Shown piece by piece: positions 1-64,000 of a DNA stretch of 64,000 bases. The number at the start of each line of letters is the position of its first letter. Position 1 is the stretch's first letter. The notes beneath the pieces were generated by a model. It did no database searches, was not told the DNA's origin, and saw only the letters and a list, made by a program, of their open reading frames with translations. The DNA comes from an uncultured Spartobacteria bacterium (lineage in GTDB: Bacteria > Verrucomicrobiota > Verrucomicrobiia > Chthoniobacterales > Chthoniobacteraceae), in assembly GCA_903919125.1 (NCBI GenBank), contig CAIXGS010000061.1, positions 62,001 to 126,000 of the forward strand, in the 5' to 3' direction. Both the position numbers and the translations under genes were made by a program.

Positions 1-123
1 GATGCTCAAGCACGGGCGAGTCTTCGGTTTTCATTTTCTCATTTAAATACCGAAACTGAAATACAACACGTTGTTGAACAAATCACAGTACTTGTGAAAA
101 AGATTCGGAAGCATACGGTATAA
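1..123 (+). CDS. Cysteine desulfurase (NifS/IscS family), C-terminal fragment
   Basis: The window opens inside an open frame of 40 codons ending in TAA at 121-123. The peptide starts DAQARASLRFSFSHLNTETE and ends in a Lys/Arg-rich helix. The pattern A-S-L-R-F-S followed by a short T-E-x-E-I segment is the usual last stretch of class V aminotransferase-fold cysteine desulfurases, where it forms part of the small domain. These PLP enzymes take sulfur from cysteine for Fe-S cluster and tRNA thiolation. Only the tail is visible, so the catalytic Lys and Cys cannot be checked and the subfamily is open. It lies 12 bases before recJ on the same strand and is probably cotranscribed with it. Confidence 0.72.
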   Translation, partial: DAQARASLRFSFSHLNTETEIQHVVEQITVLVKKIRKHTV

Positions 124-135
124 CTTAAGAATTTG

Positions 136-1830
136 ATGCGTTGGATTTTCCCAAAGCCGGTTAGTGGCGACTTAACGAGCACACTTGAAAAAGCGCTGGA
201 AATTCACCCAAGTATTGCGGTGTTATTAGTGCGACTTGGAGTGGATACCGTAGAGAAAGCAGTTTCACTGTTACATCCTAAGCTAAGCAGTTTGGCTGAT
301 CCATTTTTACTGCCAGACATGGATCGCGCTGTTTCCCGGATTTTAAAAGCGATAGATTCAGGGGAACAAATTTTACTCTATGGAGATTATGATGTCGATG
401 GAGTGACGTCCGTTACACTTTTACACAGAGTGTTAGTAGAGTTTGGAGGAAAGGTGAGAAGTTTCCTCCCAAACCGGTTACGGAATGGATACGGCCTTTC
501 AAAAAAAGGCCTGGAAGAAAGTTTTGAAGCAGGCAAACCAGATCTACTGATTACTTTAGATTGCGGGACTTCTTCAAAACAGGAGATTGCGGATGTTTAT
601 GCAATGGGGATCGACGTGATAGTTATTGATCACCATGAATGTGCAAAAGAGTTGCCTGAGTGCGTTGCGATAGTGAATCCAAAACGAGGGGTTAATTTTG
701 AATATTTATGTACTGTCGGGCTCGCGTTTAAAGTAGCGCATGCATTAGCAAAAACTCGGCGTGAAGTTCCTGTAGCATTAAAAGATTATTTGGACTTAGT
801 GGCCCTCGGAACAATTGCTGATGTCGTGCCATTAATTGCTGAAAATCGTTTATTTGTGATAAAGGGCCTAGAACAGGCAGCGTCTTCTAAATGGGCAGGT
901 TTAAGAGCTTTAAGTCGAGTTGCAGGACTGTCTCAGACACTTAGGGGGCCGGATATTAGTTTTAAAATCGCGCCGCGTATCAATGCGGCGGGCCGGCTGG
1001 AGTCTGCTGGAATCGCCTTGGAACTCATGTTGTCGTCAGACGAAACAACCGTTCAAAAGTTGGTAGAACAATTAGAACAGTTAAATACACGGCGGCGTGA
1101 ACTCGCAGACTTAGTATTTCAACAAGCGGAAGCAGCAGTGGCCGCTCAGTACAATGCTCAAGAACACAAAGCAATTGTGGTCGGAGGTAAAGACTGGCAC
1201 CCTGGCCTTATCGGAATTGTAGCGGCAAAGATGGTACAAAAGTATCATTGTCCAGTCATCGTGATTGGATTTGATGCGGACGGTATCGGTAAAGGAAGTG
1301 CGAGAGGCGTCGAGGGCTTTTCCCTCGTGGACGCGTTGCGTCATTGTGACTCCTACCTGCTCAAACACGGAGGCCACCATTTAGCGGCTGGGGTCAGTTT
1401 AGAGGAAAGTAAGATGGCGGACTTTCAAAAAGCATTCGGCGAATACGCAATTAAGGCCTTCAGTCAAATATCGTCCGAACGAGAAGTCGCGCCTGATATT
1501 CATTTGGAGCTGCGTGACGTCACCATGCACTTAGTAGAGGGCTACGAAGCCGTTGGACCTTTCGGGACAAATCATCCGGAGCCCCTTTTCCTGCTGACAA
1601 AAGTGCAAGCCGCAACCCCTCCGACGATCATAAAGGAAAAGCACCGAAGCTTCACTTTCCGGCAAAATGGGACGACGGCCCGCGCCATATGGTTTAACTC
1701 CGCTGACGAACCGCTGCCCGAGCCGCCTTGGGACGTGGCTTTTACACTAGGTCGCAACGACTTTAGAGGGACATCCTCCCCCTCAATTTACGTTCAACAC
1801 CTCCGTTCTGCCGCTGAGGCGTCTAAATAA
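136..1830 (+). CDS. recJ: Single-stranded-DNA-specific exonuclease RecJ
   Basis: 5'-3' single-strand DNA exonuclease acting in recombinational and mismatch repair in the cytoplasm. The protein is about 564 residues, normal for RecJ. The DHH domain carries the metal motif DYDVDG near residue 84 and DHHE near 165; the DHHA1 domain carries GGHHLAAG near 412; a C-terminal OB-like domain follows. I chose ATG 136; a TTG three bases earlier would add one residue. No strong Shine-Dalgarno is present. Base composition shifts along the gene: sampled 60-base lines in the first 800 bases are 43-45% G+C, while lines near 1560-1740 are 55-65%. It follows the cysteine desulfurase closely and is convergent with the acyltransferase gene. 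Confidence 0.95.
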   Translation: MRWIFPKPVSGDLTSTLEKALEIHPSIAVLLVRLGVDTVEKAVSLLHPKLSSLADPFLLPDMDRAVSRILKAIDSGEQILLYGDYDVDGVTSVTLLHRVLVEFGGKVRSFLPNRLRNGYGLSKKGLEESFEAGKPDLLITLDCGTSSKQEIADVYAMGIDVIVIDHHECAKELPECVAIVNPKRGVNFEYLCTVGLAFKVAHALAKTRREVPVALKDYLDLVALGTIADVVPLIAENRLFVIKGLEQAASSKWAGLRALSRVAGLSQTLRGPDISFKIAPRINAAGRLESAGIALELMLSSDETTVQKLVEQLEQLNTRRRELADLVFQQAEAAVAAQYNAQEHKAIVVGGKDWHPGLIGIVAAKMVQKYHCPVIVIGFDADGIGKGSARGVEGFSLVDALRHCDSYLLKHGGHHLAAGVSLEESKMADFQKAFGEYAIKAFSQISSEREVAPDIHLELRDVTMHLVEGYEAVGPFGTNHPEPLFLLTKVQAATPPTIIKEKHRSFTFRQNGTTARAIWFNSADEPLPEPPWDVAFTLGRNDFRGTSSPSIYVQHLRSAAEASK

Positions 1831-1845
1831 GATGGCTGAAAGTTG

Positions 1846-2496
1846 TCAAACAAGGGCGTCCTGACCATCTGTAGCGCCGAGCAAATCGATGATTAAGTTT
1901 CGATAAGCTTCACCCGTTGGATCTTCTATCGGAGACATCGCCACCGGCTTCATGAAGCGAATGTGCACGGTTGAGAATGGCTTTGGGATCCGAAATTTGT
2001 CCCAACTACGAGTGGCCCAATAAGACTCATAATCCACTTGAATGGTCATGATGGGCAGCCCGGTTTTAGCCGCTAGATATAACAGACCAGGATTAAGCTG
2101 ATAAACCGGCCCGCGTGGCCCATCCGGAGTGATCGCGACGTCTGAACCTTCTTTAATGGCCGCTTCCAACCGCCGGATCGCCGCGACGCCTTTGCGTGAA
2201 CTAGAACCCAGAACGGAGCACATCCCGAAGTCTCCCACAAAGTCCGCTAATAACCGCCCATCTCGGCTTGGGCTGGTCAGTACCGTGACCTTCCTGTGGC
2301 GGCGACAGATCCACTCAAAACACAGCGGCAAAATGAGAATACGATTATGCCAGATACCCACTAGCACCGGATGGGTGAAAGCGGATTTGAGGTAGCCGGC
2401 TTCATCCGAAACCTTCCAGCGTAAAGTTCCCCCTAATAGTTTTAATACTATACTGCCTAAAACAGTAATGCAGCGATTGAGCACGGCCCGAGTCAT
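1846..2496 (-). CDS. DUF374 / lysophospholipid acyltransferase-like protein
   Basis: Protein of about 216 residues of the DUF374 branch of the LPLAT acyltransferase superfamily. Visible hallmarks are WHNRILILP (the H-x-x-x-x part of the acyltransferase site is modified in this branch), a S-x-S-R-D-G-R-L-L-A block, and the conserved TPDGPRGP segment with a nearby L-N-P-G. An N-terminal hydrophobic segment suggests membrane association. DUF374 proteins are linked to lipid A or phospholipid acylation in diderms, but the exact substrate is unknown. ATG 2496 overlaps the ubiX stop as ATGA, so translation is probably coupled; an upstream in-frame ATG at 2517 is the alternative. Convergent with recJ with a gap of only 15 bases. 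Confidence 0.85.
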   Translation of the reverse strand: MTRAVLNRCITVLGSIVLKLLGGTLRWKVSDEAGYLKSAFTHPVLVGIWHNRILILPLCFEWICRRHRKVTVLTSPSRDGRLLADFVGDFGMCSVLGSSSRKGVAAIRRLEAAIKEGSDVAITPDGPRGPVYQLNPGLLYLAAKTGLPIMTIQVDYESYWATRSWDKFRIPKPFSTVHIRFMKPVAMSPIEDPTGEAYRNLIIDLLGATDGQDALV

Positions 2497-3050
2497 TGTT
2501 CCGAAGTTTCTTTCCAACGGAACATGCCAGGAGAGGGCAAATTAAGCTGATCCAGTATACGGTCGACGACCGTGTCCGCTAGCGCTTCGACCGTGGCCGC
2601 GCCTCCGTAAAAAGAGGGGCTAGCCGGTAAAACAATTGCTCCCGCCTCCATGACGCTGACCACATTGCGCGCGTGAATAAGATTCCACGGCATTTCGCGC
2701 GGTACAAGAAGCAGCTTGCGGCGCTCCTTTAAGAAAACGTCTGCTGCGCGCAAAATCGTCGAATCGCTAACTCCGGCTGCGATGCGCCCCAGTGTGCCCA
2801 TCGAGCAGGGGACAACGACCATGGCGTCGAAGCGTGCGGAACCGCTTACGAAGGGGACGTTCATGGTCTTGTCGTTGTGCTGATGAACGTTAGGATGCAC
2901 CTCCAATTGCCCCAACTCCTCATGGACGACTTGTTTGGCGTAGGTGCTAAAGACCAAATGAACCTCATGTTCCGAGGCGTCCACGCGTTGAAGGAGGCGC
3001 TGGAGATAAATGGCACCGCTGGCGCCTGTGGCTGCAAAGACAAGTTTCAT
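2493..3050 (-). CDS. ubiX: Flavin prenyltransferase UbiX
   Basis: Makes prenylated FMN from FMN and dimethylallyl phosphate, the cofactor of UbiD-type decarboxylases. The 185-residue length is typical. The FMN-binding loop TGASGAIY sits at residues 7-14, followed by VPCSMGTLGRIAAG near 95 and the conserved VPREMPWNLIHARN block near 128. The start was set at ATG 3050 because the family begins directly with the beta-strand before GASG; the open frame continues far upstream across xylB without meaning. It lies 23 bases after xylB and overlaps the DUF374 gene by four bases. No UbiD partner is in the window. Confidence 0.94.
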   Translation of the reverse strand: MKLVFAATGASGAIYLQRLLQRVDASEHEVHLVFSTYAKQVVHEELGQLEVHPNVHQHNDKTMNVPFVSGSARFDAMVVVPCSMGTLGRIAAGVSDSTILRAADVFLKERRKLLLVPREMPWNLIHARNVVSVMEAGAIVLPASPSFYGGAATVEALADTVVDRILDQLNLPSPGMFRWKETSEQ

Positions 3051-3073
3051 GCGACGAAACAGAGCAAGGCAGC

Positions 3074-4573
3074 CTAGAGCCACCCTGCGGTGTGCAGGCG
3101 ATGCGTGAGCTCGCCCTGTCTGGAAAGTAAGGGAGCGTATACCTCGCCATGAGCGTCTTTGGGAAGACAGCGCGTGGAAAAGTCTAGTAGCACCACCCGT
3201 GAGCACAGATCGCGGAACGTCACTGGCTTGCCGTGGGCGGAGTGCCAGGCGTAGGCGGCTTGAATGGCGGCTCCCAAGGCGGCTCCTTCGGCGCTCCTGA
3301 GACAAACCGTTGGCACACCGAAGACGTCTGCGCAAATCTGGCGCCACACCTTGCTCTTGCTTCCCCCCCCAGTGAGGCGGATTTCCGTTGGTCGAATTCC
3401 CAACGCGCGAAAGCGGTTCAAACCGTACGCAAGCCCGAGCGTGACGCCCTCCATAACGGACCTCGTCATATACGCTGGGGCCATTGTAGTCGTAGTGAGC
3501 CCGTGGAACATCGCCGTGCTCGACGGCAGGTTCGGGGTGCGTTCGCCGTTGAGATAGGGCAGGAAAAGCAGACCACCAGCGCCAGCAGGACATGAGAGGA
3601 TTTGCTTTTCCATCTCGTCGTGGCTCCAACCGAAAAGGTTGCGCGCTTGCTCCGTCGCCGAGGTCACGTTCATCGAGCAGGACAAGGGCATCCATTTATC
3701 TGTGGAATCGCAAAACGCGGCAATTTCTCCCTCGGGATCCACTGCTGGCTCTGCGGAATTCGCGAACACCGTGCCCGAAGTGCCGAGACTGACGGTCACG
3801 ATTCCCGGTTGCACGTTACCCGTGCCGATGGCACCCATCATATTGTCGCCACCACCGGCGGAGATAATAGGACTACGTTCTAATCCCCACTTCGTGCGCA
3901 AGTTGTCGCGAAGTAAGCCGATGGCGCGGCGAGAAGAAGCCACGGCGGGTAGGGCGCTCGCTAGGTCCGCATCAATGAATTCAATCAGTGGCTCGCACCA
4001 GGTTCGGGTGCGGATGTCGAGCAGGCCGGTGCCAGAGGCGTCTCCAAACTCCATAGTCCGCTCGCCGGAAAGGTGGAAGTTAAGGTAATCGTGGGGAAGG
4101 AGAACCGTTTCAAGGGCGCGAAAGTGATGTGGTTCGTTCTGTTTGAGCCAAAGGATTTTAGGGGCGGTGTAGCCCGGTAACATCGCGTTGCCAGCGAGCT
4201 TGATGAGTTCGTCGGGTCCGCCAAACTCGGCATCAAACTCGCGGCACTGCTGGGTAGTGGAGGTGTCGCACCACAGTTTGGCCGGGCGAATGACACGGCC
4301 CTGAGCGTCCAAGGGTACGAACCCATGCTGCTGCCCACTCACGCCTATGGCCGCGACTTCCTGTTTGCGCGTGCCCAAATCCTGAAGCACTTGAGCGACG
4401 GTGTAATCCAAGGCATCCACCCACTCTTGGGGATCCTGTTCCATGTGGCCCTGCGGCAAACCTTCTATCATCCCGTAACTCTTCTGAGCCGATGCCACCA
4501 CGAGTCCTGTGGTTAAATCCACAGCAATGGCTTTTGTGGACTGCGTACCGCTGTCGATGCCTAGCGCGATCAT
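3074..4573 (-). CDS. xylB: Xylulokinase (FGGY family)
   Basis: ATP-dependent kinase converting D-xylulose to xylulose 5-phosphate, feeding the pentose phosphate pathway. The 499-residue length is normal. The N-terminal FGGY motif reads GIDSGTQSTKA at residues 5-15, the substrate loop is SGQQHGFVPLD near 80, the central ATP-binding strand is SLGTSGTVFA near 250, and the late GGGSKSKVWRQI motif lies near 390. The MxG-type loop has Q-H-G where many XylB have M-H-G, so another ketose is possible. It is first in a minus-strand group with ubiX and the DUF374 gene. No xylose isomerase or transporter is nearby, so its substrate source is not shown by context. Confidence 0.9.
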   Translation of the reverse strand: MIALGIDSGTQSTKAIAVDLTTGLVVASAQKSYGMIEGLPQGHMEQDPQEWVDALDYTVAQVLQDLGTRKQEVAAIGVSGQQHGFVPLDAQGRVIRPAKLWCDTSTTQQCREFDAEFGGPDELIKLAGNAMLPGYTAPKILWLKQNEPHHFRALETVLLPHDYLNFHLSGERTMEFGDASGTGLLDIRTRTWCEPLIEFIDADLASALPAVASSRRAIGLLRDNLRTKWGLERSPIISAGGGDNMMGAIGTGNVQPGIVTVSLGTSGTVFANSAEPAVDPEGEIAAFCDSTDKWMPLSCSMNVTSATEQARNLFGWSHDEMEKQILSCPAGAGGLLFLPYLNGERTPNLPSSTAMFHGLTTTTMAPAYMTRSVMEGVTLGLAYGLNRFRALGIRPTEIRLTGGGSKSKVWRQICADVFGVPTVCLRSAEGAALGAAIQAAYAWHSAHGKPVTFRDLCSRVVLLDFSTRCLPKDAHGEVYAPLLSRQGELTHRLHTAGWL

Positions 4574-4688
4574 AAGTGTTATTAACTCAAACTGCCGGAA
4601 AATGCGCCGAATCTAATCACAAAGGCTGATCAGATTACAAAGGGAATGAACAGGGGTGCTTCTGCGCCGCGCCTTCCAAACGCTATCT

Positions 4689-4716
4689 TTGACACGGCTC
4701 ATCCGGTACGTACGAT
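4689..4716 (+). promoter_or_regulatory. Candidate sigma-70 promoter for glyoxalase I
   Basis: TTGACA at 4689-4694 and TACGAT at 4711-4716 are separated by 16 bases. The predicted transcription start, about seven bases on, falls on or next to ATG 4724, so the mRNA would be leaderless. The -10 box overlaps the alternative ATG at 4715, which argues against that start. Prediction from sequence only. Confidence 0.45.
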
Positions 4717-4723
4717 GAAAAAT

Positions 4724-5107
4724 ATGATCACTCGTCTGCTCCACACCCGCTACCGTGTTGAAGATCTTGCGCGCACGGTTGATTTTTATACCAAGGTGCT
4801 CGGTTTGGAGGAGGTCTCGCGCCACCGCTCTCCTCGTGGATCGGAACTGGTCTTTTTGAAGGCACCCCAGAGCGAAGAGCTCATTGAGATCTGTCATTTT
4901 CCAGCGTCTGGAAAAGTTATCGTGGGGCCGGACTTAACACATTTGGCGTTTGAAGTTGCCGATCTAAATCAGTTTGCTGCGCACTGTGCCGCAATGGGTT
5001 ATCCCTTGTCAGATGGTCCCACAAAGACATCTTCCGGAAGTCTTATCGCCTTCGTGGACGCTCCCGAGGGCTATGAGATAGAGCTAATTCAACGGACTGT
5101 TTCATAA
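4724..5107 (+). CDS. gloA: Lactoylglutathione lyase / VOC-family glyoxalase I
   Basis: Metal-dependent isomerase of methylglyoxal thiol adducts; detoxifies the by-product of triose phosphates. The 127-residue protein holds two betaalphabetabetabeta modules with the four glyoxalase I metal ligands in the expected order: His in RLLHTRYRV, Glu in ELIEI, His in LTHLAFEV and Glu in the final GYEIELIQ. The start at ATG 4724 matches the usual beginning of GloA and fits the candidate promoter; ATG 4715 and a longer frame from 4646 are alternatives. It is 42 bases upstream of pyruvate kinase, so the two glycolysis-linked genes are probably cotranscribed. The thiol cofactor (glutathione or another) cannot be inferred. 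Confidence 0.85.
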   Translation: MITRLLHTRYRVEDLARTVDFYTKVLGLEEVSRHRSPRGSELVFLKAPQSEELIEICHFPASGKVIVGPDLTHLAFEVADLNQFAAHCAAMGYPLSDGPTKTSSGSLIAFVDAPEGYEIELIQRTVS

Positions 5108-5149
5108 CTCGGCTTGCGGAAATCGGCCTCCTCGGGTGTTCTGCCTGCC

Positions 5150-6556
5150 ATGCGGAAGACCAAAATTATTGCCACCCTCGGTCCTGCCACAGAGTCCGAA
5201 GAGGTCCTAAGAGAGTTAATTCACGCTGGGACAAACGTTTTCCGGTTGAACATGAGCCATGCACCCCACGACTGGGTCCGCATGATTGTCCCCCGTATTC
5301 GGGCGCTCGCCGCTGGAGCCAAACAGGTTATCGGCATCCTCATGGACACGCAAGGCCCCGCCATTCGCACGGGTGACTTGCCCGTAAAGCTCGACCTTAA
5401 GCCTCGCGATATTTTTGAGTTCACCGTTCGTGGTGCCAAAAACGAGGAAGCGTATTCCGTGGATGTGAATTACGACGGGTTGATCGACGACATTTCCGTG
5501 GGCGATACGGTGTTAGTGGACAACGGCGTCATCCACATGAAGGTGCTGTCGAAGTCAGGGCATCATATTAAATGCGAGGTTCTTACTGAGGGCGTCATGG
5601 GCTCGAGACGACATATTAATTTGCCAGGGGTTAAAGTGAACTTGCCTCCCTTGACCGACAAAGACTTGGCCGATGTGGCACTGGGTTGTGAGTTGGGGGT
5701 GGATTTCGTCGCACTCTCTTTTTGCAGGGAAGGCAGTGATGTGGAGCAACTTCGCGATGTCCTCAACAGCCATGGCAGTAGTGCGCGGATCGTGGCCAAG
5801 ATCGAAGACCAGATGGCCGTGAAAAATTTGGACGAAATCATTCGCGTCGCAAACGTGATTATGGTGGCTCGGGGTGACTTGGGAATTGAATGTCCGATGG
5901 AAGATCTTCCCATTATCCAGCGTCGTATTGTGAAGCGTTGCATACGGATGGGACGTCCTGTGATTGTCGCAACGCACATGCTCGAGTCCATGATCGGCAA
6001 TCCCATTCCAACGCGTGCCGAAGTCACGGACGTGGCCAATGCCGTCTTCGAGCAGGCAGACGCCATCATGCTTTCCGGCGAGACTACCGTGGGGAAATAC
6101 CCAGTGAAGTGCGTGGAGGTATTGGATCGTGTCGCACGTCGTATCGAGCGCAGCGGCGGCGCTGGGTTTGCAGAGCAGGCGTTGCTTTCGGACGACCGGC
6201 AAAAGACGGTTCATGCCGCCGTAGTATTAGCCAACTCGCTGCCGGGCTCGCGGTTGCTCGTCTTCACCCGCCGTGGAGTCATCGCAGATTTTGTCGCCAA
6301 CCAGCGCCCCTTTCATGCGCCTATTTTCGCCTTTGCTCCCACCGAAGCGGTCGCGGCGCGTCTCACGCTCAATCGGGGGACTGTTCCGTTTTATCTCCCT
6401 TTCGAAGCGCCCTCAGACCACTCCATTCCCGCCGCCGAAGCCATGTTGCTGGCCAAGGGCTTTGTGCAAGTGGGAGACCGTCTGGTTATCGTGACCGATG
6501 CGCCCGGGAAGGCGGCACAGTTTGACGCAGTTCAGTTGCGCGTGGTGAATGGATAA
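5150..6556 (+). CDS. pyk: Pyruvate kinase
   Basis: Last step of glycolysis: phosphoenolpyruvate plus ADP to pyruvate plus ATP. The 468-residue protein has the N-terminal RKTKIIATLGPAT strand, FRLNMSHA near 35, a B domain at about 70-165, the MVARGDLGIE signature near 235, and SGETTVGKYPV near 316, followed by a complete C-terminal domain. ATG 5150 was chosen because pyruvate kinases begin just before KTKI; the frame from TTG 5114 adds 12 unlikely residues. No Shine-Dalgarno is evident. It follows gloA and precedes an exported TPR protein. Nothing suggests truncation. Confidence 0.95.
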   Translation: MRKTKIIATLGPATESEEVLRELIHAGTNVFRLNMSHAPHDWVRMIVPRIRALAAGAKQVIGILMDTQGPAIRTGDLPVKLDLKPRDIFEFTVRGAKNEEAYSVDVNYDGLIDDISVGDTVLVDNGVIHMKVLSKSGHHIKCEVLTEGVMGSRRHINLPGVKVNLPPLTDKDLADVALGCELGVDFVALSFCREGSDVEQLRDVLNSHGSSARIVAKIEDQMAVKNLDEIIRVANVIMVARGDLGIECPMEDLPIIQRRIVKRCIRMGRPVIVATHMLESMIGNPIPTRAEVTDVANAVFEQADAIMLSGETTVGKYPVKCVEVLDRVARRIERSGGAGFAEQALLSDDRQKTVHAAVVLANSLPGSRLLVFTRRGVIADFVANQRPFHAPIFAFAPTEAVAARLTLNRGTVPFYLPFEAPSDHSIPAAEAMLLAKGFVQVGDRLVIVTDAPGKAAQFDAVQLRVVNG

Positions 6557-6639
6557 TCTCGGTTCGGCTGTAATCTGGGACGTTACTTTCTTAAGGCGTC
6601 TTCTTTACGGATGCGTTAGGATTGGGCTTCGAGGTTAGC

Positions 6640-7434
6640 ATGAAAAAAGTGTTATTGTTGCTGGGGATAATGCTGGCGTTTGGTGCTTTAAAGGCGCCGG
6701 CGGAGCACGCTCTTTTGCTTCGTCAACGCGCACTTGGCTTTCAGATGGCGCGCCTGAATTTGAACGTGCGTGCTCAATTGGGACAGACCGGATTTGTGGC
6801 GGCGCTGAGTGGTTTTCGGGCGCTGATGGCGGATATTTTGTGGATTCGCGCTGGGGTGGCTTTTGATCAGATGGCATGGCCGCGGATGCAATTGCTTTTG
6901 CATTCGGCAACTCAGCTACAGCCGAAAGCGGAATTATTCTGGGAGATGGCGCATTTCCATATGGCCTACGACGCCGCGACCGCTGTGCGCTCCGATGAAA
7001 AGCGGGAGCCTCTGGCAGCGCTGCGCCGGAAGGCAGAGGTGGAATACATGCGCATAGGGGAGGTTTTTTTGAAAGATGGCCTCACCTTTAATCCAGAAAG
7101 CTCTCGGCTTTGGGAGCGACTGGGAACCTTGTATGGCAACAGGCTTCACGATCACTCGGCTGCCGCGGAGGCATTTTTAAAGGCCTCACAGAAACCCAAT
7201 GCCATGACGTATTTGCGCCGGTTTGTGGGGTATGAACTCGCACAAATTCCGGGGCGCGAGCGCGAAGCTTATGAGGTATTGCGCAAGCTGTATCTCGAGG
7301 GTGATGCGCAGCGTCTTCCAAACCTCCTGCGTTACGTCTCGCAACTTGAGCAAAAATTGGCTGTTCCCACAGCAGAGCGGGTTTACATTCCCAGAACCGC
7401 TGACGAGCCTGCTCAACCGCAATTCAACCGTTAG
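6640..7434 (+). CDS. Exported or membrane-anchored TPR-like protein
   Basis: The 264-residue product starts with a hydrophobic helix (MKKVLLLLGIMLAFGALKAP) that works as a signal anchor or signal peptide without a lipobox. The rest is helical with tetratricopeptide-like pairs: about residues 60-110 (ADILWIRAGVAFDQ, FWEMAHFHMAYDAA) and 150-190 (SSRLWERLGTLYGNRLHDHS followed by AAAEAFLKAS). Such proteins act as periplasmic scaffolds, but no partner is visible. ATG 6640 is preferred over TTG 6622 because it places the Lys-Lys signal n-region correctly. It lies 83 bases after pyk and 108 before the phosphoesterase. Specific function unknown. Confidence 0.72.
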   Translation: MKKVLLLLGIMLAFGALKAPAEHALLLRQRALGFQMARLNLNVRAQLGQTGFVAALSGFRALMADILWIRAGVAFDQMAWPRMQLLLHSATQLQPKAELFWEMAHFHMAYDAATAVRSDEKREPLAALRRKAEVEYMRIGEVFLKDGLTFNPESSRLWERLGTLYGNRLHDHSAAAEAFLKASQKPNAMTYLRRFVGYELAQIPGREREAYEVLRKLYLEGDAQRLPNLLRYVSQLEQKLAVPTAERVYIPRTADEPAQPQFNR

Positions 7435-7542
7435 CGCACCCTGTAGAACTTCCCCCGACAACGCCCCTTTCACCTAGCCCCCGTTCACCCCGCTCATCAG
7501 AGCCCTACACAAGGCAACAATAAGGCAACACCCCATCCTTTC

Positions 7543-8265
7543 ATGCGTTACGCAATATTTGGCGATATTCATGCGAATCTCGAAGCTTTTCAGACGGTCT
7601 TGGAGGATGCTCGTACCCAAGGGGCCACGGACTTTGTCTGTTTAGGCGACATGGTCGGCTACAACGCTGATCCCATCGCCTGTCTCGAACTGGTACGCGA
7701 TTTGCAGTGCCCAGTAGTCAAAGGCAATCACGACGAACAAGCCTCAGAAAATACTGAGCTCACCTACTTTAACCCTCTAGCTGCAAGAGCCATTCAGTGG
7801 ACGCGTGACCAGCTTTCGCCCGCTCATAAAGATTGGCTCCGCGCCTTAAAGTTTAGTCGTCTGGTGAGGAATTTCACCATCGTGCACGCCACACTAGACT
7901 CCCCTTCAAGCTGGGGGTATATCATCTCGGATTTGGATGCCTCTGCTAGCTTCAGCTACCAACATACTCAGGTGTGCTTCTATGGTCATACTCACGTCCC
8001 GCGTGCTTTCGTGCGCGATGCGCGTGTTACCGAGGTGCCCCCCGATACGCTGATTATTGAACCGGGAAAAAAATATTTCATCAATGCAGGCTCCGTCGGC
8101 CAGCCGCGTGATGAAGATTGGCGTGCCTCCTACGTACTATATTCCCCCGCTCAACAAACGGTGGAGTGGCGCCGCCTAGAGTACGATATCTCTACAGCAC
8201 AGGCTAAGATTATTGCCGCCGGTCTTCCAGAGCGTCTCGCCACCCGTCTCTCTGAAGGTCGGTGA
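7543..8265 (+). CDS. Calcineurin-like metallophosphoesterase (YfcE/MJ0936-like)
   Basis: Dinuclear-metal phosphoesterase of 240 residues. All motifs are present: GDIHAN at 7-12, GDMVGY near 36, GNHDE near 63, a single H in VHATLD near 110, and GHTHVP near 150, where the last two His would bind metal. The later INAGSVGQPRD is shared by the small diadenosine-tetraphosphatase-like and MJ0936-like enzymes. The substrate is unknown. It is followed 46 bases later by a heptosyltransferase gene. No Shine-Dalgarno is seen before ATG 7543. Confidence 0.85.
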   Translation: MRYAIFGDIHANLEAFQTVLEDARTQGATDFVCLGDMVGYNADPIACLELVRDLQCPVVKGNHDEQASENTELTYFNPLAARAIQWTRDQLSPAHKDWLRALKFSRLVRNFTIVHATLDSPSSWGYIISDLDASASFSYQHTQVCFYGHTHVPRAFVRDARVTEVPPDTLIIEPGKKYFINAGSVGQPRDEDWRASYVLYSPAQQTVEWRRLEYDISTAQAKIIAAGLPERLATRLSEGR

Positions 8266-8311
8266 CCCTCTGGTGAACGCGTCGGACTTCCATATCCCTA
8301 ACCGGTTTCCG

Positions 8312-9274
8312 ATGCGGGCCGCCCCGGAGTCTGTCCTGATCCTCAAGCCCAGCTCGCTCGGAGACGTTCTTCATACGCTACCCGCCGTTGCCGCGCTCAA
8401 ACAGCATTGGCCCAGTACTCGGATCCGGTGGTTGGTGAATCCGGAATGGGCGCCGATGCTCGAAGGAAATCCGGTGGTGGACGAGGTGTTACTCTTTCCT
8501 AGGCACCAATTTCGAGGACTTTTTGGTCCGGTACGTTTGCTTCGTTGGGCCCGGCGGTTTGCTCCCGGTGGCGCAGCTCCGCTGGTCTTGGATTTCCAGG
8601 GACTTCTTCGCTCTGCGCTGATTGGTCGACTGTGTCGGACTGCCCATTTTTATGGACTTTCGGACGCCAGGGAGGGCGCCGGATTTTTTTACGATGCCGC
8701 CGCCTCGGTGGTCGGTAAGCGGCACGCGGTCGAACGTTATTTAGCGTTAGTCCAGATGGTGGGTGCGCCCGTGGACAGCCCGCTACGTTGGCCTCTACCG
8801 AAGACCAAGTTGCCCGTCGGTTTTGATTGCACGTTGCCGTTTGTGGCGCTCCATCCGTTTTCACGCGGGCGGGGAAAGTCTCTGTCTGTCGCAGAGGTGC
8901 AGCAGATTTGTGAGGTGCTTGCCCCGAGGCGTGTGGTGGTAGTGGGTCGCTCGGAATTGGCGCTTCCAGTGATGGGTAATGTGGATAACTGGCTGAATCG
9001 AACCTCGCTTTCGGAATTGTTGGCGCTTTTGGGATCCGCACAGTGGTGCGTGAGTGTTGATAGCGGCCCGATGCATATGGCCGCCGCGTTGTCGGCCCGA
9101 GTGCTGGCCTTGCATACGTGGAGTGATCCGCAAAAAGTGGGCCCTTTTCCTAACGAGGCGTGGGTGTGGAAAAGGGGAGCGCTTTATCAACGCGGTTTCC
9201 CAGAAACAACCGTTTCGAGTGCCACTTTGCTCGAAGCAGTGGCATTTTGCGCCGCTTTATTTTCGCTCCAGTAA
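8312..9274 (+). CDS. Glycosyltransferase family 9, heptosyltransferase I-like
   Basis: Adds heptose to the LPS inner core at the inner membrane; family GT9 with WaaC/WaaF. The N-terminal motif ILKPSSLGDVLHTLPAVAAL at residues 8-27 is close to WaaC, and the C-terminal nucleotide-sugar site SVDSGPMHMAAAL near 250 is intact. The 320-residue length is typical. ATG 8312 was chosen because it sits just before the first strand; the open frame reaches back into the phosphoesterase gene. With lpxK and lptD in the same window it supports an LPS outer membrane. The exact acceptor is unknown. Confidence 0.83.
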   Translation: MRAAPESVLILKPSSLGDVLHTLPAVAALKQHWPSTRIRWLVNPEWAPMLEGNPVVDEVLLFPRHQFRGLFGPVRLLRWARRFAPGGAAPLVLDFQGLLRSALIGRLCRTAHFYGLSDAREGAGFFYDAAASVVGKRHAVERYLALVQMVGAPVDSPLRWPLPKTKLPVGFDCTLPFVALHPFSRGRGKSLSVAEVQQICEVLAPRRVVVVGRSELALPVMGNVDNWLNRTSLSELLALLGSAQWCVSVDSGPMHMAAALSARVLALHTWSDPQKVGPFPNEAWVWKRGALYQRGFPETTVSSATLLEAVAFCAALFSLQ

Positions 9275-9305
9275 CGGCGCGCCCCGAGTTAGAGGAAGAA
9301 GAATG

Positions 9306-10322
9306 CTACTTGCGCACTATACCATGCAGCCGCAAATCTCGCCCTATCCGCCGGTATTCGGTATTCATTAGTTCCACTTTCCCATACCCTCTTCCTCCCA
9401 CCGCCACCTGACCCCCTCCGCACAGTAGCGGTGCCATGTAAAAACAAACTTCGTCCACAAGGTTCGCTTCGAATAAAGCGCCTAGTATCTCTCCCCCTCC
9501 CTCTGCCAAAACGGACGTCACTTGGTATGTGTTTCCAATTTCACGGAGAACCTCCGTTAAAGGTTTGTTGATGTAAACTAATGTACGCGCTTTGTGGCTA
9601 TCGGTGAACAGCTTAGCGCCCAAGGGTAACGGGCCGCCTCCACGGCTCAACACCACTCGCCACGGTTGCGCTTTGTGCTCAGGCATAGTCACCTCCCGGA
9701 CGGTTAACGAGGGATCGTCGGCGCGCAAGGTTCCCGCCCCAATAAGCACCGCATCCGTAACAGCCCGCAAGCGGTGGGCATCCTCGCGTGCGGCGCGCCC
9801 CGTTAACCATTGCCCCTCTCCAGGTGGACGTGTGATCCTTCCATCCAGCGAAAGCCCGGCTTTGGCTACCACCCACGGAATGCCCGTGGTGATCCATTTG
9901 AAAAATGCTCGGTTCAGGTGCGCGCAAGCTTCTTGGAGAACCCCCGTCACCACTTCCACCCCACCCGCGCGAAGCTTTTCAAGTCCAATTCCAGCGTGCG
10001 CAGGATGGGGATCCACCACGCCCACCACCACCCGTCGGATGCCAGCGGCAAGAATCGCTTCGGTGCACGGAGGCGTCCGCCCGTGTGTGCAACAGGGTTC
10101 GAGGGTCACGTAAAGCGTCGCGCCCTTTGCTAGGGTAGGGTCTGGCAAAGCATTTAGCGCCTCAATCTCGGCATGCGGTCCCCCAGCTTTACGGTGCCAT
10201 CCCCGGGCAATGATTCGTCCCTGGCGCACAATCACGCAGCCTACAGAGGGGTTCGGACTAGTGCATCCGTAGCCCTTAAGTGCTTCTCGCAGAGCCGCCC
10301 GCATGAATCGAATGTCCTGCAT
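9306..10322 (-). CDS. ribD: Bifunctional riboflavin deaminase-reductase RibD
   Basis: Catalyses deamination then side-chain reduction of the pyrimidine intermediate in riboflavin synthesis. The 338-residue protein has an N-terminal deaminase with zinc ligands His50 and Glu52 in GGPHAEIEA, and Cys77 and Cys86 in EPCCTHGRTPPC. The reductase half begins near 145 with AKAGLSLDGRI and has GAGTLRADDPSL near 190 and a late LAEGGGEILGALF. ATG 10322 is used; a GTG two codons earlier is possible. No FMN riboswitch is seen upstream. It stands alone, convergent with the heptosyltransferase. Confidence 0.94.
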   Translation of the reverse strand: MQDIRFMRAALREALKGYGCTSPNPSVGCVIVRQGRIIARGWHRKAGGPHAEIEALNALPDPTLAKGATLYVTLEPCCTHGRTPPCTEAILAAGIRRVVVGVVDPHPAHAGIGLEKLRAGGVEVVTGVLQEACAHLNRAFFKWITTGIPWVVAKAGLSLDGRITRPPGEGQWLTGRAAREDAHRLRAVTDAVLIGAGTLRADDPSLTVREVTMPEHKAQPWRVVLSRGGGPLPLGAKLFTDSHKARTLVYINKPLTEVLREIGNTYQVTSVLAEGGGEILGALFEANLVDEVCFYMAPLLCGGGQVAVGGRGYGKVELMNTEYRRIGRDLRLHGIVRK

Positions 10323-10757
10323 ATTCACAGAGTATCGGTGGAGGGCGGCGGGGATCGAAAAAGTATTTTCATTTTATGCAGACTTTTTTCCCGTTTGTTC
10401 CGTAGCCAACAGTGAGGGTTGTTTGGCAGATCCCGCGTAGGGTGGCGCAAGGTGGCGCTTGGAGCCGCTGAAAGCGGTGAAAGTGCTGAAGCGATCAAGC
10501 CGCAGCTAGCCTGACGGAACTTAAACACGCAGCACCGTGGTTCTGGAGTCCACAAAGCCTCTGGAGCGGTATCCATCGGCCACACCTGCTCAGTAGCCCC
10601 GTCGGTTCGATGCCTCCTTTGAGCCAAAGTTCCTCAAAAAAGAGAACAAAGAACCCCTCGCCTCAAACCCCCAGCAGCCTCCGCCGGAACCCCTTACTAC
10701 CCACACTATCTTCGTCTGTAGCCAACCACAAAATCCAAAACTAAAGAAACTGAACTT
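10323..10757. other. Intergenic region between ribD and the small heat-shock gene
   Basis: About 435 bases with no convincing gene. Short frames here are Ser/Arg/Pro-rich and match nothing. It must hold divergent promoters for ribD and the Hsp20 gene. I see no CIRCE element and no clean heat-shock-sigma promoter. Around 10440-10500 there are short near-repeats (GTGGCGC twice, GTGAAAG/GCTGAAAG). No RNA family was recognised. Confidence 0.5.
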
Positions 10758-11312
10758 ATGACCACTACAACCACACTCAAATCTGCCCAACAACCCACCA
10801 CGTTCTGGCCCACGTCCACCTCGGGAGTCGGTGCTACTTCTCTCTCTAACCTGTCTCAAATGTCTCCCCTAGAGAAATTAGCCTCCCTGCGCCAGGATAT
10901 GGACCGTCTCTGGGAGCTGACGTTTTCCGGCCGTGCCGGAGCCACCTTTGGGAACTTGGGGCAGACGGCGCAAAATATTCAGTGGTGCCCCGCAGTGGAT
11001 CTCTACGATGAGAGTGAACGCCTCGTCGTAAAGGTCGAATTGCCTGGCATGACCCGCGAGCAGATTCAAATTAACTATCAGGACGGAGTTCTGAGCATCT
11101 CTGGGGAACGTAAATCTGATTACGAACACGGCAAGGAACCCGATGCATACCGCTCGGAACGGGCCGTGGGTAAGTTTGCGCGGGATCTGGCGCTTCCGGT
11201 GCCGATCGAAGCTGAGCAAATCAACGCTACTTATAAAGATGGAGTTCTCGCCGTGCTTTTACCCAAAAGCGAGGATGCAAAGCCGCATAAGGTCGAAGTG
11301 AAAATCGCGTAG
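10758..11312 (+). CDS. Small heat-shock protein, Hsp20/alpha-crystallin family
   Basis: ATP-independent holdase of 184 residues. The first 75 residues are Thr/Ser-rich and disordered. The alpha-crystallin domain covers about 76-175, with VDLYDESERLVVKVELPGM, the L-S-I-S-G-E-R strand, and the late G-V-L-A-V-L-L-P motif that corresponds to the family G-V-L-x-I/V-x-x-P signature. A short charged tail ends in EVKIA, a possible I/V-x-I/V-type oligomer contact. ATG 10758 follows a purine-rich stretch (AAAGAAACTGAA) that could act as a weak ribosome binding site. It stands alone between two long non-coding stretches. Confidence 0.93.
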   Translation: MTTTTTLKSAQQPTTFWPTSTSGVGATSLSNLSQMSPLEKLASLRQDMDRLWELTFSGRAGATFGNLGQTAQNIQWCPAVDLYDESERLVVKVELPGMTREQIQINYQDGVLSISGERKSDYEHGKEPDAYRSERAVGKFARDLALPVPIEAEQINATYKDGVLAVLLPKSEDAKPHKVEVKIA

Positions 11313-11792
11313 CCAAAGAAATTGCGCTCCGGAAGATGCAAAGCCCCAGCTCTGCATCGATAGGTCTCCTCTAGAGGTCTAGGGGGCACAATTTAATCAA
11401 GGTACGCTCAAGGTTTGCGAGTTAGCGGAGCTGGGGCTCCGCCCTCTTGCAGCATCGCCCAAAAGAGGAGTGAGCGAGAGGAACCGTAAAACACGTTACG
11501 AATGAGTTCTGGAACCGAGACTCCACAGTCTCAGGGGGATACTTTTTGAAGTCCTTGCGTCTTTTTAGTGCAGGCGCAGTTTCAAAAACCAGTGTTTGAA
11601 AAAGTCCCGCAAGGGGGTGCGCCGGCAGTAGAACTACATTTGAAAAACCGAAGATTGAAAATGGGGTGCCAACGCTAAAAGACTTCTAAAAACAGCCACC
11701 TTTAAACACGAGGTCGCTAAGCAAGGGTGAAAGAACTGCAGGGCAGGCTTGGGCACCTGTGGAACGCGCTTGTTGGGCGTGCGAGCGGCGCA
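11313..11792. other. Intergenic region with structured inverted repeats
   Basis: About 480 bases between the Hsp20 gene and the trpS stop with no convincing protein gene. It contains two hairpins whose parts are mutually complementary (11335-11358 and 11425-11442, described separately), a palindrome CCTCTAGAGG at 11368-11377 and a 6-bp stem hairpin at 11517-11532 (GAGACT-CCAC-AGTCTC). Two near-repeats TTTGAAAAA occur at about 11595 and 11640. No terminator-like T-run follows hairpin 11335-11358. Confidence 0.5.
11335..11442 (+). repeat. Two hairpins with loop-to-stem complementarity
   Basis: Hairpin 1 at 11335-11358 has the stem GATGCA/TGCATC and a 12-base loop containing AGCCCCAGCTC. Hairpin 2 at 11425-11442 has a perfect 7-bp stem GCGGAGC/GCTCCGC with loop TGGG. 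Eleven bases of hairpin 1's loop (11342-11352) are exactly complementary to 11428-11438 inside hairpin 2. The transcript downstream of the Hsp20 gene could therefore fold as two local hairpins or as a long-range pairing. Function not known. Confidence 0.5.
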
Positions 11793-12764
11793 TCAGCGCA
11801 ACCCCATAGCCTGCCGCATACGGCTCATGGTGGGCAGTGCCACTGCCCGTGCGCGGTCGGCTCCATTTTCGAGGATTGCATCTAGGGCGGCTGGGTCCGA
11901 AGCGAGCTCCGCCCGGCGGGCACGCAGCGGGGCGAAGCGTGACCAAAGGGCGTCAAAGAGGCGCTTTTTGAAGTCGCCGTAGCCCACGCCGCCAGAGCGG
12001 AATTGGTCTTCCATAAGGGCCACGGCTGCGGGTTCGGCGCAGAGCTTGTAGAGGGCTAGGATGGAGGAGGAAGAGGGATCTTTGGGAGCTTCAACGGGCG
12101 AAGAATCCGTGACTATGCTCATGACTTTCTTGCGGAGCACTTTTTCTTCTTCGAACAGGCCCAGAGTGTTGTTGTAACTTTTGCTCATCTTCTGTCCGTC
12201 GAGGCCAATGACGGTGGCGACCTCTGCTACGATGCTTGCTTCGGGAACAGTAAAAATCGGGCCAAATGTGCGATTCGCTTTCTCCGCGAGGTCCCGAGTG
12301 ACTTCCACGTGCTGCTTTTGGTCGCGTCCGACGGGAACAATGTTGCTGTTATATAGGAGAATATCCGCCGCCATTAAAACTGGGTACGCAAACAGGCCGT
12401 GCGAGGGAACCTTACCTTTGTTGAGGTGGTCCTTGTAGGCGTGGCAGTTTTCAAGCATCGGCATGGGGGTGAGACACGTCAAAAGCCAGGCGAGTTCCGT
12501 GACTTCGGGCACGTCGCTTTGGCGAAAGAGTACGGCCTTGCTTGGATCCAAGCCGCAGGCCAGAAAATCGAGGGCTACACTGCGAGAATATTCTCTCAGG
12601 AGCGCGGGGTCGTGCACGGTGGTGAGGGCGTGATAGTCGGCTATGAAGTAGAAGGCTTCACCCTTGTCTTGCCATTCGATGCCGGGGCGCATCATGCCAA
12701 AGTAGTTGCCGAGGTGTGGCCTCCCAGTGGGTTTGATGCCGGAGAGAATACGTGAAACTACCAT
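11793..12764 (-). CDS. trpS: Tryptophanyl-tRNA synthetase
   Basis: Class Ic aminoacyl-tRNA synthetase charging tRNA-Trp. The 323-residue length is typical of the compact bacterial form. The HIGH motif reads HLGN at residues 17-20 and the KMSKS loop is intact near 192 (LDGQKMSKSYN). Between them AYPVLMAADILLYN and VPVGRDQKQHVE are diagnostic of TrpRS. It begins at ATG 12764 and faces a 397-base gap upstream. Downstream is the structured intergenic region. No tryptophan T-box or leader was seen, nor expected for this group. Confidence 0.95.
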   Translation of the reverse strand: MVVSRILSGIKPTGRPHLGNYFGMMRPGIEWQDKGEAFYFIADYHALTTVHDPALLREYSRSVALDFLACGLDPSKAVLFRQSDVPEVTELAWLLTCLTPMPMLENCHAYKDHLNKGKVPSHGLFAYPVLMAADILLYNSNIVPVGRDQKQHVEVTRDLAEKANRTFGPIFTVPEASIVAEVATVIGLDGQKMSKSYNNTLGLFEEEKVLRKKVMSIVTDSSPVEAPKDPSSSSILALYKLCAEPAAVALMEDQFRSGGVGYGDFKKRLFDALWSRFAPLRARRAELASDPAALDAILENGADRARAVALPTMSRMRQAMGLR

Positions 12765-13161
12765 AAAAGCCTAGCGTTGAATGAATTGTGTCCTTCGCCG
12801 CCCTTAGCGTGAGGCAGAGAAACCAAACGCTCGGTGTGCTGTCGCAGTGGCTTCTTCCCCGCGCCGGTTAATTTCCCGCTGAGACGGGAGAGTCGCAAGG
12901 AATTCAGGCCGGAGATGAGCGGAAAGTGCGGCGAGTTTGGTAAGATGCTTCTGGCTCTTTGCCAGCGCCCTATCGGCATAGCACTCTTTTGAAAAGTAGT
13001 TTTGGGCCTTTGCGTTGCGTTCTCGCAAAAGGCCGTTAGCACTGCTTCTTTTGTCGTCTTGACGAGGACTTGCTCGAATCGGCAATGGTAGTTGAGACGG
13101 CGCGGGGTGGCGTCCATTGGATGGGGGTGAGGTTGGCAGCCGCGAAAGCCGCGCTCTGGAG
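12765..13161. other. Intergenic region between ugd and trpS
   Basis: 397 bases on the minus-strand path from ugd to trpS. It probably contains the trpS promoter. The only candidate gene is a short frame at 12804-13085, listed separately. No hairpin with T-run, tRNA or riboswitch was recognised. Confidence 0.5.
12804..13085 (-). CDS. Possible small hypothetical protein
   Basis: A 93-codon frame with no ATG; only a TTG at 13085 can start it. The downstream two-thirds has amphipathic, Ala/Leu/Arg-rich helical character (for example HLTKLAALSAHLRPEFLATL) and common codons, unlike most shadow frames here. There is no ribosome binding site and no recognised family. It could be a small gene, a decayed remnant or chance. 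An overlapping 119-codon frame on the same strand is less protein-like. Confidence 0.2.
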   Translation of the reverse strand: MPIRASPRQDDKRSSANGLLRERNAKAQNYFSKECYADRALAKSQKHLTKLAALSAHLRPEFLATLPSQREINRRGEEATATAHRAFGFSASR

Positions 13162-14466
13162 CTAGGGGCGTCCCACCCCGTGGTAAGTGAAGCCCATATC
13201 CCGCATCGTTTTAGGGTTGAGTAAATTGCGTCCGTCGAAAAGCAGAGGCGTGTGCATAGCTGCTTTTACCGCTGCAAAATCTTGGCGGGCGAATTCTTTC
13301 CACTCCGTCGCTAGCAAAAGTGCTTCTGCACCCTCTGCGGCCTCTAGCGGGGAGTGGGCCAGCTTCAAGCTTGCAGGGAGCAACTTGTATTCGACGGCTT
13401 TTTCCATCCCTTTAGGATCGTAAGCGGTGACTTGTGCGCCCTCTGCCACGAGTCGGTTGACCAGCTCGATTGCGACGGAGTTGCGCACGTCGTCCGTGTC
13501 TGGCTTGAAAGTCAGGCCCCAGACTGCGATGCGTTTGTCACGCAGCACCCAGAGCGCGTCTTTGATTTTTTTGATAAACACGTCAAGTTGCCCAGCGTTA
13601 ATGCGCTCCACTTCCTGTAGCAGGCGGAAGGGTACCCCTAACTCCTCGGAAATGGCGATGAACGCCTTTACATCTTTTGGGAAACAGGAACCGCCATAGC
13701 CCAACCCTGCGTTGAGAAAGTTGCGTCCTATGCGGCGATCCATCCCGATGCCGTCGGCAACCATTTCCACATCCGCCCCGCTGGCCTCGCAAATGGCGGA
13801 AACGGCGTTGATGTAGGAAATCTTGAGCGAGAGGAACGAATTGGCAGCGTGCTTAATCAGCTCGGCGGAACTAACATCTGTGACAAGAATGGGCACCTGA
13901 AAGGGCTCGTACATCCGTTTCATTAAATCCGTGGCCCTCTGAGAGGCGGATCCCACCACGATGCGGTCGGGTTTCATCAAGTCCGGTACTGCGCACCCTT
14001 CTCGCAGGAACTCCGGATTGGAGACGACGTCGAACTCCGCGGTGGGGTTGTAGCGGCGAATCGTCGCATCGACCTTTTCGCCTGTCTTGACGGGCACGGT
14101 GGACTTGTCGACAACCACGCGATACTGGCCGGGCTTGAGAACGCCGGCGATTTCGCGGGCAACCCGCTCGATGTAAGTCAGGTCAACACTCCCGTCAGCC
14201 TGAGGGGGCGTGGGGACAGCGATGAACACGATTTGGCTGTTATCGACTCCATCCTCAATGGAATGGGTAAAGCGCAGCCGTCCGGCGGCCACGTTGCGGA
14301 GGACGAGCTCTTCGAGGCCTGGCTCGTAAATAGGAATTTGCCCGCGATGCAACATGTCGATCTTGCGAAGATCGTTATCCACGCAAATAACCGTGTGGCC
14401 CACTTCAGCGAAACAAGCGCCTGAAACCAAACCAACGTAGCCGGAGCCAATAATGCAGAGATCCAT
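13162..14466 (-). CDS. ugd: UDP-glucose 6-dehydrogenase
   Basis: NAD-dependent oxidation of UDP-glucose to UDP-glucuronate, a precursor of polysaccharides and modified LPS sugars. The 434-residue protein has the NAD-binding GSGYVG at 7-12, the substrate segment EFLREGCAV near 154, and the catalytic cysteine in GLGYGGSCFPKD near residue 261. The C-terminal UDP-binding part includes VWGLTFKPDTDDVRNS. Start ATG 14466 places the Rossmann strand at the extreme N terminus as usual. It lies 47 bases after lptD on the same strand, suggesting shared envelope expression. Confidence 0.95.
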   Translation of the reverse strand: MDLCIIGSGYVGLVSGACFAEVGHTVICVDNDLRKIDMLHRGQIPIYEPGLEELVLRNVAAGRLRFTHSIEDGVDNSQIVFIAVPTPPQADGSVDLTYIERVAREIAGVLKPGQYRVVVDKSTVPVKTGEKVDATIRRYNPTAEFDVVSNPEFLREGCAVPDLMKPDRIVVGSASQRATDLMKRMYEPFQVPILVTDVSSAELIKHAANSFLSLKISYINAVSAICEASGADVEMVADGIGMDRRIGRNFLNAGLGYGGSCFPKDVKAFIAISEELGVPFRLLQEVERINAGQLDVFIKKIKDALWVLRDKRIAVWGLTFKPDTDDVRNSVAIELVNRLVAEGAQVTAYDPKGMEKAVEYKLLPASLKLAHSPLEAAEGAEALLLATEWKEFARQDFAAVKAAMHTPLLFDGRNLLNPKTMRDMGFTYHGVGRP

Positions 14467-14513
14467 AATTTGAAAAAAAGACAGCGATTCTGAATCGTGA
14501 TCGGCAGGGAAAC

Positions 14514-16814
14514 TCAGCGGTTTTTGCTGCTGCTAGCGGAGTTGGTAGCCTCCGGGTCAAAGTGAAGCGGAAGTTTAAACTTAGGAATGTCCTTTAAAGT
14601 GAGGGTCAGCAGGACAGCGACATCGTTTTTTGAGGCATTTTCACGCAGAACCAGACTGAGAGAGGCGATCCAGGAGCGCAAATCGCGATCGAGGCTGTAG
14701 CGCTGGTACTCTGCATTTTTGGTTACGAACTCGTAGTTCTCCTCAAAGCCCACCGTCCAGTTGTCGCTCATGCGCAACCGTGCTCCGCCGGTGACTAAGT
14801 TAGAGTTGTTGAAGTAGCGGTTTCCAGAAACGTAACGGTTACCGAGATTAACAGTGAGATCCCGAGTGAGTTGAACGTTGGAACTGGAGTTGAACTCAGA
14901 AAAGCCCTCGTCGACTACTGGCAGTTGGCTGTCTAGATCCACGCCTAGCCAAGGCAGCGGATTCCAACGCAGGCGGTTAGACAGATTGGAATACGCTCCC
15001 GCGTCTGCGGATACCGCAGCGCCATACTCGGGCTGTTTGATGCGCATATCCATGAAGGATTCAAGCTCCAGCCAGTTCAACGTTTCTTCATCCCGCCGAG
15101 TCTGTAGTCGGTTGCGCACTCCAAACCGCAGAATGTCCCAACTGGTTATGGAGTCGACGGAATTGAACTGAGGAAAGTCGATGGCAGGTAGTTTGGAAGA
15201 AGGGTTAAGCGTATCGATTGGAAGTAGTTTAGTAGGATCGTCAGAGGCAGAGACCAGTGAAAGGTTCCCGAAGGGCTGGAAAATGTGGCGCAACCCGTCC
15301 AAACCCCAAGCGCGATTTTCCACGGAATCGAAGCTGCGCGAAAGCTTAAAGGAAGCCTCCATTCCCAAGTTGCCCACGAAGCGCTCCAGAGCACCGCCTT
15401 TGCCATACAGCGGATCACCCGGCGCGAGGCGCCCTTCGGTGAGGGAGGCACTGTAGTGGGTGGCGCGCACCCCTACCTTGGGAACCACCGATAACCAGCC
15501 GCCCCAGGTTTGCGGGTAGGTTAACTGGTGAAAACTGTCGATCCGGACCGTGTCGTAGGTGAAAAAGTCAAACGGCGTGGTGGTATTGCCAGGATTCTCC
15601 TTGGCTTGTTTACGGCGCAATTTTGCTACGGTCGTTTCTCCGTCGTAGAACACTTTGGATCCCAGAATGGGCTGTCGCTTCAAGTCCAGCGCCAAGGAGG
15701 GAAGCGCGTCGTTGCTTTCGTAGTCGTTGTTGAACTGCTTGCGCATTTCCAAAGTGAGAGTGTGGTTCTCCTCCAAGTGGGTGAGGGCGAAGACGCTTTC
15801 AGGGTTGGGATCGCGTTGTAGCTCGGAGGGCGAAAAATCCCGGTAGAAATTGATGTCGCTAAGCTTGTTAAAGTTGATCGTGGTGTAGACGGTTTCTGAG
15901 AGAAAGGAGCGATCCTGGATGGATACTCGGAATCGCTTTGGATCGATGGGATTGGTAGGCGACCCTAGTTCCGGGGGTTTGTTTCCTGGGGTCTGATCGT
16001 CGATATAGTAAGAACGCAAGCGTCCCCAAGAGCCGTTCGCTTTGTTTTCTTGCGCTAAATCTACTCCAAAACCGGCGCCTCGCTTGGTGAGGTAGTCGAG
16101 CCGCAAGCCTCCGATGGTGTCGGCTGAGACTGGAAATGCGAAGCGCGTCAGAAGGAATGCGCCCCAGTTACTGCGGGAGCCTGGCGCTATGGAGAAACTT
16201 TGGTCACTGCTCGCCGGTTGGTAGAGGTAAGGTAGCCAGAACACCGGTGTGCGCCCCACGTAGACCATGACGTCCTCGTATTCTGTGTGGTCATTACGAA
16301 AAATGCGCACCTTTCGCGCCCGCAGATGAAAACCCGGGTCGCTACTGTTGTCGGTAGTAAAGAGGCCGCCCGATGCCTCAAATGTGTCTGGGCCGGTTGA
16401 GACCAGCGAATGGGCCTGCGCCATAAAGGGTCCTGCTGCTGTGCGAAACTCAGAGCCGGAGATACGCTTGGTATCAAGGTTGTAAATGGCTCTGTCGCCT
16501 GAAAAAATTTTGTCGCCGCGATAAATCCGGACATCTCCGGAGACCATCACATCCCGCGTTGTGGTGTCGCATTGAGCATAATCACAATAAATAACGGTAT
16601 CACCCACGGCAATGACCACGTCGCCTTGGGCGATGGCGAGGTTGCCCTCGCGGCTTGTCTGACGAGATTCAATTTGGAGAGGAGCATCACCCGCAAAAAG
16701 TTTTCCAGAGGCGGCCCGATCGGAGGGGGCGGCATTTGCGCACAAGACTACCGAGCTCAGAAGCGCGAAAAACGCTCGGAAAAGGGCGGCGAAAAGGGGG
16801 TGGCGAACAACCAT
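14514..16814 (-). CDS. lptD: LPS-assembly outer-membrane protein LptD
   Basis: Outer-membrane channel that places LPS in the outer leaflet. The 766-residue protein has a signal peptide at about 1-28 ending C-A-N-A-A, an OstA/LptA-like beta-jellyroll at about 45-150 (AIAQGDVVIAVGDTVIYCDY, then VSGDVRIYRGDKIFSGDRA), and a large beta-barrel region from about 180 onward rich in alternating aromatic strands, with PVFWLPYLYQP at its start as in LptD. Cysteines near 76 and 81 (IYCDYAQCDT) are close together rather than split between the two domains as in E. coli, so the disulfide scheme may differ. It is followed by ugd; thiE lies upstream. Confidence 0.88.
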   Translation of the reverse strand: MVVRHPLFAALFRAFFALLSSVVLCANAAPSDRAASGKLFAGDAPLQIESRQTSREGNLAIAQGDVVIAVGDTVIYCDYAQCDTTTRDVMVSGDVRIYRGDKIFSGDRAIYNLDTKRISGSEFRTAAGPFMAQAHSLVSTGPDTFEASGGLFTTDNSSDPGFHLRARKVRIFRNDHTEYEDVMVYVGRTPVFWLPYLYQPASSDQSFSIAPGSRSNWGAFLLTRFAFPVSADTIGGLRLDYLTKRGAGFGVDLAQENKANGSWGRLRSYYIDDQTPGNKPPELGSPTNPIDPKRFRVSIQDRSFLSETVYTTINFNKLSDINFYRDFSPSELQRDPNPESVFALTHLEENHTLTLEMRKQFNNDYESNDALPSLALDLKRQPILGSKVFYDGETTVAKLRRKQAKENPGNTTTPFDFFTYDTVRIDSFHQLTYPQTWGGWLSVVPKVGVRATHYSASLTEGRLAPGDPLYGKGGALERFVGNLGMEASFKLSRSFDSVENRAWGLDGLRHIFQPFGNLSLVSASDDPTKLLPIDTLNPSSKLPAIDFPQFNSVDSITSWDILRFGVRNRLQTRRDEETLNWLELESFMDMRIKQPEYGAAVSADAGAYSNLSNRLRWNPLPWLGVDLDSQLPVVDEGFSEFNSSSNVQLTRDLTVNLGNRYVSGNRYFNNSNLVTGGARLRMSDNWTVGFEENYEFVTKNAEYQRYSLDRDLRSWIASLSLVLRENASKNDVAVLLTLTLKDIPKFKLPLHFDPEATNSASSSKNR

Positions 16815-16944
16815 GGTGCTAACAAAGAGGCGAACCTTAACAAAGGTTTGTCATCTTTCCAGTCGCTTTCCATGCAATACAAGCCTTCAAGCTAAAGGCT
16901 GGGCGGTTTAACGAATGAGAAATCATAAACTGAAGAGTCTTTCG

Positions 16945-17673
16945 CTAGCTAAGTTCTGCGTTGCGGCGCTCCAGCACCTTCTTAACCTCCCGGCAGTAAC
17001 CAGCCATATCCTCCGCCTGCAAAATGCCGGAAACGATCACAACGCGCCGTGCGCCGGAGTCCAAAACGTGTTCTAGGTTCTCGCGTTTGATCCCGCCAAT
17101 GCAAAAAATTGGGATGCTCACCGCCTCGTGCACTCGAGCGAGCTCCTCTAGTCCGATGGCGGGACGCCCGGGTTTGGTAGGTGTCGCGAATAAGGGACCG
17201 AAGCCGATATAATCCGCTCCCTGCGCAGCGGCTTCGGTCGCCTGAGCCAGTGAGTGCGTCGACTTTCCGATGAGTAAAAACGGGACTGCCCCCGAGAGAA
17301 CCCGCCCCGCGCGCCACCGAGCGTCTGGCACCTCAAAGTCATCCTGTCCCACGTGTGCGCCCTGCGCTCCCACAGACGGCACAAGCTGCGGGTGATCGTT
17401 AATTAGCAATGGAACCCCCGCCTCCTCTGTCAGGCTGATGATCCGTCGTGCGAAAGCCTCAACCTCCTCCTCTTGAGCATTTTTCGCGCGCAGTTGAAGG
17501 GCGTCCACGCCGCCTTCCAGCATGGCGACCGTCACTGCTTCAATTTTGGACTCCTGCACATACCCCAAGTCGAGAATTCCATATAATAACGCATCGGCGA
17601 TCGGCTTCATCACAGCATCTGAGCACAGAATTCTTCCATTGGGGAAGCGGAAGCTCAACGGAGTGCGTTGCAT
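16945..17673 (-). CDS. thiE: Thiamine-phosphate synthase
   Basis: Joins the pyrimidine and thiazole phosphates to give thiamine monophosphate. The TIM-barrel motifs are all visible: LQLRAKN, PLLINDH, AHVGQDD, IGKSTHS, GADYIGFGPLF with T-P-T-K, and FCIGGI. The frame gives 242 residues from 17673, where a GAGGG sits just upstream; the family usually begins nearer to ATG 17610 (MKPIADALLYGI, 221 residues), so the start is uncertain. No TPP riboswitch is seen before either start. It is divergent from the repeat-protein gene at 17731. Confidence 0.92.
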   Translation of the reverse strand: MQRTPLSFRFPNGRILCSDAVMKPIADALLYGILDLGYVQESKIEAVTVAMLEGGVDALQLRAKNAQEEEVEAFARRIISLTEEAGVPLLINDHPQLVPSVGAQGAHVGQDDFEVPDARWRAGRVLSGAVPFLLIGKSTHSLAQATEAAAQGADYIGFGPLFATPTKPGRPAIGLEELARVHEAVSIPIFCIGGIKRENLEHVLDSGARRVVIVSGILQAEDMAGYCREVKKVLERRNAELS

Positions 17674-17730
17674 CAGCCCTCGTTTGATGGCAAAGTTACG
17701 GGGTAGTTACCACTACGACCAGCCGAGCAC

Positions 17731-19068
17731 ATGCAGCTTTTCATAAAACTTTTGCGTCAGTTTGGACCGGCGGGTTGCGCGGTGGTCTTGGGTATTCTGG
17801 TTGGGCGGGCCTTGCGGGTTTCTCCTCAACCAGCAAAGCCTTTACATAAAGAGGCATTGGCAACGGCGGCTTCTGAAATACCCCGTCCTTCGGAAATCGA
17901 ACGCCCTGTGGATAACAGCGACGCAACAGTGGAAGCAGAAGTGGCCCGGTTGTTGGGCGGAGCATCTAGCGGGCGGGAACAGCGAAATGCTACGGAGGTG
18001 ATGGATTTTATTTCGGCGGCGAGCTTGGAGAAGAGCGATCTGCGCCGGTTTCTTGCGATCTACGAAGCCGTGGGTGAATTAGGAAAAGACGCGCTAGGGG
18101 ACGCTTTGGAACGGGCTAAAAAGGAGAATAATGCAATCGCCATTCGCGCGCTGGAAAGGCGCTGGGCGGAGATTGATCCGTTGGGGGCGGCCAAGGCGTT
18201 GGCGGACGGGAGCCTAGCTGGCTTGGGCGACGCTTTTTTTGGTGCATGGACCAAGTCTAATCCTGCAAGTGCATTACAGTGGTACGCGGGGTTGGAGAAC
18301 GGTGATATTAAAAACAATGCGCGCGCCTCGATTCTCGATCGGATTGCAAAAATGGATCCCGAGAAGGCTTTGGATTATGCCAATCAAATGCCGGCCGGCG
18401 CCGATCAAAAGCTTCTTTTCTCTCGCGCTCTTACGGCCATCTGCGCCAAGGATCCGAGCGCGGCCTTTACCGCCGCTCAACGCCTTCCAGAAGGCGACAG
18501 CAGGAAAGCAGGACTGGATTCGGTGCTGACACAAATTGCGAATACGAATGTGGCTGAAGCTCAACGTCTTCTTGCAGAGCTACCTCCCAATAGCATCTCC
18601 ACGGCAGGAGGCGCCATTGCCGGTAAGTTGGCGCGCGAGAATCCGCAGTCTGGCTTGGATTTTGCCTCCGCGCTTCCAGACGGTCCCAGTCGCGAAGCCG
18701 CCTTCGCCGGAGTCGCTCGTGAGTGGGCTGGCCGCGATGTGGAGGCCGCCGCTAAATGGCTGGACACTATTCCCAAAGGAGCGGTGCGCGACTCCGCTGT
18801 CGCCTCTTTCGCCAACCGCACCGCCCCTCGTGATCCAGAAGGAGCAACGCTGTGGGCCTCCACGCTGCCGCCCGGCACTCAGCGCAGCTCCGTCCTCTCC
18901 CAGACAATCGCCATCTGGCAGCGCACCAATCCCGCGGCCGCCACGGATTGGATCGCCACCGCTCCCGGGCTCACCGCTGATGAACGCACGGCCCTTTCTC
19001 AAGTACAACCTGGCCGCCCAGAATTCCGACGTGGTGAGCAAGCGCGTCGCCAGCGTGCCGGAAATTAG
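17731..19068 (+). CDS. Exported Trp/Pro helical-repeat protein, with a probable C-terminal frameshift
   Basis: The 445-residue product has a hydrophobic N-terminal helix at about 8-28 and then some ten degenerate 30-35-residue repeats of the pattern D-P-x-x-A-x-x-W-x-x-x-L-P-x-G-x-x-R, for example around DPEKALDYANQMPAGADQK and DVEAAAKWLDTIPKGAVRD. This kind of alpha-solenoid is frequent in Verrucomicrobiota; function unknown, probably periplasmic scaffold. The last 21 residues (VQPGRPEFRRGEQARRQRAG and one more) look unlike the rest. Removing one T from TTT at 18995-18997 joins the frame to a plausible helical tail, ALLKYNLAAQNSDVVSKRVA, ending at TAA 19072. I suspect a single-base insertion or a sequencing error. 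Confidence 0.75.
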   Translation: MQLFIKLLRQFGPAGCAVVLGILVGRALRVSPQPAKPLHKEALATAASEIPRPSEIERPVDNSDATVEAEVARLLGGASSGREQRNATEVMDFISAASLEKSDLRRFLAIYEAVGELGKDALGDALERAKKENNAIAIRALERRWAEIDPLGAAKALADGSLAGLGDAFFGAWTKSNPASALQWYAGLENGDIKNNARASILDRIAKMDPEKALDYANQMPAGADQKLLFSRALTAICAKDPSAAFTAAQRLPEGDSRKAGLDSVLTQIANTNVAEAQRLLAELPPNSISTAGGAIAGKLARENPQSGLDFASALPDGPSREAAFAGVAREWAGRDVEAAAKWLDTIPKGAVRDSAVASFANRTAPRDPEGATLWASTLPPGTQRSSVLSQTIAIWQRTNPAAATDWIATAPGLTADERTALSQVQPGRPEFRRGEQARRQRAGN

Positions 19069-19232
19069 CTAAACATGCTCTGGAAGCCATTTGGAGCGGT
19101 CTTTTTGAGGCGCAGCTGGTGGCCCACTATTCTACTGGTGCTCCAAAAAAGCAGCCACTTCGGGGAAGGCGCGTGCTGTGGCCTCTACGCTTACCGCTTT
19201 CTTCCGGCGAAATTTGCCTCCATACTTTAGCC

Positions 19233-20102
19233 ATGCAGTCTGTTACTTTTCGCGTTCCTGCCACAACGGCGAACCTTGGCCCGGGCTATGATTGTCTCGG
19301 CATCGCTTTGGGGCTGGCCAATCGTGTCACTGTCACCCGTTTGCCAGCGGTCCAGGAAAAACCTCCGGTGGGGTTTCATCCTGGCGACGCCATGGCGGCT
19401 GAAGCGGCAGAACAATTTTTCCTTAAAAGCAGCCTTACTGAATTTCCCTTTGCGTGGAACATCGAGGGGGAAGTCCCTCGCTCGCGCGGACTGGGCAGCT
19501 CAGTAACCGTTCGCCTCGGATTACTCGCAGGCCTTAACGCGCTCGCAGATTCCCCTTTATCCCGACAAGATCTATTTGAACTTTGCGCTTCGCTAGAAGG
19601 ACATCCCGATAACGCAGCACCCGCTGCTTTCGGTGGTTTTACGGTTGCCGGTGGAGAGGGAACGGTCCGGTTTGAAGTGCGACCCGAGCTAACGTTCGTG
19701 CTGCTAATTCCAGACTTCGAGGTCAGTACGCCCGCCGCTCGCCAAGTCCTCCCCGCCCAGTTGGACCACGCAGCTGCGGTGATGAGTTGCGCTAATGCCT
19801 GCCGCATTACCGCTGCCTTCGCCTCGCAAAATTACGGGCTCCTTCGCGGTGCCTTCGCAGACGGCTTGCACCAGCCTTTCCGCCGTTCTCTCATCCCATT
19901 TTTAACGGAAGTCATTGCCGCCGGAGAACGTGCCGGTGCCATTGGAGGATTTCTTTCAGGTTCCGGCTCCACGATTTGCTGCGTGACTGAGAGCGAACCC
20001 AAACACGTCGCCGAGGCCATGTCAGCAGCCGCGATAGGCACACATACGGTTTTGATGACGCACGCCGACAACGCAGGTGCCTCGCTGCTTTCCTCACAAT
20101 AG
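19233..20102 (+). CDS. thrB: Homoserine kinase
   Basis: Phosphorylates homoserine for threonine synthesis; GHMP kinase fold. The 289-residue protein starts VTFRVPATTANLGPGYDC, has the ATP loop PRSRGLGSSVTVRLGLLAG near 90 and the C-terminal GGFLSGSGSTICC near 245, all as in ThrB. ATG 19233 is preferred because the family begins directly at this strand; the longer frame from 19119 adds a non-conserved stretch. There is no Shine-Dalgarno; a -10-like CATACT ends seven bases before the ATG. It is 20 bases upstream of lpxK. No other threonine gene is nearby. Confidence 0.93.
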   Translation: MQSVTFRVPATTANLGPGYDCLGIALGLANRVTVTRLPAVQEKPPVGFHPGDAMAAEAAEQFFLKSSLTEFPFAWNIEGEVPRSRGLGSSVTVRLGLLAGLNALADSPLSRQDLFELCASLEGHPDNAAPAAFGGFTVAGGEGTVRFEVRPELTFVLLIPDFEVSTPAARQVLPAQLDHAAAVMSCANACRITAAFASQNYGLLRGAFADGLHQPFRRSLIPFLTEVIAAGERAGAIGGFLSGSGSTICCVTESEPKHVAEAMSAAAIGTHTVLMTHADNAGASLLSSQ

Positions 20103-20122
20103 CGCGCTGTTGTTTTCTCATC

Positions 20123-21319
20123 ATGTCTTCTGAGCGGCTTGCAAACTTCGAACAGTTCGCCATCGACGTGATTCTCGAGCGGCGCAAAGGGAAGCGCGCG
20201 AATTTGTTGCGGGCGGGGCTCTGGTTTTTGAGTGGAGCCTTTCGGGCCGTGGTGCAGACGCGACTCTGGCTGTATCGCACGCGGGTGCTCAAATCGACCA
20301 GCCCGGGCTGCCTCGTCATTTCTATTGGTAACCTGACTCTCGGGGGCACCGGCAAAACACCTGTCGTAGAATTGCTTGCGCGCAGTCTTCAGGATGCAGG
20401 AAGACGCGTGGCCATTCTTTCCCGGGGTTACAAGGCGAAGAAACCGCCCATACTGAGGCGCTTGCAGCGTAAATGGTTGGGCATGGATTACCGCAAGACC
20501 CGTGTCGTTCATGACGGCGAGAGGCTGCTCCTCGATAGCAGCGTCGCCGGAGACGAACCATTCATGCTCGCTCGCTCCTTGCGCAACGTTGTTGTCCTGG
20601 TCGACAAAAACCGTGTCCGGGCAGCACTGAGTGCCGTGCGATCTTTTGGCTGTGACACACTGCTTCTGGACGACGGCATGCAGTACGCGTCGCTGCGGCG
20701 TCGGATCGAAATTTGTCTTATCGACCGGCAGGCACCCTTTGGAAACGAGCACTTACTTCCGAGAGGCACCCTTCGCGAGCCTCCCTCGAATCTGCGTCGA
20801 GCGAGTTATATTTTCATCACTAAAAGTGAAGGAGCTGACAACACGGCCCTCATCCAGCGGATTCGCGGGTTCAACCAGACCGCAGGCATCATTGAGTGCA
20901 CCCACAAACCATTGCATCTGATTAATTTGTACACCAAAGAAGAACTTCCCCTTAGCTGGTTAAAGGGCCGTCACATCGGCGCACTTTCCGGGATTGCCCG
21001 CCCTGAAAGCTTCGAGGAAAAGCTCACCGACCTTGGGGCGGAACTCCACATCACTGCGAGGTTTGCCGATCATCATCGCTTTTCGCCCAAGGAGCTAAAT
21101 CATTTTATCTCGCGGTGCGTCCGTCGCGATTTGGACGCTGTGGTCACCACCGAAAAGGACAGTGTTCGCTTTCCGCATCGTGCTCCAAGTTCGGATGTGC
21201 CGGTGCTTTTTTTGCGCGTGGAGATTGAAATCCTGCGCGGTCAGGATGTGTGGGAGAATTTAATGCGCCAGGTGTGCGCTCCGCCGGCGGTGCGCCTGCC
21301 GGAGTTAGTATTGGCGTAG
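20123..21319 (+). CDS. lpxK: Tetraacyldisaccharide 4'-kinase LpxK
   Basis: Adds the 4'-phosphate to the lipid A precursor at the inner membrane. The 398-residue protein has an amphipathic N-terminal membrane helix, the P-loop SIGNLTLGGTGKTPVVELLA near 72, LSRGYK near 101 and LLDDGMQYASLRR near 180, which carries the conserved D-D-G-x-Q. The length is slightly above the E. coli enzyme. It follows thrB by 20 bases without functional link. With lptD and the GT9 enzyme it shows that the cell makes lipid A. Confidence 0.93.
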   Translation: MSSERLANFEQFAIDVILERRKGKRANLLRAGLWFLSGAFRAVVQTRLWLYRTRVLKSTSPGCLVISIGNLTLGGTGKTPVVELLARSLQDAGRRVAILSRGYKAKKPPILRRLQRKWLGMDYRKTRVVHDGERLLLDSSVAGDEPFMLARSLRNVVVLVDKNRVRAALSAVRSFGCDTLLLDDGMQYASLRRRIEICLIDRQAPFGNEHLLPRGTLREPPSNLRRASYIFITKSEGADNTALIQRIRGFNQTAGIIECTHKPLHLINLYTKEELPLSWLKGRHIGALSGIARPESFEEKLTDLGAELHITARFADHHRFSPKELNHFISRCVRRDLDAVVTTEKDSVRFPHRAPSSDVPVLFLRVEIEILRGQDVWENLMRQVCAPPAVRLPELVLA

Positions 21320-21515
21320 ACGATGGACGGGCCGTTTAGGGTACGAAACAAAATCATTTAGAGCAGGTTGAGTCACTCTATCGATAGGCGCTCCAGATAA
21401 AACCCAGAGTAGCTCCAGCAGTGGGCAGGCGCTCTCTTTTTGAAAAGGGCTTTCGAGGTAGATATGCTCCTCTTAGGATATGCGGTTTCGTGGGTTATTA
21501 TTTTTGGAGAATCTT

Positions 21516-22427
21516 ATGCAACACCCTGTAGTTCTGATCGCCGTTTTAGCTTTTTTTGCTGGGAGTATTAACCCCTGCACGCTTGCTCAAGACGTTCCCC
21601 CTAAAGAATTAACTGCTTCAACTGCGGAGGCGCTACTTGCCACGACTGCGGTTTTTGAGTTGTTTGAAAGCAAGTGCAACGATTGCCACGGAGCGCATCT
21701 AGCTCGGCCCAAGGGTAAATTCGGCTACGTCATGGACCTCAAACGAGTGGCGGAAAATGACGAGTACGTCGTGCCGCGCGATGCGACGAAATCTGAGCTT
21801 TTCCGGTTGGTCAATGAAGATGAGATGCCCGGCAAGGAGGCCAAGTGCGGAGCGGCTACAACGGCGGAGAAAGTCGCGTTACGTGCTTGGATTCAACTCG
21901 GTGCACCACACCAACTTTCAGATCAACTGATAGCGCGGCAAGCGTCTTTGCTTGAAGCACATCCCGCGACTGTAAAACAGACAAATAAAAACGAGTCGCT
22001 CTTTGAAAAAGCAATCGCATGGATCGGCCGTTTTCATGCAGCCTCCACGCACTTTCCAATCGCGCTGCTTCTTGCCGCATTGCTTTCCGAGTCGCTTGCC
22101 TGGTGGACTCGCAAAGACACTTGGCTCACGTGCACACGCTTTCTCCTAATCCTCGGCGGGAGCAGCGCGGTGGCGACTGCGACATTGGGTTGGTTCAATG
22201 CCTACGCAGGAGTCTCGCAAGTTTACCAACTCCACAAATGGCTGGGAACGGCCACCGCCGCGTGGGCGCTCATGTGCGTCGGCGCCGCAGTTTTCTATGA
22301 ATGTCGCGAAGGGACTCCCGAACGCTACCGGTTGCGCGGCGCGCTGTTTCTTGGAGCAGTGTTGGTCTCCGTAACTGGCTTTCTCGGCGGCGCGATTGTG
22401 TATGGACTCGATCACTACAACTGGTAA
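21516..22427 (+). CDS. Planctomycete-type cytochrome c fused to DUF2231 membrane domain
   Basis: The 303-residue protein has a signal peptide (about 1-25, ending at a predicted cut after L-A-Q), a single haem c motif CNDCH near residue 60 in a PSCyt1-like domain with a later E-M-P-G-K sixth-ligand region, and four membrane helices from about 170 to 300 of DUF2231 type, opening with RFHAASTHFPIALLLAALLS. The design suggests a membrane-anchored periplasmic electron carrier; the partner is unknown. ATG 21516 is preceded by GGAGA at good spacing, better than ATG 21480. It stands alone between lpxK and pepF. Confidence 0.82.
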   Translation: MQHPVVLIAVLAFFAGSINPCTLAQDVPPKELTASTAEALLATTAVFELFESKCNDCHGAHLARPKGKFGYVMDLKRVAENDEYVVPRDATKSELFRLVNEDEMPGKEAKCGAATTAEKVALRAWIQLGAPHQLSDQLIARQASLLEAHPATVKQTNKNESLFEKAIAWIGRFHAASTHFPIALLLAALLSESLAWWTRKDTWLTCTRFLLILGGSSAVATATLGWFNAYAGVSQVYQLHKWLGTATAAWALMCVGAAVFYECREGTPERYRLRGALFLGAVLVSVTGFLGGAIVYGLDHYNW

Positions 22428-22531
22428 CTCAGCCGAGCTTTCAGTTTGGATGACTTGGAATAGGAATTTAAAAAATAGCAGCGGCGTGCGTCTCTGTTCC
22501 CGTTTAATTTAAGCTCTCCTCTGTAATTTTT

Positions 22532-24334
22532 ATGACACCCACGCGTGACCAAATCTCTCCCAATGATACATGGGATCTTTCCCCACTTTTTGCCGAAGCA
22601 GCAGCCTGGCAACCAGCCTTTGAGGCGTTACAAGTCTCTTATCCTGAGTTCTCAAAGTACGCAGGTACCTTGGCGCAATCTGCCGCTCAACTGCGCGATG
22701 CTTTGGAATGCGACAAACAAATGGATCTCCAAATCGAGAGGCTGGGCCACTATGCTGGACTGCGTGCCGCCGAGGATTCCTCCAATTCCGAGGCGCTCTC
22801 TCGAGAAGCACAATTCGACAATTTGATGACCCGCATTTCCGAAGCGCGCTCTTTTTTCGGCCCAGAGATTCAAGCGATAGACGACTCCGTGTTCTCAAAA
22901 TTTCTCGCGTCGCCGGAACTTGTGGAATGGCAGATTCCCCTTGCCCGGTTGCGCCGCCTGAAGCCGCATACGCTCTCGGGCGGGGAAGAGCGACTGCTGG
23001 CGCTTGGCAACAGCGCGATCCGCGGTCACGGCGAGACGTTTTCGCAGCTCACGAATGTCGACATGCAATTCGGTTCCCTGCTCGACGAAACCGGCGCCTC
23101 TCGCGAGCTCACCCAGTCTTCCCTGAGCTCGTTTTTAGTGAAGCGCGACCGAGGGATTCGTAAGCAGGCCTTCCACCAATTTTACGCCCAGTTCAGCGCT
23201 CACCGTTACACGCTGGCCTCCACGCTGAGCTCCTCCATGCGCGCCGATGTCTTTCAAGCGCGCGCCCGGCGATATCCGAGCGCCCGGGAAGCCGCTCTTT
23301 TTTACGACGACGTTCCCACCGCCGTGTACGACAATTTAATCTCCACGGTACACGCTCATCTGCCTGCGCTATTTCGGTATTACGCACTGCGTAAAAAGAC
23401 GTTGCAGCTCGACCAAATCCACGCTTACGACACCGCAGTACCAATCGTTCCCAAAATTGAAACCCACGTTACTTTTGATCAGGCGGCGGATATGGTCCTC
23501 GCAGCGTTGCAACCCCTAGGCGACGGATATTGCAAGACACTCGCTGAGGGGCTTCGTTCCGGTCGCTGGTGTGACCGTTACGAGAACAAAGGAAAACGTT
23601 CCGGTGCTTTCTCCTCGGGTGGGTTCGAAGGGCCTCCCTACATTTTAATGAACTACAAGGAAGACGTTTTCTCCGACGTCTACACCCTTGCCCACGAAGC
23701 TGGTCATTCGATGCACACGTGGTTCTCCACCCGCAACCAGCCGTTCCAAACGTATCACTACCCAATCTTCCTCGCGGAGGTTGCCAGCACGTTCAACGAA
23801 GAGCTGCTCACGCATCACCTGCTTGAAACCACGACGGACCCGGCGATGCGGGCTTATTTGATCAACAGGCAAATCGACGATATTCGTGGGACGGTTTATC
23901 GGCAGACCATGTTCGCTGAGTTTGAGAAGCTCGCCCACGCGGCCGAGGAAGCCGGCGAAGCGCCCACGCTCGACTCCTTCCGCGAAATGTATCGTGGATT
24001 GCTTCAGACTTATTTCGGGCCCGAATTCACTTTAGACGCCGAGCTGGATCTTGAATGTCTGCGCATTCCGCACTTCTACAACGCTTTCTACGTGTACAAG
24101 TATGCCACGGGAATGAGCGCCGCAGTCGCCCTTTCCGACAAAGTCTTGGCCGAGGGCGCGCCTGCTGTGGAGCGATACATGGGTTTCCTTAAGAGCGGAG
24201 GCTCGGAATTCCCGCTCCCGACTTTACAAAAAGCTGGGGTCGATATGACTGCTCCGGAGCCCATCGAAAGGACATTGCAACTGTTTGCGCGTCGGGTGGA
24301 AGAGTTGGAGCAATTGCTCCCCGCCTTGCTGTGA
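22532..24334 (+). CDS. pepF: Oligoendopeptidase F (M3B family)
   Basis: Cytoplasmic zinc peptidase degrading oligopeptides. The 600-residue length is typical. The zinc site HEAGH with LAHEAGHSMHTWFS lies near residue 388, followed about 30 residues later by the third ligand region FLAEVASTFNEELL. The substrate-binding YENKGKRSGAFSSG and HFYNAFYVYKYATG segments are characteristic of PepF. There is no clear ribosome binding site before ATG 22532. Its TGA overlaps the GTG start of the next gene by four bases, so the two are translationally coupled. Confidence 0.94.
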   Translation: MTPTRDQISPNDTWDLSPLFAEAAAWQPAFEALQVSYPEFSKYAGTLAQSAAQLRDALECDKQMDLQIERLGHYAGLRAAEDSSNSEALSREAQFDNLMTRISEARSFFGPEIQAIDDSVFSKFLASPELVEWQIPLARLRRLKPHTLSGGEERLLALGNSAIRGHGETFSQLTNVDMQFGSLLDETGASRELTQSSLSSFLVKRDRGIRKQAFHQFYAQFSAHRYTLASTLSSSMRADVFQARARRYPSAREAALFYDDVPTAVYDNLISTVHAHLPALFRYYALRKKTLQLDQIHAYDTAVPIVPKIETHVTFDQAADMVLAALQPLGDGYCKTLAEGLRSGRWCDRYENKGKRSGAFSSGGFEGPPYILMNYKEDVFSDVYTLAHEAGHSMHTWFSTRNQPFQTYHYPIFLAEVASTFNEELLTHHLLETTTDPAMRAYLINRQIDDIRGTVYRQTMFAEFEKLAHAAEEAGEAPTLDSFREMYRGLLQTYFGPEFTLDAELDLECLRIPHFYNAFYVYKYATGMSAAVALSDKVLAEGAPAVERYMGFLKSGGSEFPLPTLQKAGVDMTAPEPIERTLQLFARRVEELEQLLPALL

Positions 24335-24819
24335 GCACTCCATTAACTGCTCAACAGGAGCGTATTCTAACGGCGGTTCAGGGCTATCTTGAACTGGGAA
24401 TGCCTAAAGAAGCGCTTCGGGAAATCGCTGGTTTATCGGAGGAGTTTCAGCAAGCCCCGGAGGCGATTGAGGCCCGCATCGTCGTTTTGTTGGCATTACA
24501 CCGCTGGAGCGCGGCTGCGACGCAGGCTCGGAAGTTGTGTCGGCTCTTGCCGCACTTCCCGACGGGGTTCATTCACCTCGCGTATTGTCAGCACGAGAAA
24601 GGTCACACCGAGCGTGCGCGCGAGACACTGCTCAACGGGCCTCCAGCGCTTAGAAAGGAGAGCACCTACTTTTATAATTTAGCGTGTTATGATGCTGTTC
24701 TCGGGGATCTTTCTTCCGCGCGGCTAAATCTCGCACGCTGCATTCATCTGGATCGACGCTTTATCGAATTCGCCAAAGGCGACCCCGACCTCTCAGCGCT
24801 GCACAGCGAGTTGACCTGA
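24331..24819 (+). CDS. TPR-repeat protein coupled to pepF
   Basis: The 162-residue protein begins at GTG 24331, overlapping the pepF stop (GTGA). It contains four tetratricopeptide-like helix pairs: YLELGMPKEALREIAGL, the W-S-A-A-A-T-Q-A-R-K-L pair, the Y-C-Q-H-E-K-G pair and the NLACYDAVLGDLSSARLNL pair. It has no signal sequence, so it is cytoplasmic. The tight coupling suggests a role as adaptor or regulator of the peptidase, but this is only inferred from position. Confidence 0.78.
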   Translation: MSTPLTAQQERILTAVQGYLELGMPKEALREIAGLSEEFQQAPEAIEARIVVLLALHRWSAAATQARKLCRLLPHFPTGFIHLAYCQHEKGHTERARETLLNGPPALRKESTYFYNLACYDAVLGDLSSARLNLARCIHLDRRFIEFAKGDPDLSALHSELT

Positions 24820-24863
24820 GTGCCAGCCTCTCTTTGAGCGGTGCACTAAGCCGCGCGGCTGGC

Positions 24864-24891
24864 TTGCTCCCCTTTCAATTTTCAGTAGAAT
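24864..24891 (+). promoter_or_regulatory. Candidate sigma-70 promoter for htpG
   Basis: TTGCTC at 24864-24869 and TAGAAT at 24886-24891 with 16 bases between. The predicted transcription start is about 24898, only a few bases before ATG 24901, and there is no Shine-Dalgarno. The mRNA would be nearly leaderless. Prediction only. Confidence 0.4.
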
Positions 24892-24900
24892 TTTCAACCT

Positions 24901-26748
24901 ATGTCCAAGCCCGAAAAACACGAATTCCAAGCTGAAATCGCACAGCTCCTCGAAATCGTTATCCACTCGCTTTACACCGAGAAGGAAATCTTTATCCGCG
25001 AACTCATCTCTAACGCGGCCGACGCAAACGAGAAACTCCAATTCCTTCAGCAAACCGCTGGCAACGATATATTCGAGCCAGAACGGCCTCTTAGCATCCG
25101 TGTCGTCACCGATGAAGACGCTAAAACTGTTACCATCACAGATTCTGGCATCGGCATGACGCAGGCGGAGCTCGTCGAGAACCTCGGCACCATTGCGCAT
25201 TCCGGCTCCAAGGCGTTTCTTGAACAGATCAAACAGGCAAAGGGCGATGCGCGCCTTATAGGTCAGTTTGGCGTCGGATTTTACTCGGCTTTCATGGTCG
25301 CGGACACAGTCACTGTTTACACGCGATCTTACCGGCCAGATGCGCAGGGCTGGAAGTGGACGAGTGACGGCAAGACGGGCTATGAAATCGAGCCCGCCGA
25401 GGATCTCGAACGCGGTACGAAAATTGTCCTGCACCTGCGCGACACCGAGTATTCTGAGGGCTACAAAGTGGAGTCCATCATCAAGAGGTACTCTAATTTT
25501 GTCTCCTTTTCCATCGAGCTTAATGGCAATCCAGTAAACACGATACAACCGCTCTGGACCAAGAATCGCTCCGAAATTAGCGAGGACGATTATACCGAGT
25601 TTTACAAGTACATCGGCCACGACACGGAAGCGCCAGAGTATCGCCTCCATTTCAACGCAGACGCTCCTCTTTCGATCAAGGCGATCCTCTTCGTCCCTGA
25701 GCGCTCCACGGAATTGATCACGATGAGCCGGCAGGAAGGCGAAGTGCATTTGTACTGCAAGCGGGTGTTGATCACAGCGAAGGCGAAAGGGCTCTTCCCG
25801 GATTGGCTACGCTTCCTCAAGGGCGTCGTGGACAGCGAAGATCTGCCGCTGAACATCTCGCGGGAGACCATGCAGGACAGTGCGCTTTTGCGCAAAATCA
25901 ACGAAGTCCTTACCAAGCGCGTTCTCAAGTGGCTAGACGAAGAGGCGCAATCGGATGCCGTGAAATACGCGAAGTTCTTTGCACAACACGGACATTGTTT
26001 AAAAGAGGGCGTGGCAATGGACTGGGCCCATCGGGAGGCTATTGCGAAGCTGCTGCGCTTTAAGAGTTCGTTGACTGAAGGTGAATCCTTAACTTCTCTG
26101 GCAGAATATATTGCACGCATGCCAGAGGGGCAAAAGGAAATCTATTTCCTCCACGCGCCCGACCGCGAAGCCGCCGAAGCCAGCCCCGATTTTGAAGTCT
26201 TCCGCGCCAAAAACTGGGAAGTCCTTTTCTTGGAAGATCCGCGCGACGAATTTGTGCTCGAGCATTTGCATAGTTTCGATGGCAAGAATTTGGTGGCGAC
26301 GGGCAAGGCGGACATCACATTGGAGCGGCCGGTGGATCGCTCTAAGAGTCTGACCGAAGAACAGGCCAAGGAGCTCGCCGAATTCCTAAAGAAGGCGTTC
26401 GCTGAACGCGTATCAGACGTACGCTCCAGCCAGCGCTTGGTGGGCAGTCCTGCGGCAGTACGTGAACCCGAGGGCGCCATGAATGCGAGTATGCGTCGCA
26501 TGATGAAGATGATGGGGCAGGAAGCCCCGGAGACGGCAGCGCCCAAGCCGGACTTTGAAATCAATCCGGACCATCCGGTGATCGTCGGCGTGGAACGTCT
26601 TCGCCATAAAGACGAGGCGTTGGCGACGCAAGTGGCTGCGCAGTTGCTCGATAATGCGATGGTCGCTGCCGGCTTAATAGAAGATCCGAGGGCCGTCCTA
26701 GGCAGGCTGAATCTACTCTTGGAGAAGCTGTTGCCAAACGTCGGCTAG
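24901..26748 (+). CDS. htpG: Chaperone HtpG (Hsp90)
   Basis: Dimeric ATP-dependent chaperone. The 615-residue protein has the GHKL ATPase with IRELISNAADA near 34-44, DSGIGM near 81, and IGQFGVGFYSAFMVAD near 121-135. The middle domain holds NISRETMQDSALLRKI near 320, and the C-terminal dimerisation domain is full length. The segment around 515-540 contains a Met-rich patch (MNASMRRMMKMMG), as seen in bacterial HtpG. It is convergent with glgE; a strong hairpin lies between them. Confidence 0.96.
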   Translation: MSKPEKHEFQAEIAQLLEIVIHSLYTEKEIFIRELISNAADANEKLQFLQQTAGNDIFEPERPLSIRVVTDEDAKTVTITDSGIGMTQAELVENLGTIAHSGSKAFLEQIKQAKGDARLIGQFGVGFYSAFMVADTVTVYTRSYRPDAQGWKWTSDGKTGYEIEPAEDLERGTKIVLHLRDTEYSEGYKVESIIKRYSNFVSFSIELNGNPVNTIQPLWTKNRSEISEDDYTEFYKYIGHDTEAPEYRLHFNADAPLSIKAILFVPERSTELITMSRQEGEVHLYCKRVLITAKAKGLFPDWLRFLKGVVDSEDLPLNISRETMQDSALLRKINEVLTKRVLKWLDEEAQSDAVKYAKFFAQHGHCLKEGVAMDWAHREAIAKLLRFKSSLTEGESLTSLAEYIARMPEGQKEIYFLHAPDREAAEASPDFEVFRAKNWEVLFLEDPRDEFVLEHLHSFDGKNLVATGKADITLERPVDRSKSLTEEQAKELAEFLKKAFAERVSDVRSSQRLVGSPAAVREPEGAMNASMRRMMKMMGQEAPETAAPKPDFEINPDHPVIVGVERLRHKDEALATQVAAQLLDNAMVAAGLIEDPRAVLGRLNLLLEKLLPNVG

Positions 26749-26750
26749 TT

Positions 26751-26790
26751 GGAAAAAACCAGAGAACGCTGGGTTTATCCCCAGCGTTCT
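26751..26790 (-). terminator. Intrinsic terminator of glgE
   Basis: A perfect 11-bp inverted repeat, AGAACGCTGGG at 26763-26773 and CCCAGCGTTCT at 26780-26790, with a 6-base loop. On the minus strand the hairpin is followed by a run of six T (the A-run at about 26753-26758), so it ends glgE transcription. No T-run follows on the plus strand, though it may still slow htpG transcription. Confidence 0.85.
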
Positions 26791-26800
26791 GCGGGTGCCG

Positions 26801-28876
26801 TCACCGGTAAGTTTCAAAATCAACTTCGCTCAACAAGTTGCGTCTAACCCGGAAGACGTGAGCAGTGCGCTCATCCGGATGGAGCTCGACGTAGTTGCGC
26901 GAACCAGTCCAAAGGTAGCGTTCGTCTGTCAGAAGGTCGTGGACTTGGTACACTTCCTCAGGCGCGATGTGGAGGAGCTCCAAAGGGACGTGAACGAAGG
27001 CGCCTTGTGCATGCAGGGGATCTAGCGACACCGCGATGAGCAGCATATTATCTTGCGCCGCAGTAACTTTTGAAAAGAAGAGTACGCGTTCGTTTTCTGC
27101 ACGGTGAAACGTCAGATTTCTAAACTGTTGTAGAGCACGGTTTTCCTTTCGGATCGTGTTGAGGCGGGTGAGAAACGCTTTGATATTTCCCGGCGCATTC
27201 CAATCACGCGCCTTCCACTGGTACTTTTCGCTGTCCAAATATTCCTCTTTGCCGGGGAGCGCTGCCCCTTCACAAAGCTCGAAGCCAGAATAGATTCCGT
27301 AGACTGGTGAAAGTATGGCGGCGAGAACGGCTCGCTGTAGGAAGGCACCTCGGCCGCCGTTTTGCAAAAGGGTCGGTAGAATATCGGGGGTGTTTGGCCA
27401 GAGATTAGGCCGGAAAAAATCGGCTGTGGTCGGCTCGCAAAGTTCAGAAAAATACTGGGTAAGCTCTTGCTTTGAATTCCGCCAAGTGAAGTAGGTGTAG
27501 CTTTGGGTGAACCCAGCCTTGGCGAGAGCGAGCATCATTTTGGGCCGGGTAAAGGCTTCTGAGAGAAACAGTGTATCAGGATAAGTCTCCTGCACTTTCT
27601 CAATCATGAACTCCCACATGGCCAGCGGCTTAGTGTGTGGATTGTCGACTCGGAAGATGCGCACTCCGCGGTGTGCCCAGAACAAGACCACGTCTGTCAA
27701 TTGCTGCCAGAGATGCCGCCAGTCCGCGTTGTGGAAGTTCAGGGGGTAAACGTCCTGATACTTTTTAGGAGGATTCTCCGCATACTTGATTGTTCCATCC
27801 GGACGATGGAAAAACCAACCGGGATGTTCTGCCACCCAAGGATGATCCGGAGAACAGTTGATTGCAAAATCCAGCGCGACCTCCATGCCGCGCGCATGGA
27901 TCTCCCTCACCAGCCAGTCGAAGTCCTCCAGCGTTCCAAGCTCGGGCGCTACGTCGCAATGCCCGCCTCCGTTGGGACAGTTTTGGTGCCGGTTACCGAT
28001 CGCATACGGCACGCCTGGCTCTCCTGGCTCGCAGGTCACTGTGTTGTTTCGCCCCTTGCGAGCGGTTAGGCCGATCGGGTGAATCGGAGGAAAGTAAATC
28101 ACGTTAAACCCCATGGCTTGAGCATCCTCTACACGGGGAAGACAATCTCTGAACGTCGAGCCTTTGTCGCCGCGCCCTTCGGCAGAGCGTGGGAAAAACT
28201 CGTACCACGCCGAGTATAGGGCTTCTTTGCGATCGACGGTAACTTTGGGAAAATTCGGAACGGAGCGAGGAAAAGGAGGAGCCTCAACCAAGGGACGGAT
28301 GGCGGGAGGATCCAGCCAGAATTCGGTGGCCTCGGTGAGGTCGGGGTAGGTGGCCATCAGGGCCTCCAGTTCAGGAAGGTGCGCTAGGGTGTGGACTTCG
28401 ACGGCGGTGCTCAGCCGGATTTCTGCGGCGAGTTGAATCAGCCGCCCTGCGTCTGCCTCATGGTTGGCATGGCGAGCTGTAGCAGCAGCGCGATCGAGGA
28501 GTAAGGCGCCCTCTAAAATTTCGGTCCTGAGATCGGGTTGTGCAGCTTTGAACTTCAACTCGAACTCGTGTTGCCAAGTTCGGAAAGCGTCGCTCCACGC
28601 CTCGATCGTGTATTCGAACCGAGCGTTCTCGAAAAACGCGGCCTCACCCTTCCATCGGTCGTTTCCGTTTGGAATCGGCAACATTGGAGCGAACTGCCAA
28701 TCGGTGTGACCAATTTTGCGCCACTTCAGACGGGCGGTGACCAAATCGTGTCCGTCTTTGAAAATATCGGCCTGCACCAGCAGTGTATCGCCGACAATGC
28801 GTTTTAGTGGGTAGCGCCCGCCCTCATCGAGCGGCTCAAGATTTTCAATGGTGACCGTGGCGGGCCTGATCGTCAT
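26801..28876 (-). CDS. glgE: Alpha-1,4-glucan:maltose-1-phosphate maltosyltransferase GlgE
   Basis: Extends alpha-glucan from maltose 1-phosphate (GH13_3). The 691-residue length is typical. The N-terminal DUF3416-type domain spans about 1-200, and the (beta/alpha)8 barrel follows. The nucleophile Asp sits in GVRIFRVDNPHTKP near residue 412, and the acid/base Glu in LFLSEAFTRP near 440. VIYFPPIHPIGLTARKG near 250 is characteristic. GlgE usually works with TreS/Pep2 or GlgC-GlgM; none of these is in the window, so the donor route is not visible. It has its own terminator downstream. Confidence 0.93.
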   Translation of the reverse strand: MTIRPATVTIENLEPLDEGGRYPLKRIVGDTLLVQADIFKDGHDLVTARLKWRKIGHTDWQFAPMLPIPNGNDRWKGEAAFFENARFEYTIEAWSDAFRTWQHEFELKFKAAQPDLRTEILEGALLLDRAAATARHANHEADAGRLIQLAAEIRLSTAVEVHTLAHLPELEALMATYPDLTEATEFWLDPPAIRPLVEAPPFPRSVPNFPKVTVDRKEALYSAWYEFFPRSAEGRGDKGSTFRDCLPRVEDAQAMGFNVIYFPPIHPIGLTARKGRNNTVTCEPGEPGVPYAIGNRHQNCPNGGGHCDVAPELGTLEDFDWLVREIHARGMEVALDFAINCSPDHPWVAEHPGWFFHRPDGTIKYAENPPKKYQDVYPLNFHNADWRHLWQQLTDVVLFWAHRGVRIFRVDNPHTKPLAMWEFMIEKVQETYPDTLFLSEAFTRPKMMLALAKAGFTQSYTYFTWRNSKQELTQYFSELCEPTTADFFRPNLWPNTPDILPTLLQNGGRGAFLQRAVLAAILSPVYGIYSGFELCEGAALPGKEEYLDSEKYQWKARDWNAPGNIKAFLTRLNTIRKENRALQQFRNLTFHRAENERVLFFSKVTAAQDNMLLIAVSLDPLHAQGAFVHVPLELLHIAPEEVYQVHDLLTDERYLWTGSRNYVELHPDERTAHVFRVRRNLLSEVDFETYR

Positions 28877-28982
28877 AGGTAGGGAGATGTTGCCTGTCTT
28901 ACCCAGCTGGGCTAGCCCAATCTTAGGTAGATTTTATCCAAGGCTCATTCCGGTGACCGGTGGAGCCTCGCTCGCTAGCCTC

Positions 28983-30971
28983 TTAAACAATCTCCACGGG
29001 GCAGCTCGGGAGCGCTTTTAAAAAAATCTTTCCGTACGCTTTGCTCAATACTCGCGGGTCTAGGAGCACTACGATCCCCTGATCAGATTTTGTTCGCACC
29101 AAGCGGCCCACGCCTTGGCGAAGCTTCAACACGGCCTCTGGCAGCGAATAACTCTGGAAGGCGTCCCCGCCAGCGGCCTCGATTTGTTGCAGTCTTGCCT
29201 CGGTAAGTGGATGGTCGGGAACGGCAAAGGGTAAGCGCGTGATAATGACATTGCTCAGCGCCACGCCAGGGACGTCTACGCCGCTCCAAAAGCTTTCGGT
29301 GCCAAAAAGGACGTGCCGTTGATCTTTTTTAAATTCTGCCACGAGCTGGTGACGAGGCATCCCTTCCCCCTGCACTAGAAGTTTGTAATCCAGTTCGTCC
29401 AACCGCTCGCGCATCCGCGAGGCAAGCGCCTGCAACGTCTTGTAACTGGTAAATAGCACAAACGCACGACCCTGCGTCTCTCCGATGAAGTGCTCGATCC
29501 ATTCCGCGAGCGCCGACTCATACGCCTCCGCCTCTCGGGGGTCGGGCACTTTGCGCACCACATACAACTTCATCTGCCGCTGGTAATCAAACGGGCTGCC
29601 AATCTGCAGGGCGTCCACCTCCCTCGCTCCGACGCGGTTGCGAAAATACTCCAACGCCTCGCTGCCCACCGACAACGTCGCGCTCGTCATCACGCAGGTA
29701 CGCCCGGGACGGAACAGCAGCGCTCGTAAAAATGGCGCGACATCCACCGGAGCAGCGTTGAGCGAGTGCAAAGGCTGAGAGCGCCCGCTTTGCTCCACCC
29801 AGTAAACGTAGTTGTCAGATTCTAACTTCAGGAACGAACCCAGCGCCTCTCGTGCGTCGCGGATTCGGCGGCCTAAATCTTGCAACTCGCCTTTCAGCAC
29901 TTCATCTTCCTGTTCACGAAGTAGTTGCACGACACGAGTCTGAAGGGCCATCAGCGGCTCGCTCAACGTGTCGTCCACATAGTCTGCCTCCCGTACTCGG
30001 ATCTCTTTCTTCTTCTCACTGAAATCCGCCCGTTCTCCGATTCTTCCGAAAAACTCCTCCACGCGTTCCAAAAGGCTGGCAATTTCACGCACGGCGTCGG
30101 CTTGGCGGAGAACTTGGAACAGGCCCTTTTTGGTTTTGGGATTGTAGAGCCGTTGCAAAGCCTGACGCAGTCCATACTGAGAAACCCCGATACCCATTTG
30201 CCGAGCAGCAATCCCTTCGACCGTGTGGGCCTCGTCAAAGATCACAAAATCATTACCGAACAGAAAGCCGGAGCTTTCGTCATCTCCTTCCGGTTGGCCG
30301 TCGAGGCTTAAAAAAAACAGCGTGTGGTTGGTGACAACAACATCAGCGGCAAGCATCAACTTGCGCGCCTGTTGGTAAAAACAACGCGGGTTGGAACCGC
30401 AAGTCTTGGCCGTACAAATATGGGCCTCCGAGCAGACTTCCGCCCAAACGCGCGAGTCTGGCTCTACGACGAGATCGGAGAGCGTGCCATCGTCTGTGCG
30501 CTCGGCCCAGAGGCGAAGGCGCTCGAGTTCAGCGCGTTCGGGTGAGGTAAAAAGACCATCCGCCTGTGCGATCGCGCGCTGTAGACGCATTGGGCACAGA
30601 TAATTACCGCGACCCTTCCAGAGCACAACGGAGAATTCCTGCTGCAGCACTTTTTGCAAAACAGGCAGATCTTTGCAAACCAACTGCTCTTGTAAATTGA
30701 TGGTGCAGGTGGAAATGACGGCCTTCTTCTTCTGTTCAAGTGCCCAGAGCACCGAGGGTACAAGATAAGCCAGCGACTTCCCCACGCCTGTTCCGGCTTC
30801 CACTACCAAGTGCCTTTCGTTTTCCAAAGCGGCAGCCACTGCGCACGCCATGGTCTGCTGCTCTTCCCGGTACTCAAAGTTCTTCACCCGCCCCAATTCG
30901 CCCTCAGCACTAAAAAACGCGTGCACGCGGTCGACAAAACCGGAGCCGGAGTTTTCAGAAAGGGAAATCAT
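28983..30971 (-). CDS. DinG/YoaA-type Fe-S helicase (XPD family)
   Basis: 5'-3' DNA helicase of superfamily 2. The 662-residue protein has Walker A in EAGTGVGKSLAYLVP near 50, the DEAH box FDEAHTVEG near 245, and between them a four-cysteine Fe-S site: one Cys in NYLCPMRL, then CSEAHICTAKTCGSNPRCF. Helicase motif VI is GVGRLVRTKSDQGIV. ATG 30971 was chosen because it immediately precedes the conserved N terminus; the open frame continues upstream for 58 meaningless codons. Role is probably repair of R-loops or stalled forks. Gene symbol is withheld because DinG and YoaA cannot be told apart here. Confidence 0.9.
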   Translation of the reverse strand: MISLSENSGSGFVDRVHAFFSAEGELGRVKNFEYREEQQTMACAVAAALENERHLVVEAGTGVGKSLAYLVPSVLWALEQKKKAVISTCTINLQEQLVCKDLPVLQKVLQQEFSVVLWKGRGNYLCPMRLQRAIAQADGLFTSPERAELERLRLWAERTDDGTLSDLVVEPDSRVWAEVCSEAHICTAKTCGSNPRCFYQQARKLMLAADVVVTNHTLFFLSLDGQPEGDDESSGFLFGNDFVIFDEAHTVEGIAARQMGIGVSQYGLRQALQRLYNPKTKKGLFQVLRQADAVREIASLLERVEEFFGRIGERADFSEKKKEIRVREADYVDDTLSEPLMALQTRVVQLLREQEDEVLKGELQDLGRRIRDAREALGSFLKLESDNYVYWVEQSGRSQPLHSLNAAPVDVAPFLRALLFRPGRTCVMTSATLSVGSEALEYFRNRVGAREVDALQIGSPFDYQRQMKLYVVRKVPDPREAEAYESALAEWIEHFIGETQGRAFVLFTSYKTLQALASRMRERLDELDYKLLVQGEGMPRHQLVAEFKKDQRHVLFGTESFWSGVDVPGVALSNVIITRLPFAVPDHPLTEARLQQIEAAGGDAFQSYSLPEAVLKLRQGVGRLVRTKSDQGIVVLLDPRVLSKAYGKIFLKALPSCPVEIV

Positions 30972-31113
30972 GGGTGGGAGTTTCAGTATACACCAAGCGG
31001 GCCAAAAGTGGACAAAAGCTTCCGCAAGAAACCAGAAAGTGTAAGGACTGGAAGGGTTCGGTAAACGGCGAGAGAAGGTCGCCGTAGGAGAGAGATGAAC
31101 GAATTGTCGCGAC

Positions 31114-32406
31114 CTATTTTGCCGTCTTCGGGCGCGCCTGTTCATAGTAGCGGGCCATCCCTTCTGCTACACCGCTTGCGTACTCAGTCACGAGACTTGG
31201 GAGCCAATCGCCGTCCACGAGCTTGAGTCCCGCGTAGTCGCCTAGCTGAACCCGAGTCCAAACGGGTGAACTGTTCATGACGTATGGCTCCAAGAATAAC
31301 GTTGGAGCCCGGTAAAGCCTGTTGGCAAGCAAGTTGCGCGCGTATAAATACGGGCTGCTTCCGGCACGAATCACGTTTTTAGAGAAATACGTGTAGGGCG
31401 GTAAGCCAGTAGCCTCCGCAAGGGTTTCCACGACAACTTCGCTCAGAGGCAGTGCCTCTTCCGCAACGCGGCTGTACAATTGGGACAGCATGTCGGCTCG
31501 AATATCATCAGATTCCAATTCCTTCGCTCCGTAACAGCCATTCACTAAAGCATGCAAATGATTACGCGGCACAAAGACCGGCTTCTGTGGCTCACTCCAT
31601 TCCTCCGCGTTGAAATGCAAACACACCACCACGTCGGGACGAATCTTCTCGTTCACTAATTTAGCGCGCGCGCGGATCTCACTGATTCGATAAAAGTATA
31701 ACTCACTCAGCCGATTTAATTTATCGGGATTATTTAGTGTAGGAATTTCCGCTGCGGCCGCCGGCAGAAGCGTCTTTGGCCGCTCTCGGGTGAGCGGGCG
31801 CGCATTTTTTCGTAGCAACACAACGATGGCGCCGTACTTCTCCAGAGCTGATTTTAACTTGCGCGCAACCGCCAACGTGAGATCCCCCTCGGCCACTGGT
31901 GGAGTGTTTCCGAGTTGGAAAAATCGCTCTTCCATACGGGCCCAATCCCCGCCCAAATGCCCCGGATCAATCGCCACCCGGAGCCCATCCAGCGGCTTCC
32001 CTGCGGGCGCTGCTCCTAGTTCCGAAGCGCGGCGCCAGTAGCGTTTATACCCAGGCGCTATGGTGGAACTCTCAGCAAACGGAACGTCCACCCAAGTGTC
32101 GCCGTTTGTTCGGATACGCACCGCCGATTCCCCCACCTCGACCCATCCAGCGGAGGCTCCCTCTGGAGCGTAAATATGATCAAGGGCCTGAAGAAATTCT
32201 GCGCGCGAAAAGGTGCCATTGCACCCCTCCAACCAACCCCAATCTGGCGCGGGAGCGAGCGGACTTGTTTTCCCGAACGCCGAGCTTGTAACGATGCAGC
32301 AGGCAAGTAGGAGAAAGCGAATCAGCGTTGCCCTTGAGCGTTGGAGCCTGAAAGAACGAAGCTGACGGGCTTCTCCTTTCCGCGGCGCTGCTTGAATCAT
32401 TTTCAT
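31114..32406 (-). CDS. Periplasmic N-acetylmuramoyl-L-alanine amidase (Amidase_3)
   Basis: Zinc amidase cleaving the stem peptide from peptidoglycan. The 430-residue protein has a long basic N-region, then a hydrophobic signal (LIRFLLLACCIVTSSAFG), an unassigned domain at about 50-135, and an Amidase_3 domain from about 143. Zinc ligands are His in AIDPGHLGG, Glu in VAEGDLTLAVA and His in VVVCLHFNAEE; the catalytic Glu is probably in LFLEPYVMN. The insertion between ligands two and three is long. Because all key residues are kept, it should be active. It lies 35 bases after ymdB and 142 before the helicase start. Confidence 0.82.
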   Translation of the reverse strand: MKMIQAAPRKGEARQLRSFRLQRSRATLIRFLLLACCIVTSSAFGKTSPLAPAPDWGWLEGCNGTFSRAEFLQALDHIYAPEGASAGWVEVGESAVRIRTNGDTWVDVPFAESSTIAPGYKRYWRRASELGAAPAGKPLDGLRVAIDPGHLGGDWARMEERFFQLGNTPPVAEGDLTLAVARKLKSALEKYGAIVVLLRKNARPLTRERPKTLLPAAAAEIPTLNNPDKLNRLSELYFYRISEIRARAKLVNEKIRPDVVVCLHFNAEEWSEPQKPVFVPRNHLHALVNGCYGAKELESDDIRADMLSQLYSRVAEEALPLSEVVVETLAEATGLPPYTYFSKNVIRAGSSPYLYARNLLANRLYRAPTLFLEPYVMNSSPVWTRVQLGDYAGLKLVDGDWLPSLVTEYASGVAEGMARYYEQARPKTAK

Positions 32407-32441
32407 GGGCTAATTGGTTCCCAAAAATGTTGCCAAGTGGC

Positions 32442-33236
32442 TTACACGCGTTCTTCGCAGCGATGAGCCACGCGCTCTATGTGGAGTGCAAAACCTGTGG
32501 TTTCATCGATGTCAATGAGCGCACCCTGCAGCATCACCGGTCCCCGCGCCACGGGAAAACTCACCGGTAGCCCAGTGAGAAAACGCCTTAATATCGGCTG
32601 GATTTCGCGGCCCAATACGCTGTTTAGGGGACCGCACATTCCGGCGTCACAAAGGAAAGCGGTGCCGCCTGGGAAGATCTGTTCGTCAGCCGTTTGGGTG
32701 TGGGTGTGGGTGCCTACAACCGCTGAAACTCTGCCGTCCAAAAAGCGGCCCATCGCAATTTTTTCGCTCGTGGTCTCAGCGTGCATGTCGACGAAAATCA
32801 CGGAGGTTTCCTCGCGTATCCGAGCAACTTCCACATCAATGGCAAGAAAGGGATTTTCCAAAGGTGGCTGCATGAAGGTGCGGCCTTGGACATTGATAAC
32901 CCCAACCTTTCCCTTTGCTGTTTCCAAGATTACCGAACCAAAACCGACGGTACCCGCTGGGTAGTTCAAAGGGCGCAGCAGACGCGGTTCGGTGGGTAAA
33001 TACGGCAACAAATCTTTTTGGTCCCAGACATGATCGCCGGTGGTGATCACCGCGACGCCCGCCCGCAAAAGATCGACGCTAATTTTGGGGCTAATCCCAC
33101 GCCCACCCGCGGAATTCTCACCGTTGGCCACCACAAAATCGACCCCGCGTTCCTGCTTGAACCAAGGGATGGACTCAATGACGGCCCTACGACCGGGTTC
33201 CCCAACAATATCTCCAAGAAAAAGCAGCCTGAGCAC
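32442..33236 (-). CDS. ymdB: YmdB-family metallophosphoesterase (TIGR00282)
   Basis: The 264-residue protein matches the YmdB family of dinuclear-metal phosphodiesterases active on 2',3'-cyclic nucleotides. Motifs: FLGDIVGEPGR at 6-16, VANGENSAGGRG near 37, TTGDHVWD near 66, DMHAETTSEK near 150, and VVGTHTHTQTAD near 174. The start is GTG 33236, directly before the first strand, and no ATG is available close by. In Bacillus this protein affects biofilm and motility decisions; here the role is open. It is followed by the amidase gene, so the two may be cotranscribed. Confidence 0.92.
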   Translation of the reverse strand: MLRLLFLGDIVGEPGRRAVIESIPWFKQERGVDFVVANGENSAGGRGISPKISVDLLRAGVAVITTGDHVWDQKDLLPYLPTEPRLLRPLNYPAGTVGFGSVILETAKGKVGVINVQGRTFMQPPLENPFLAIDVEVARIREETSVIFVDMHAETTSEKIAMGRFLDGRVSAVVGTHTHTQTADEQIFPGGTAFLCDAGMCGPLNSVLGREIQPILRRFLTGLPVSFPVARGPVMLQGALIDIDETTGFALHIERVAHRCEERV

Positions 33237-33359
33237 TCCAGTGTGTTAGCGGCAACCCATTCCCAGTGGCGAGGGGATTTTACGCGGAAGCCGTAATCTT
33301 GGGTCTGATCCGACGGTTTTATTTCCTGTGACAAGCGGGCACTAAAGCCGGCAAAGGCT

Positions 33360-34283
33360 TCAGCGCTCTGCGCCCCACTCAAAACGGATGGGTGGCGGTG
33401 TCGGTGGCAATGGTTTGAGCTGGTCCGCCAATTCGTCCTCAGCTGTGGTTTGAGAGCGGGAATATCTCACCTTTGGAAGAGGCGGGTGAAAGTTCCAGGG
33501 GTTCGGAGCGGGAGTAGCAGGAGCGGGAGCCGCAGCAAGCGAAGACTCAGCAGCGGCGGCTGGCGCGGTTTCAGGGAGTGGCTGAGGCGGTGCTGAGGGC
33601 TGGGGAGCTGGTGGTACGACCGGCTTCGTTGCAGGCTCACACAGGAGGGGCGCAACAGTAGCAGGCTCCGGAGGCGCTTCGTGCTTAATGTCCTCCACAT
33701 CATGGGGTTCCGATGCGTGCACGGGCTCGGCGGGGGCAACGGTTCGGCGGACTTCGGGAAGTGGAGGCGGCTGGACGATGCGTATCGCTTGCGCAGGAAG
33801 CCCGCGGGTCAAATCAGTTTCCACAGCTTCAAAAGCACTGGCGCGTTCAGCGTCGGACTCTCGTGATCCCGTAAAGCTTTTGAAGTCCTCGAAAGTCTCG
33901 TGGGAGTCGAGCGGCTCGCCCGGCGTAGGGCGATGTGCAGATAACTGTAACCACACCATCGGAAGAAATAGTAGACCGTTGAGCGCGATAAGCGGGGCCA
34001 CGGCACCCCAAGGCGCGAGGAACCCGCCATCGCGTCCGCCCATGAAAACCAGACAGGCGGCGCTGCGTAGGAACGCGTCAGTGAATGTCGGGACTGCGCC
34101 CGCCTGTGAAAGGACGAGCGCCCAAACGGCAACATGCAAAGCTGCGAGGACGAGCAACCACCACAGCCAAACCAAACGGTCTGCCAAGCGTTGGCTGGGT
34201 CGGTTTGGGGCAAGCAGTGCTCCTAAAGAAAGATTGGCCGTCAACAAAAGCAAGCCGATGACAAAAACGTTGGCGGGATTCAT
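33360..34283 (-). CDS. Membrane protein with a long proline/alanine-rich tail
   Basis: The 307-residue protein has three predicted membrane helices: about residues 5-25, 38-60 and 90-115. A charged linker then leads to a low-complexity Pro/Ala/Glu-rich stretch at about 165-290 and ends near VRYSRSQTTAEDELADQLKP and a short acidic tail. I do not recognise a family. Such a tail could cross the periplasm (as in TonB) or act as a cytoplasmic binding arm; topology cannot be decided. It precedes ymdB by 123 bases, an interval that has an open frame but no credible start. Confidence 0.6.
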   Translation of the reverse strand: MNPANVFVIGLLLLTANLSLGALLAPNRPSQRLADRLVWLWWLLVLAALHVAVWALVLSQAGAVPTFTDAFLRSAACLVFMGGRDGGFLAPWGAVAPLIALNGLLFLPMVWLQLSAHRPTPGEPLDSHETFEDFKSFTGSRESDAERASAFEAVETDLTRGLPAQAIRIVQPPPLPEVRRTVAPAEPVHASEPHDVEDIKHEAPPEPATVAPLLCEPATKPVVPPAPQPSAPPQPLPETAPAAAAESSLAAAPAPATPAPNPWNFHPPLPKVRYSRSQTTAEDELADQLKPLPPTPPPIRFEWGAER

Positions 34284-34381
34284 GGGTGTGTTTTCTCAAA
34301 CAAATCGCCCATCTCAGACGCTATGCAAGTACGAACCCGCGCTGAATGAAATGCCGACGCCTAAAAAGGGCGCGCTAAGTC

Positions 34382-37300
34382 TCATTGCGCGACAAACCGA
34401 GCGTTAGTCGCGCTCGCCCTCAATACCGTTGGCAAGGCACCTTTTAGGAGCGGTACAACCAGCGTGTGTTCGCCGCCTGAGCTGAACGCCTGCGTCCCAT
34501 TTTTTGCAGGTGCTCCATCCACCCAGAATGCCTCGGCGCCTTCGACTTGCAGCGCGACTGTCGTGGCCGCTCCCAAGCGGAACTTAGCCACCGCGTATAC
34601 TTTTGCCCCAGACTCCATAGCCATCGGCATTTCGAGATGTTCGGGCAAGAGGCGCCCGTCGGTGAGCGTGTAGGCGGTCGGCGCCACGGTTAGGCTGCGC
34701 CCGGCGTGGGCGTCCTCGGCGTTTGAGGTGATACGCCAAGCCCGAGCTACGCCCCCGTTGCTGGCGTCGAAAGCTCCGGGGCGCCCAACGGCACCCAGAA
34801 AGGCGAACACGTTTATTTTGTCCTCTTCACTCAATCCATCTACAAGACCCGCAGGCATTAAAGAGCCTATGACTTCCGAGGTTTTGATCTTTGCTTTTGC
34901 CACTTCGAATTCTAGACCGCCGGGAATTCGAACTTTGATAGCGGTACCGTTTTCTTCAAAAGGAATCCCCGTCACGGAGGTGCCGTCGTTCAGGCTGTAA
35001 TTTACTCCGTGATATCCTTCCTTCACCTTCGCGTGAGGAGAGAGCACACTTTCAATGACGTAATCCAGAGGCGCACTGGCCCCCAAAGTCGACATGTCGG
35101 GCCCCAACTTGCCGCCGGCACCGCCGATGACGTGGCACTGCACGCAGCTTAATTTGGCGCTGTGGTACAGACGCTCCCCCTTGAGTGCATCGCCGCGCTC
35201 TTGCACGAGTTTTGCCCACTCCTGCGGAGAGCGCTCGGCCGCTTTTGCACCCGCTTCGATTTTGCCACGCAACGCCTGTTCCAGACCGCCGTCGCGTCGC
35301 CCCAACTCGCGTGCCGCCGCAAGGCCGCCTTCCAACGCAGTAGCCGTAAGGGCCGCCTTCCACTCCTCAGCAGCTTTCACGGTGAAACCCAAATTTGCGG
35401 CAGCCAGAACTCGCCAAATTTGGAGCGCCTGCGACGCCTGCTGCACGTCTTTGAGCCAGATCGCCGCCTCGCTTTTCGCATCTTGGGGACGCGTCCTTGC
35501 CAAAATTCCCAACGCTAAAAGACGTACCTCCACGGGGCGCTCAGGTGAGAGCAACGCACGTGCTTCCTTCGCCGCCGCCTCACCTCCCAACAGCCGCAGC
35601 CCTTCGCCAGCCGCGTTGCGCAGTGAAGCCGTAGAGCTCGCCGCGGCAGCCCCGAGTTGCGGAGCAAGAGCGTCTAACTTCCAATATCCCGCCAAGGTCA
35701 GGGCAGGCCGCGCCACGCGACTTTCCTTGCTTAGGACGAATTCGCTCAGGCCCTTTAAATCGCCGCCAGGACGCACTCCGCGCGCCGCCGCCTCCAGAAG
35801 TGCTTCCAAACCTTTGACTTTCACTTCTGGACGTTCGCTAGATTGCAAAAGCAAAGCCCATAATTTTCCCGCCTCCTCTGGACCGCCCGCGTACCCGATG
35901 AGCTGTATCCACGGCCCGGAACCATCCACTGGGAGCGAGATGTCTTTTAAAACAGTCGTCAAAGCCGCTCCGGCCCCCGGCAAGTCCAGCGCCAATAATC
36001 TGTCCCTCAATTGCGTCTCGCGGCCTTTCCACGCCCAACGCCCTTCCACTAACGACGCCACCCAAAGGTTGCCGACCTCACGCATGGACTGTTTCAGCGC
36101 AAAACTGAATTGCTCGTCTCCAGGCACTGGCGTCTCCGCTGCACTCGCCACAAATTCCGCAGCCTCCGGACTGGAAATCCTTGCCAGCGCTCGCATCGCC
36201 TCTACGCGGACGCGAGGAGACGCATTTTTCACTAACTCGCCCAAACGCTGCACGTTTCCGTTAACTGCTCCAAGCGCTCCTCTCCAGCGCGCCTCCCACG
36301 CCGCCGTTGCGCCGTCCTGCGCCTGCAATCCCTTCACAGCGGCCTGCGGCCCAGCGGCTCCGGCGCGCACGAAAGCCGCCGCCAAGGCTGCCTCCTTCGT
36401 CCCCTTCGCCGCACGCCAAGCCTCCAACGCGTCAACGCTACCGCCGCGCAACCGCCGGCTTAACAGCTGCCGCGCTTGCTCTTGTTCCCAGCCGTTCCCT
36501 GATAATAACGCCTCCATTAAGTTCGCTGTTTCGCGTCCGAACACCGGTGTCCAAGCCACTGGCTTTCCGTCTTTGTGCGCGATACGCCAAATCCGGCCAC
36601 TGACTTTGTCTCGGCGCGGATCGCGGAAATCGACTTCGCCGTGGTTGATCACGGGGTTGGTCCAATCTCCAACATAAAGCGCTCCGTCGGGTCCGAGTTT
36701 TACGTCGATGGGGCGAAAGCTTTGATCAGGCGTGCGAACCACATCGGGTTGGTCTGTGGTGGCATAGGCGCTTTTCGGAGAATCCGCTTTGCTTAAATCG
36801 TTGATGGCGAAACGTACGATGCGGTGTGCCCGAAAATCGTTGGTGATCGCATGCCCCTGCCAGGACGCCGGAAAAAGCGGACTACGAATAATTTCCAGAC
36901 TACAAAATTTTGGATAACCGCCCCCGCTCACGCCAGGCATTACGCCTTTAGCGCCTTCTGAGGGGGCAAACGTCGCGCCGGGAAAAGCCCAGCTCAGTCC
37001 GTTGCTTCCGGCGCCATCCGTGAGAAAGGACTGGCCCTCTGCGTCGGTTTGATGGCCCCAATTATTGACGAGGCCCTTGGCAAAAACCTCCACTCGTTCT
37101 GTGCGCGGATCGTATGCTAGGACACCGCCCGAGTTGAGACGCACGACGCCCCAAGGGGTTTCCATGTGGCTATGAATGTAGATGCTCTGGCTGAAGTACA
37201 ACCGACCGTCGACGCCCCAGTGCAGGGAGTGAATCGTGTGATGCGTGTCTTCTGTTCCAAAACCACTGAGGACCACACGGCGGCGGTCTGCTTTGCCATC

Positions 37301-38653
37301 TCCATCAGTATCAGTAAGTTCCAAAAGTTCTGTAGAAGCTCCAACGTATGCGTGGTTAAGTCCGTCATCGCTGAGTGCAGGTGCAACGCCCGTGGGAATG
37401 AGCAGATCTTCGGCGAAAATAGTGCTCTTGTCTGCGCGCCCGCTATGTTTGGAATCTTCGAGGACGACAATCTTGTCTGTCGGGAGTGCCCCTGGTTGGA
37501 TTTGTGGATAGATGGGAGTGGAGGCCACCCAGAGGCGACCTTTGGCGTCCCAATTCATTTCTACAGGCTTTGAGAGCAATGGATTTTCTGCCCACAAAGT
37601 CATCTCCAACCCGTCATCCAGTGTGAACGCCGGCGAATCCAGCGGGACTGCAGCGGGCACATTCTCGGGAAGCTCCGGCACTTCAGGCGCCGCCTTTCCC
37701 GAGCGCAGAGCTGCCACGGCTGCGTCGGCTTTTTCGAGGAGCGCGTCGAATTGTTCTATCTCCACGGCATTGCGCCCCTGTTCTTTTTTGCGGAATCCGA
37801 AAATGTAGGTGTGATTTGCGGGTCTCCAACGATGGAAAAAAAGCTCATTTTTGCGCTGTAACGCTTTGCGCAGCAGCGGCTGTGGCTCTGTGGTGGATGG
37901 TGCGATCCAGCCCAGTTCATTCGCCAACGCCGTAGCCCATCGCTCCAGACCTTCCGCCGAGGGATGGATGCCGTTCTCCGTTAACGGCTTTTGCGAAGCG
38001 GATTGTGTCACCGCCGCCTGATCCACGAAACGCGCTCCGCGTTCAACCGCAAGTTCCCGAATCGCTTGGGTGTAACCAGCGAGAATCGCGTTGTGTGCCG
38101 TAGGGTCGGGCAACCCGGGACGCACGGAGCGCAAGTCCTCGTGACGTAACGGAGCCAACAGGACGAAGCGCACCGGCGAGCCTGATGCCTCTGTGATAAC
38201 ATCCATAAGCGCGGCTAGATCTGTCTTAAATTTTTTCGCGCTAAACTCTGTCCCGTAACGCGTCGGGTCTGCATTGAGGTTGGGATCCTTGGAAAGCGCG
38301 GTGATTTCCTCCAAGCTCGCGGCCATTCCGTAGCCCAAGACTGCCACGGTGGGTTTAACCAAAGAGACTTGAGCGCGAACCCTTTCCATGCCTCCGCTTG
38401 CGGGGTCGAAGCTGGCCCGGGAAACGCCGGTGGGTAGATCCGCGCTGAAGGCAAGATTTCGGACGGTGAAAGGTACTCCTGTAAAGTGTTGGGTTAGCCT
38501 TAATTCCAGTGCAGCAGCGGACCCTTCTCGCTCGAGCAAGGTGTCGCCCATTAAGAGGACGCGGTCTCCTGAGCGCACCTCGAATGGCACTGCGGCGTTT
38601 GCCATGGTAAGAAACACGAGGAACAAGGGAAATAGCAGTCTGAGTATTTTCAT
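34382..38653 (-). CDS. Giant secreted PVC-type protein: SGNH, dehydrogenase propeller, HEAT, cytochrome c
   Basis: The 1423-residue protein has, in order: a signal peptide (MKILRLLFPLFLVFLTMANA), an SGNH-hydrolase-like domain at about 22-300 (RVLLMGDTLLERE in place of a classic G-D-S-L), a PVC membrane-bound-dehydrogenase-type beta-propeller at about 350-730 opening with MNWDAKGRLWVAS, HEAT-like repeats at about 740-1130, a haem c domain with CVQCH at residues 1170-1174 and a distal L-G-P-D-M, and a C-terminal beta domain. Such proteins are taken to oxidise sugars or degrade polymers in the periplasm of PVC bacteria; the substrate is unknown. ATG 38653 places the signal peptide at the start; the frame extends further upstream without meaning. 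Confidence 0.85.
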   Translation of the reverse strand: MKILRLLFPLFLVFLTMANAAVPFEVRSGDRVLLMGDTLLEREGSAAALELRLTQHFTGVPFTVRNLAFSADLPTGVSRASFDPASGGMERVRAQVSLVKPTVAVLGYGMAASLEEITALSKDPNLNADPTRYGTEFSAKKFKTDLAALMDVITEASGSPVRFVLLAPLRHEDLRSVRPGLPDPTAHNAILAGYTQAIRELAVERGARFVDQAAVTQSASQKPLTENGIHPSAEGLERWATALANELGWIAPSTTEPQPLLRKALQRKNELFFHRWRPANHTYIFGFRKKEQGRNAVEIEQFDALLEKADAAVAALRSGKAAPEVPELPENVPAAVPLDSPAFTLDDGLEMTLWAENPLLSKPVEMNWDAKGRLWVASTPIYPQIQPGALPTDKIVVLEDSKHSGRADKSTIFAEDLLIPTGVAPALSDDGLNHAYVGASTELLELTDTDGDGKADRRRVVLSGFGTEDTHHTIHSLHWGVDGRLYFSQSIYIHSHMETPWGVVRLNSGGVLAYDPRTERVEVFAKGLVNNWGHQTDAEGQSFLTDGAGSNGLSWAFPGATFAPSEGAKGVMPGVSGGGYPKFCSLEIIRSPLFPASWQGHAITNDFRAHRIVRFAINDLSKADSPKSAYATTDQPDVVRTPDQSFRPIDVKLGPDGALYVGDWTNPVINHGEVDFRDPRRDKVSGRIWRIAHKDGKPVAWTPVFGRETANLMEALLSGNGWEQEQARQLLSRRLRGGSVDALEAWRAAKGTKEAALAAAFVRAGAAGPQAAVKGLQAQDGATAAWEARWRGALGAVNGNVQRLGELVKNASPRVRVEAMRALARISSPEAAEFVASAAETPVPGDEQFSFALKQSMREVGNLWVASLVEGRWAWKGRETQLRDRLLALDLPGAGAALTTVLKDISLPVDGSGPWIQLIGYAGGPEEAGKLWALLLQSSERPEVKVKGLEALLEAAARGVRPGGDLKGLSEFVLSKESRVARPALTLAGYWKLDALAPQLGAAAASSTASLRNAAGEGLRLLGGEAAAKEARALLSPERPVEVRLLALGILARTRPQDAKSEAAIWLKDVQQASQALQIWRVLAAANLGFTVKAAEEWKAALTATALEGGLAAARELGRRDGGLEQALRGKIEAGAKAAERSPQEWAKLVQERGDALKGERLYHSAKLSCVQCHVIGGAGGKLGPDMSTLGASAPLDYVIESVLSPHAKVKEGYHGVNYSLNDGTSVTGIPFEENGTAIKVRIPGGLEFEVAKAKIKTSEVIGSLMPAGLVDGLSEEDKINVFAFLGAVGRPGAFDASNGGVARAWRITSNAEDAHAGRSLTVAPTAYTLTDGRLLPEHLEMPMAMESGAKVYAVAKFRLGAATTVALQVEGAEAFWVDGAPAKNGTQAFSSGGEHTLVVPLLKGALPTVLRASATNARFVAQ

Positions 38654-38933
38654 GACAGTGTAATTCTGGGGATACAGCGTAGGGTTCTGGGGAGCAAAAG
38701 GGCGCAGAGGGAGAGTGGATAGCATGAAAAATAAAGAGCCATGATCCAATGGTAAAAATGGCTCATCTTTATTCCTCCACTTGCATTCTTGAGACTCGCG
38801 AGTCTTTGGGACGGTGGGAGGGCGCAATGGGGTATCAGGGATATCAACCTTTCTTAGCCACCAAGAAAACGTTGCGCTGGGCGACGGTTAGGCCTTTCTT
38901 CCTCCAAAGTTTTTCTCGAAACATAGGAGATCG
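38654..38933. promoter_or_regulatory. Divergent promoter region with hairpin and palindrome
   Basis: 280 bases between the giant PVC gene (-) and trmB (+). It holds a long imperfect hairpin: 38730-38742 (AATAAAGAGCCAT) pairs with 38758-38773, leaving a two-base bulge, and both flanks carry A or T runs, so it could end transcription in both directions. A perfect 14-base palindrome AGACTCGCGAGTCT lies at 38792-38805, a possible operator. No gene seen. Confidence 0.55.
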
Positions 38934-39554
38934 ATGTCAGCGCCTATTACTACAAGCTCCACCTTATCGCCGGACGATATTCACTGGATTCCTTCCTCCA
39001 TCGTGGAGCGGATGAACTTTGGAAACATCTTCCGGAGCCAAGGGCCCGTCACGGTCGATTACGGCTGCGGCGAAGGGGCCTTTGTGCTTTCGATGGCCAA
39101 GCGCTATCCCGCCCATAATTTTCTCGCGACTGAACGGTTGGCGCTCCGGGTTGAAAAAGTGTGTAAAGCAGCTGCTCGCATGGGCTTGACGAATCTTCGT
39201 GTGTTGAGATTGGAGAACTTGTACGTGGCGCGTTTTATCCTTCCGCTCGCTGCGGTTTCTACCAGTTACGTGTCCTTTCCTGATCCGTGGCCCAAGCGCG
39301 CCCATCAAAGCCGGCGCCTCGTGCAGCCGGAATTTCTCACGGCCGTTCGCGAAACCCTTTTGCCCGGCGGCGAGTTGCGCCTTAAAACGGACGACCTTCC
39401 TTATTTTCGTTGGATGGAAAAAGTGATCGCTGAAAGTGAGGGCTGGGACCAGACAAGCTGGCCAGAGGAACCGGAGTTACCGTTGACCAATTTTGAGGCG
39501 CGCTTTATTGCGCAGGGCTTACCGATCCATCGCACGATGCTGGTCAAGCGCTAG
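38934..39554 (+). CDS. trmB: tRNA (guanine-N7-)-methyltransferase
   Basis: SAM-dependent methylation of G46 in tRNA. The 206-residue protein has the SAM-binding VDYGCGEGAFVLSMAKRYP near 40-60, the catalytic/tRNA-binding SFPDPWPKRAHQSRRL near 115-130 and the closing TNFEARFIAQGLPIHR, which is diagnostic of TrmB. A clear ribosome binding site (AGGAGA) stands before ATG 38934. It is divergent from the giant PVC gene and convergent with the kinase gene 19 bases beyond. A housekeeping gene inside an otherwise accessory block. Confidence 0.95.
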   Translation: MSAPITTSSTLSPDDIHWIPSSIVERMNFGNIFRSQGPVTVDYGCGEGAFVLSMAKRYPAHNFLATERLALRVEKVCKAAARMGLTNLRVLRLENLYVARFILPLAAVSTSYVSFPDPWPKRAHQSRRLVQPEFLTAVRETLLPGGELRLKTDDLPYFRWMEKVIAESEGWDQTSWPEEPELPLTNFEARFIAQGLPIHRTMLVKR

Positions 39555-39573
39555 GCAGAGCTACGGTAGCCTT

Positions 39574-42500
39574 TTATTTAGCGGGTGTGGGAGGAGTTGG
39601 GGGAGTTGGTTTGATTCGACTCGAGGTTGGCGGTGGCGTCGGTTTCGGCTGCGCTGGGGCAGGGTTGAAAGAGAAGGGCCTAAAAATACCAAAGACACCG
39701 CCGCCCGCTTTTACGGCAAGTAAACTGCCATCGGGACTGACGACAATGCGTTCGGGGCGCTGATCTGGCTGGGATGCAATGCCATGCAGTTCCTCGATAA
39801 GATGCGTATCTTTGATATTCCAAATCCGGACGGTGAGATCCTCTGAGGAGCTCACGAGAAGTGGGAGTTTAGGGTGCCATTCCACATCTGAAATGGCCGC
39901 GTCGTGGGCGCGGAATTCGCTGTCGATTTGAAGGGTTTGGCCGTTGCGCAAGCGTAGGCGCATGTCGTTACCAGCCTCGGCGATTTGCCTGCCATTCGGG
40001 GAGATACACAGCCCGTTGGCATCAGGAGCGTCCACTCGGGCGAGGCGCTTACCCGTCTGCGCGTCCCAAAGAATCATGGCGCGTTCCACCGCGTCTTCTG
40101 GAGCACCGGGCCAGTCCGCTTTGACGAGGGCAATTTCAACGATGGTGTCTGTGGTGACCCAGTCGGAGATGCCTGAAATATTTGGCGGTACATCCATCCC
40201 AGTGCGGTCCAGTTTGCAAATCTCTTTACCCGTCGCCGTGTCGTAAATTCCTGCGCCAGTCCAGAGCTTCTTGCCATCTGCGCTGAGCGCCCAGTGCGGG
40301 CCGACTGTGGGGATGGAGCCCTTGAATACTTCTTTGTAAGTGTTGCCCGCGAGTTGGAAAAGACTACTGCCGCCCGCGCCATTGACCGCGAGTACTATGC
40401 CATTTTTGGTGGAAGCGAGCCTCTCGCCCTTCGCTGAGTGGGCTAAACTGGCGAGCGGTTTTTTTTCAAAGTCCGGCAGGCGTGTGTCCAGAATCTCCAG
40501 CGCCGCGCCCCCGTTTGCCCTCACCACGCGCCAAGGTTCCCCCGCGAACTCCAAGGAGCGCGCATTGGCTGAAATAGATTTCTCTGGCTTGGATGTCTGA
40601 AAGTTCCATGCCCATAGTTTTGTCCCATTCACCACGGCAACATCCCCAGACTTGGGCTGTAGCGCCAGTTTCCAACCGCCTTTTAAGTTGCCTAAAATCG
40701 GTATGGACTTCACCAGCAAGCCAGTCGAACTGTGCCAGTACTGGAGCACCACGCAGCGGTCCGAGCGCTGTGAAAGAGTTGCGAGCAGCGAGGCGTCTGG
40801 TAGCAGGCCCATCGCCTTGAGATCTAGCGTGCGGGATTCAAACAATAGTTTCCCGGATGCAGCATCGAACTTTCGCAAAAACTTCGCGGGGGAAATCGTA
40901 TAGGTGATCAGGCCACTCCAATCCGGCGTCGCCGCATAAAGCGGAATAAGCGTTCCCATTAAGTTATTTCCCCACACGAAGGGCCACGGAATTTTGCTCT
41001 TGGTTGTGAGGGTTTCGCCGGTTTTGGCGTCTACCTCTAATAGGCCGTTTTTGTTGGAAAAAATCCGGAGTTTTTTCCCGTCGCTCGTAAACTCCGCAGT
41101 GACGGCTGTGGTCTCGTCGTTCTGCTCCCATTCCAGTTCCCCTGTTTGGGCGTTGCGCATTTGGAAGCGTTGCAAATTTCCTTCCGTCTGCCGGTAAAGA
41201 CACAAGAGGTGCGCGCCGTCCGGGCTGAAGCTCAGTTGGAACTGACCGCTGGGAGGCACTTTGATATCCGTGAGCTTTTTACCCGAGGGGACTTGCAGAA
41301 CTTCGATGTGCGATGCGGTCACGTTGTTGCCGGTCTTGTCATGGCGTACTATGGCGGCTTTGGAAGCGTCGTTCGAGAGGACGAGTAGATCTCCGACGAG
41401 ATTTCTTTGGTCGCACTTAAAGAGGTCGGTGATGGCGCCGCCTTGTTTTTTGAGATCTAGCGTACGCACCCAGCCGTCTGCTTGTAAGGTGACTAAGACT
41501 CCTAGCTTTTGCGGGTGGGGAACCAGAAGAGTCCACGGCGAGTTGTTTTTGGCAGTGGCGGTGATGTCGGCAGACTCGAGTTTGCCATTCAGATAATTCC
41601 ACTTTTGGTCGCGCAGATCTTTTGGAACTTCCGCTAGGGTGCGTTGAATTTCTTCGCCGTCGAGTTCGCGCTCAGCTGCCTCGGCAAGAGCGGTATGAGC
41701 CTGCGCGGCGGTGCGGCGTGCGTGCTCCTTTTCCGTAATCGCCTTTTTTTCGTTCAAAGCGGCCGCTTGTGCATTTCGCTCTGCCGCAAGCGCATTGTGT
41801 TTTGCTAGACGTTCGCTGGCGATGAGTCTTGTCGTAAAGGCCGCCGCTCCTGCGAGGATGAGGAATAGCAACGCTGTCACGGCTTTGTGCCGTCGCATCA
41901 TCAATAAAAGTTGGCGCAGCACTCCCGCATGTTCTGCGCGTGTAGCAAAGCCGTGAAGGTAAGCCTCGACGTCTGTCGCAAATTCCTCCACCGACTGATA
42001 GCGATTTTCCCGCTTTAGACTCATGGCTTTATGCGTGACCGCACGCAGAGCCTCCGGAACGCTGGAGCCGATTTCAGTCGGCTTTTCCGGTGCGTTTCCG
42101 TGCGTCGCCCAACTGCGCTTGGTCACCATCGAAGTGATCTGGCCCGAGCGAACTTTCGTAAGGAGCTCATCTAAAGTAGTGCCTTCCACGGGGGGCCGTA
42201 GCGTCAAAATAGAATATAAAATCGCCCCCAGGGAATAAATGTCGGAACGCTCATCCAGTTCTGTCAGTCGTCCTTGCGCCTGTTCGGGCGACATGTACTG
42301 CGGGGTGCCCAAAACTTCTCCGTCCATGGTTGCGCCATAGTCTTCCTCGTTTGGCGGACTGGGATTGTGACGATACCCTAGCGAGCCGTCTTCCAGCGTT
42401 TCCTTTTCTCCCAATTGCTTCGCCAGCCCCCAATCCATGACGAGCACTTCGCCAAACTCTCCGACCATAACGTTTTCCGGCTTCAGATCTCGGTGTAAGA

Positions 42501-43311
42501 TTCCCTTGGAGTGCGCGAAGGCAATGGCATCGCACACCTTGCGGAACAGGCTGAGCAGACGTTCCCGGGTGAAGGTTCGTTTGGTTTCCGAGTCGCCTTC
42601 GCGCAGACTTTTGATGATGGCCTGCAGCGTCTGTCCCTTGACCAGCTTCATGCTGTAAAAAGGAAATCCGTCGTCGTCCTCACCCATGGCATGGATCGGC
42701 ACAATGTTTGGATGTGGCAAATTACCAAGTACTTCTGCTTCACGCGCAAACCTGGGATCCCTGCCGCCGCCGCTGCTGGACACCTTAATCGCCACCTCCC
42801 GTTTCAAATGTGGATCTTGCCCCTTGTAAATGCGTCCCATTCCGCCCCGTGCAATTTCAGGACCCAGTGCGTACTGGACCTGAACGCTCGCGCTACGGGG
42901 GCCGGGAGGGACTACGTCATTCGCTGAAGCTTCGGGGTTGGGTGCGTCGTCGGCAACCGAGGTTTGGGGAGGGAAAAGACTTGCTGCATCGCCATTTACC
43001 GGCAGCTCATTCGTGGCCGCTACCCGAATGGTGAGCGTTGCTGGTCCCACTTGTACGGAGGCCGGGCACTCGATTTCCACGCGCCCACTGATGTCGTACC
43101 CGTTGACCAGGGTTCCATGGGCCCCAGTGAGGTCTTCCACCTGGATTTTACTTCCTTCCAGCCAAAGGGAGGTATGATGCGCGGCGACATCCGTGGAATC
43201 GATGACTACTTCGCAAGAAGGATCGCTACCCACGATCATCGCACCCTCTTCTGCATAAAACGAATGACTTTTACCTGCATGGTGCAAAGTCAGCTCAAAG
43301 ACCGGTTTCAT
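39574..43311 (-). CDS. FHA domain / Ser-Thr protein kinase / WD40-like propeller membrane protein
   Basis: The 1245-residue protein starts with an FHA domain at about 1-105 (AMIVGSDPSCEVVID, then HGTLVNG). A Hanks-type kinase follows at about 150-440: glycine loop IARGGMGRIYKG, VAIKVSSSG, HRDLKPENVMV near 268, DWG in place of DFG (usual in PVC kinases), and GTPQYMSPEQAQG. A membrane helix lies near 475-495 (TALLFLILAGAAAFTTRL), then a coiled coil and a large propeller-like region at about 560-1215 with one clear WD40 repeat near 1170 (VRIWNIKDTHL). It ends in a Pro-rich tail. ATG 43311 begins at the FHA strand. Target unknown; it sits between two giant PVC paralogues. Confidence 0.9.
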   Translation of the reverse strand: MKPVFELTLHHAGKSHSFYAEEGAMIVGSDPSCEVVIDSTDVAAHHTSLWLEGSKIQVEDLTGAHGTLVNGYDISGRVEIECPASVQVGPATLTIRVAATNELPVNGDAASLFPPQTSVADDAPNPEASANDVVPPGPRSASVQVQYALGPEIARGGMGRIYKGQDPHLKREVAIKVSSSGGGRDPRFAREAEVLGNLPHPNIVPIHAMGEDDDGFPFYSMKLVKGQTLQAIIKSLREGDSETKRTFTRERLLSLFRKVCDAIAFAHSKGILHRDLKPENVMVGEFGEVLVMDWGLAKQLGEKETLEDGSLGYRHNPSPPNEEDYGATMDGEVLGTPQYMSPEQAQGRLTELDERSDIYSLGAILYSILTLRPPVEGTTLDELLTKVRSGQITSMVTKRSWATHGNAPEKPTEIGSSVPEALRAVTHKAMSLKRENRYQSVEEFATDVEAYLHGFATRAEHAGVLRQLLLMMRRHKAVTALLFLILAGAAAFTTRLIASERLAKHNALAAERNAQAAALNEKKAITEKEHARRTAAQAHTALAEAAERELDGEEIQRTLAEVPKDLRDQKWNYLNGKLESADITATAKNNSPWTLLVPHPQKLGVLVTLQADGWVRTLDLKKQGGAITDLFKCDQRNLVGDLLVLSNDASKAAIVRHDKTGNNVTASHIEVLQVPSGKKLTDIKVPPSGQFQLSFSPDGAHLLCLYRQTEGNLQRFQMRNAQTGELEWEQNDETTAVTAEFTSDGKKLRIFSNKNGLLEVDAKTGETLTTKSKIPWPFVWGNNLMGTLIPLYAATPDWSGLITYTISPAKFLRKFDAASGKLLFESRTLDLKAMGLLPDASLLATLSQRSDRCVVLQYWHSSTGLLVKSIPILGNLKGGWKLALQPKSGDVAVVNGTKLWAWNFQTSKPEKSISANARSLEFAGEPWRVVRANGGAALEILDTRLPDFEKKPLASLAHSAKGERLASTKNGIVLAVNGAGGSSLFQLAGNTYKEVFKGSIPTVGPHWALSADGKKLWTGAGIYDTATGKEICKLDRTGMDVPPNISGISDWVTTDTIVEIALVKADWPGAPEDAVERAMILWDAQTGKRLARVDAPDANGLCISPNGRQIAEAGNDMRLRLRNGQTLQIDSEFRAHDAAISDVEWHPKLPLLVSSSEDLTVRIWNIKDTHLIEELHGIASQPDQRPERIVVSPDGSLLAVKAGGGVFGIFRPFSFNPAPAQPKPTPPPTSSRIKPTPPTPPTPAK

Positions 43312-43607
43312 GAAGGAAATTGAATCGGCAATGAGTTGGAATTCGTGCTGCAAATAAGCATTTTTGTCTGCATCAGCAAGGTTGGCTAAACAGGGTAACC
43401 TTAAAGTTAATAAATGCGCAGAGGCTTCACAGCCAAAACTCTGTTAAGGTAGAGGGCTAATTCAGACACAATGTCTCATTTGAAGATAGAGAACGAATCT
43501 AGCGCCTCTCTTAACGAACTTGAATTGCAATGAGGCGGGGTTGCAAACAAGCGTCCAGCGGCGAAAGAGAAGGCTGCGGGGACATTCAATGCAGCGTGGA
43601 CGGCTTG
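43312..43607. other. Intergenic region upstream of the kinase gene
   Basis: 296 bases between the shorter PVC paralogue's stop and the kinase start, both on the minus strand. It should hold the kinase promoter. No coding frame, tRNA or strong hairpin with T-run was found. Confidence 0.45.
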
Positions 43608-46600
43608 TTAAGGATTTTGCTGCAAGGTGTCGAGGTGTTCTGCGGCGACGGCGGCGGCGTCTTTCCAACAGTTGGCGAATTGGCGGGCAATTTTTAGGGT
43701 GGTTTTGAAGGGAGGCTCGGCCCTTTCATTTTTCGGGACGGCGTCCAGCCAGAGACGAAGGGCGGCGACGAGTTTGTCAGGCTCGGGAATGTCGGCTGTC
43801 CAGAGTTCGGAAGGCAAGTAATTCAGTGCGAGCGCTGTTTGGGGGATGGCGCGATTTTGCAGAAGGAGCGCTTGAAGGAGGGCGAAGTTCTTGGCGTGGA
43901 ATTCGGTGCCGGTGAGATGTAGGGCGGCGAGCGCAGCATCGAGCAATTCTGGAGCAGGCGCTTTCGCCTGAAGCGTCGCAGCGAGCAAGGGGTGGAAGGC
44001 GGCGTGCAAGTCTGGTTCGGGGAGGAGGGGGAGCGCTTCAAGCAATTCGATTTGGCGCGAAGGTTTTGTTTCGAGTTGCGTCCAAAGCGAATGAGGGCGG
44101 CCGTTAGCTCTGATCCACGCTGCGTGTGCAATGCTTCGCAAACGCGCGAGGTGCGCGGTGGATGCAAGCGTTTCGAGTTCACGCTCTGCGGGCGCCAGTT
44201 CACCAGCTGGAGTCTCCAAGAGTAGCTTCAAAAGTTTTTCAAAAGGCGCTTTTTCCTGCGCCCCCGCTGCTTCTAAACGTGACAACGCTGCCGCGATTTC
44301 CGCCGCACGACTGCTCTGATGCAATTTTGCTAACGCTTGCAGACCGGCGTTAAAAATGGAGTCTGGCATTCCCTCCCGTTGGATTTGCTCCATCCATACG
44401 GACTCCGCGCCGGGTGCTAACGCCAGCCTTTCATTGGAAAGATCAGCAAGTACAAAACGCTGAGCTTGAGTGTTTTCAGGGATTAGTATCCGCGTTGGAT
44501 CCGGCTCCAAGCGTTGCAAAACTTCGTGCGCCCGATGTTCCAGAACTGGGTTTAGAGGCTGCGCCAAAACGCGGTGCACGAGCCGGATAGCGCTGGGTTG
44601 GTGCGGCGCGAAGTAACTGGCGGCGTCGAGTACCTCCAAGCGCACCGGGATGTCCGCATCCTGCGCGAGGGGTTCGAGCAGGGCGACGGCATCAGGCAGG
44701 GTGTCGCGGGCCTCGCGCACGATGCGAGCCGCTTCTAGTCGCACCGAGCCGTCCGGTGAATGCAGCGCGGAAGTGAGCAAATCTGCGTTGAGTTCGCCAA
44801 ACCAGCGTAATAGTCGCAATGCCTCAAGACGGAGCAATTCTGTGGCGGGATCCTTGGCATCCAGCAGTGCGATCCAAGCGAGTAAAGCTGGCTTTATCTC
44901 TTTCACAGGCCGCGAGGCGAGTTCGTTTCGGACCTGGTTGAGCAGCGCGGGCCCCCGCGTTTTTAAGTGCTCCAAAAGGTGCGCCACAGGTTGTTCCCCC
45001 AAGGCAGGCGTCCATCGCGGCGCTTTGTCGCCTGTCAAAACGACACCGACGGAGTCTCGGGCAGGGAATTGTGGTTTCTGGCGCGACTCTTCTGGAAACG
45101 GGAAGTCATGGAGCTCCTCGACATGGCCGCTGCGAGGATCCAGTCGGTAAATTGCATCAGCGGCTTCGGGGAGGCCGCCTTCTGGTGTTTCGATTCGAGC
45201 GCGGAGCGAAGGCGCAGCCTTTAGTAGGACGCTACCGCTGGCATTCAGAGCGATCTGTCTGTCTTGGACCGGAGTGGAAATGCCCAAGCCGGTGAGCAAG
45301 CGCTCTTTTTGCGTCACTCGCCCGGATTGCTTTGGATCGCGCAGGAACCAGAGGTCGCCGTCCTGAAGCAAAAGCACGCCATTGCGGTAAAAGGCGAAAT
45401 CGGTCACGGCGCCGAGTTCCGCTGCGAAAATGGTACAGTGGTCGGCGGCTCCGTCACCGTCGCGGTCTTCGAGAACGAGCAGTTTACCGGTCTCTTGGTT
45501 AGGACTGTCGCACAACACCCAGAGTCGACCCTGAGCGTCCCAATTCATACGGATCGGGCTGGACAGTTCAGGAAAACGGGTACTGCTGGCGAACGGGCGG
45601 GAGTTGGCTTCCGCAGCTATTGAAACGGGCTCCGCTGGCAAGGTGGCGCTTGGCGGGCTTGGCTGAGTCTTTTCCTTAGGCGCGCCGTTTGCTTGGGCCC
45701 AAGCGAGGGAGTCGAAGGCTGAAGCGCGTTCCTCTAGGCGCTGCCAGAATTGGGGCGCGGTCTCGGACGACAATTGTTGAAAAGCGCGTCTCCAAGCTTG
45801 GTGCTTTTCCGCTGTAATTTTTCGAATTGCGTCCAAATGAGGCGCTCTTTTCGGTGCAGCACCTGTGAGTGCCTCGAAAATGAGCGGCGCCAACAGCCGG
45901 TTGCCCTCCGTGGTGGGAAGACACCCATGGACGGTTAAAGCGCTTTGAAACAGGCCAAAAAACTTGGGAACTAAGGCGGCACGTTGGCGGCGTGTGGCAA
46001 ATAGGCGTTCTGTCGCGGAATAAACGTCGACAAAAGGCACGCCGACTTCACGCGCTACCGCAGCTACCGCTTCAGACGCGGACTTCAATTGCGCATTGCG
46101 CGGATTGGTGTCTAAACCGATGGCGTCGCCGAGCGGCTCCTGTGCGGCTGGACCGAACAGGATTAAGCGCATTGGGCGGCCGTTTGTGGCGTTGGAAAGG
46201 GTGCGGTTTGCGAAAGCAAGGAGGTCGGTCTGAAAAGAAGCGATATCTGGATTTGTGCAAAGCGCTTCCGGTGTCCCGTAAAAAGCCCACACGATTTGCG
46301 TGCCGATTTGCGCGAGGGTTGTCTGCAGCAGTGCGGCTGACTCGGATTCTGCGCGAGGCACCGTCGCTCCAGGAATTGCGAGCGAGCGGAAGGCGAGATT
46401 TTTTTCGGGAAATGACTCAATAAAAGCCGTTTCAAGGAAGCCGTCCTGTAACACAACATCCGCCAGCGCACTGCCTACGACGGCGATTCGCGCGTCGTTG
46501 GGGAGATCCGGCCCTTGTGCGGCCGAGCTCTGGCTCTGTATAAACGCCACACAAAGAGCGGCGCAAAAACTCAGGCAAGAAAAGCGGCGCTGGAGCCTTT

Positions 46601-46631
46601 TTACAAATGGGAAAAACGGGGTGGCGCGCAT
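43608..46631 (-). CDS. Shortened paralogue of the giant PVC protein (SGNH-like plus HEAT, no haem domain)
   Basis: The 1007-residue protein has a signal peptide (about 1-38, ending S-S-A-A), an SGNH-like domain opening with RIAVVGSALADVVLQD, then a propeller start, MNWDAQGRLWVLCDS, that mirrors the 34382-38653 gene. The propeller is much reduced, and HEAT-like repeats follow to the end. The region corresponding to the cytochrome c domain is absent: there is no C-x-x-C-H. It therefore looks like a non-redox relative that may bind the same ligand or be decaying, though its frame is intact. ATG 46631 fits the signal peptide. Confidence 0.78.
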   Translation of the reverse strand: MRATPFFPFVKRLQRRFSCLSFCAALCVAFIQSQSSAAQGPDLPNDARIAVVGSALADVVLQDGFLETAFIESFPEKNLAFRSLAIPGATVPRAESESAALLQTTLAQIGTQIVWAFYGTPEALCTNPDIASFQTDLLAFANRTLSNATNGRPMRLILFGPAAQEPLGDAIGLDTNPRNAQLKSASEAVAAVAREVGVPFVDVYSATERLFATRRQRAALVPKFFGLFQSALTVHGCLPTTEGNRLLAPLIFEALTGAAPKRAPHLDAIRKITAEKHQAWRRAFQQLSSETAPQFWQRLEERASAFDSLAWAQANGAPKEKTQPSPPSATLPAEPVSIAAEANSRPFASSTRFPELSSPIRMNWDAQGRLWVLCDSPNQETGKLLVLEDRDGDGAADHCTIFAAELGAVTDFAFYRNGVLLLQDGDLWFLRDPKQSGRVTQKERLLTGLGISTPVQDRQIALNASGSVLLKAAPSLRARIETPEGGLPEAADAIYRLDPRSGHVEELHDFPFPEESRQKPQFPARDSVGVVLTGDKAPRWTPALGEQPVAHLLEHLKTRGPALLNQVRNELASRPVKEIKPALLAWIALLDAKDPATELLRLEALRLLRWFGELNADLLTSALHSPDGSVRLEAARIVREARDTLPDAVALLEPLAQDADIPVRLEVLDAASYFAPHQPSAIRLVHRVLAQPLNPVLEHRAHEVLQRLEPDPTRILIPENTQAQRFVLADLSNERLALAPGAESVWMEQIQREGMPDSIFNAGLQALAKLHQSSRAAEIAAALSRLEAAGAQEKAPFEKLLKLLLETPAGELAPAERELETLASTAHLARLRSIAHAAWIRANGRPHSLWTQLETKPSRQIELLEALPLLPEPDLHAAFHPLLAATLQAKAPAPELLDAALAALHLTGTEFHAKNFALLQALLLQNRAIPQTALALNYLPSELWTADIPEPDKLVAALRLWLDAVPKNERAEPPFKTTLKIARQFANCWKDAAAVAAEHLDTLQQNP

Positions 46632-46710
46632 GAGAAAAAGCCGACCCGAGAAACTCAGCGCAGTGGAAAGCCACGCCGAATGGGGGCGTCGGGAGCGGAG
46701 TTTTGCGGAA

Positions 46711-47673
46711 TTAAAGTACCTCGGCAAACTCACCCACTTTACGGAACTTCGCGTATCGTTCTTCGAGCAAGGCGTCCAAGGGTTTCACGCTTAACTCGTC
46801 GAGGTGACGCGTCACGGCCTTGCGCAGATTTAGCACAGCGGCGGACTGATCCTGATGGGCGCCGCCGAGTGGCTCAGGGATGACTTCGTCCACGAGGCCC
46901 AAATTCAAAAGATCCGCGCCTGTGAGCTTGAGCGCCTCGGCTGCTTCTGGCGCGTGTTTGCGGTGTTTCCAGAGAATCGCGGCACAGCCTTCCGGACTGA
47001 TCACAGAGTAGTACGCGTTTTCAAGCATCAGCACTCGGTCGGCCACGCCAATGCCCAGAGCGCCGCCTGAACCTCCTTCCCCGATGACAACCGCCACCGT
47101 CGGAGTACGCAAGGTCATCATTTCCTTCAAGTTTAGGCCGATGGCTTCTGAAATATGCCGCTCCTCCGCGCCCACGCCGGGATAGGCGCCAGGAGTGTCA
47201 ATCAGGGAGACGAAAGACATGCCAAACTTCTCTGCCAAGCGCATTAGCCGCAGGGCTTTGCGGTAACCTTCTGGGTGGGCGCTACCGAAGTTGCGTCTGA
47301 GGTTTTCCTTGGTGTCACGCCCCTTTTGGTGGCCGATTACGGCGCATTTATGCTTTCCCATCAGTGCGAAGCCGCCCGGCATTGCAGAGTCGTCACCGAA
47401 AAGACGGTCTCCGTGCAGCTCGGTGAAGTCGTTGAAAGAGAGCTGCATGTAGTCGAGTGAAAACGGCCGAGCGGGATGGCGGGCGAGCTGGACGCGCTGC
47501 CAAGCGGTGAGATTGGAGTAAATTTCCCGCCGCGTTTGCTCGAGCTTTTCCTCCATGCGCTGGACTTCGGCCTCCAAGTTGATGTCGCTTGCGTTGGAGG
47601 AGCTGCGCAAGTCGGCGAGCTTGGCTTCTAACTCAAGGACGGGTTTTTCAAACTCTAAGGGCTGGAGCTTCAT
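46711..47673 (-). CDS. accA: Acetyl-CoA carboxylase carboxyltransferase subunit alpha
   Basis: Transfers CO2 from biotin to acetyl-CoA together with AccD; first committed step of fatty-acid synthesis. The 320-residue length is standard. Visible: an N-terminal coiled region with PVLELEAKLADLR, LARHPARPFSLDYM, SLIDTPGAYPGVGAEERH near 160-177, and VIGEGGSGGALGIGVADRV near 195-213, then ISPEGCAAILWK. It lies five bases after the LysM protein gene on the same strand. accD and accB/C are not in the window. Confidence 0.96.
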   Translation of the reverse strand: MKLQPLEFEKPVLELEAKLADLRSSSNASDINLEAEVQRMEEKLEQTRREIYSNLTAWQRVQLARHPARPFSLDYMQLSFNDFTELHGDRLFGDDSAMPGGFALMGKHKCAVIGHQKGRDTKENLRRNFGSAHPEGYRKALRLMRLAEKFGMSFVSLIDTPGAYPGVGAEERHISEAIGLNLKEMMTLRTPTVAVVIGEGGSGGALGIGVADRVLMLENAYYSVISPEGCAAILWKHRKHAPEAAEALKLTGADLLNLGLVDEVIPEPLGGAHQDQSAAVLNLRKAVTRHLDELSVKPLDALLEERYAKFRKVGEFAEVL

Positions 47674-47678
47674 AAAAT

Positions 47679-48545
47679 TTACCGAATGGTGACAGTATCA
47701 TTCTTCTGTAGCAATGCCGACAGTTCCCGCACCGCGTCGGCAGCCAGTCCATAGCCCGAGGTGGGTTTAGGCGCGTTCTCTGCCGGATCCGCAGGCACGG
47801 CGTACAGCGTGTGATTGGGCGGTTGCAGCACGATCCAGTGGGAGGCGGCGTGGAAGCCCTTTTCGCCGAAATTCAAACGCACTCCAGCGTTCCACGCGGG
47901 TTTGTCGTGCACTTTCGCTGCCAGAGGAGTCGGCGCGCCCTTTTTCTGCGCTCCAATTTTGGCGGAACCCTGCGTGGCAACGATCGGGTATTGCGCGAAA
48001 AACTCGCCTGCCTTGAGAACGATGACTTTCGAGCTCGGTCGATCAATAACTGCGGAGAATTGCGCAGGGACAGAGTACAGCCGTTGGCCCACACGCAGGT
48101 TGACACCTTCAATCCGGTTAATTTCTACAAGGAGCTCCTGAGAGGTCTTCAACCGATGGCTGACTTTGGTGAGCGAATCGCCGGATTTGACCACGTATAC
48201 GTCTTTTTCGGGCGTGGCTCTCGGAGAGAGTAGAAGCGCGACTTGCAGAGTTCCAAGCCGGTTGCGAGCTTCTTCAAACTTGCTGGAATCGGGGTAGGCA
48301 TCGATGAATTCCAGATACGCTCGGCGAGTGGCGAGGGGGTCGCCGACGGCATCTATTTGCAGACACTTTTGGTACTCCACAAGCGTTGGGTCCTGCAATT
48401 CTGGGGTCAATGGCACGGGACCACCCTTATCTTTGGCCAGCTTGATCTCTGTTTCCATGAAGTAGAGATAGGTCGCATAGCCGCCGCCGCCGAAGACGAG
48501 AGCCGTCAGCGCCACTACGACCAAGGCTTTGAGGAACCACTTCAC
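47679..48545 (-). CDS. Membrane-anchored LysM protein with degenerate YkuD-like domain
   Basis: The 288-residue protein has an N-terminal membrane helix (about 5-30), a TPR-like helical segment at about 55-100, a LysM domain at about 115-160 (VYVVKSGDSLTKVSHRL through VGQRLYSVP) that should bind peptidoglycan, and a C-terminal region shaped like an L,D-transpeptidase (FSAVIDRPSSKVIVLKAG to the terminal VRELSALLQKNDTVTIR). Where active YkuD enzymes have S-H-G-C-I-R, this protein has S-G-Y-G-L-A, so both catalytic His and Cys are missing and it is probably inactive. Five bases before accA. Confidence 0.78.
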   Translation of the reverse strand: MKWFLKALVVVALTALVFGGGGYATYLYFMETEIKLAKDKGGPVPLTPELQDPTLVEYQKCLQIDAVGDPLATRRAYLEFIDAYPDSSKFEEARNRLGTLQVALLLSPRATPEKDVYVVKSGDSLTKVSHRLKTSQELLVEINRIEGVNLRVGQRLYSVPAQFSAVIDRPSSKVIVLKAGEFFAQYPIVATQGSAKIGAQKKGAPTPLAAKVHDKPAWNAGVRLNFGEKGFHAASHWIVLQPPNHTLYAVPADPAENAPKPTSGYGLAADAVRELSALLQKNDTVTIR

Positions 48546-48624
48546 GGGGAATAGGTAGCAAATTAGGGGCGGTTAACTGGGGGAGGTAGCCCCGCCGCTT
48601 CCCTCGCCTCCTGCTGTAAAGAAA

Positions 48625-49155
48625 CTACAAAAGGCCGCGCCTGCGAAAGTCCCCCAGATTACCGCTGGAGGATTCTTGAATCATGTCTGAGGCAAACTTG
48701 AGCAGGCTCACTTCCCAGCCTTCATCTACCCCCTGCAGGATGACGCTAAGAGGATCCTCGCTATGATCCACTTGGTCTTTGAGGCGCTGGATCACTTCGT
48801 CAATCGAGTTGTGGACGATGGTTTCCTTGACGTCGGTTTTGCGAAACTGGAACCCGTATTTGAGAATGGCCAAGTGCCCTGCGTTGTCTTGCAGCCATTC
48901 CATAAACTGCTCTGCTCGTTCCCCAAAACCCTCTAAAAGCATCCGCTGTAAGTGCCCCGGTGCGATGATCTGCGGACGTTCGGCGTGCAACCGCCCGTCG
49001 CGAATGCGTACTTCGTTGACAGAATCCATCAACTCTGTGACCAGAAAAAAACGGAAACTGGTGGAGCCAAACGTGTCGATACGCCGCTCCGGCGCGTGGA
49101 TCACGGCAGTGTTTTCAATCGCGTATTGTACCGACGCGGCGTCGAGCATGGACAT
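48625..49155 (-). CDS. Conserved-looking hypothetical protein
   Basis: The 176-residue soluble protein has no signal peptide or membrane helix. It starts MSMLDAASVQYAIENTAVIH, has alternating beta strands through about residue 60 (RRIDTFGSTSFRFFLVTELM) and then helices (LQRMLLEGFGERAEQFMEWL). It ends near NLGDFRRRGLL. I do not recognise the family. Codon use and amino-acid balance are those of a genuine gene. It lies 79 bases upstream of the LysM gene on the same strand, so the three could share a transcript with accA. Confidence 0.65.
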   Translation of the reverse strand: MSMLDAASVQYAIENTAVIHAPERRIDTFGSTSFRFFLVTELMDSVNEVRIRDGRLHAERPQIIAPGHLQRMLLEGFGERAEQFMEWLQDNAGHLAILKYGFQFRKTDVKETIVHNSIDEVIQRLKDQVDHSEDPLSVILQGVDEGWEVSLLKFASDMIQESSSGNLGDFRRRGLL

Positions 49156-49327
49156 AAGGTTAATTTAAGCCTCAAACGCAGGATGGCAAATGGGAACCGA
49201 GGGTTGCAGGAGAAAAGCACTCAGTCCGATTGGGGCCATGTACGTTGACCCTCAGGCTTTTGAACCTTTTTACTGCCATAGCAGGCTGTTTGGGCGGGGA
49301 GAGGGTTGCCTTCAGACGGCGGTTTCA

Positions 49328-49355
49328 TTGACTTCCGCGCGTTCAATTCTATCTT
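49328..49355 (+). promoter_or_regulatory. Candidate sigma-70 promoter for the polyprenyl synthase gene
   Basis: TTGACT at 49328-49333, 16-base spacer, TATCTT at 49350-49355. Predicted transcription start about 49362, at the GTG 49363 start codon, which would give a leaderless mRNA. Prediction only. Confidence 0.4.
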
Positions 49356-49362
49356 TGACTGT

Positions 49363-50442
49363 GTGAATTCGCTCACCGAAACGCAGCAACCGCTCAAGGC
49401 GCCGATAAACCCTCCGGAGGCCCAGTTGGGTGATAATCTTGGGGATACAACGCTCCCCTTAAAGCGCGCTTTCGAGCCTATCACAAAGGAATTGCTTGGC
49501 GTTGAAGAGCGCATTCGGGATCAGGCACGGGCTTTCGACCCAGCCGTGGAGCATTACGTCGCCTACGCCATTCAGAGTAGCGGAAAGCGGTTGCGCCCCG
49601 CCTTGGCTTTACTTTCAGGCGGTGCCACAGGTGCCATTCGCTCTGAGCACGCCGACCTCGCCGTCATCGTCGAACTGATTCACGCCGCGACCCTGGTGCA
49701 TGACGATATTCTTGACCACGCCGACTTGCGCCGGGGGCAGCCCACCGCTAACGCCAAGTGGGGCAACTCCCTCGCCGTGCTGCTGGGGGACTGCCTTTTC
49801 GCCCACGCGCTGCAGCTCGCTTCCGCCTTCGAAGACAACCGCATGTGCCGCACCCTCGCTGCGGCTGCTAGCGAAGTTTGCTCTGGAGAAATCATCCAAA
49901 CCCAAAGGCGTTTTGATCTGAACCTTTCTGTGCCTGATTATTTCCGTATTTTGGAAATGAAGACTGGCGCTCTTTTTGCCGTTGCCACGCAGTTGGGCGG
50001 TCGTCTGAACGGCGCTTCGGCGCAGGTGGAGACCGGGTTGCACGCTTTCGGCATGCGGTTGGGCACAGCCTACCAAATTTATGACGATTGCCTTGATCTG
50101 GCAGGAGACGAGGGGCAAGTCGGTAAAACGTTGGGTAGCGATTTGCGCCGTGGCAAACTCACACTTCCTATCCTGCATTTATTGCAGATTAGCACCCCTC
50201 AGGAACGCACGCGACTGGCTGGGATTATTTTGGAAGGTAAAGACGAGGAAATTCCAGCGCTTGTCGATCAAGCCGTGCAGCAGGGAGCAGTTTCGCACGC
50301 CGTAACCACTGGGCGGCGTATGCTCTCTGAAGCGCGCGAGAGCCTTGCCCCTCTTGACTCAGCCTCCGGCACCCCTTTTGTCGACGCCTTGGTGAGTCTT
50401 TGCACGACGTTAGACGGGATGATCGCCCCGCTCGCCCGTTGA
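49363..50442 (+). CDS. Trans-polyprenyl diphosphate synthase (IspB/HepT-like)
   Basis: Builds the long isoprenoid chain of quinones. The 359-residue protein carries both Asp-rich motifs: VHDDILDHADLRRGQP and the second YQIYDDCLDLAGDEGQ. GKRLRPAL and the FMKTGALF-like EMKTGALFAVATQLGG segments are also present. No ATG is available near the conserved start; I chose GTG 49363, while TTG 49306 would extend the frame. The residues before the first Asp-rich motif suit a long-chain product, but length cannot be read with confidence. Convergent with the EF-hand gene and separated by a bidirectional terminator. Confidence 0.88.
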   Translation: MNSLTETQQPLKAPINPPEAQLGDNLGDTTLPLKRAFEPITKELLGVEERIRDQARAFDPAVEHYVAYAIQSSGKRLRPALALLSGGATGAIRSEHADLAVIVELIHAATLVHDDILDHADLRRGQPTANAKWGNSLAVLLGDCLFAHALQLASAFEDNRMCRTLAAAASEVCSGEIIQTQRRFDLNLSVPDYFRILEMKTGALFAVATQLGGRLNGASAQVETGLHAFGMRLGTAYQIYDDCLDLAGDEGQVGKTLGSDLRRGKLTLPILHLLQISTPQERTRLAGIILEGKDEEIPALVDQAVQQGAVSHAVTTGRRMLSEARESLAPLDSASGTPFVDALVSLCTTLDGMIAPLAR

Positions 50443-50512
50443 GTTGGCGCCTCTGGGTTTGGGCACACGGGTTGGGGCAACAGTTGGGATAACAACAAGG
50501 GATGGGGGCAAT

Positions 50513-50556
50513 AAAAATCCGGGCCGATACGCTCTGCGCACCAGACCCGGATTTTT
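50513..50556. terminator. Bidirectional intrinsic terminator
   Basis: A perfect 11-base inverted repeat: AAAAATCCGGG at 50513-50523 and CCCGGATTTTT at 50546-50556, with a 22-base loop. The A-run and T-run let it work for both the polyprenyl synthase gene (+) and the EF-hand gene (-), which converge here. Confidence 0.85.
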
Positions 50557-50580
50557 CGCTCTTTAAGCTTTTATCGCCAA

Positions 50581-50961
50581 TTACTTATTCTTTTTACCGC
50601 GGGTTGCCCCGGCAACAAATTCTTCGAGGGAAAGAGAACCGTTTCCGTCCTTGTCGATCTTCTTGAAGTCTTCTTCTTTCGCCGCTTTTGCCTCGGGCTT
50701 CGCCTTGCCGAGAAACTCTTCCAAACTCAAAGCGCCATCGCCATTGGCATCCATCTTTTTGAAGCGCTCTTCGGGCGTGAGTTTGGGCTTCGCTGGAGCG
50801 TCCGGTGCCGGTGCGTCAGGCGCCTTGGTTTCAGCTTTTGCGTCAGCTTTTGGTTCGGCTTTTTGTTCAGCTTTTGGTTCGGCTTTATCTTGGGCAAAGG
50901 ATGCCACGGAAGAAAATGCGATTAGTGCGGCAAATGTGGGGTGGAATCGGAGGATTTTCAT
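50581..50961 (-). CDS. Small secreted EF-hand protein
   Basis: The 126-residue protein has a signal peptide (about 1-23, cut near S-F-A-Q). A low-complexity Lys/Ala/Glu/Pro linker covers 25-60 (K-A-E-P-K-A-E-Q repeats). Two complete EF-hand loops follow: residues 71-82 (DANGDGALSLEE) and 103-114 (DKDGNGSLSLEE), with all calcium-liganding positions filled. It ends in a basic GKKNK. Probably a periplasmic calcium-binding protein of unknown partner. ATG 50961 was chosen because it starts the signal peptide; the frame extends upstream without sense. GAGG-type ribosome binding sequence is weak. Confidence 0.82.
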   Translation of the reverse strand: MKILRFHPTFAALIAFSSVASFAQDKAEPKAEQKAEPKADAKAETKAPDAPAPDAPAKPKLTPEERFKKMDANGDGALSLEEFLGKAKPEAKAAKEEDFKKIDKDGNGSLSLEEFVAGATRGKKNK

Positions 50962-51176
50962 AGTGAGGGATGCGGTTTTTAAGGGCACGGGTTGGTTCGT
51001 GAACGGCGTTTGCTCCAGGGGGGGGCGGGGAGCCGACGCAGCGCATGGCAACTCGTTGGAGGCTCAAACACCGTTCCCGCTTGAAAGTTGCGAGAAAAAG
51101 AACGCGGAAGAAAAAAGAGACGAAGCCGTGGCTCGGGCGTGCTGCTGCGTCGCTCTTAGCGGACTAGCGGACTTGC

Positions 51177-52559
51177 TCAGAGCTCCAGGGGAACGCCCGG
51201 AGCAACCGTGTGCATTTGTGTTTCTGGCAGCCGCGGTTGGAGGGTCTCCCTGAACCATTCCTGCGCTTGCGGTTCGCCATGCACGAAGATGATATGACGG
51301 GGCGCGGTGTGTTCCAAGTAGGCGGCGATGGAATCACGATCGCTGTGGGCACTAAAACCGAAAGTATCGACCTTGCAGCGCAGCACTTCAGAAGGCGCAC
51401 TTGCTCCCAGTTGAATGGGTTCGCCATGGGTGGCCGAACGCAGGCGCCCGGCTGGGGATTCCGGATCCGCGTACCCCACGAAAAATATACCGTGGGCGGG
51501 GTTGGGGAGAAATTGGGAAACGATCACGTTGGAGAGGGTGTTCTCCGTCATCATCCCGCTGGAAAGAGCGTAAATTCGGCCTGGTCTAATGGGTAAATTG
51601 TTAATCTCCCGTCCGCTAATCGTGAAAGGCGCGACGGTTTCTAGCAGATCTAAGCCGACGTGTTGTCTGGAGGAGGCATTAGCTAGGCGGTCGTGAATTT
51701 CGGTGAGCTTTGTACTCAAGCCACCAATGTAGACGGGACAATGCGGCAGCAACTGTTTCTGCCGCAACTTATGAATCATTGCGAGCAGTTCCTGAGATTT
51801 GCCCAGTGCAAACACCGGCACTAGAACGCTTCCCCCTCGGGCAAACACCTCGCGAATGGCCTCCGCAAAACGCAACTCCTCCTGTTCTCGGGTGAAGCCT
51901 TCAGGCTGGGGAGTCGCGCCTCGAGTGCATTCTACAATTACTGTATCAATATTTTTATCGGGCAGACGCGCCCCCTGCATCAGGGTTTGATCCAGGAAAT
52001 TGACATCGCCAGTGTAAAGAATTCGGCGGCCTTCCGCCTCGAAAAGGACCGCTGAAGATCCTAAAATGTGGCCGGCGTCCTCCAGTTGAAGTGAGACGTC
52101 TGTGGCTTCATCGTGCCCGAGGCGATCCCCGTTAAGTGAGAAGCGCTTTCCGGTGGGCAGGGGCTGGAAGCGGCGGGTGCAGGCTGTGGCGTCCTTGTGG
52201 GTGAAAAGCGGAGTTTGTCCCTCGCCGCTTTCCTGGCGCTTCATCATCACGTTCACCGAATTGTGCAGCATGGCGTCTGCCAGTTGCCGGGTGGGTTCAG
52301 TCATGAACGCATTCACCTTTGGATGAGCCTTCATGAGCACGGGCAAAGACCCAAGATGATCTTGGTGGGCGTGAGTCAGAATAACGGCATCCAATTCAGT
52401 ATTAGAAAGATGCTCCAATAAGGGCAGGCTCTCCCTCCCCTCAGCTTTAGGGTGCGCCCCGCAATCCAAGACGATACGCCGGCCGGCGATTTCCAAGAGA
52501 TAACAGTTGGCGCCGATTTCGATTTGGCGGGTGAGATTAGTGAAACGAAAAGAAGACAT
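51177..52559 (-). CDS. Metallo-beta-lactamase / beta-CASP RNA nuclease
   Basis: The 460-residue protein has the zinc motif THAHQDHLG at residues 62-70, DAGHILGSS near 165, YTGDVN near 188, the beta-CASP insert with VPVFALGKSQELL near 245, and the C-terminal FSAHSDRD and FVHGEP motifs. This is the CPSF73/YSH1-type bacterial branch (related to TTHA0252), thought to act as an endo/exoribonuclease. ATG 52559 is used because the family begins just before; the frame from 52586 adds nine residues. It lies downstream of the SRP RNA gene on the same strand, but a terminator separates them. Confidence 0.9.
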   Translation of the reverse strand: MSSFRFTNLTRQIEIGANCYLLEIAGRRIVLDCGAHPKAEGRESLPLLEHLSNTELDAVILTHAHQDHLGSLPVLMKAHPKVNAFMTEPTRQLADAMLHNSVNVMMKRQESGEGQTPLFTHKDATACTRRFQPLPTGKRFSLNGDRLGHDEATDVSLQLEDAGHILGSSAVLFEAEGRRILYTGDVNFLDQTLMQGARLPDKNIDTVIVECTRGATPQPEGFTREQEELRFAEAIREVFARGGSVLVPVFALGKSQELLAMIHKLRQKQLLPHCPVYIGGLSTKLTEIHDRLANASSRQHVGLDLLETVAPFTISGREINNLPIRPGRIYALSSGMMTENTLSNVIVSQFLPNPAHGIFFVGYADPESPAGRLRSATHGEPIQLGASAPSEVLRCKVDTFGFSAHSDRDSIAAYLEHTAPRHIIFVHGEPQAQEWFRETLQPRLPETQMHTVAPGVPLEL

Positions 52560-52751
52560 TTGGATAGTGCAAACCCCGAAGCGCAAACGGACCGTTCAAG
52601 AGGCTCGCGCAGACTGGAAACGGGAAACGCTAACAGAGCGCTTGGGAAACAACAGATGAAACACAGAAAGGTTTCATCCATCGGTGGAGGCTGTTTGCCG
52701 CAAATTGCGAGAGTGCCAAGCTGCGCGCCCCGAGGGGGTAAGCGGCCTGCG

Positions 52752-52771
52752 AAAAAGCGGCGGGGTGCCGC
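52752..52771 (-). terminator. Intrinsic terminator of the SRP RNA gene
   Basis: On the minus strand GCGGC-ACCCC-GCCGC (52771-52757) forms a perfect 5-bp stem followed directly by TTTTT (52756-52752). It overlaps the 3' end of the SRP RNA outer stem by four bases. Confidence 0.8.
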
Positions 52772-52861
52772 CAGAGGCTTGCGACAAAAAGGGTCGAACT
52801 ACCGTTGCTGCCTTCCGGCCCTGGCGGGGTTTGCCCGCCCTTAATCCGCATCCCCTGACGG
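52768..52861 (-). ncRNA. ffs: Signal recognition particle RNA (4.5S, small type)
   Basis: On the minus strand the sequence GGGCCGGAAGGCAGCAACGG contains the universally conserved domain IV: GGAA tetraloop on a GCC/GGC stem, and the symmetric loop CAGG/AGCA that binds Ffh. Flanking arms pair into one long rod: TGCGGATTAAGGG with CCCTTTTTGTCGCA, and the outer CCGTCAGGGG (52861-52852) with CCTCTGGCGG (52777-52768). The predicted length is about 94 nucleotides, as in the small bacterial SRP RNA with no Alu domain. A promoter at 52869-52896 predicts the same 5' end, and a terminator follows. Confidence 0.93.
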
Positions 52862-52868
52862 CAAGGTC

Positions 52869-52896
52869 ACTATGAACCTCCTGCGGGGAAACTCAA
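52869..52896 (-). promoter_or_regulatory. Sigma-70 promoter of the SRP RNA gene
   Basis: Reading the minus strand: TTGAGT (52896-52891), 16-base spacer, CATAGT (52874-52869). The predicted start lies 7-8 bases on, at about 52862-52861, exactly where the outer stem of the SRP RNA begins. Confidence 0.6.
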
Positions 52897-53078
52897 CCCC
52901 CTCCTGCAATTTTTGCAACGCTTCCGTGCATATCCCGCTTGCAAGAGGGCGCGAGGAGAGGATGATAAGGGGGACAGGATTTTTTCCTTTTGTGCCCAGC
53001 CTTTTTTCTAACCCCCCAGTTTAATCCACCCGTGTTAGCTCTGTCTCACGCGCTCCCCCAAGCCCAAAACTCTTGCGT
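52897..53078. other. Intergenic region between the SRP RNA gene and the coiled-coil gene
   Basis: About 180 bases holding the divergent promoters of ffs (-) and the coiled-coil gene (+). No Shine-Dalgarno stands before the latter. Nothing else seen. Together with the stretch 52560-52751, which holds only short meaningless frames, this makes about 520 bases without a protein gene. Confidence 0.4.
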
Positions 53079-53933
53079 ATGACTAGGATATTTCTCATCA
53101 TAACTATAGTGTTTTCATTGGCTTCTGCCCTGCTGGCTTTCCTTACTAAGGAGAAGGCTGGAGAACTCGCCAAGAAACTGGACGACACCACCGCCGTTTC
53201 CGGGTCACTTAAATCCGACAATTTAAAACTGAAGGAGGACAAGAAGGCGGCTTCCGAGAAAATCGGCGAACTCAACAACGAAACCGCCGCAGTTAAAACA
53301 CAGTTAGAAACGTTGCGAGCCGACATCAAGTCTAAAGAGACAGAACTCGCTGCACTCCAACAAGCTAAGCAGGACGCTACCGCTCAGGTTGCCAAGTTGA
53401 AAAAGCAAATCGAGGAGACCACCATCCCGGTTGTGCCCGCCAAGGATCCAGTTATGGAGGAAAAGCTCGCCGCGCTGGACGCCGAGCTGAAGAAAAAAGA
53501 ACAAGCTGCAGCTGACGAAAAGGCGAAGCTCACCCAAGAGCTACAACAGTTGAAGGTCAAGGTCGCGGAGGCATCCAAGGCGACGGGACCGGGAGGAGTT
53601 AAAATAGGTTCAGACGGCAAGCCCGTGGCTCAATCTGCGCGTCCTCCTTCTGGAGTGATCGTGGCGTACAATGAAGGCTGGAATTTTGTGGTGGTGAATT
53701 TGGGCGACAAAAACGGGGTGACTCCCGAAAGCAAGCTGGTCGTTTTCAGGGGAGGTAAAGTCATTGCCAAGTTGAAGGTCACCGAAGTTCGGCCGACGCA
53801 TTTATCGGCGGGATTGGTTTACCCTGAGGGCCGAAACCTTGAGGCCGTTCAAACCGGCGATCTTGTGGTGTTTTCCAAGCCTGAAGCGCCCGTAGCGGAT
53901 GCTTCTCCTAACCTGCGCGCATCCATCCCGTAA
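53079..53933 (+). CDS. Membrane-anchored coiled-coil protein with C-terminal beta domain
   Basis: The 284-residue protein has a membrane helix at about 5-23 (IFLIITIVFSLASALLAFL), then a long Lys/Glu/Ala-rich coiled coil at about 28-165 with a short proline break near 118 (IPVVPAKDP), and a compact beta domain at about 185-265 containing VIVAYNEGWNFVVVNLGDK and the later LVVFRGGKVIAKLKVTEV. The beta domain resembles those of surface-anchored periplasmic proteins common in Verrucomicrobiota; function is unknown. ATG 53079 is preferred to TTG 53073. It is followed 41 bases later by a tiny lipoprotein gene. Confidence 0.75.
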   Translation: MTRIFLIITIVFSLASALLAFLTKEKAGELAKKLDDTTAVSGSLKSDNLKLKEDKKAASEKIGELNNETAAVKTQLETLRADIKSKETELAALQQAKQDATAQVAKLKKQIEETTIPVVPAKDPVMEEKLAALDAELKKKEQAAADEKAKLTQELQQLKVKVAEASKATGPGGVKIGSDGKPVAQSARPPSGVIVAYNEGWNFVVVNLGDKNGVTPESKLVVFRGGKVIAKLKVTEVRPTHLSAGLVYPEGRNLEAVQTGDLVVFSKPEAPVADASPNLRASIP

Positions 53934-53974
53934 GGCATAGCGCCCCTCTGAAAAAGCAGTATCACTTTATCCTC

Positions 53975-54160
53975 ATGCGTCTCCTTTCCAGAATTTTCGT
54001 GGGGCTCCTGCTTCTTTCCAGTAGTTTGGGTCTCTCGGGTTGCGCAACGACGCCTAAACCTGAGTCTGAAAACAATGTGAGTACGATTCCATGGAATCGG
54101 CCTGCGAGTTGGGAAGGTCGTGGCCCGCTGGGTGGGATGATGATGATGGAAGGAAGGTAG
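53975..54160 (+). CDS. Small lipoprotein
   Basis: The 61-residue protein has a classic lipoprotein signal: Arg near the start, hydrophobic core, and lipobox L-S-G-C with Cys23. The mature part is only about 38 residues: a polar stretch, then STIPWNRPASWEGRGPLGGM and a Met-rich end. The P-W-N-x-P-x-x-W-E-G pattern is, from memory, a recurring small lipoprotein of this phylum. Probably outer- or inner-membrane anchored. It likely shares a transcript with the coiled-coil gene 41 bases upstream. Confidence 0.72.
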   Translation: MRLLSRIFVGLLLLSSSLGLSGCATTPKPESENNVSTIPWNRPASWEGRGPLGGMMMMEGR

Positions 54161-54315
54161 ACGGACAGAGCAGGTTGGAGACGGATCGGGCAGCGGGTTC
54201 TCGTTACGTTGTCGTCACGTAATGACTTTTACAGGGACTTCGTCGATTCAGACAGCTCGGTAACTCTTTGCATCCGCTTGCGCTCTGAGGACAGAACTGG
54301 GAGCGCGTGTGAGTT

Positions 54316-54720
54316 TTATTGCTGCCCGAAACTGACCGGCTGGGTGTCCACGGGGACTTGGAGGACTCCAGGCGGCTTGGCTGGGGCGGTGGTTGTTGCC
54401 GCTGGAATGGGGGCAAGGCGCTGTGCGAGAACACTATCATCTTTGCGAGGGTTAAGGGCTCCAGAGGGCCGAATCCAGAAAATTGCCCCCAAACCGATGG
54501 CAAAAAGAGCCGCTAAACTCGCTAAATATACTGGGGTACTCACACTGTATTCTCCCAGATAAGTGCCCAATCGATCTGCTGCGATCCGCCAAAGTGAACG
54601 GTGCAAAAGTTCTTCGCGCTGCCGCAGATGAAGCTGTTTTAGCAGCTTTTGCGGGTAATCAGCGGGCATCTGCATCTGGGCGCGCTCTTTGAGTAGCGAC
54701 TTAAGTTGTTCCTGTGTCAT
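54316..54720 (-). CDS. Small single-pass membrane protein, candidate anti-sigma factor
   Basis: The 134-residue protein starts with a charged, helical cytoplasmic part (MTQEQLKSLLKERAQMQMPA, about 1-65), one membrane helix at about 66-85 (YLASLAALFAIGLGAIFWI), and a Pro/Ala/Thr-rich outer tail. It begins 34 bases after the ECF sigma gene on the same strand. The position and topology fit an anti-sigma factor, but there is no zinc-binding H-x-x-x-C-x-x-C motif, so the assignment rests on context. The upstream part of its open frame overlapping the sigma gene is not coding. Confidence 0.6.
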   Translation of the reverse strand: MTQEQLKSLLKERAQMQMPADYPQKLLKQLHLRQREELLHRSLWRIAADRLGTYLGEYSVSTPVYLASLAALFAIGLGAIFWIRPSGALNPRKDDSVLAQRLAPIPAATTTAPAKPPGVLQVPVDTQPVSFGQQ

Positions 54721-54754
54721 GGGACGACGGTGGATTCGGGGTGTTGAGAATACT

Positions 54755-55810
54755 CTACGCGGGTTTCTGCGAGGTGCTGGATGGGAAGGAAGGCGCGGAG
54801 GGAAAAGAAGGGTGCGTTTCAGGCTGAAAATCAGTGAGGTACCCTTGTAAAAGACGGTGGGCATAAAAAAGGCGCGACCGCACCGTCCCCTCGGAAACCC
54901 CAAGGATGGTGGAGATTTCGGCATGCGCCAGACCTTGAATATCAAACATAACCACCACGGCGCGGTGCTCTGGAGTGAGCCTCTCCAAAGCCTCACCCAA
55001 CCGGATCTGCAACTCACTCAAATTGGCTTCGGAATGCGGCGTCTGCGTGCTGATCAGCGCGGGGTGCAGCGTTGCTTCCTCGGCCGGGGAGCCTAGTGGC
55101 GTGGCAACCCCTTGGGATGGAAACGCGCGCGCATCCAAACTGATCGCCTGCCGTTTATTGCGGCGCCTGAGGAAATTAATCGTCATGTTTACCGCGATGG
55201 AATGAATCCAAGTCGTAAACTTTGCGGCGCCTCGGAAACCGGCTAAGGAACGGTAGACCTTTGTCCAGACGTCTTGGAGGAGATCGTTGGCATCGTCATG
55301 ATTCGCTGTCATTTGAAACACTAGGGAATAAAGCTTCCCTGAGTGTTTCACAACGAGTGAGTCAAACGCGGCGGCATCCCCGGACTGGGCACGGGCGACC
55401 CAAGCCACGTCTTCGAGGTGGCTGCTGGCAGGATCGGACTGGGCTTCGGGTTGCACGTGGGCAGAAGGCCGCGATGCGGAAAGCTGCGGTGGCGCGGCGC
55501 TCTCGAGGAAGGGAGCAGACTCGTCTGCTTCGCTTTCTTGGGAAGTGTGTTTGTTGTGCGGTCCCACAGCCTTACTTTTAGCAGGCCGTTGTCGCCAAGT
55601 CTCTGAAGAAAGCAGCGCCTCCCTAGGCAGCGGGCAGGGGGCAAATAAAGCGTCGCTCAAAGCGCAGGATAAAACGCCAAGGTCGACCTCATCCGAGTTG
55701 TCGGCTTGCTCACTAACGTGCTTACCAACGTGCTCAACAGCGTCTTGAACAAAGATCGGTATGGATGTTAGCCGAGTGGGTGATCGGAAATAGACTGGGG
55801 CTCTGCTCAT
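54755..55810 (-). CDS. ECF sigma-70 factor with a long N-terminal extension
   Basis: The 351-residue protein has sigma region 2 at about 130-215 (DAAAFDSLVVKHSGKLYSLV, DDANDLLQDVWTKVYRSLAG, TTWIHSIAVNMTINFLRRR) and region 4 at about 270-330 (LTPEHRAVVVMFDIQGLAHA, then GVSEGTVRSRLFYAHRLL). ECF factors are normally near 190 residues; here some 125 residues precede region 2, polar and Ser/Ala/Glu-rich with no fold I recognise. ATG 55810 is backed by a good ribosome binding site (GAGGTGAGG), so the extension is probably real; GTG 55456 would give a 233-residue protein. It is followed by a small membrane protein, the likely anti-sigma partner. Confidence 0.88.
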   Translation of the reverse strand: MSRAPVYFRSPTRLTSIPIFVQDAVEHVGKHVSEQADNSDEVDLGVLSCALSDALFAPCPLPREALLSSETWRQRPAKSKAVGPHNKHTSQESEADESAPFLESAAPPQLSASRPSAHVQPEAQSDPASSHLEDVAWVARAQSGDAAAFDSLVVKHSGKLYSLVFQMTANHDDANDLLQDVWTKVYRSLAGFRGAAKFTTWIHSIAVNMTINFLRRRNKRQAISLDARAFPSQGVATPLGSPAEEATLHPALISTQTPHSEANLSELQIRLGEALERLTPEHRAVVVMFDIQGLAHAEISTILGVSEGTVRSRLFYAHRLLQGYLTDFQPETHPSFPSAPSFPSSTSQKPA

Positions 55811-56073
55811 AGATTCCTCACCTCGTCTGACAAAGGAGACGCATGAGATGTTCAATCAGGAATCAGAAAGGGAAATCTGTCCTGAGAATCACGAGGAGCC
55901 TGGCCGTTTATTTTGCGCTTTCTAGAAAAGCCATCGCAAGTCCAACTCTATCCCAGAGAGACGCTTAGGAGCATTGCAAAACATTCGTTGGCGCGGCCTT
56001 AGTACCTCCTGCGCTGGGAAAATCCAGTCAGCGCGTGGTGTGTATACTCCGCAAGCAAATCAATATCACCGTA
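55811..56073. other. Intergenic region between larE and the ECF sigma gene
   Basis: 263 bases on the minus-strand side of the sigma gene start. It contains the ribosome binding site just before 55810 and presumably the sigma promoter. I looked for an ECF-type GGAAC/GTC autoregulatory promoter and found no clear match. No gene or RNA seen. Confidence 0.45.
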
Positions 56074-56880
56074 TTAGGCAGACTTATATCCGTCTTTATC
56101 GATCTCTACCGTTGCGTAGCCTACGGCCTTAAGACCTGCTTCCAAAGACGCACCCACCGTTGAAAGTTGCGGCATCTCCACTGGCGAGATTTGGACTTTG
56201 GCCTGCGGGGCGTCTCCCTCTTGGGCCATGTGCCGGACACGGAACACGGAAAAGCCAAGGCTGCGCACCCAATCCTCCGCGGCCTCAACCATGGCGAGCA
56301 CATCGGGGGTCACAGGAGTGCCGTGCGGGATGCGAGAGGAGAGGCAGGGTTGGGCGGGGGCATCAGCCGTGGCCAAACCAAGCGCGCGGGAGGCGGCGCG
56401 AATCTCGTCCTTATTGAGACCAGCGTCACGCAAAGGGGCAAGCACTTTGAATTCTGCGGCGGCCTCGCGGCCCGGGCGGACCTGGCGCATATCATCGGCG
56501 TTTTCTCCGTAAGCGAGGCCCTTGAAGTGGCGTCTCGCCGCAAGAGACTCTAATTGCATAAAAAGCTCAGCCTTACAGAAGTAGCACCGGTTCAGCGGGT
56601 TTTTCGCGTAGTCCGGATTTTGTAGCTCGCCTGTTGCCACCACCTCTACCGGCGCATCCAGCTCCTTGGCTAGAGTCAACGCAGCGGCAAGCGCCTTGCG
56701 CGGCAAACTCGCGCTATCGGCAATAACCCCCAGCATCCCGTCGGCGCCCAGTGTGTTGCGGGCCTCCGCCAGCAAGTAAGCGCTGTCCACACCGCCTGAA
56801 TAGGCGATGAGCAAGGGAGCATGGGCGCGAAGGATATTACGGAGTATATCCTGCTTGGCCCGAAGCGATTCCGACAGCAT
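56074..56880 (-). CDS. larE: ATP-dependent sacrificial sulfur transferase LarE
   Basis: PP-loop enzyme that activates and thiolates the nicotinate-derived precursor of the nickel-pincer cofactor. The 268-residue length fits. The PP-loop SGGVDS is at 28-33. NRCYFCKAEL at about 97-106 supplies two Cys (99 and 102), and Cys179 in QPCLSSRIPHG probably corresponds to the sacrificial Cys of the Lactobacillus enzyme. Three such Cys could also form a [4Fe-4S]-bound LarE. larB, larC and larA are not in the window, so this LarE may serve another sulfur-insertion reaction. It lies five bases after hemQ. Confidence 0.85.
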   Translation of the reverse strand: MLSESLRAKQDILRNILRAHAPLLIAYSGGVDSAYLLAEARNTLGADGMLGVIADSASLPRKALAAALTLAKELDAPVEVVATGELQNPDYAKNPLNRCYFCKAELFMQLESLAARRHFKGLAYGENADDMRQVRPGREAAAEFKVLAPLRDAGLNKDEIRAASRALGLATADAPAQPCLSSRIPHGTPVTPDVLAMVEAAEDWVRSLGFSVFRVRHMAQEGDAPQAKVQISPVEMPQLSTVGASLEAGLKAVGYATVEIDKDGYKSA

Positions 56881-56885
56881 AAAGG

Positions 56886-57710
56886 TTAAATGAGCACCCG
56901 GCGAAAAAGTTCGTCCAGGGGAAGGCTCAGCCCGATATAAAAGTCGCCGAACTCCGCAAACTTCACGCTCACCGGATCGAATCGCATCTTATAGACGATG
57001 TCCTTGATCCAGAACGTGTCGTGGGCAAAGAGGGTGACACCCCATTCGGCGTCATCCAACCCAGTGCTGCCGGTGATCAGTTGAAGCACCTTTCCGTGGT
57101 ATTGGCGCCCTACCCGACCATGCCCAGCCATCAGTGCCTTACGTTCTTGGAAGGACAAATCGTACCAGTTTTGAGAAGGAGCGCGCCGTTTGCTCATGGG
57201 GTAAAAGCAGAAGACTTCCCATGTCGGCAGAGTGGGGTAAAGCTTGTCCTTGCCGTACTTAGCCATGCGGGCTTGAAATTCGGCGAGGCCCTTGTCGAAC
57301 TCCGGCGTCCCAGGCTGCAGGTTTTGCTCCTTCTCCAAAGTGACTGCGTATTCCTCAGGGGTGGAAATGTATTCACTTTCCTCGGTAAGCGAGAGGAAGC
57401 TGTAAACTGGGGTCAAGACGTCTGGGCCCAGACCGAGGGAGAGTCGCTTTTCGTAACCGTTGGCGACGTGCAAGTCTGGGGTTAGGAGCATGAAGCAGAT
57501 GTCGGCTTTGGGAGTAACGACGCTGAAAACGAGAAGCTGCGTGTTTTCTGTAGCGCGGATCTCCTGAATGAGCTCGGTGAGCTGAGTTTTGGCCGTGATG
57601 CGCTCTTCGGAAGAAAGCATCGACCACTGGCCATGTTCCACTCGGTAAAAGAGATGGAGAACGTGCCAGCCTTTTTCTGGAATAACGGAGTTGGTTACAG
57701 AATCGGACAT
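56886..57710 (-). CDS. hemQ: Coproheme decarboxylase HemQ
   Basis: Last enzyme of the coproporphyrin-dependent haem pathway: removes two propionates' carboxyls from coproheme. The 274-residue protein belongs to the chlorite-dismutase-like family. The catalytic Tyr170 in CFYPMSKRR and the proximal His197 in LMAGHGRVGR are 27 residues apart, the same spacing as Tyr147 and His174 in characterised HemQ. The closing ITGSTGLDDAEWGVTLFAHD is typical. It lies 30 bases after fmt and five before larE, in an operon-like run. hemG/hemY and cpfC are not in the window. Confidence 0.92.
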   Translation of the reverse strand: MSDSVTNSVIPEKGWHVLHLFYRVEHGQWSMLSSEERITAKTQLTELIQEIRATENTQLLVFSVVTPKADICFMLLTPDLHVANGYEKRLSLGLGPDVLTPVYSFLSLTEESEYISTPEEYAVTLEKEQNLQPGTPEFDKGLAEFQARMAKYGKDKLYPTLPTWEVFCFYPMSKRRAPSQNWYDLSFQERKALMAGHGRVGRQYHGKVLQLITGSTGLDDAEWGVTLFAHDTFWIKDIVYKMRFDPVSVKFAEFGDFYIGLSLPLDELFRRVLI

Positions 57711-57740
57711 TGGCCTATGATGCGTTCTGTGTACCGAGCG

Positions 57741-58709
57741 TCAAGGAAGGGCCGCGCCGCCGAGCACAATCCCGGGTGAAATCGGGTTGCCCCTGAGGAA
57801 ATCGCGCGTTTGCATTCTGCGCTTTCCTTCAAGCTGCACCTCTCCCAACCAAACGCCCGCCTCGCCAGCTGCAACGAGCACTCCACGAGACTCGACGCTC
57901 AAAACAGTGCCAGGAGCGGCGCCACGGCAGGGAACGCGACTTTGAATCACCGAAAATATTTTGAGCTTACGGCCTGGATCTGTTGAAGATGCAGGCGAGG
58001 GTAGCCTCGTGTAGGCACCGGGCCAGGGGTTCATGGCGCGGACTTTACGATCCACTGCGAGGGGCGATTCCCAAGTGATCCAGCCGTCCTCGCGGGTGAG
58101 TTTTTTTGCGTAAGTGACGTGAGCGGGATCTTGTGGGAAGCGCGGAGCAACGCCCTTCTCGAGCAGTGCGAGTGCTTCTGCAAGAGCCTCTGGAGCGAGG
58201 ATCGCCAGTCTGTCATGGAGCGTCCCACCAGTTTCTCTGCGGCGCAGTGGAAGGCGCTTTTCCAAAAGAATATCTCCTGTATCCAACCCCTCGGCCATGT
58301 ACATGACCGTGATCCCCGAATCGGAGTCTCCCGCTTCTATGGCCGCTTGAATGGGCGCTGCACCGCGATGTCTTGGCAGAAGGGAGGCGTGCAGGTTGAG
58401 GCAGGCGCGGGTGGGCAATTCCAGCACTGTACTCGGCAAAATCTGGCCGTACGCCATGACCACGAGGACTTCCGGGGCCAAGGATCGCAACGCTTCGACG
58501 GCGTCTGGAGCCCGCAGTTTGAGGGGTTGCTGAAGCGCCAGTCCCTCCCGTTGCGCAACCTGTTTGATCGCCGATGCTTGCAGCTCCTGATGCCGACCAA
58601 CCGGCTTATCCGGCTGGGTAAGCACTCCCGCTACGCAGTGAGACGAGGCCAGCAACCACTCCAACGAAGGCACTCCGATATCGCCAGTTCCTGCAAAAAC
58701 AATACGCAT
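57741..58709 (-). CDS. fmt: Methionyl-tRNA formyltransferase
   Basis: Formylates initiator Met-tRNA with 10-formyl-THF. The 322-residue protein starts MRIVFAGTGDIGVPSLEWLL and has the formyl-THF site HASLLPRHRGAAPIQAAI with Asn/His/Asp elements (LNLHASLLPRHRG) near 105-120 and LDTGDIL near 145. A full C-terminal tRNA-binding domain follows. It begins 11 bases after adk on the same strand and 30 bases before hemQ. The usual partner def (peptide deformylase) is not in the window. Confidence 0.95.
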   Translation of the reverse strand: MRIVFAGTGDIGVPSLEWLLASSHCVAGVLTQPDKPVGRHQELQASAIKQVAQREGLALQQPLKLRAPDAVEALRSLAPEVLVVMAYGQILPSTVLELPTRACLNLHASLLPRHRGAAPIQAAIEAGDSDSGITVMYMAEGLDTGDILLEKRLPLRRRETGGTLHDRLAILAPEALAEALALLEKGVAPRFPQDPAHVTYAKKLTREDGWITWESPLAVDRKVRAMNPWPGAYTRLPSPASSTDPGRKLKIFSVIQSRVPCRGAAPGTVLSVESRGVLVAAGEAGVWLGEVQLEGKRRMQTRDFLRGNPISPGIVLGGAALP

Positions 58710-58720
58710 TTAGCTTGAAA

Positions 58721-59302
58721 CTAATCGTTTATAATGGCGGTCAGAATGTCGTAAGTGACTTTCACAGGAGGTTGCGTCGCATCAATGTTGAGCACCTTCC
58801 CGGGGCCGTAAAAGTCTAGCACAGGCTTGGATTCGTTTTCGTAAGTGATCAAACGTCTGCGAATGGTTTCCTCGTTCGCATCGTCAAAGCGGTTCTCCTT
58901 TAAGGCGCGCTTTTTAAGGCGGGAAACCAGAGCGTCACGGTCTGGACAAGAGAGATGGAATACGCGTTTGACCTCGAGAATATCCCGCATGATTTCAGCT
59001 TGGCGCACGTTCCGAGGAATGCCATCGAGCACGAGGGAGTCGATGTCCGGCTTAAACTTACGCGAACCAACCATGTCTCCAATCACGGCCATCCACAGGC
59101 GCACGGTCATTTCATCGGGGACGAGTTCGCCCCGGCTGGAGTATTGGAGGAAGGCCTCCCCCAGCGGAGTGCGGGTGTCCAGCGAGCGAAAGACATCGCC
59201 ACAAGCACAGTGGAAAAAGCGGGGGATAGTTCCCAGCACCTTGCCCTGAGTACCTTTACCAGCACCGGGCGCCCCAAAGATGAGATAAGTGCCGTATTTC
59301 AT
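58721..59302 (-). CDS. adk: Adenylate kinase (short-LID form)
   Basis: Nucleoside monophosphate kinase of 193 residues: AMP plus ATP to two ADP. P-loop FGAPGAGKGTQ at 9-19, CACGDVFR in place of the usual S-G-D-M-x-R, VLDGIPRNVRQAE near 88. The LID is only a short loop (LKKRALKENRFDDANEETIR), so there is no zinc-type LID domain. The ATG at 59302 matches the family start; the frame runs further upstream. CMP/UMP kinase is a possible alternative because of the short LID. First gene of the adk-fmt-hemQ-larE run. Confidence 0.85.
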   Translation of the reverse strand: MKYGTYLIFGAPGAGKGTQGKVLGTIPRFFHCACGDVFRSLDTRTPLGEAFLQYSSRGELVPDEMTVRLWMAVIGDMVGSRKFKPDIDSLVLDGIPRNVRQAEIMRDILEVKRVFHLSCPDRDALVSRLKKRALKENRFDDANEETIRRRLITYENESKPVLDFYGPGKVLNIDATQPPVKVTYDILTAIIND

Positions 59303-59594
59303 GCGTCCATCGACCATCCGAAAAAGCGGGGCGAGTAGCAAGCGGGTAAACCACAACGGTCTTTCGAGGCGCGGTTTCTCCTTTTTGCTCGGCCCAGACG
59401 GTTGTGCACCGTTGGAAAACCGGAAGTCTATTTGTTGATAATGAGTGACTTGAGAAGAAATAATCTCCTCAAGTCAGTCTTTCTCCACACCTTTTCTTGC
59501 AACAAACAGTGAAGGTGCTCCGCTCCAAAAACCCTTGTAATCAGACGGTTACAGATCACGACAATGAACTTGGCGGGATTCCGCAGGTCTGTGA
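59303..59594. promoter_or_regulatory. Intergenic region with a hairpin between the REC-CheX gene and adk
   Basis: 292 bases. A 9-bp inverted repeat TGACTTGAG (59446-59454) and CTCAAGTCA (59468-59476) lies in the middle, with a 13-base loop. Without a T-run on the minus strand it is not a clear terminator of the REC-CheX gene. The region must also hold the adk operon promoter. No gene seen. Confidence 0.45.
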
Positions 59595-60755
59595 TTACGC
59601 GCCGCGGAATAAGTCCATGATCGTAGGGCACTCCATCACGCTCAGCGGGCGGAGGCGACCTTCGCCAGTGAGTTTTTGTCGCAGCATGGTGAGGTTGCGT
59701 TCCTCGATCATAGTCCCTCGATTGAGCAGGTTAAGGCTGCCACCCGGAGCGATCGGCAGGGCCTCCACGGTGACGTCGTTTATTTGCAGGGTCTCGACGG
59801 TCTTGCGATTTACATTCCGGCTGCAGACGTAGAGGGACACCGACAAAAGGATGCCGGCGGCGTTAAGGCAGATGCGGACGCGGTCTACCATGAACGCGTT
59901 TAATTTGGGCAAATTCGCGGTGGCGACCGCCTTGGGCACTACAGCCGTGATTACCTCGTGGCCTTCGCCTTGAAGGCCCGCTTTAATCGCTCCCTGAACG
60001 ATGTTTACGACTTCACCGAGGGTGTCGAGAGCATCGCGGCCGGATTCAGCGGGCATTCCGGTTAGCGTCTGGAAAAGGAGCATCGCAGACTTGCGGTCGG
60101 ATTCCACAAGGACGTCCACCCAGAGGGAAGCCTGCGGGGCGACGATTGCGCACCACATGGCAAACGTAGGTTCTTTATCTGCAAATACGTGCTTCTCGAC
60201 CTCTTGAATCGAATCAAGCCCGAGTCCACCTATAGCCTCTACCAGTGTTGGACCCGAGTTGGTGAGCGTCTGAATCTTACGAAATTTGTCGTGGAGAACA
60301 GTGGCGGTGGCTCGAACGTTGGGCGGCGTGGGTTCCAGAACCGCCTCTGGTTGGGCTCCTCCCGAAGCGGCAGCACCGTCTAGGCGGCGGACAAATCGAT
60401 GCGCTGCATCTGCCTTGGCACGAATGACCTCCTTATTCATCGGGAACACCAAAACGTCGGAGGCCCCTGAATTCAGCCCGTCGACGACGACCTTTGGATC
60501 GCCGCTCAAGGTGACAATAAAGGGCACGATGATGTTGTCCGCCGTGCGATTCAAAAAACGTTTTGAAAGGTCTTGAGCAGACGGAGCGGTCAACTCGTCG
60601 CTCAAGAAAGCAAGTACAGGGCTCTTGCTTTCGTTAAGGTAAGTAAAAGCGGAAGAACCGTCCTCCACAGATTCGACTCCCCACCCTGTCGGCTGAACGG
60701 CTTTGGAAATAGCGTCTCTCATGAGCGGATTAGGATCCGCAATCAGGATTTTCAT
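59595..60755 (-). CDS. Receiver domain fused to a CheX/CheC-like phosphatase domain
   Basis: The 386-residue protein has an N-terminal receiver domain at about 1-125 (MKILIADPNPLMRDAISKAV; candidate phospho-Asp53 in AFLSDELTAP; a Lys near 108 in VFPMNKEVIRAK), an Ala/Pro linker, and a CheX-like domain from about 180. The latter carries LGEVVNIVQGAIKAGL with the E-x-x-N pair used by CheC/CheX to hydrolyse CheY-P. The last 60 residues (RNVNRKTVETLQ onward) are not assigned. It is divergent from cheA. Likely role: phosphorylation sink or self-inactivating response regulator of this pathway; inferred. Confidence 0.75.
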   Translation of the reverse strand: MKILIADPNPLMRDAISKAVQPTGWGVESVEDGSSAFTYLNESKSPVLAFLSDELTAPSAQDLSKRFLNRTADNIIVPFIVTLSGDPKVVVDGLNSGASDVLVFPMNKEVIRAKADAAHRFVRRLDGAAASGGAQPEAVLEPTPPNVRATATVLHDKFRKIQTLTNSGPTLVEAIGGLGLDSIQEVEKHVFADKEPTFAMWCAIVAPQASLWVDVLVESDRKSAMLLFQTLTGMPAESGRDALDTLGEVVNIVQGAIKAGLQGEGHEVITAVVPKAVATANLPKLNAFMVDRVRICLNAAGILLSVSLYVCSRNVNRKTVETLQINDVTVEALPIAPGGSLNLLNRGTMIEERNLTMLRQKLTGEGRLRPLSVMECPTIMDLFRGA

Positions 60756-61144
60756 AATGATTCACTTTCGTCTGTGTTTACACTTGATCTGTCCTAGGGG
60801 ATTGGTCGTCTCAAAGTATGTGATTCGCGGGGAATAATTTGTCAACGAGTGTCGCGGTGGATTTTCAGGCGGTCTCGGAGCGAGCGATAGCATTTAACGG
60901 GATCAGGTTAGGAGGCAGGTTGGATTGGGTAGTCGGATATTTATCCGCGGATAACATTATTCCAAAAGTAGTTTGAGTAGTCCTACAATCATGCTGCCCC
61001 GTAGTTTTGTCACCCGAAAGTTTGTTTTATTGTGTCAACAAGTTGTCACAATTCTCTGGCACTGGATCTGCTGACATTTACTTGCTGATAATCAGTCTCA
61101 CTTCCACATTGTAGCATACTTTAGTAAACGGCTCCCTTCTTACC
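60756..61144. promoter_or_regulatory. Divergent regulatory region of the chemosensory genes
   Basis: 389 bases between the REC-CheX gene (-) and cheA (+). It includes a perfect 14-base palindrome TTATCCGCGGATAA at 60941-60954, an imperfect 22-base inverted repeat at 61030-61051 (TTGTGTCAACA and its near complement) and a sigma-54-type promoter match at 61056-61072. No gene seen. Confidence 0.6.
61056..61072 (+). promoter_or_regulatory. Candidate sigma-54 promoter of cheA
   Basis: CTGGCACTGGATCTGCT matches the consensus Y-TGGCACG-rNNN-TTGCW at the essential bases: GG at 61058-61059 and GC at 61070-61071, ten bases apart. Predicted start is about 61083, giving a leader of about 60 bases to ATG 61145. 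RpoN-dependent promoters need an enhancer-binding protein; the palindrome about 130 bases upstream is at a suitable distance. Not tested. Confidence 0.5.
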
Positions 61145-63430
61145 ATGAATGAATTGCTCAATGAATTTCTCGTAGAGAGTTACGAGAATATGGATCAGTA
61201 CGAAGGTAGCCTCATTGAGCTAGAGAAGGATCCTACCTCCAAAAAACTGGTCTCAGCAATTTTCCGCACCCTGCACACGGTCAAGGGTACCTGCGGTTTC
61301 TTGGGGTTGAGTCGATTGGAGGCTATTGCGCATGCAGGTGAAAATCTTCTCTCTTTAGTCCGTGATGGCGTGGTCAGCTTCAACCAGGCCATCGCCTCTG
61401 CTTTGCTCGCAACCGGCGATGCGGTGCGTGCCATTTTAGCGCAGTTGGAGAAAACCGAAACCGAGGGCGATCTAGATTACAGCGAATTGGTGGCGCTCCT
61501 GGTCAGCCTCCAGAAACCTGCCGCTGAAGGAGCGGCGAGTGTGGCGGAAAGTGCTCATCCGACAAAGGCAGCGCCGACCGAAGCCAGGGCGGTGCCGGTC
61601 GAAGCTGAGGCAGTGCCCGTGAAGGCTCCCGTGAAGGCAGCGCCCGCGACGAAGGCTCCAGCAGCCGATCCCAAGCCCGAGTCCAAAGCCGTCAAGGCGC
61701 CTGTGGAAGTGCCCGTGGAGGCGTCCGCCGCCAAGGCGCAGCCAACTGCGAAGGCCCCCGAGGGGGACTCGCCCAGTGGCTCTAAGGCGTCCGACTCCAC
61801 CGTGCGTGTGAATGTTGAATTGCTGGACCGCCTCATGAATTTGGTCGGCGAACTAGTGCTCACCCGTAACCAGATTGTTCAGCTCACCGGATCGTTGGAA
61901 TCCGTCCCGATGCAAGCGGCTTGTCACAGGCTCAACCACATCACCACCGAGTTGCAGGACCGCATGATGAAGACGCGCGTCCAACCGATTGACGCGCTCT
62001 GGAGCAAACTCCCCAGAACAGTGCGCGATCTCGCTCAGTTGTGCGGTAAGCAAATCCGGCTGGAGACCGAGGGCGCTGAGACGGAATTGGATCGCACTGT
62101 CATTGAGGCGATTAAGGACCCAATGACCCATTTGCTGCGCAACAGTGTGGATCACGGCGTGGAATCTCCCGAGGAGCGCAGGGCCGCGGGCAAGAATCCT
62201 GAGGGGCGCATTCTACTGCGGGCCTTTCATGCGGCAGGGCTGGTGACCATTGAAATCATCGATGACGGCGGTGGGATTAAGGTGGAGCGCGTCAAGGCCC
62301 GTGCGTTGGAGCGCAACCTTATCACGCCAGAAAAGGCGGCGACGATGAGTCAGCAGGAAGTGGTGAACTTAATCTTCCAAGCGGGCTTTTCCACGGCGGA
62401 AAAAGTTAGCAATATTTCGGGTCGTGGCGTCGGAATGGATGTCGTTAAGACGCAGATTGAGAAGATCGGTGGGATGGTGGACATGTCCACGGAAGTGGGT
62501 AAGAGCACCACTTGCCGCATCAAGATACCGCTGACTTTGGCGATCATCCCGGTGGTGATTGTGGGTTGCCGTGGGGATCGTTTTGCTATTCCGCAGACTA
62601 ATTTGCTCGAGGTTATCCGACTGGATAAGAACCTGATGGTGGAGACCGTCCACGAAACGCCCGTGGTGCGGTTGCGCGGCAATTTGCTGCCGATTGTGTT
62701 TCTTGACAGCGTGCTTGCAATAAAGACTGGGGAGCGTGAAGAGACCCAGCACTTAGTGGTGCTCCAGGCTGGAGATCGGCATTTTGGACTGGTGGTGGAC
62801 ACGATTCACGAGGCCGAAGAAATCGTCGTCAAGCCGCTGGGCCGTGCGCTGACTGCGGTCTCTTGTTTTGCGGGAGCGACGATTTTGGGAGATGGCCACG
62901 TGGCGTTAATCCTGGACATCTTCGGGCTTGGAAGCCGGGCTGCGATGTTCCAATCCACGCGGGCAGCGAACGCCTTTGAGGAAGAGGCCAAGGCGCAAGG
63001 AGTAGGAACTGGCGCTCTGCTAAACGAGTTGCTGGTGTTCCATGTCGGCGGAATCCGGGCGGCGATGCCACTAGACATGGTCAGTCGACTGGAAGAGTTT
63101 AGTAGAGAACAAATTGAGGAGGCTGCAGGCAGGCAGGTTATCCAGTACGGAGGCTCGATTATGCCGCTTATCTCTTTATCACGTGCGCTTGGTTTTGACG
63201 AAACCAAGTCCTCAGACGGGCGAGTGCAGACGATCGTTTATGCGCGCAACGGGCGGGCTGTGGGACTGGTGATTGATGGGGTTGAGGAAATCGTGCGAGG
63301 CAACATTGAGGTGCAGCCTGCGGGGCGACGCTCTGGAGTGTTGGGCTCGGCGGTGATCGGCAAACAAATTACGGAACTTATTGATGCGCAGGATCTCGTG
63401 CGAACCCACGCCTCTGATCTGTTCGAATAA
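61145..63430 (+). CDS. cheA: Chemotaxis histidine kinase CheA with two CheW-like domains
   Basis: The 761-residue kinase has an Hpt domain at about 1-110 with phospho-His44 in LHTVKGTCGF, a long Ala/Lys/Pro/Val-rich linker at about 125-215 built of short repeats (V-K-A-P-V-K-A-A), the P3 dimerisation helices at about 220-290, the HATPase domain with the N-box HLLRNSVDHGVES, DDGGGIKV and GRGVGMDVV, a CheW-like P5 domain at about 460-590 and a second CheW-like domain at about 620-755. P2 is not obvious. No Shine-Dalgarno precedes ATG 61145. It is followed 12 bases later by cheW. No receptor gene is in the window. Confidence 0.95.
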   Translation: MNELLNEFLVESYENMDQYEGSLIELEKDPTSKKLVSAIFRTLHTVKGTCGFLGLSRLEAIAHAGENLLSLVRDGVVSFNQAIASALLATGDAVRAILAQLEKTETEGDLDYSELVALLVSLQKPAAEGAASVAESAHPTKAAPTEARAVPVEAEAVPVKAPVKAAPATKAPAADPKPESKAVKAPVEVPVEASAAKAQPTAKAPEGDSPSGSKASDSTVRVNVELLDRLMNLVGELVLTRNQIVQLTGSLESVPMQAACHRLNHITTELQDRMMKTRVQPIDALWSKLPRTVRDLAQLCGKQIRLETEGAETELDRTVIEAIKDPMTHLLRNSVDHGVESPEERRAAGKNPEGRILLRAFHAAGLVTIEIIDDGGGIKVERVKARALERNLITPEKAATMSQQEVVNLIFQAGFSTAEKVSNISGRGVGMDVVKTQIEKIGGMVDMSTEVGKSTTCRIKIPLTLAIIPVVIVGCRGDRFAIPQTNLLEVIRLDKNLMVETVHETPVVRLRGNLLPIVFLDSVLAIKTGEREETQHLVVLQAGDRHFGLVVDTIHEAEEIVVKPLGRALTAVSCFAGATILGDGHVALILDIFGLGSRAAMFQSTRAANAFEEEAKAQGVGTGALLNELLVFHVGGIRAAMPLDMVSRLEEFSREQIEEAAGRQVIQYGGSIMPLISLSRALGFDETKSSDGRVQTIVYARNGRAVGLVIDGVEEIVRGNIEVQPAGRRSGVLGSAVIGKQITELIDAQDLVRTHASDLFE

Positions 63431-63442
63431 CTTGAGACGTCC

Positions 63443-63877
63443 ATGAACAAAACCCGCCAACTTTGTACCTTTGTCCTCGAAGGGCAGACCTTCGGCATTC
63501 CTGTCGATTGCGTTCTGGAAGTGATTCGCAGCCTCCCCTTGACTCACGTGCCACTGGCTCCTGAAGCCGTGTGCGGACTCATTAATCTTCGCGGCCAAAT
63601 CGTTACCGCTATCGACCTGCGCCGCCGTCTGGAACTGGGGCCTCTTAAGGAAGGGAAGACCGCGAGAATGAATATCATCATTCGGACTTCCGAAGGGCCT
63701 TTGTGTTTTCCCATCGACGAGGTCGGCGATGTGGTGGACGTGGAGGAACGCTTGTTCGAACCGGTGCCCGAGACGATGACTGGCACAGCGAGGAAGCTCA
63801 TCGATAGCGTGTGTAAGCTTCCTGGGACTCTCTTACTGGTACTCAAGGGAGACTATGCTGAACTCGCAGGGATTTAA
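63443..63877 (+). CDS. cheW: Chemotaxis adaptor CheW
   Basis: The 144-residue protein is a single CheW domain that links receptors to CheA. It starts MNKTRQLCTFVLEGQTFGIP, keeps VPLAPEAVCGLINLRGQIV (the G-L-I-N-L-R-G motif is diagnostic) near 40-55 and IDEVGDVVDVEERLFEPVP near 90-110, and ends soon after LLVLKGDYAE. The start ATG 63443 follows cheA by 12 bases; a weak GAG stands upstream. cheY begins 64 bases further on. Confidence 0.94.
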   Translation: MNKTRQLCTFVLEGQTFGIPVDCVLEVIRSLPLTHVPLAPEAVCGLINLRGQIVTAIDLRRRLELGPLKEGKTARMNIIIRTSEGPLCFPIDEVGDVVDVEERLFEPVPETMTGTARKLIDSVCKLPGTLLLVLKGDYAELAGI

Positions 63878-63941
63878 GGTTCCTCCCTTTCGTCACTTTA
63901 ACTTTCACTCAACCTAAATTAACTTAACAAAGAAACGTTTT

Positions 63942-64000
63942 ATGCGTGCCCTAATAATCGACGACTCGCGCACCATGCGCATTATTATCTCAAAGATTGT
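63942..64000 (+). CDS. cheY: CheY-type response regulator, N-terminal fragment
   Basis: The last 59 bases encode MRALIIDDSRTMRIIISKI, the first strand and helix of a receiver domain with the paired acidic residues D-D and the S-R-x-M-R pattern of CheY. The frame runs off the end of the window. Position after cheA-cheW supports CheY. A weak AAGAAA precedes the ATG. Confidence 0.85.
   Translation, partial: MRALIIDDSRTMRIIISKI

Follow-up and report, generated by a model that had tools for sequence, protein, structure and literature searches.

In this analysis, a sigma-54-type promoter box was found before cheA within a compact conserved block, and we propose that the chemotaxis operon of this apparent member of the Verrucomicrobiota is controlled by sigma-54 together with the activator of the flagellar genes. 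According to this proposal, TGGCACTGGATCTGCT would be the -24/-12 promoter of a putatively single cheA-cheW-cheY-cheB-cheR operon; sigma-54 polymerase would bind it as a closed complex, which an enhancer-binding protein would open. The likeliest such protein would be a 495-aa REC-AAA-FIS protein encoded elsewhere in the genome (G000:C23:24606-26093; the C23 activator), the presumed flagellar activator of the family, and the che operon would be switched on together with the flgB rod/hook operon. We assign this explanation as a whole a probability of roughly 60%. The sequences themselves contain the box, its conservation, a second conserved element at a near-fixed spacing from it, an rpoN gene, boxes at flgB and the co-occurrence of the C23 activator with flgB, from which we infer promoter activity, one che operon, action of the C23 activator at cheA and a protein that binds the element.

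The DNA analysed (the window, 64 kb) is positions 62001-126000 of contig C61 in a draft genome, G000, of 4.34 Mb (87 contigs, 95% complete); its relevant features are collected in Table 1. Past the end of the window, the che cluster also includes cheB, cheR and a gene for a PurA-family protein of 109 aa (L050 5942-8883). The gene for this last protein, which matches the PurA nucleic-acid-binding family, lies 3' of cheR (L050 8554-8880), and a similar gene is also found 3' of cheR in G006 (L182 757-1074). The che cluster of G009 contains a 566-aa gene (L183 14295-15995) that overlaps an MCPsignal match (G009:C3:41442-41918); no counterpart was seen in the che cluster of G000. The divergent neighbour of cheA encodes a REC-CheX protein, for which matches at an E value of 1e-15 or lower were present in 5 of the 40 family genomes (G000, G006, G009, G011 and G036). 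Identity to the G000 protein was 61% in G006 and 45% in G009; the close match in G011 was fragmentary, lying at a contig end, and the match in G036, like additional ones in G009 and G011, was distant (27-32%). The divergent REC-CheX/cheA pair was found in G000, G006 and G009, where CheA was 78% identical to that of G000 in G006 and 67% identical, over residues 185-759, in G009.

Table 1. Features of the REC-CheX/cheA region, in window coordinates
Feature	Position	Strand	Remark
REC-CheX protein, divergent	59595..60755	-	both domain matches below Pfam cut-off
Perfect palindrome TTATCCGCGGATAA	60941..60954	.	not conserved, probably chance
Conserved 13-base element TTGTCACCCGAAA, candidate activator site	61007..61019	+	identical in 3/3 orthologues
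Imperfect inverted repeat, 22 bp	61030..61051	.	18/22 positions symmetric
Second copy AAGTTGTCACA	61040..61050	+	TGTCA 36 nt downstream of the first one; degenerate in G009
Putative sigma-54 (-24/-12) promoter box TGGCACTGGATCTGCT of che operon	61057..61072	+	conserved before both close cheA orthologues
Predicted transcription start, ~12 nt past GC	61083	+	from spacing rule only
cheA (Hpt, H-kinase_dim, HATPase_c, two CheW stretches)	61145..63430	+	ATG at 61145
cheW	63443..63877	+	
cheY, first part	63942..64000	+	window ends inside gene

The sigma-54 consensus is TGGCACG-N4-TTGCW, with GG and GC ten bases apart, and transcription starts about 12 nt after the GC of the -12 element. As the initial annotation had reported, a match with this ten-base spacing precedes cheA: TGGCACTGGATCTGCT agrees with the consensus at 10 of the 12 scored positions and is separated from the cheA ATG by 72 bases. 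It is the sole exact TGGCACN6TGCW in the window. When one mismatch was allowed, 7 sites were found in the window against 8.6 expected; looser matches are therefore no commoner than expected and carry no weight. Across the genome, TGGCAYN6TGCW occurred at 40 sites (27 of them beginning with TGGCAC, and 4 being one repeated sequence), compared with 20 for the reversed pattern, so that about half of such genomic sites may be due to chance. At the control rate, the expectation of a chance hit on one strand of the 389-nt gap between REC-CheX and cheA is approximately 0.0009. The cheA box is judged to be above chance mainly because of its conservation in both close orthologues, the boxes before cheA in the three REC-CheX/cheA pairs of G000, G006 and G009 being TGGCACTGGATCTGCT, TGGCACCGGAACTGCT and TGGCACCAGACCTGCT, respectively. 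On these sequence grounds, it is very probably a real sigma-54 promoter.

The competing view, that the box is a coincidence and the operon is transcribed by sigma-28 or sigma-70, is improbable. The flagellar cluster does encode a FliA/WhiG-family sigma factor, a sigma-28-type factor often serves chemotaxis genes elsewhere, and the proportion of chance boxes in the genome is as high as noted above; however, the best sigma-28-like site had 4 of 12 mismatches in G000 and G006 and 5 of 12 in G009, at unrelated places, and the best of the four sigma-70-like sites listed per genome on the cheA strand had 4 of 12 mismatches in G000 and 5 of 12 in G006 and G009. By comparison, the sigma-54 box is conserved in all three genomes, at a near-fixed spacing from the second conserved element. 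Sigma-54 control is not general in this CheA family. Of 13 CheA loci examined, 10 had a usable start, and among the 7 of these that are not close orthologues the boxes were patchy: a good one in G002 (TGGCATTGGATTTGCT), weaker ones in G004, G012 and G013, and none before cheA in G005, G015 and G008.

The second conserved element, TTGTCACCCGAAA, was absent from the feature list of the initial annotation. It occupies about -76 to -64 relative to the predicted start, and the distance from its first base to that of the box is 50, 50 and 51 nt in G000, G006 and G009, respectively. In the same order, the distance from the start of the box to the cheA ATG is 88, 233 and 48 nt, and that from the REC-CheX ATG to the element is 251, 32 and 32 nt. 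This constant inner spacing amid shifting outer distances indicates that a block of approximately 65 bp has been kept while its surroundings have changed. A second TTGTCAC follows the first by 36 nt in G000 and G006 alike and is degenerate in G009. When the blocks of G000 and G006 were compared, 46 of 68 columns were equal, whereas the best ungapped stretch elsewhere reached 30 of 68 and mononucleotide-shuffled controls had a mean of 31 and a maximum of 36 (200 trials). It is probable that an activator or accessory factor contacts TTGTCACCCGAAA, about 70 bases before the start. PilR sites are TGTC repeats upstream of pilin promoters, and TGTCA is similarly repeated upstream of the -24/-12 box at cheA.

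An alternative is that the element, as GTGACA on the opposite strand, provides a -35 box for divergent transcription of REC-CheX. In G006 and G009, 32 nt separate it from the REC-CheX ATG, and GTGACA-N18-GATGAT in G006 matches a sigma-70-like site at 9 of 12 positions; however, the corresponding distance in G000 is 251 nt, and there the best sigma-70-like site on the REC-CheX strand (TTGACA-N16-TCACAT, 9 of 12) lies elsewhere, nearer REC-CheX. In G009, the -35-type reading matches at only 8 of 12 positions. Furthermore, the conserved part extends into CCCGAAA, and the spacing is near-fixed to the sigma-54 box and variable to REC-CheX. We therefore regard a -35 role as unlikely and retain the interpretation of TTGTCACCCGAAA as a probable contact site for a protein acting at the cheA promoter.

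When 384 genomes of the class were searched with a gapped pattern for the block, made up of the element and the box, only G000, G006 and G009 had a match, and the reversed control had none; since the pattern was derived from these three sequences, their own matches are trivial, and what is informative is its absence elsewhere. Of the 12 genus members, 5 were included in this search, and the other 7 were covered by a looser pattern, TTGTCA...TGGC...TGC, which gave 52 sites in the 12 genus genomes, compared with 26 for the reversed pattern. Among these 52, the three cheA sites and one in G015 (L119) were inspected, and there may be an excess among the others; the L119 site was the only other one with TTGTCACCCGAAA, and it lies inside a reading frame. 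With this looser pattern, the block was found at no further noncoding place among the 12 genomes. The footprint is thus carried by three sequences, all from one genus. A wider TTGTCACCCGAAA regulon was considered and rejected: with at most one mismatch, the element occurred at 23 sites in G000, G006 and G009, compared with 13 for the reversed pattern, and a strong box (10 of 12) followed within 250 nt only at the three cheA sites, three further sites having weak boxes (8 to 9 of 12) within that distance. Exact copies in L140 and L141, as well as a copy with a box-like stretch in L119 (G015), were regarded as chance occurrences because they fall within longer reading frames.

The initial annotation had instead proposed that the palindrome TTATCCGCGGATAA is the activator site. 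It is indeed perfect and ends 102 nt before the box, and about 102 nt is a usual distance for an activator site; however, its best match in the orthologous gaps of G006 and G009 has 6 of 14 mismatches, its exact sequence occurs once in the genome, and 8 perfect palindromes of 14 bp or longer occur within the window. The search for further copies, which had been suggested as a check, gave 14 matches with up to two mismatches over both strands of the genome (7 places), near the 10 of the reversed control. The palindrome also falls in a stretch of the gap that is missing from G006 and G009. A role as activator site is accordingly very improbable, and TTATCCGCGGATAA is probably no more than a chance occurrence. 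The suggestion that it controls the divergent REC-CheX gene is not supported by the same comparison, because the orthologues lack it and the conserved upstream element is TTGTCACCCGAAA, which takes the place of the palindrome as a directly testable site. The annotated inverted repeat is present; as a dyad it is not conserved, since one of the two orthologues retains the right half alone and the other neither half.

A search of the genome for rpoN, also suggested as a check, gave one match (E value, 2e-57); the same search was positive in 4 of 14 control genomes. There were 11 matches to the sigma-54 activator domain, 5 of which were strong (E value of 8.3e-63 or better); weak matches mean little, since this search was positive in all 14 control genomes. 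All five strong activators have a REC-AAA-FIS architecture. Among the 25 NCBIfam matches listed for each activator, all were below the cut-off, and no name was therefore given to any of them. As a positive control, a full-consensus box was found 106 nt before the ATG of an ammonium transporter gene, a classical sigma-54 target, which supports the use of such boxes in G000. The earlier suggestion that cheA expression is tied to an RpoN activator is therefore supported by the conserved box, rpoN and the five activators.

Sigma-54 boxes were also found at the flagellar genes. In the flagellar cluster on contig C28, FlhA, FlgB, FlgC, an FlgE/F/G-type hook protein and the FliA/WhiG sigma factor exceeded NCBIfam cut-offs, and FliS and FliD exceeded Pfam cut-offs; an FlhF-like GTPase was below the cut-off, and other genes were named by reading. 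In G000, the box TGGCACAAGCAATGCT begins 31 nt before the flgB ATG, and another, TGGCACGAGCCCTGCT, is located upstream of the 151-aa gene that precedes flgB. FlgB was present in 17 of the 40 family genomes. A proximal box (at least 9 of 12, at -28 to -41) was found at 12 of the 17 flgB loci, with none in G015, G013, G010, G011 and G025, and a distal box (-470 to -772) was found at 15, a count that leaves out a match in G002 with no start after it; G004 has none. In total, 1,000 nt upstream of each of the 17 flgB genes gave 33 box hits on the forward strand, compared with 2 on the reverse strand.

Two further observations were made at this locus. Among the 12 genomes that have a proximal box, 11 have it beginning 28 to 33 nt before the flgB ATG (G000:C28:42050-42424; relatives L185-L201); the predicted start would consequently lie about 2 to 7 nt before the ATG, leaving the flgB messenger almost without a leader. 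The 151-aa gene and flgB are closely preceded by a gene for an HD-GYP-type response regulator, which has an HD_5 domain (G000:C28:43051-44319).

The presence of the C23 activator tracks that of flgB. When it was used as a query, 39 of the 40 family genomes matched at an E value of 1e-90 or lower, because paralogues were matched too; orthologues were delimited at a break in the list (E value of at most 4.6e-143 and at least 55% identity; next row, 8.8e-110 and 48%). Orthologues so defined were present in 19 of the 40 genomes (G000 counted), including all 17 with flgB, and 21 genomes had neither. The two genomes with the activator and no flgB, G005 and G014, are 68% and 62% complete. The probability of this co-occurrence by chance would be approximately 2e-9 if the genomes were independent; they are not, so that the contrasts inside genera g2, g3, g7 and g8 are better evidence. 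A flagellin gene adjoins the activator in 2 of the 17 loci read (G020 and G025), out of 19 loci with L215 and L220 left out. In G000, the upstream neighbours are a TPR gene, with the box TGGCAAGCCGTGTGCT about 370 nt before it, and a gene without a family match whose 141-aa product resembles FlgN by eye only; no histidine kinase was found among the adjoining genes. The FIS region sequence ISIRTLRNKL is identical in the 16 orthologues listed and in L217; the latter differs from the listed ones in having GAYTGA in place of GAFTGA or GSFTGA.

The sigma-54 boxes at flgB and an activator that tracks flgB make it most likely that cheA belongs to the flagellar sigma-54 regulon, and it is reasonably likely that the C23 activator acts at cheA. 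The choice of activator is, however, the weak step. The promoter may depend on sigma-54 but use one of the other four activators, with chemotaxis controlled apart from the flagellum and TTGTCACCCGAAA being the site of that protein. Four more REC-AAA-FIS activators are encoded in G000, and, among the sites looked at, the element stands beside a strong box only at cheA. In the 150 nt preceding each flagellar box, the two halves of TTGTCACCCGAAA were never found together, so that a different one of the five activators may act at cheA. A search for a motif shared by 30 promoters (15 distal, 12 proximal and 3 cheA), controlled by mononucleotide shuffles only, gave no accepted element common to cheA and the flagellar boxes, which makes a different activator a fair alternative. 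GGTGAC/GTCACC occurred in 12 of the 30 promoters, compared with a mean of 2.8 and shuffled maxima of 8 to 11 for any 6-mer; it was set aside because at the distal boxes it seems, on inspection, to come mostly from the end of the upstream coding sequence. The count for CCGAAA/TTTCGG, 9 of the 30, was inside the shuffled maxima. Against a separate activator stand the shared function of chemotaxis and flagellar genes and the family search, made with the C23 protein as query, in which the presence of that protein tracks flgB, and we consider this alternative clearly the less probable of the two.

With the C23 activator as the preferred candidate, the genes for swimming and for steering are probably turned on together. 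More tentatively, sigma-54 and the flagellar activator might directly control the chemotaxis operon together with the rod and hook genes, earlier than the late sigma-28 stage. They would do so through the compact 65-bp block, in which the activator would bind only about 70 bases from the start, at a site that has no relation to those of the flagellar operons; this fuller scheme is less likely than not.

This arrangement is reminiscent of known flagellar regulons. According to the portions consulted of PMC7064773, rod and hook genes depend on sigma-54 and a flagellar two-component pair in polar flagellates such as Vibrio cholerae and Pseudomonas aeruginosa. Like the FlrBC, FleSR and FlgSR systems described there, the present one has a sigma-54 box at flgB, a REC-AAA-FIS activator that tracks the flagellum and, in the flagellar cluster, a FliA-family gene over the cut-off and an FlhF-like gene below it. 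Unlike those systems, as far as these portions of PMC7064773 describe them, it belongs to another phylum, has no kinase found beside the activator, and has a sigma-54 box at the che operon itself. Sigma-54 motility regulons have been predicted in the Verrucomicrobiota class Opitutia (PMC12316311), which amounts to the same general claim of sigma-54 control over motility genes in the phylum; the word chemotaxis does not occur in its main text, and the portions consulted mention neither an activator nor an upstream element for the present group. Among the open-licence literature matches listed, and in the portions consulted of PMC7064773, PMC12316311 and PMC3162934, a cheA promoter dependent on sigma-54 was not described for this group. 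The proposed control is thus of a well-known type, in a lineage that has been little studied, and provides a testable motility wiring for apparent Verrucomicrobiota, in which one activator, the sigma-54 boxes at flgB and a joined chemotaxis operon would be linked.

Other box-like sequences were encountered in G000. The sigma-54-like box TGGCATAAGAGGTGCT (G000:C79:15524-15539, minus strand, in L107) lies 28 nt before the ATG of an MCP-type gene, whose product combines a partial MCPsignal domain with a Cache-like part at the C terminus that scored below the cut-off. At the four remaining MCP loci of G000, the gap before the gene has no box of at least 9 of 12. Finally, the box-like sequence TGGCATAGTATTTGCT occurs near four contig ends (C26:115, C28:115, C34:20338 and C81:4036) and probably belongs to a repeat at which the assembly was interrupted.
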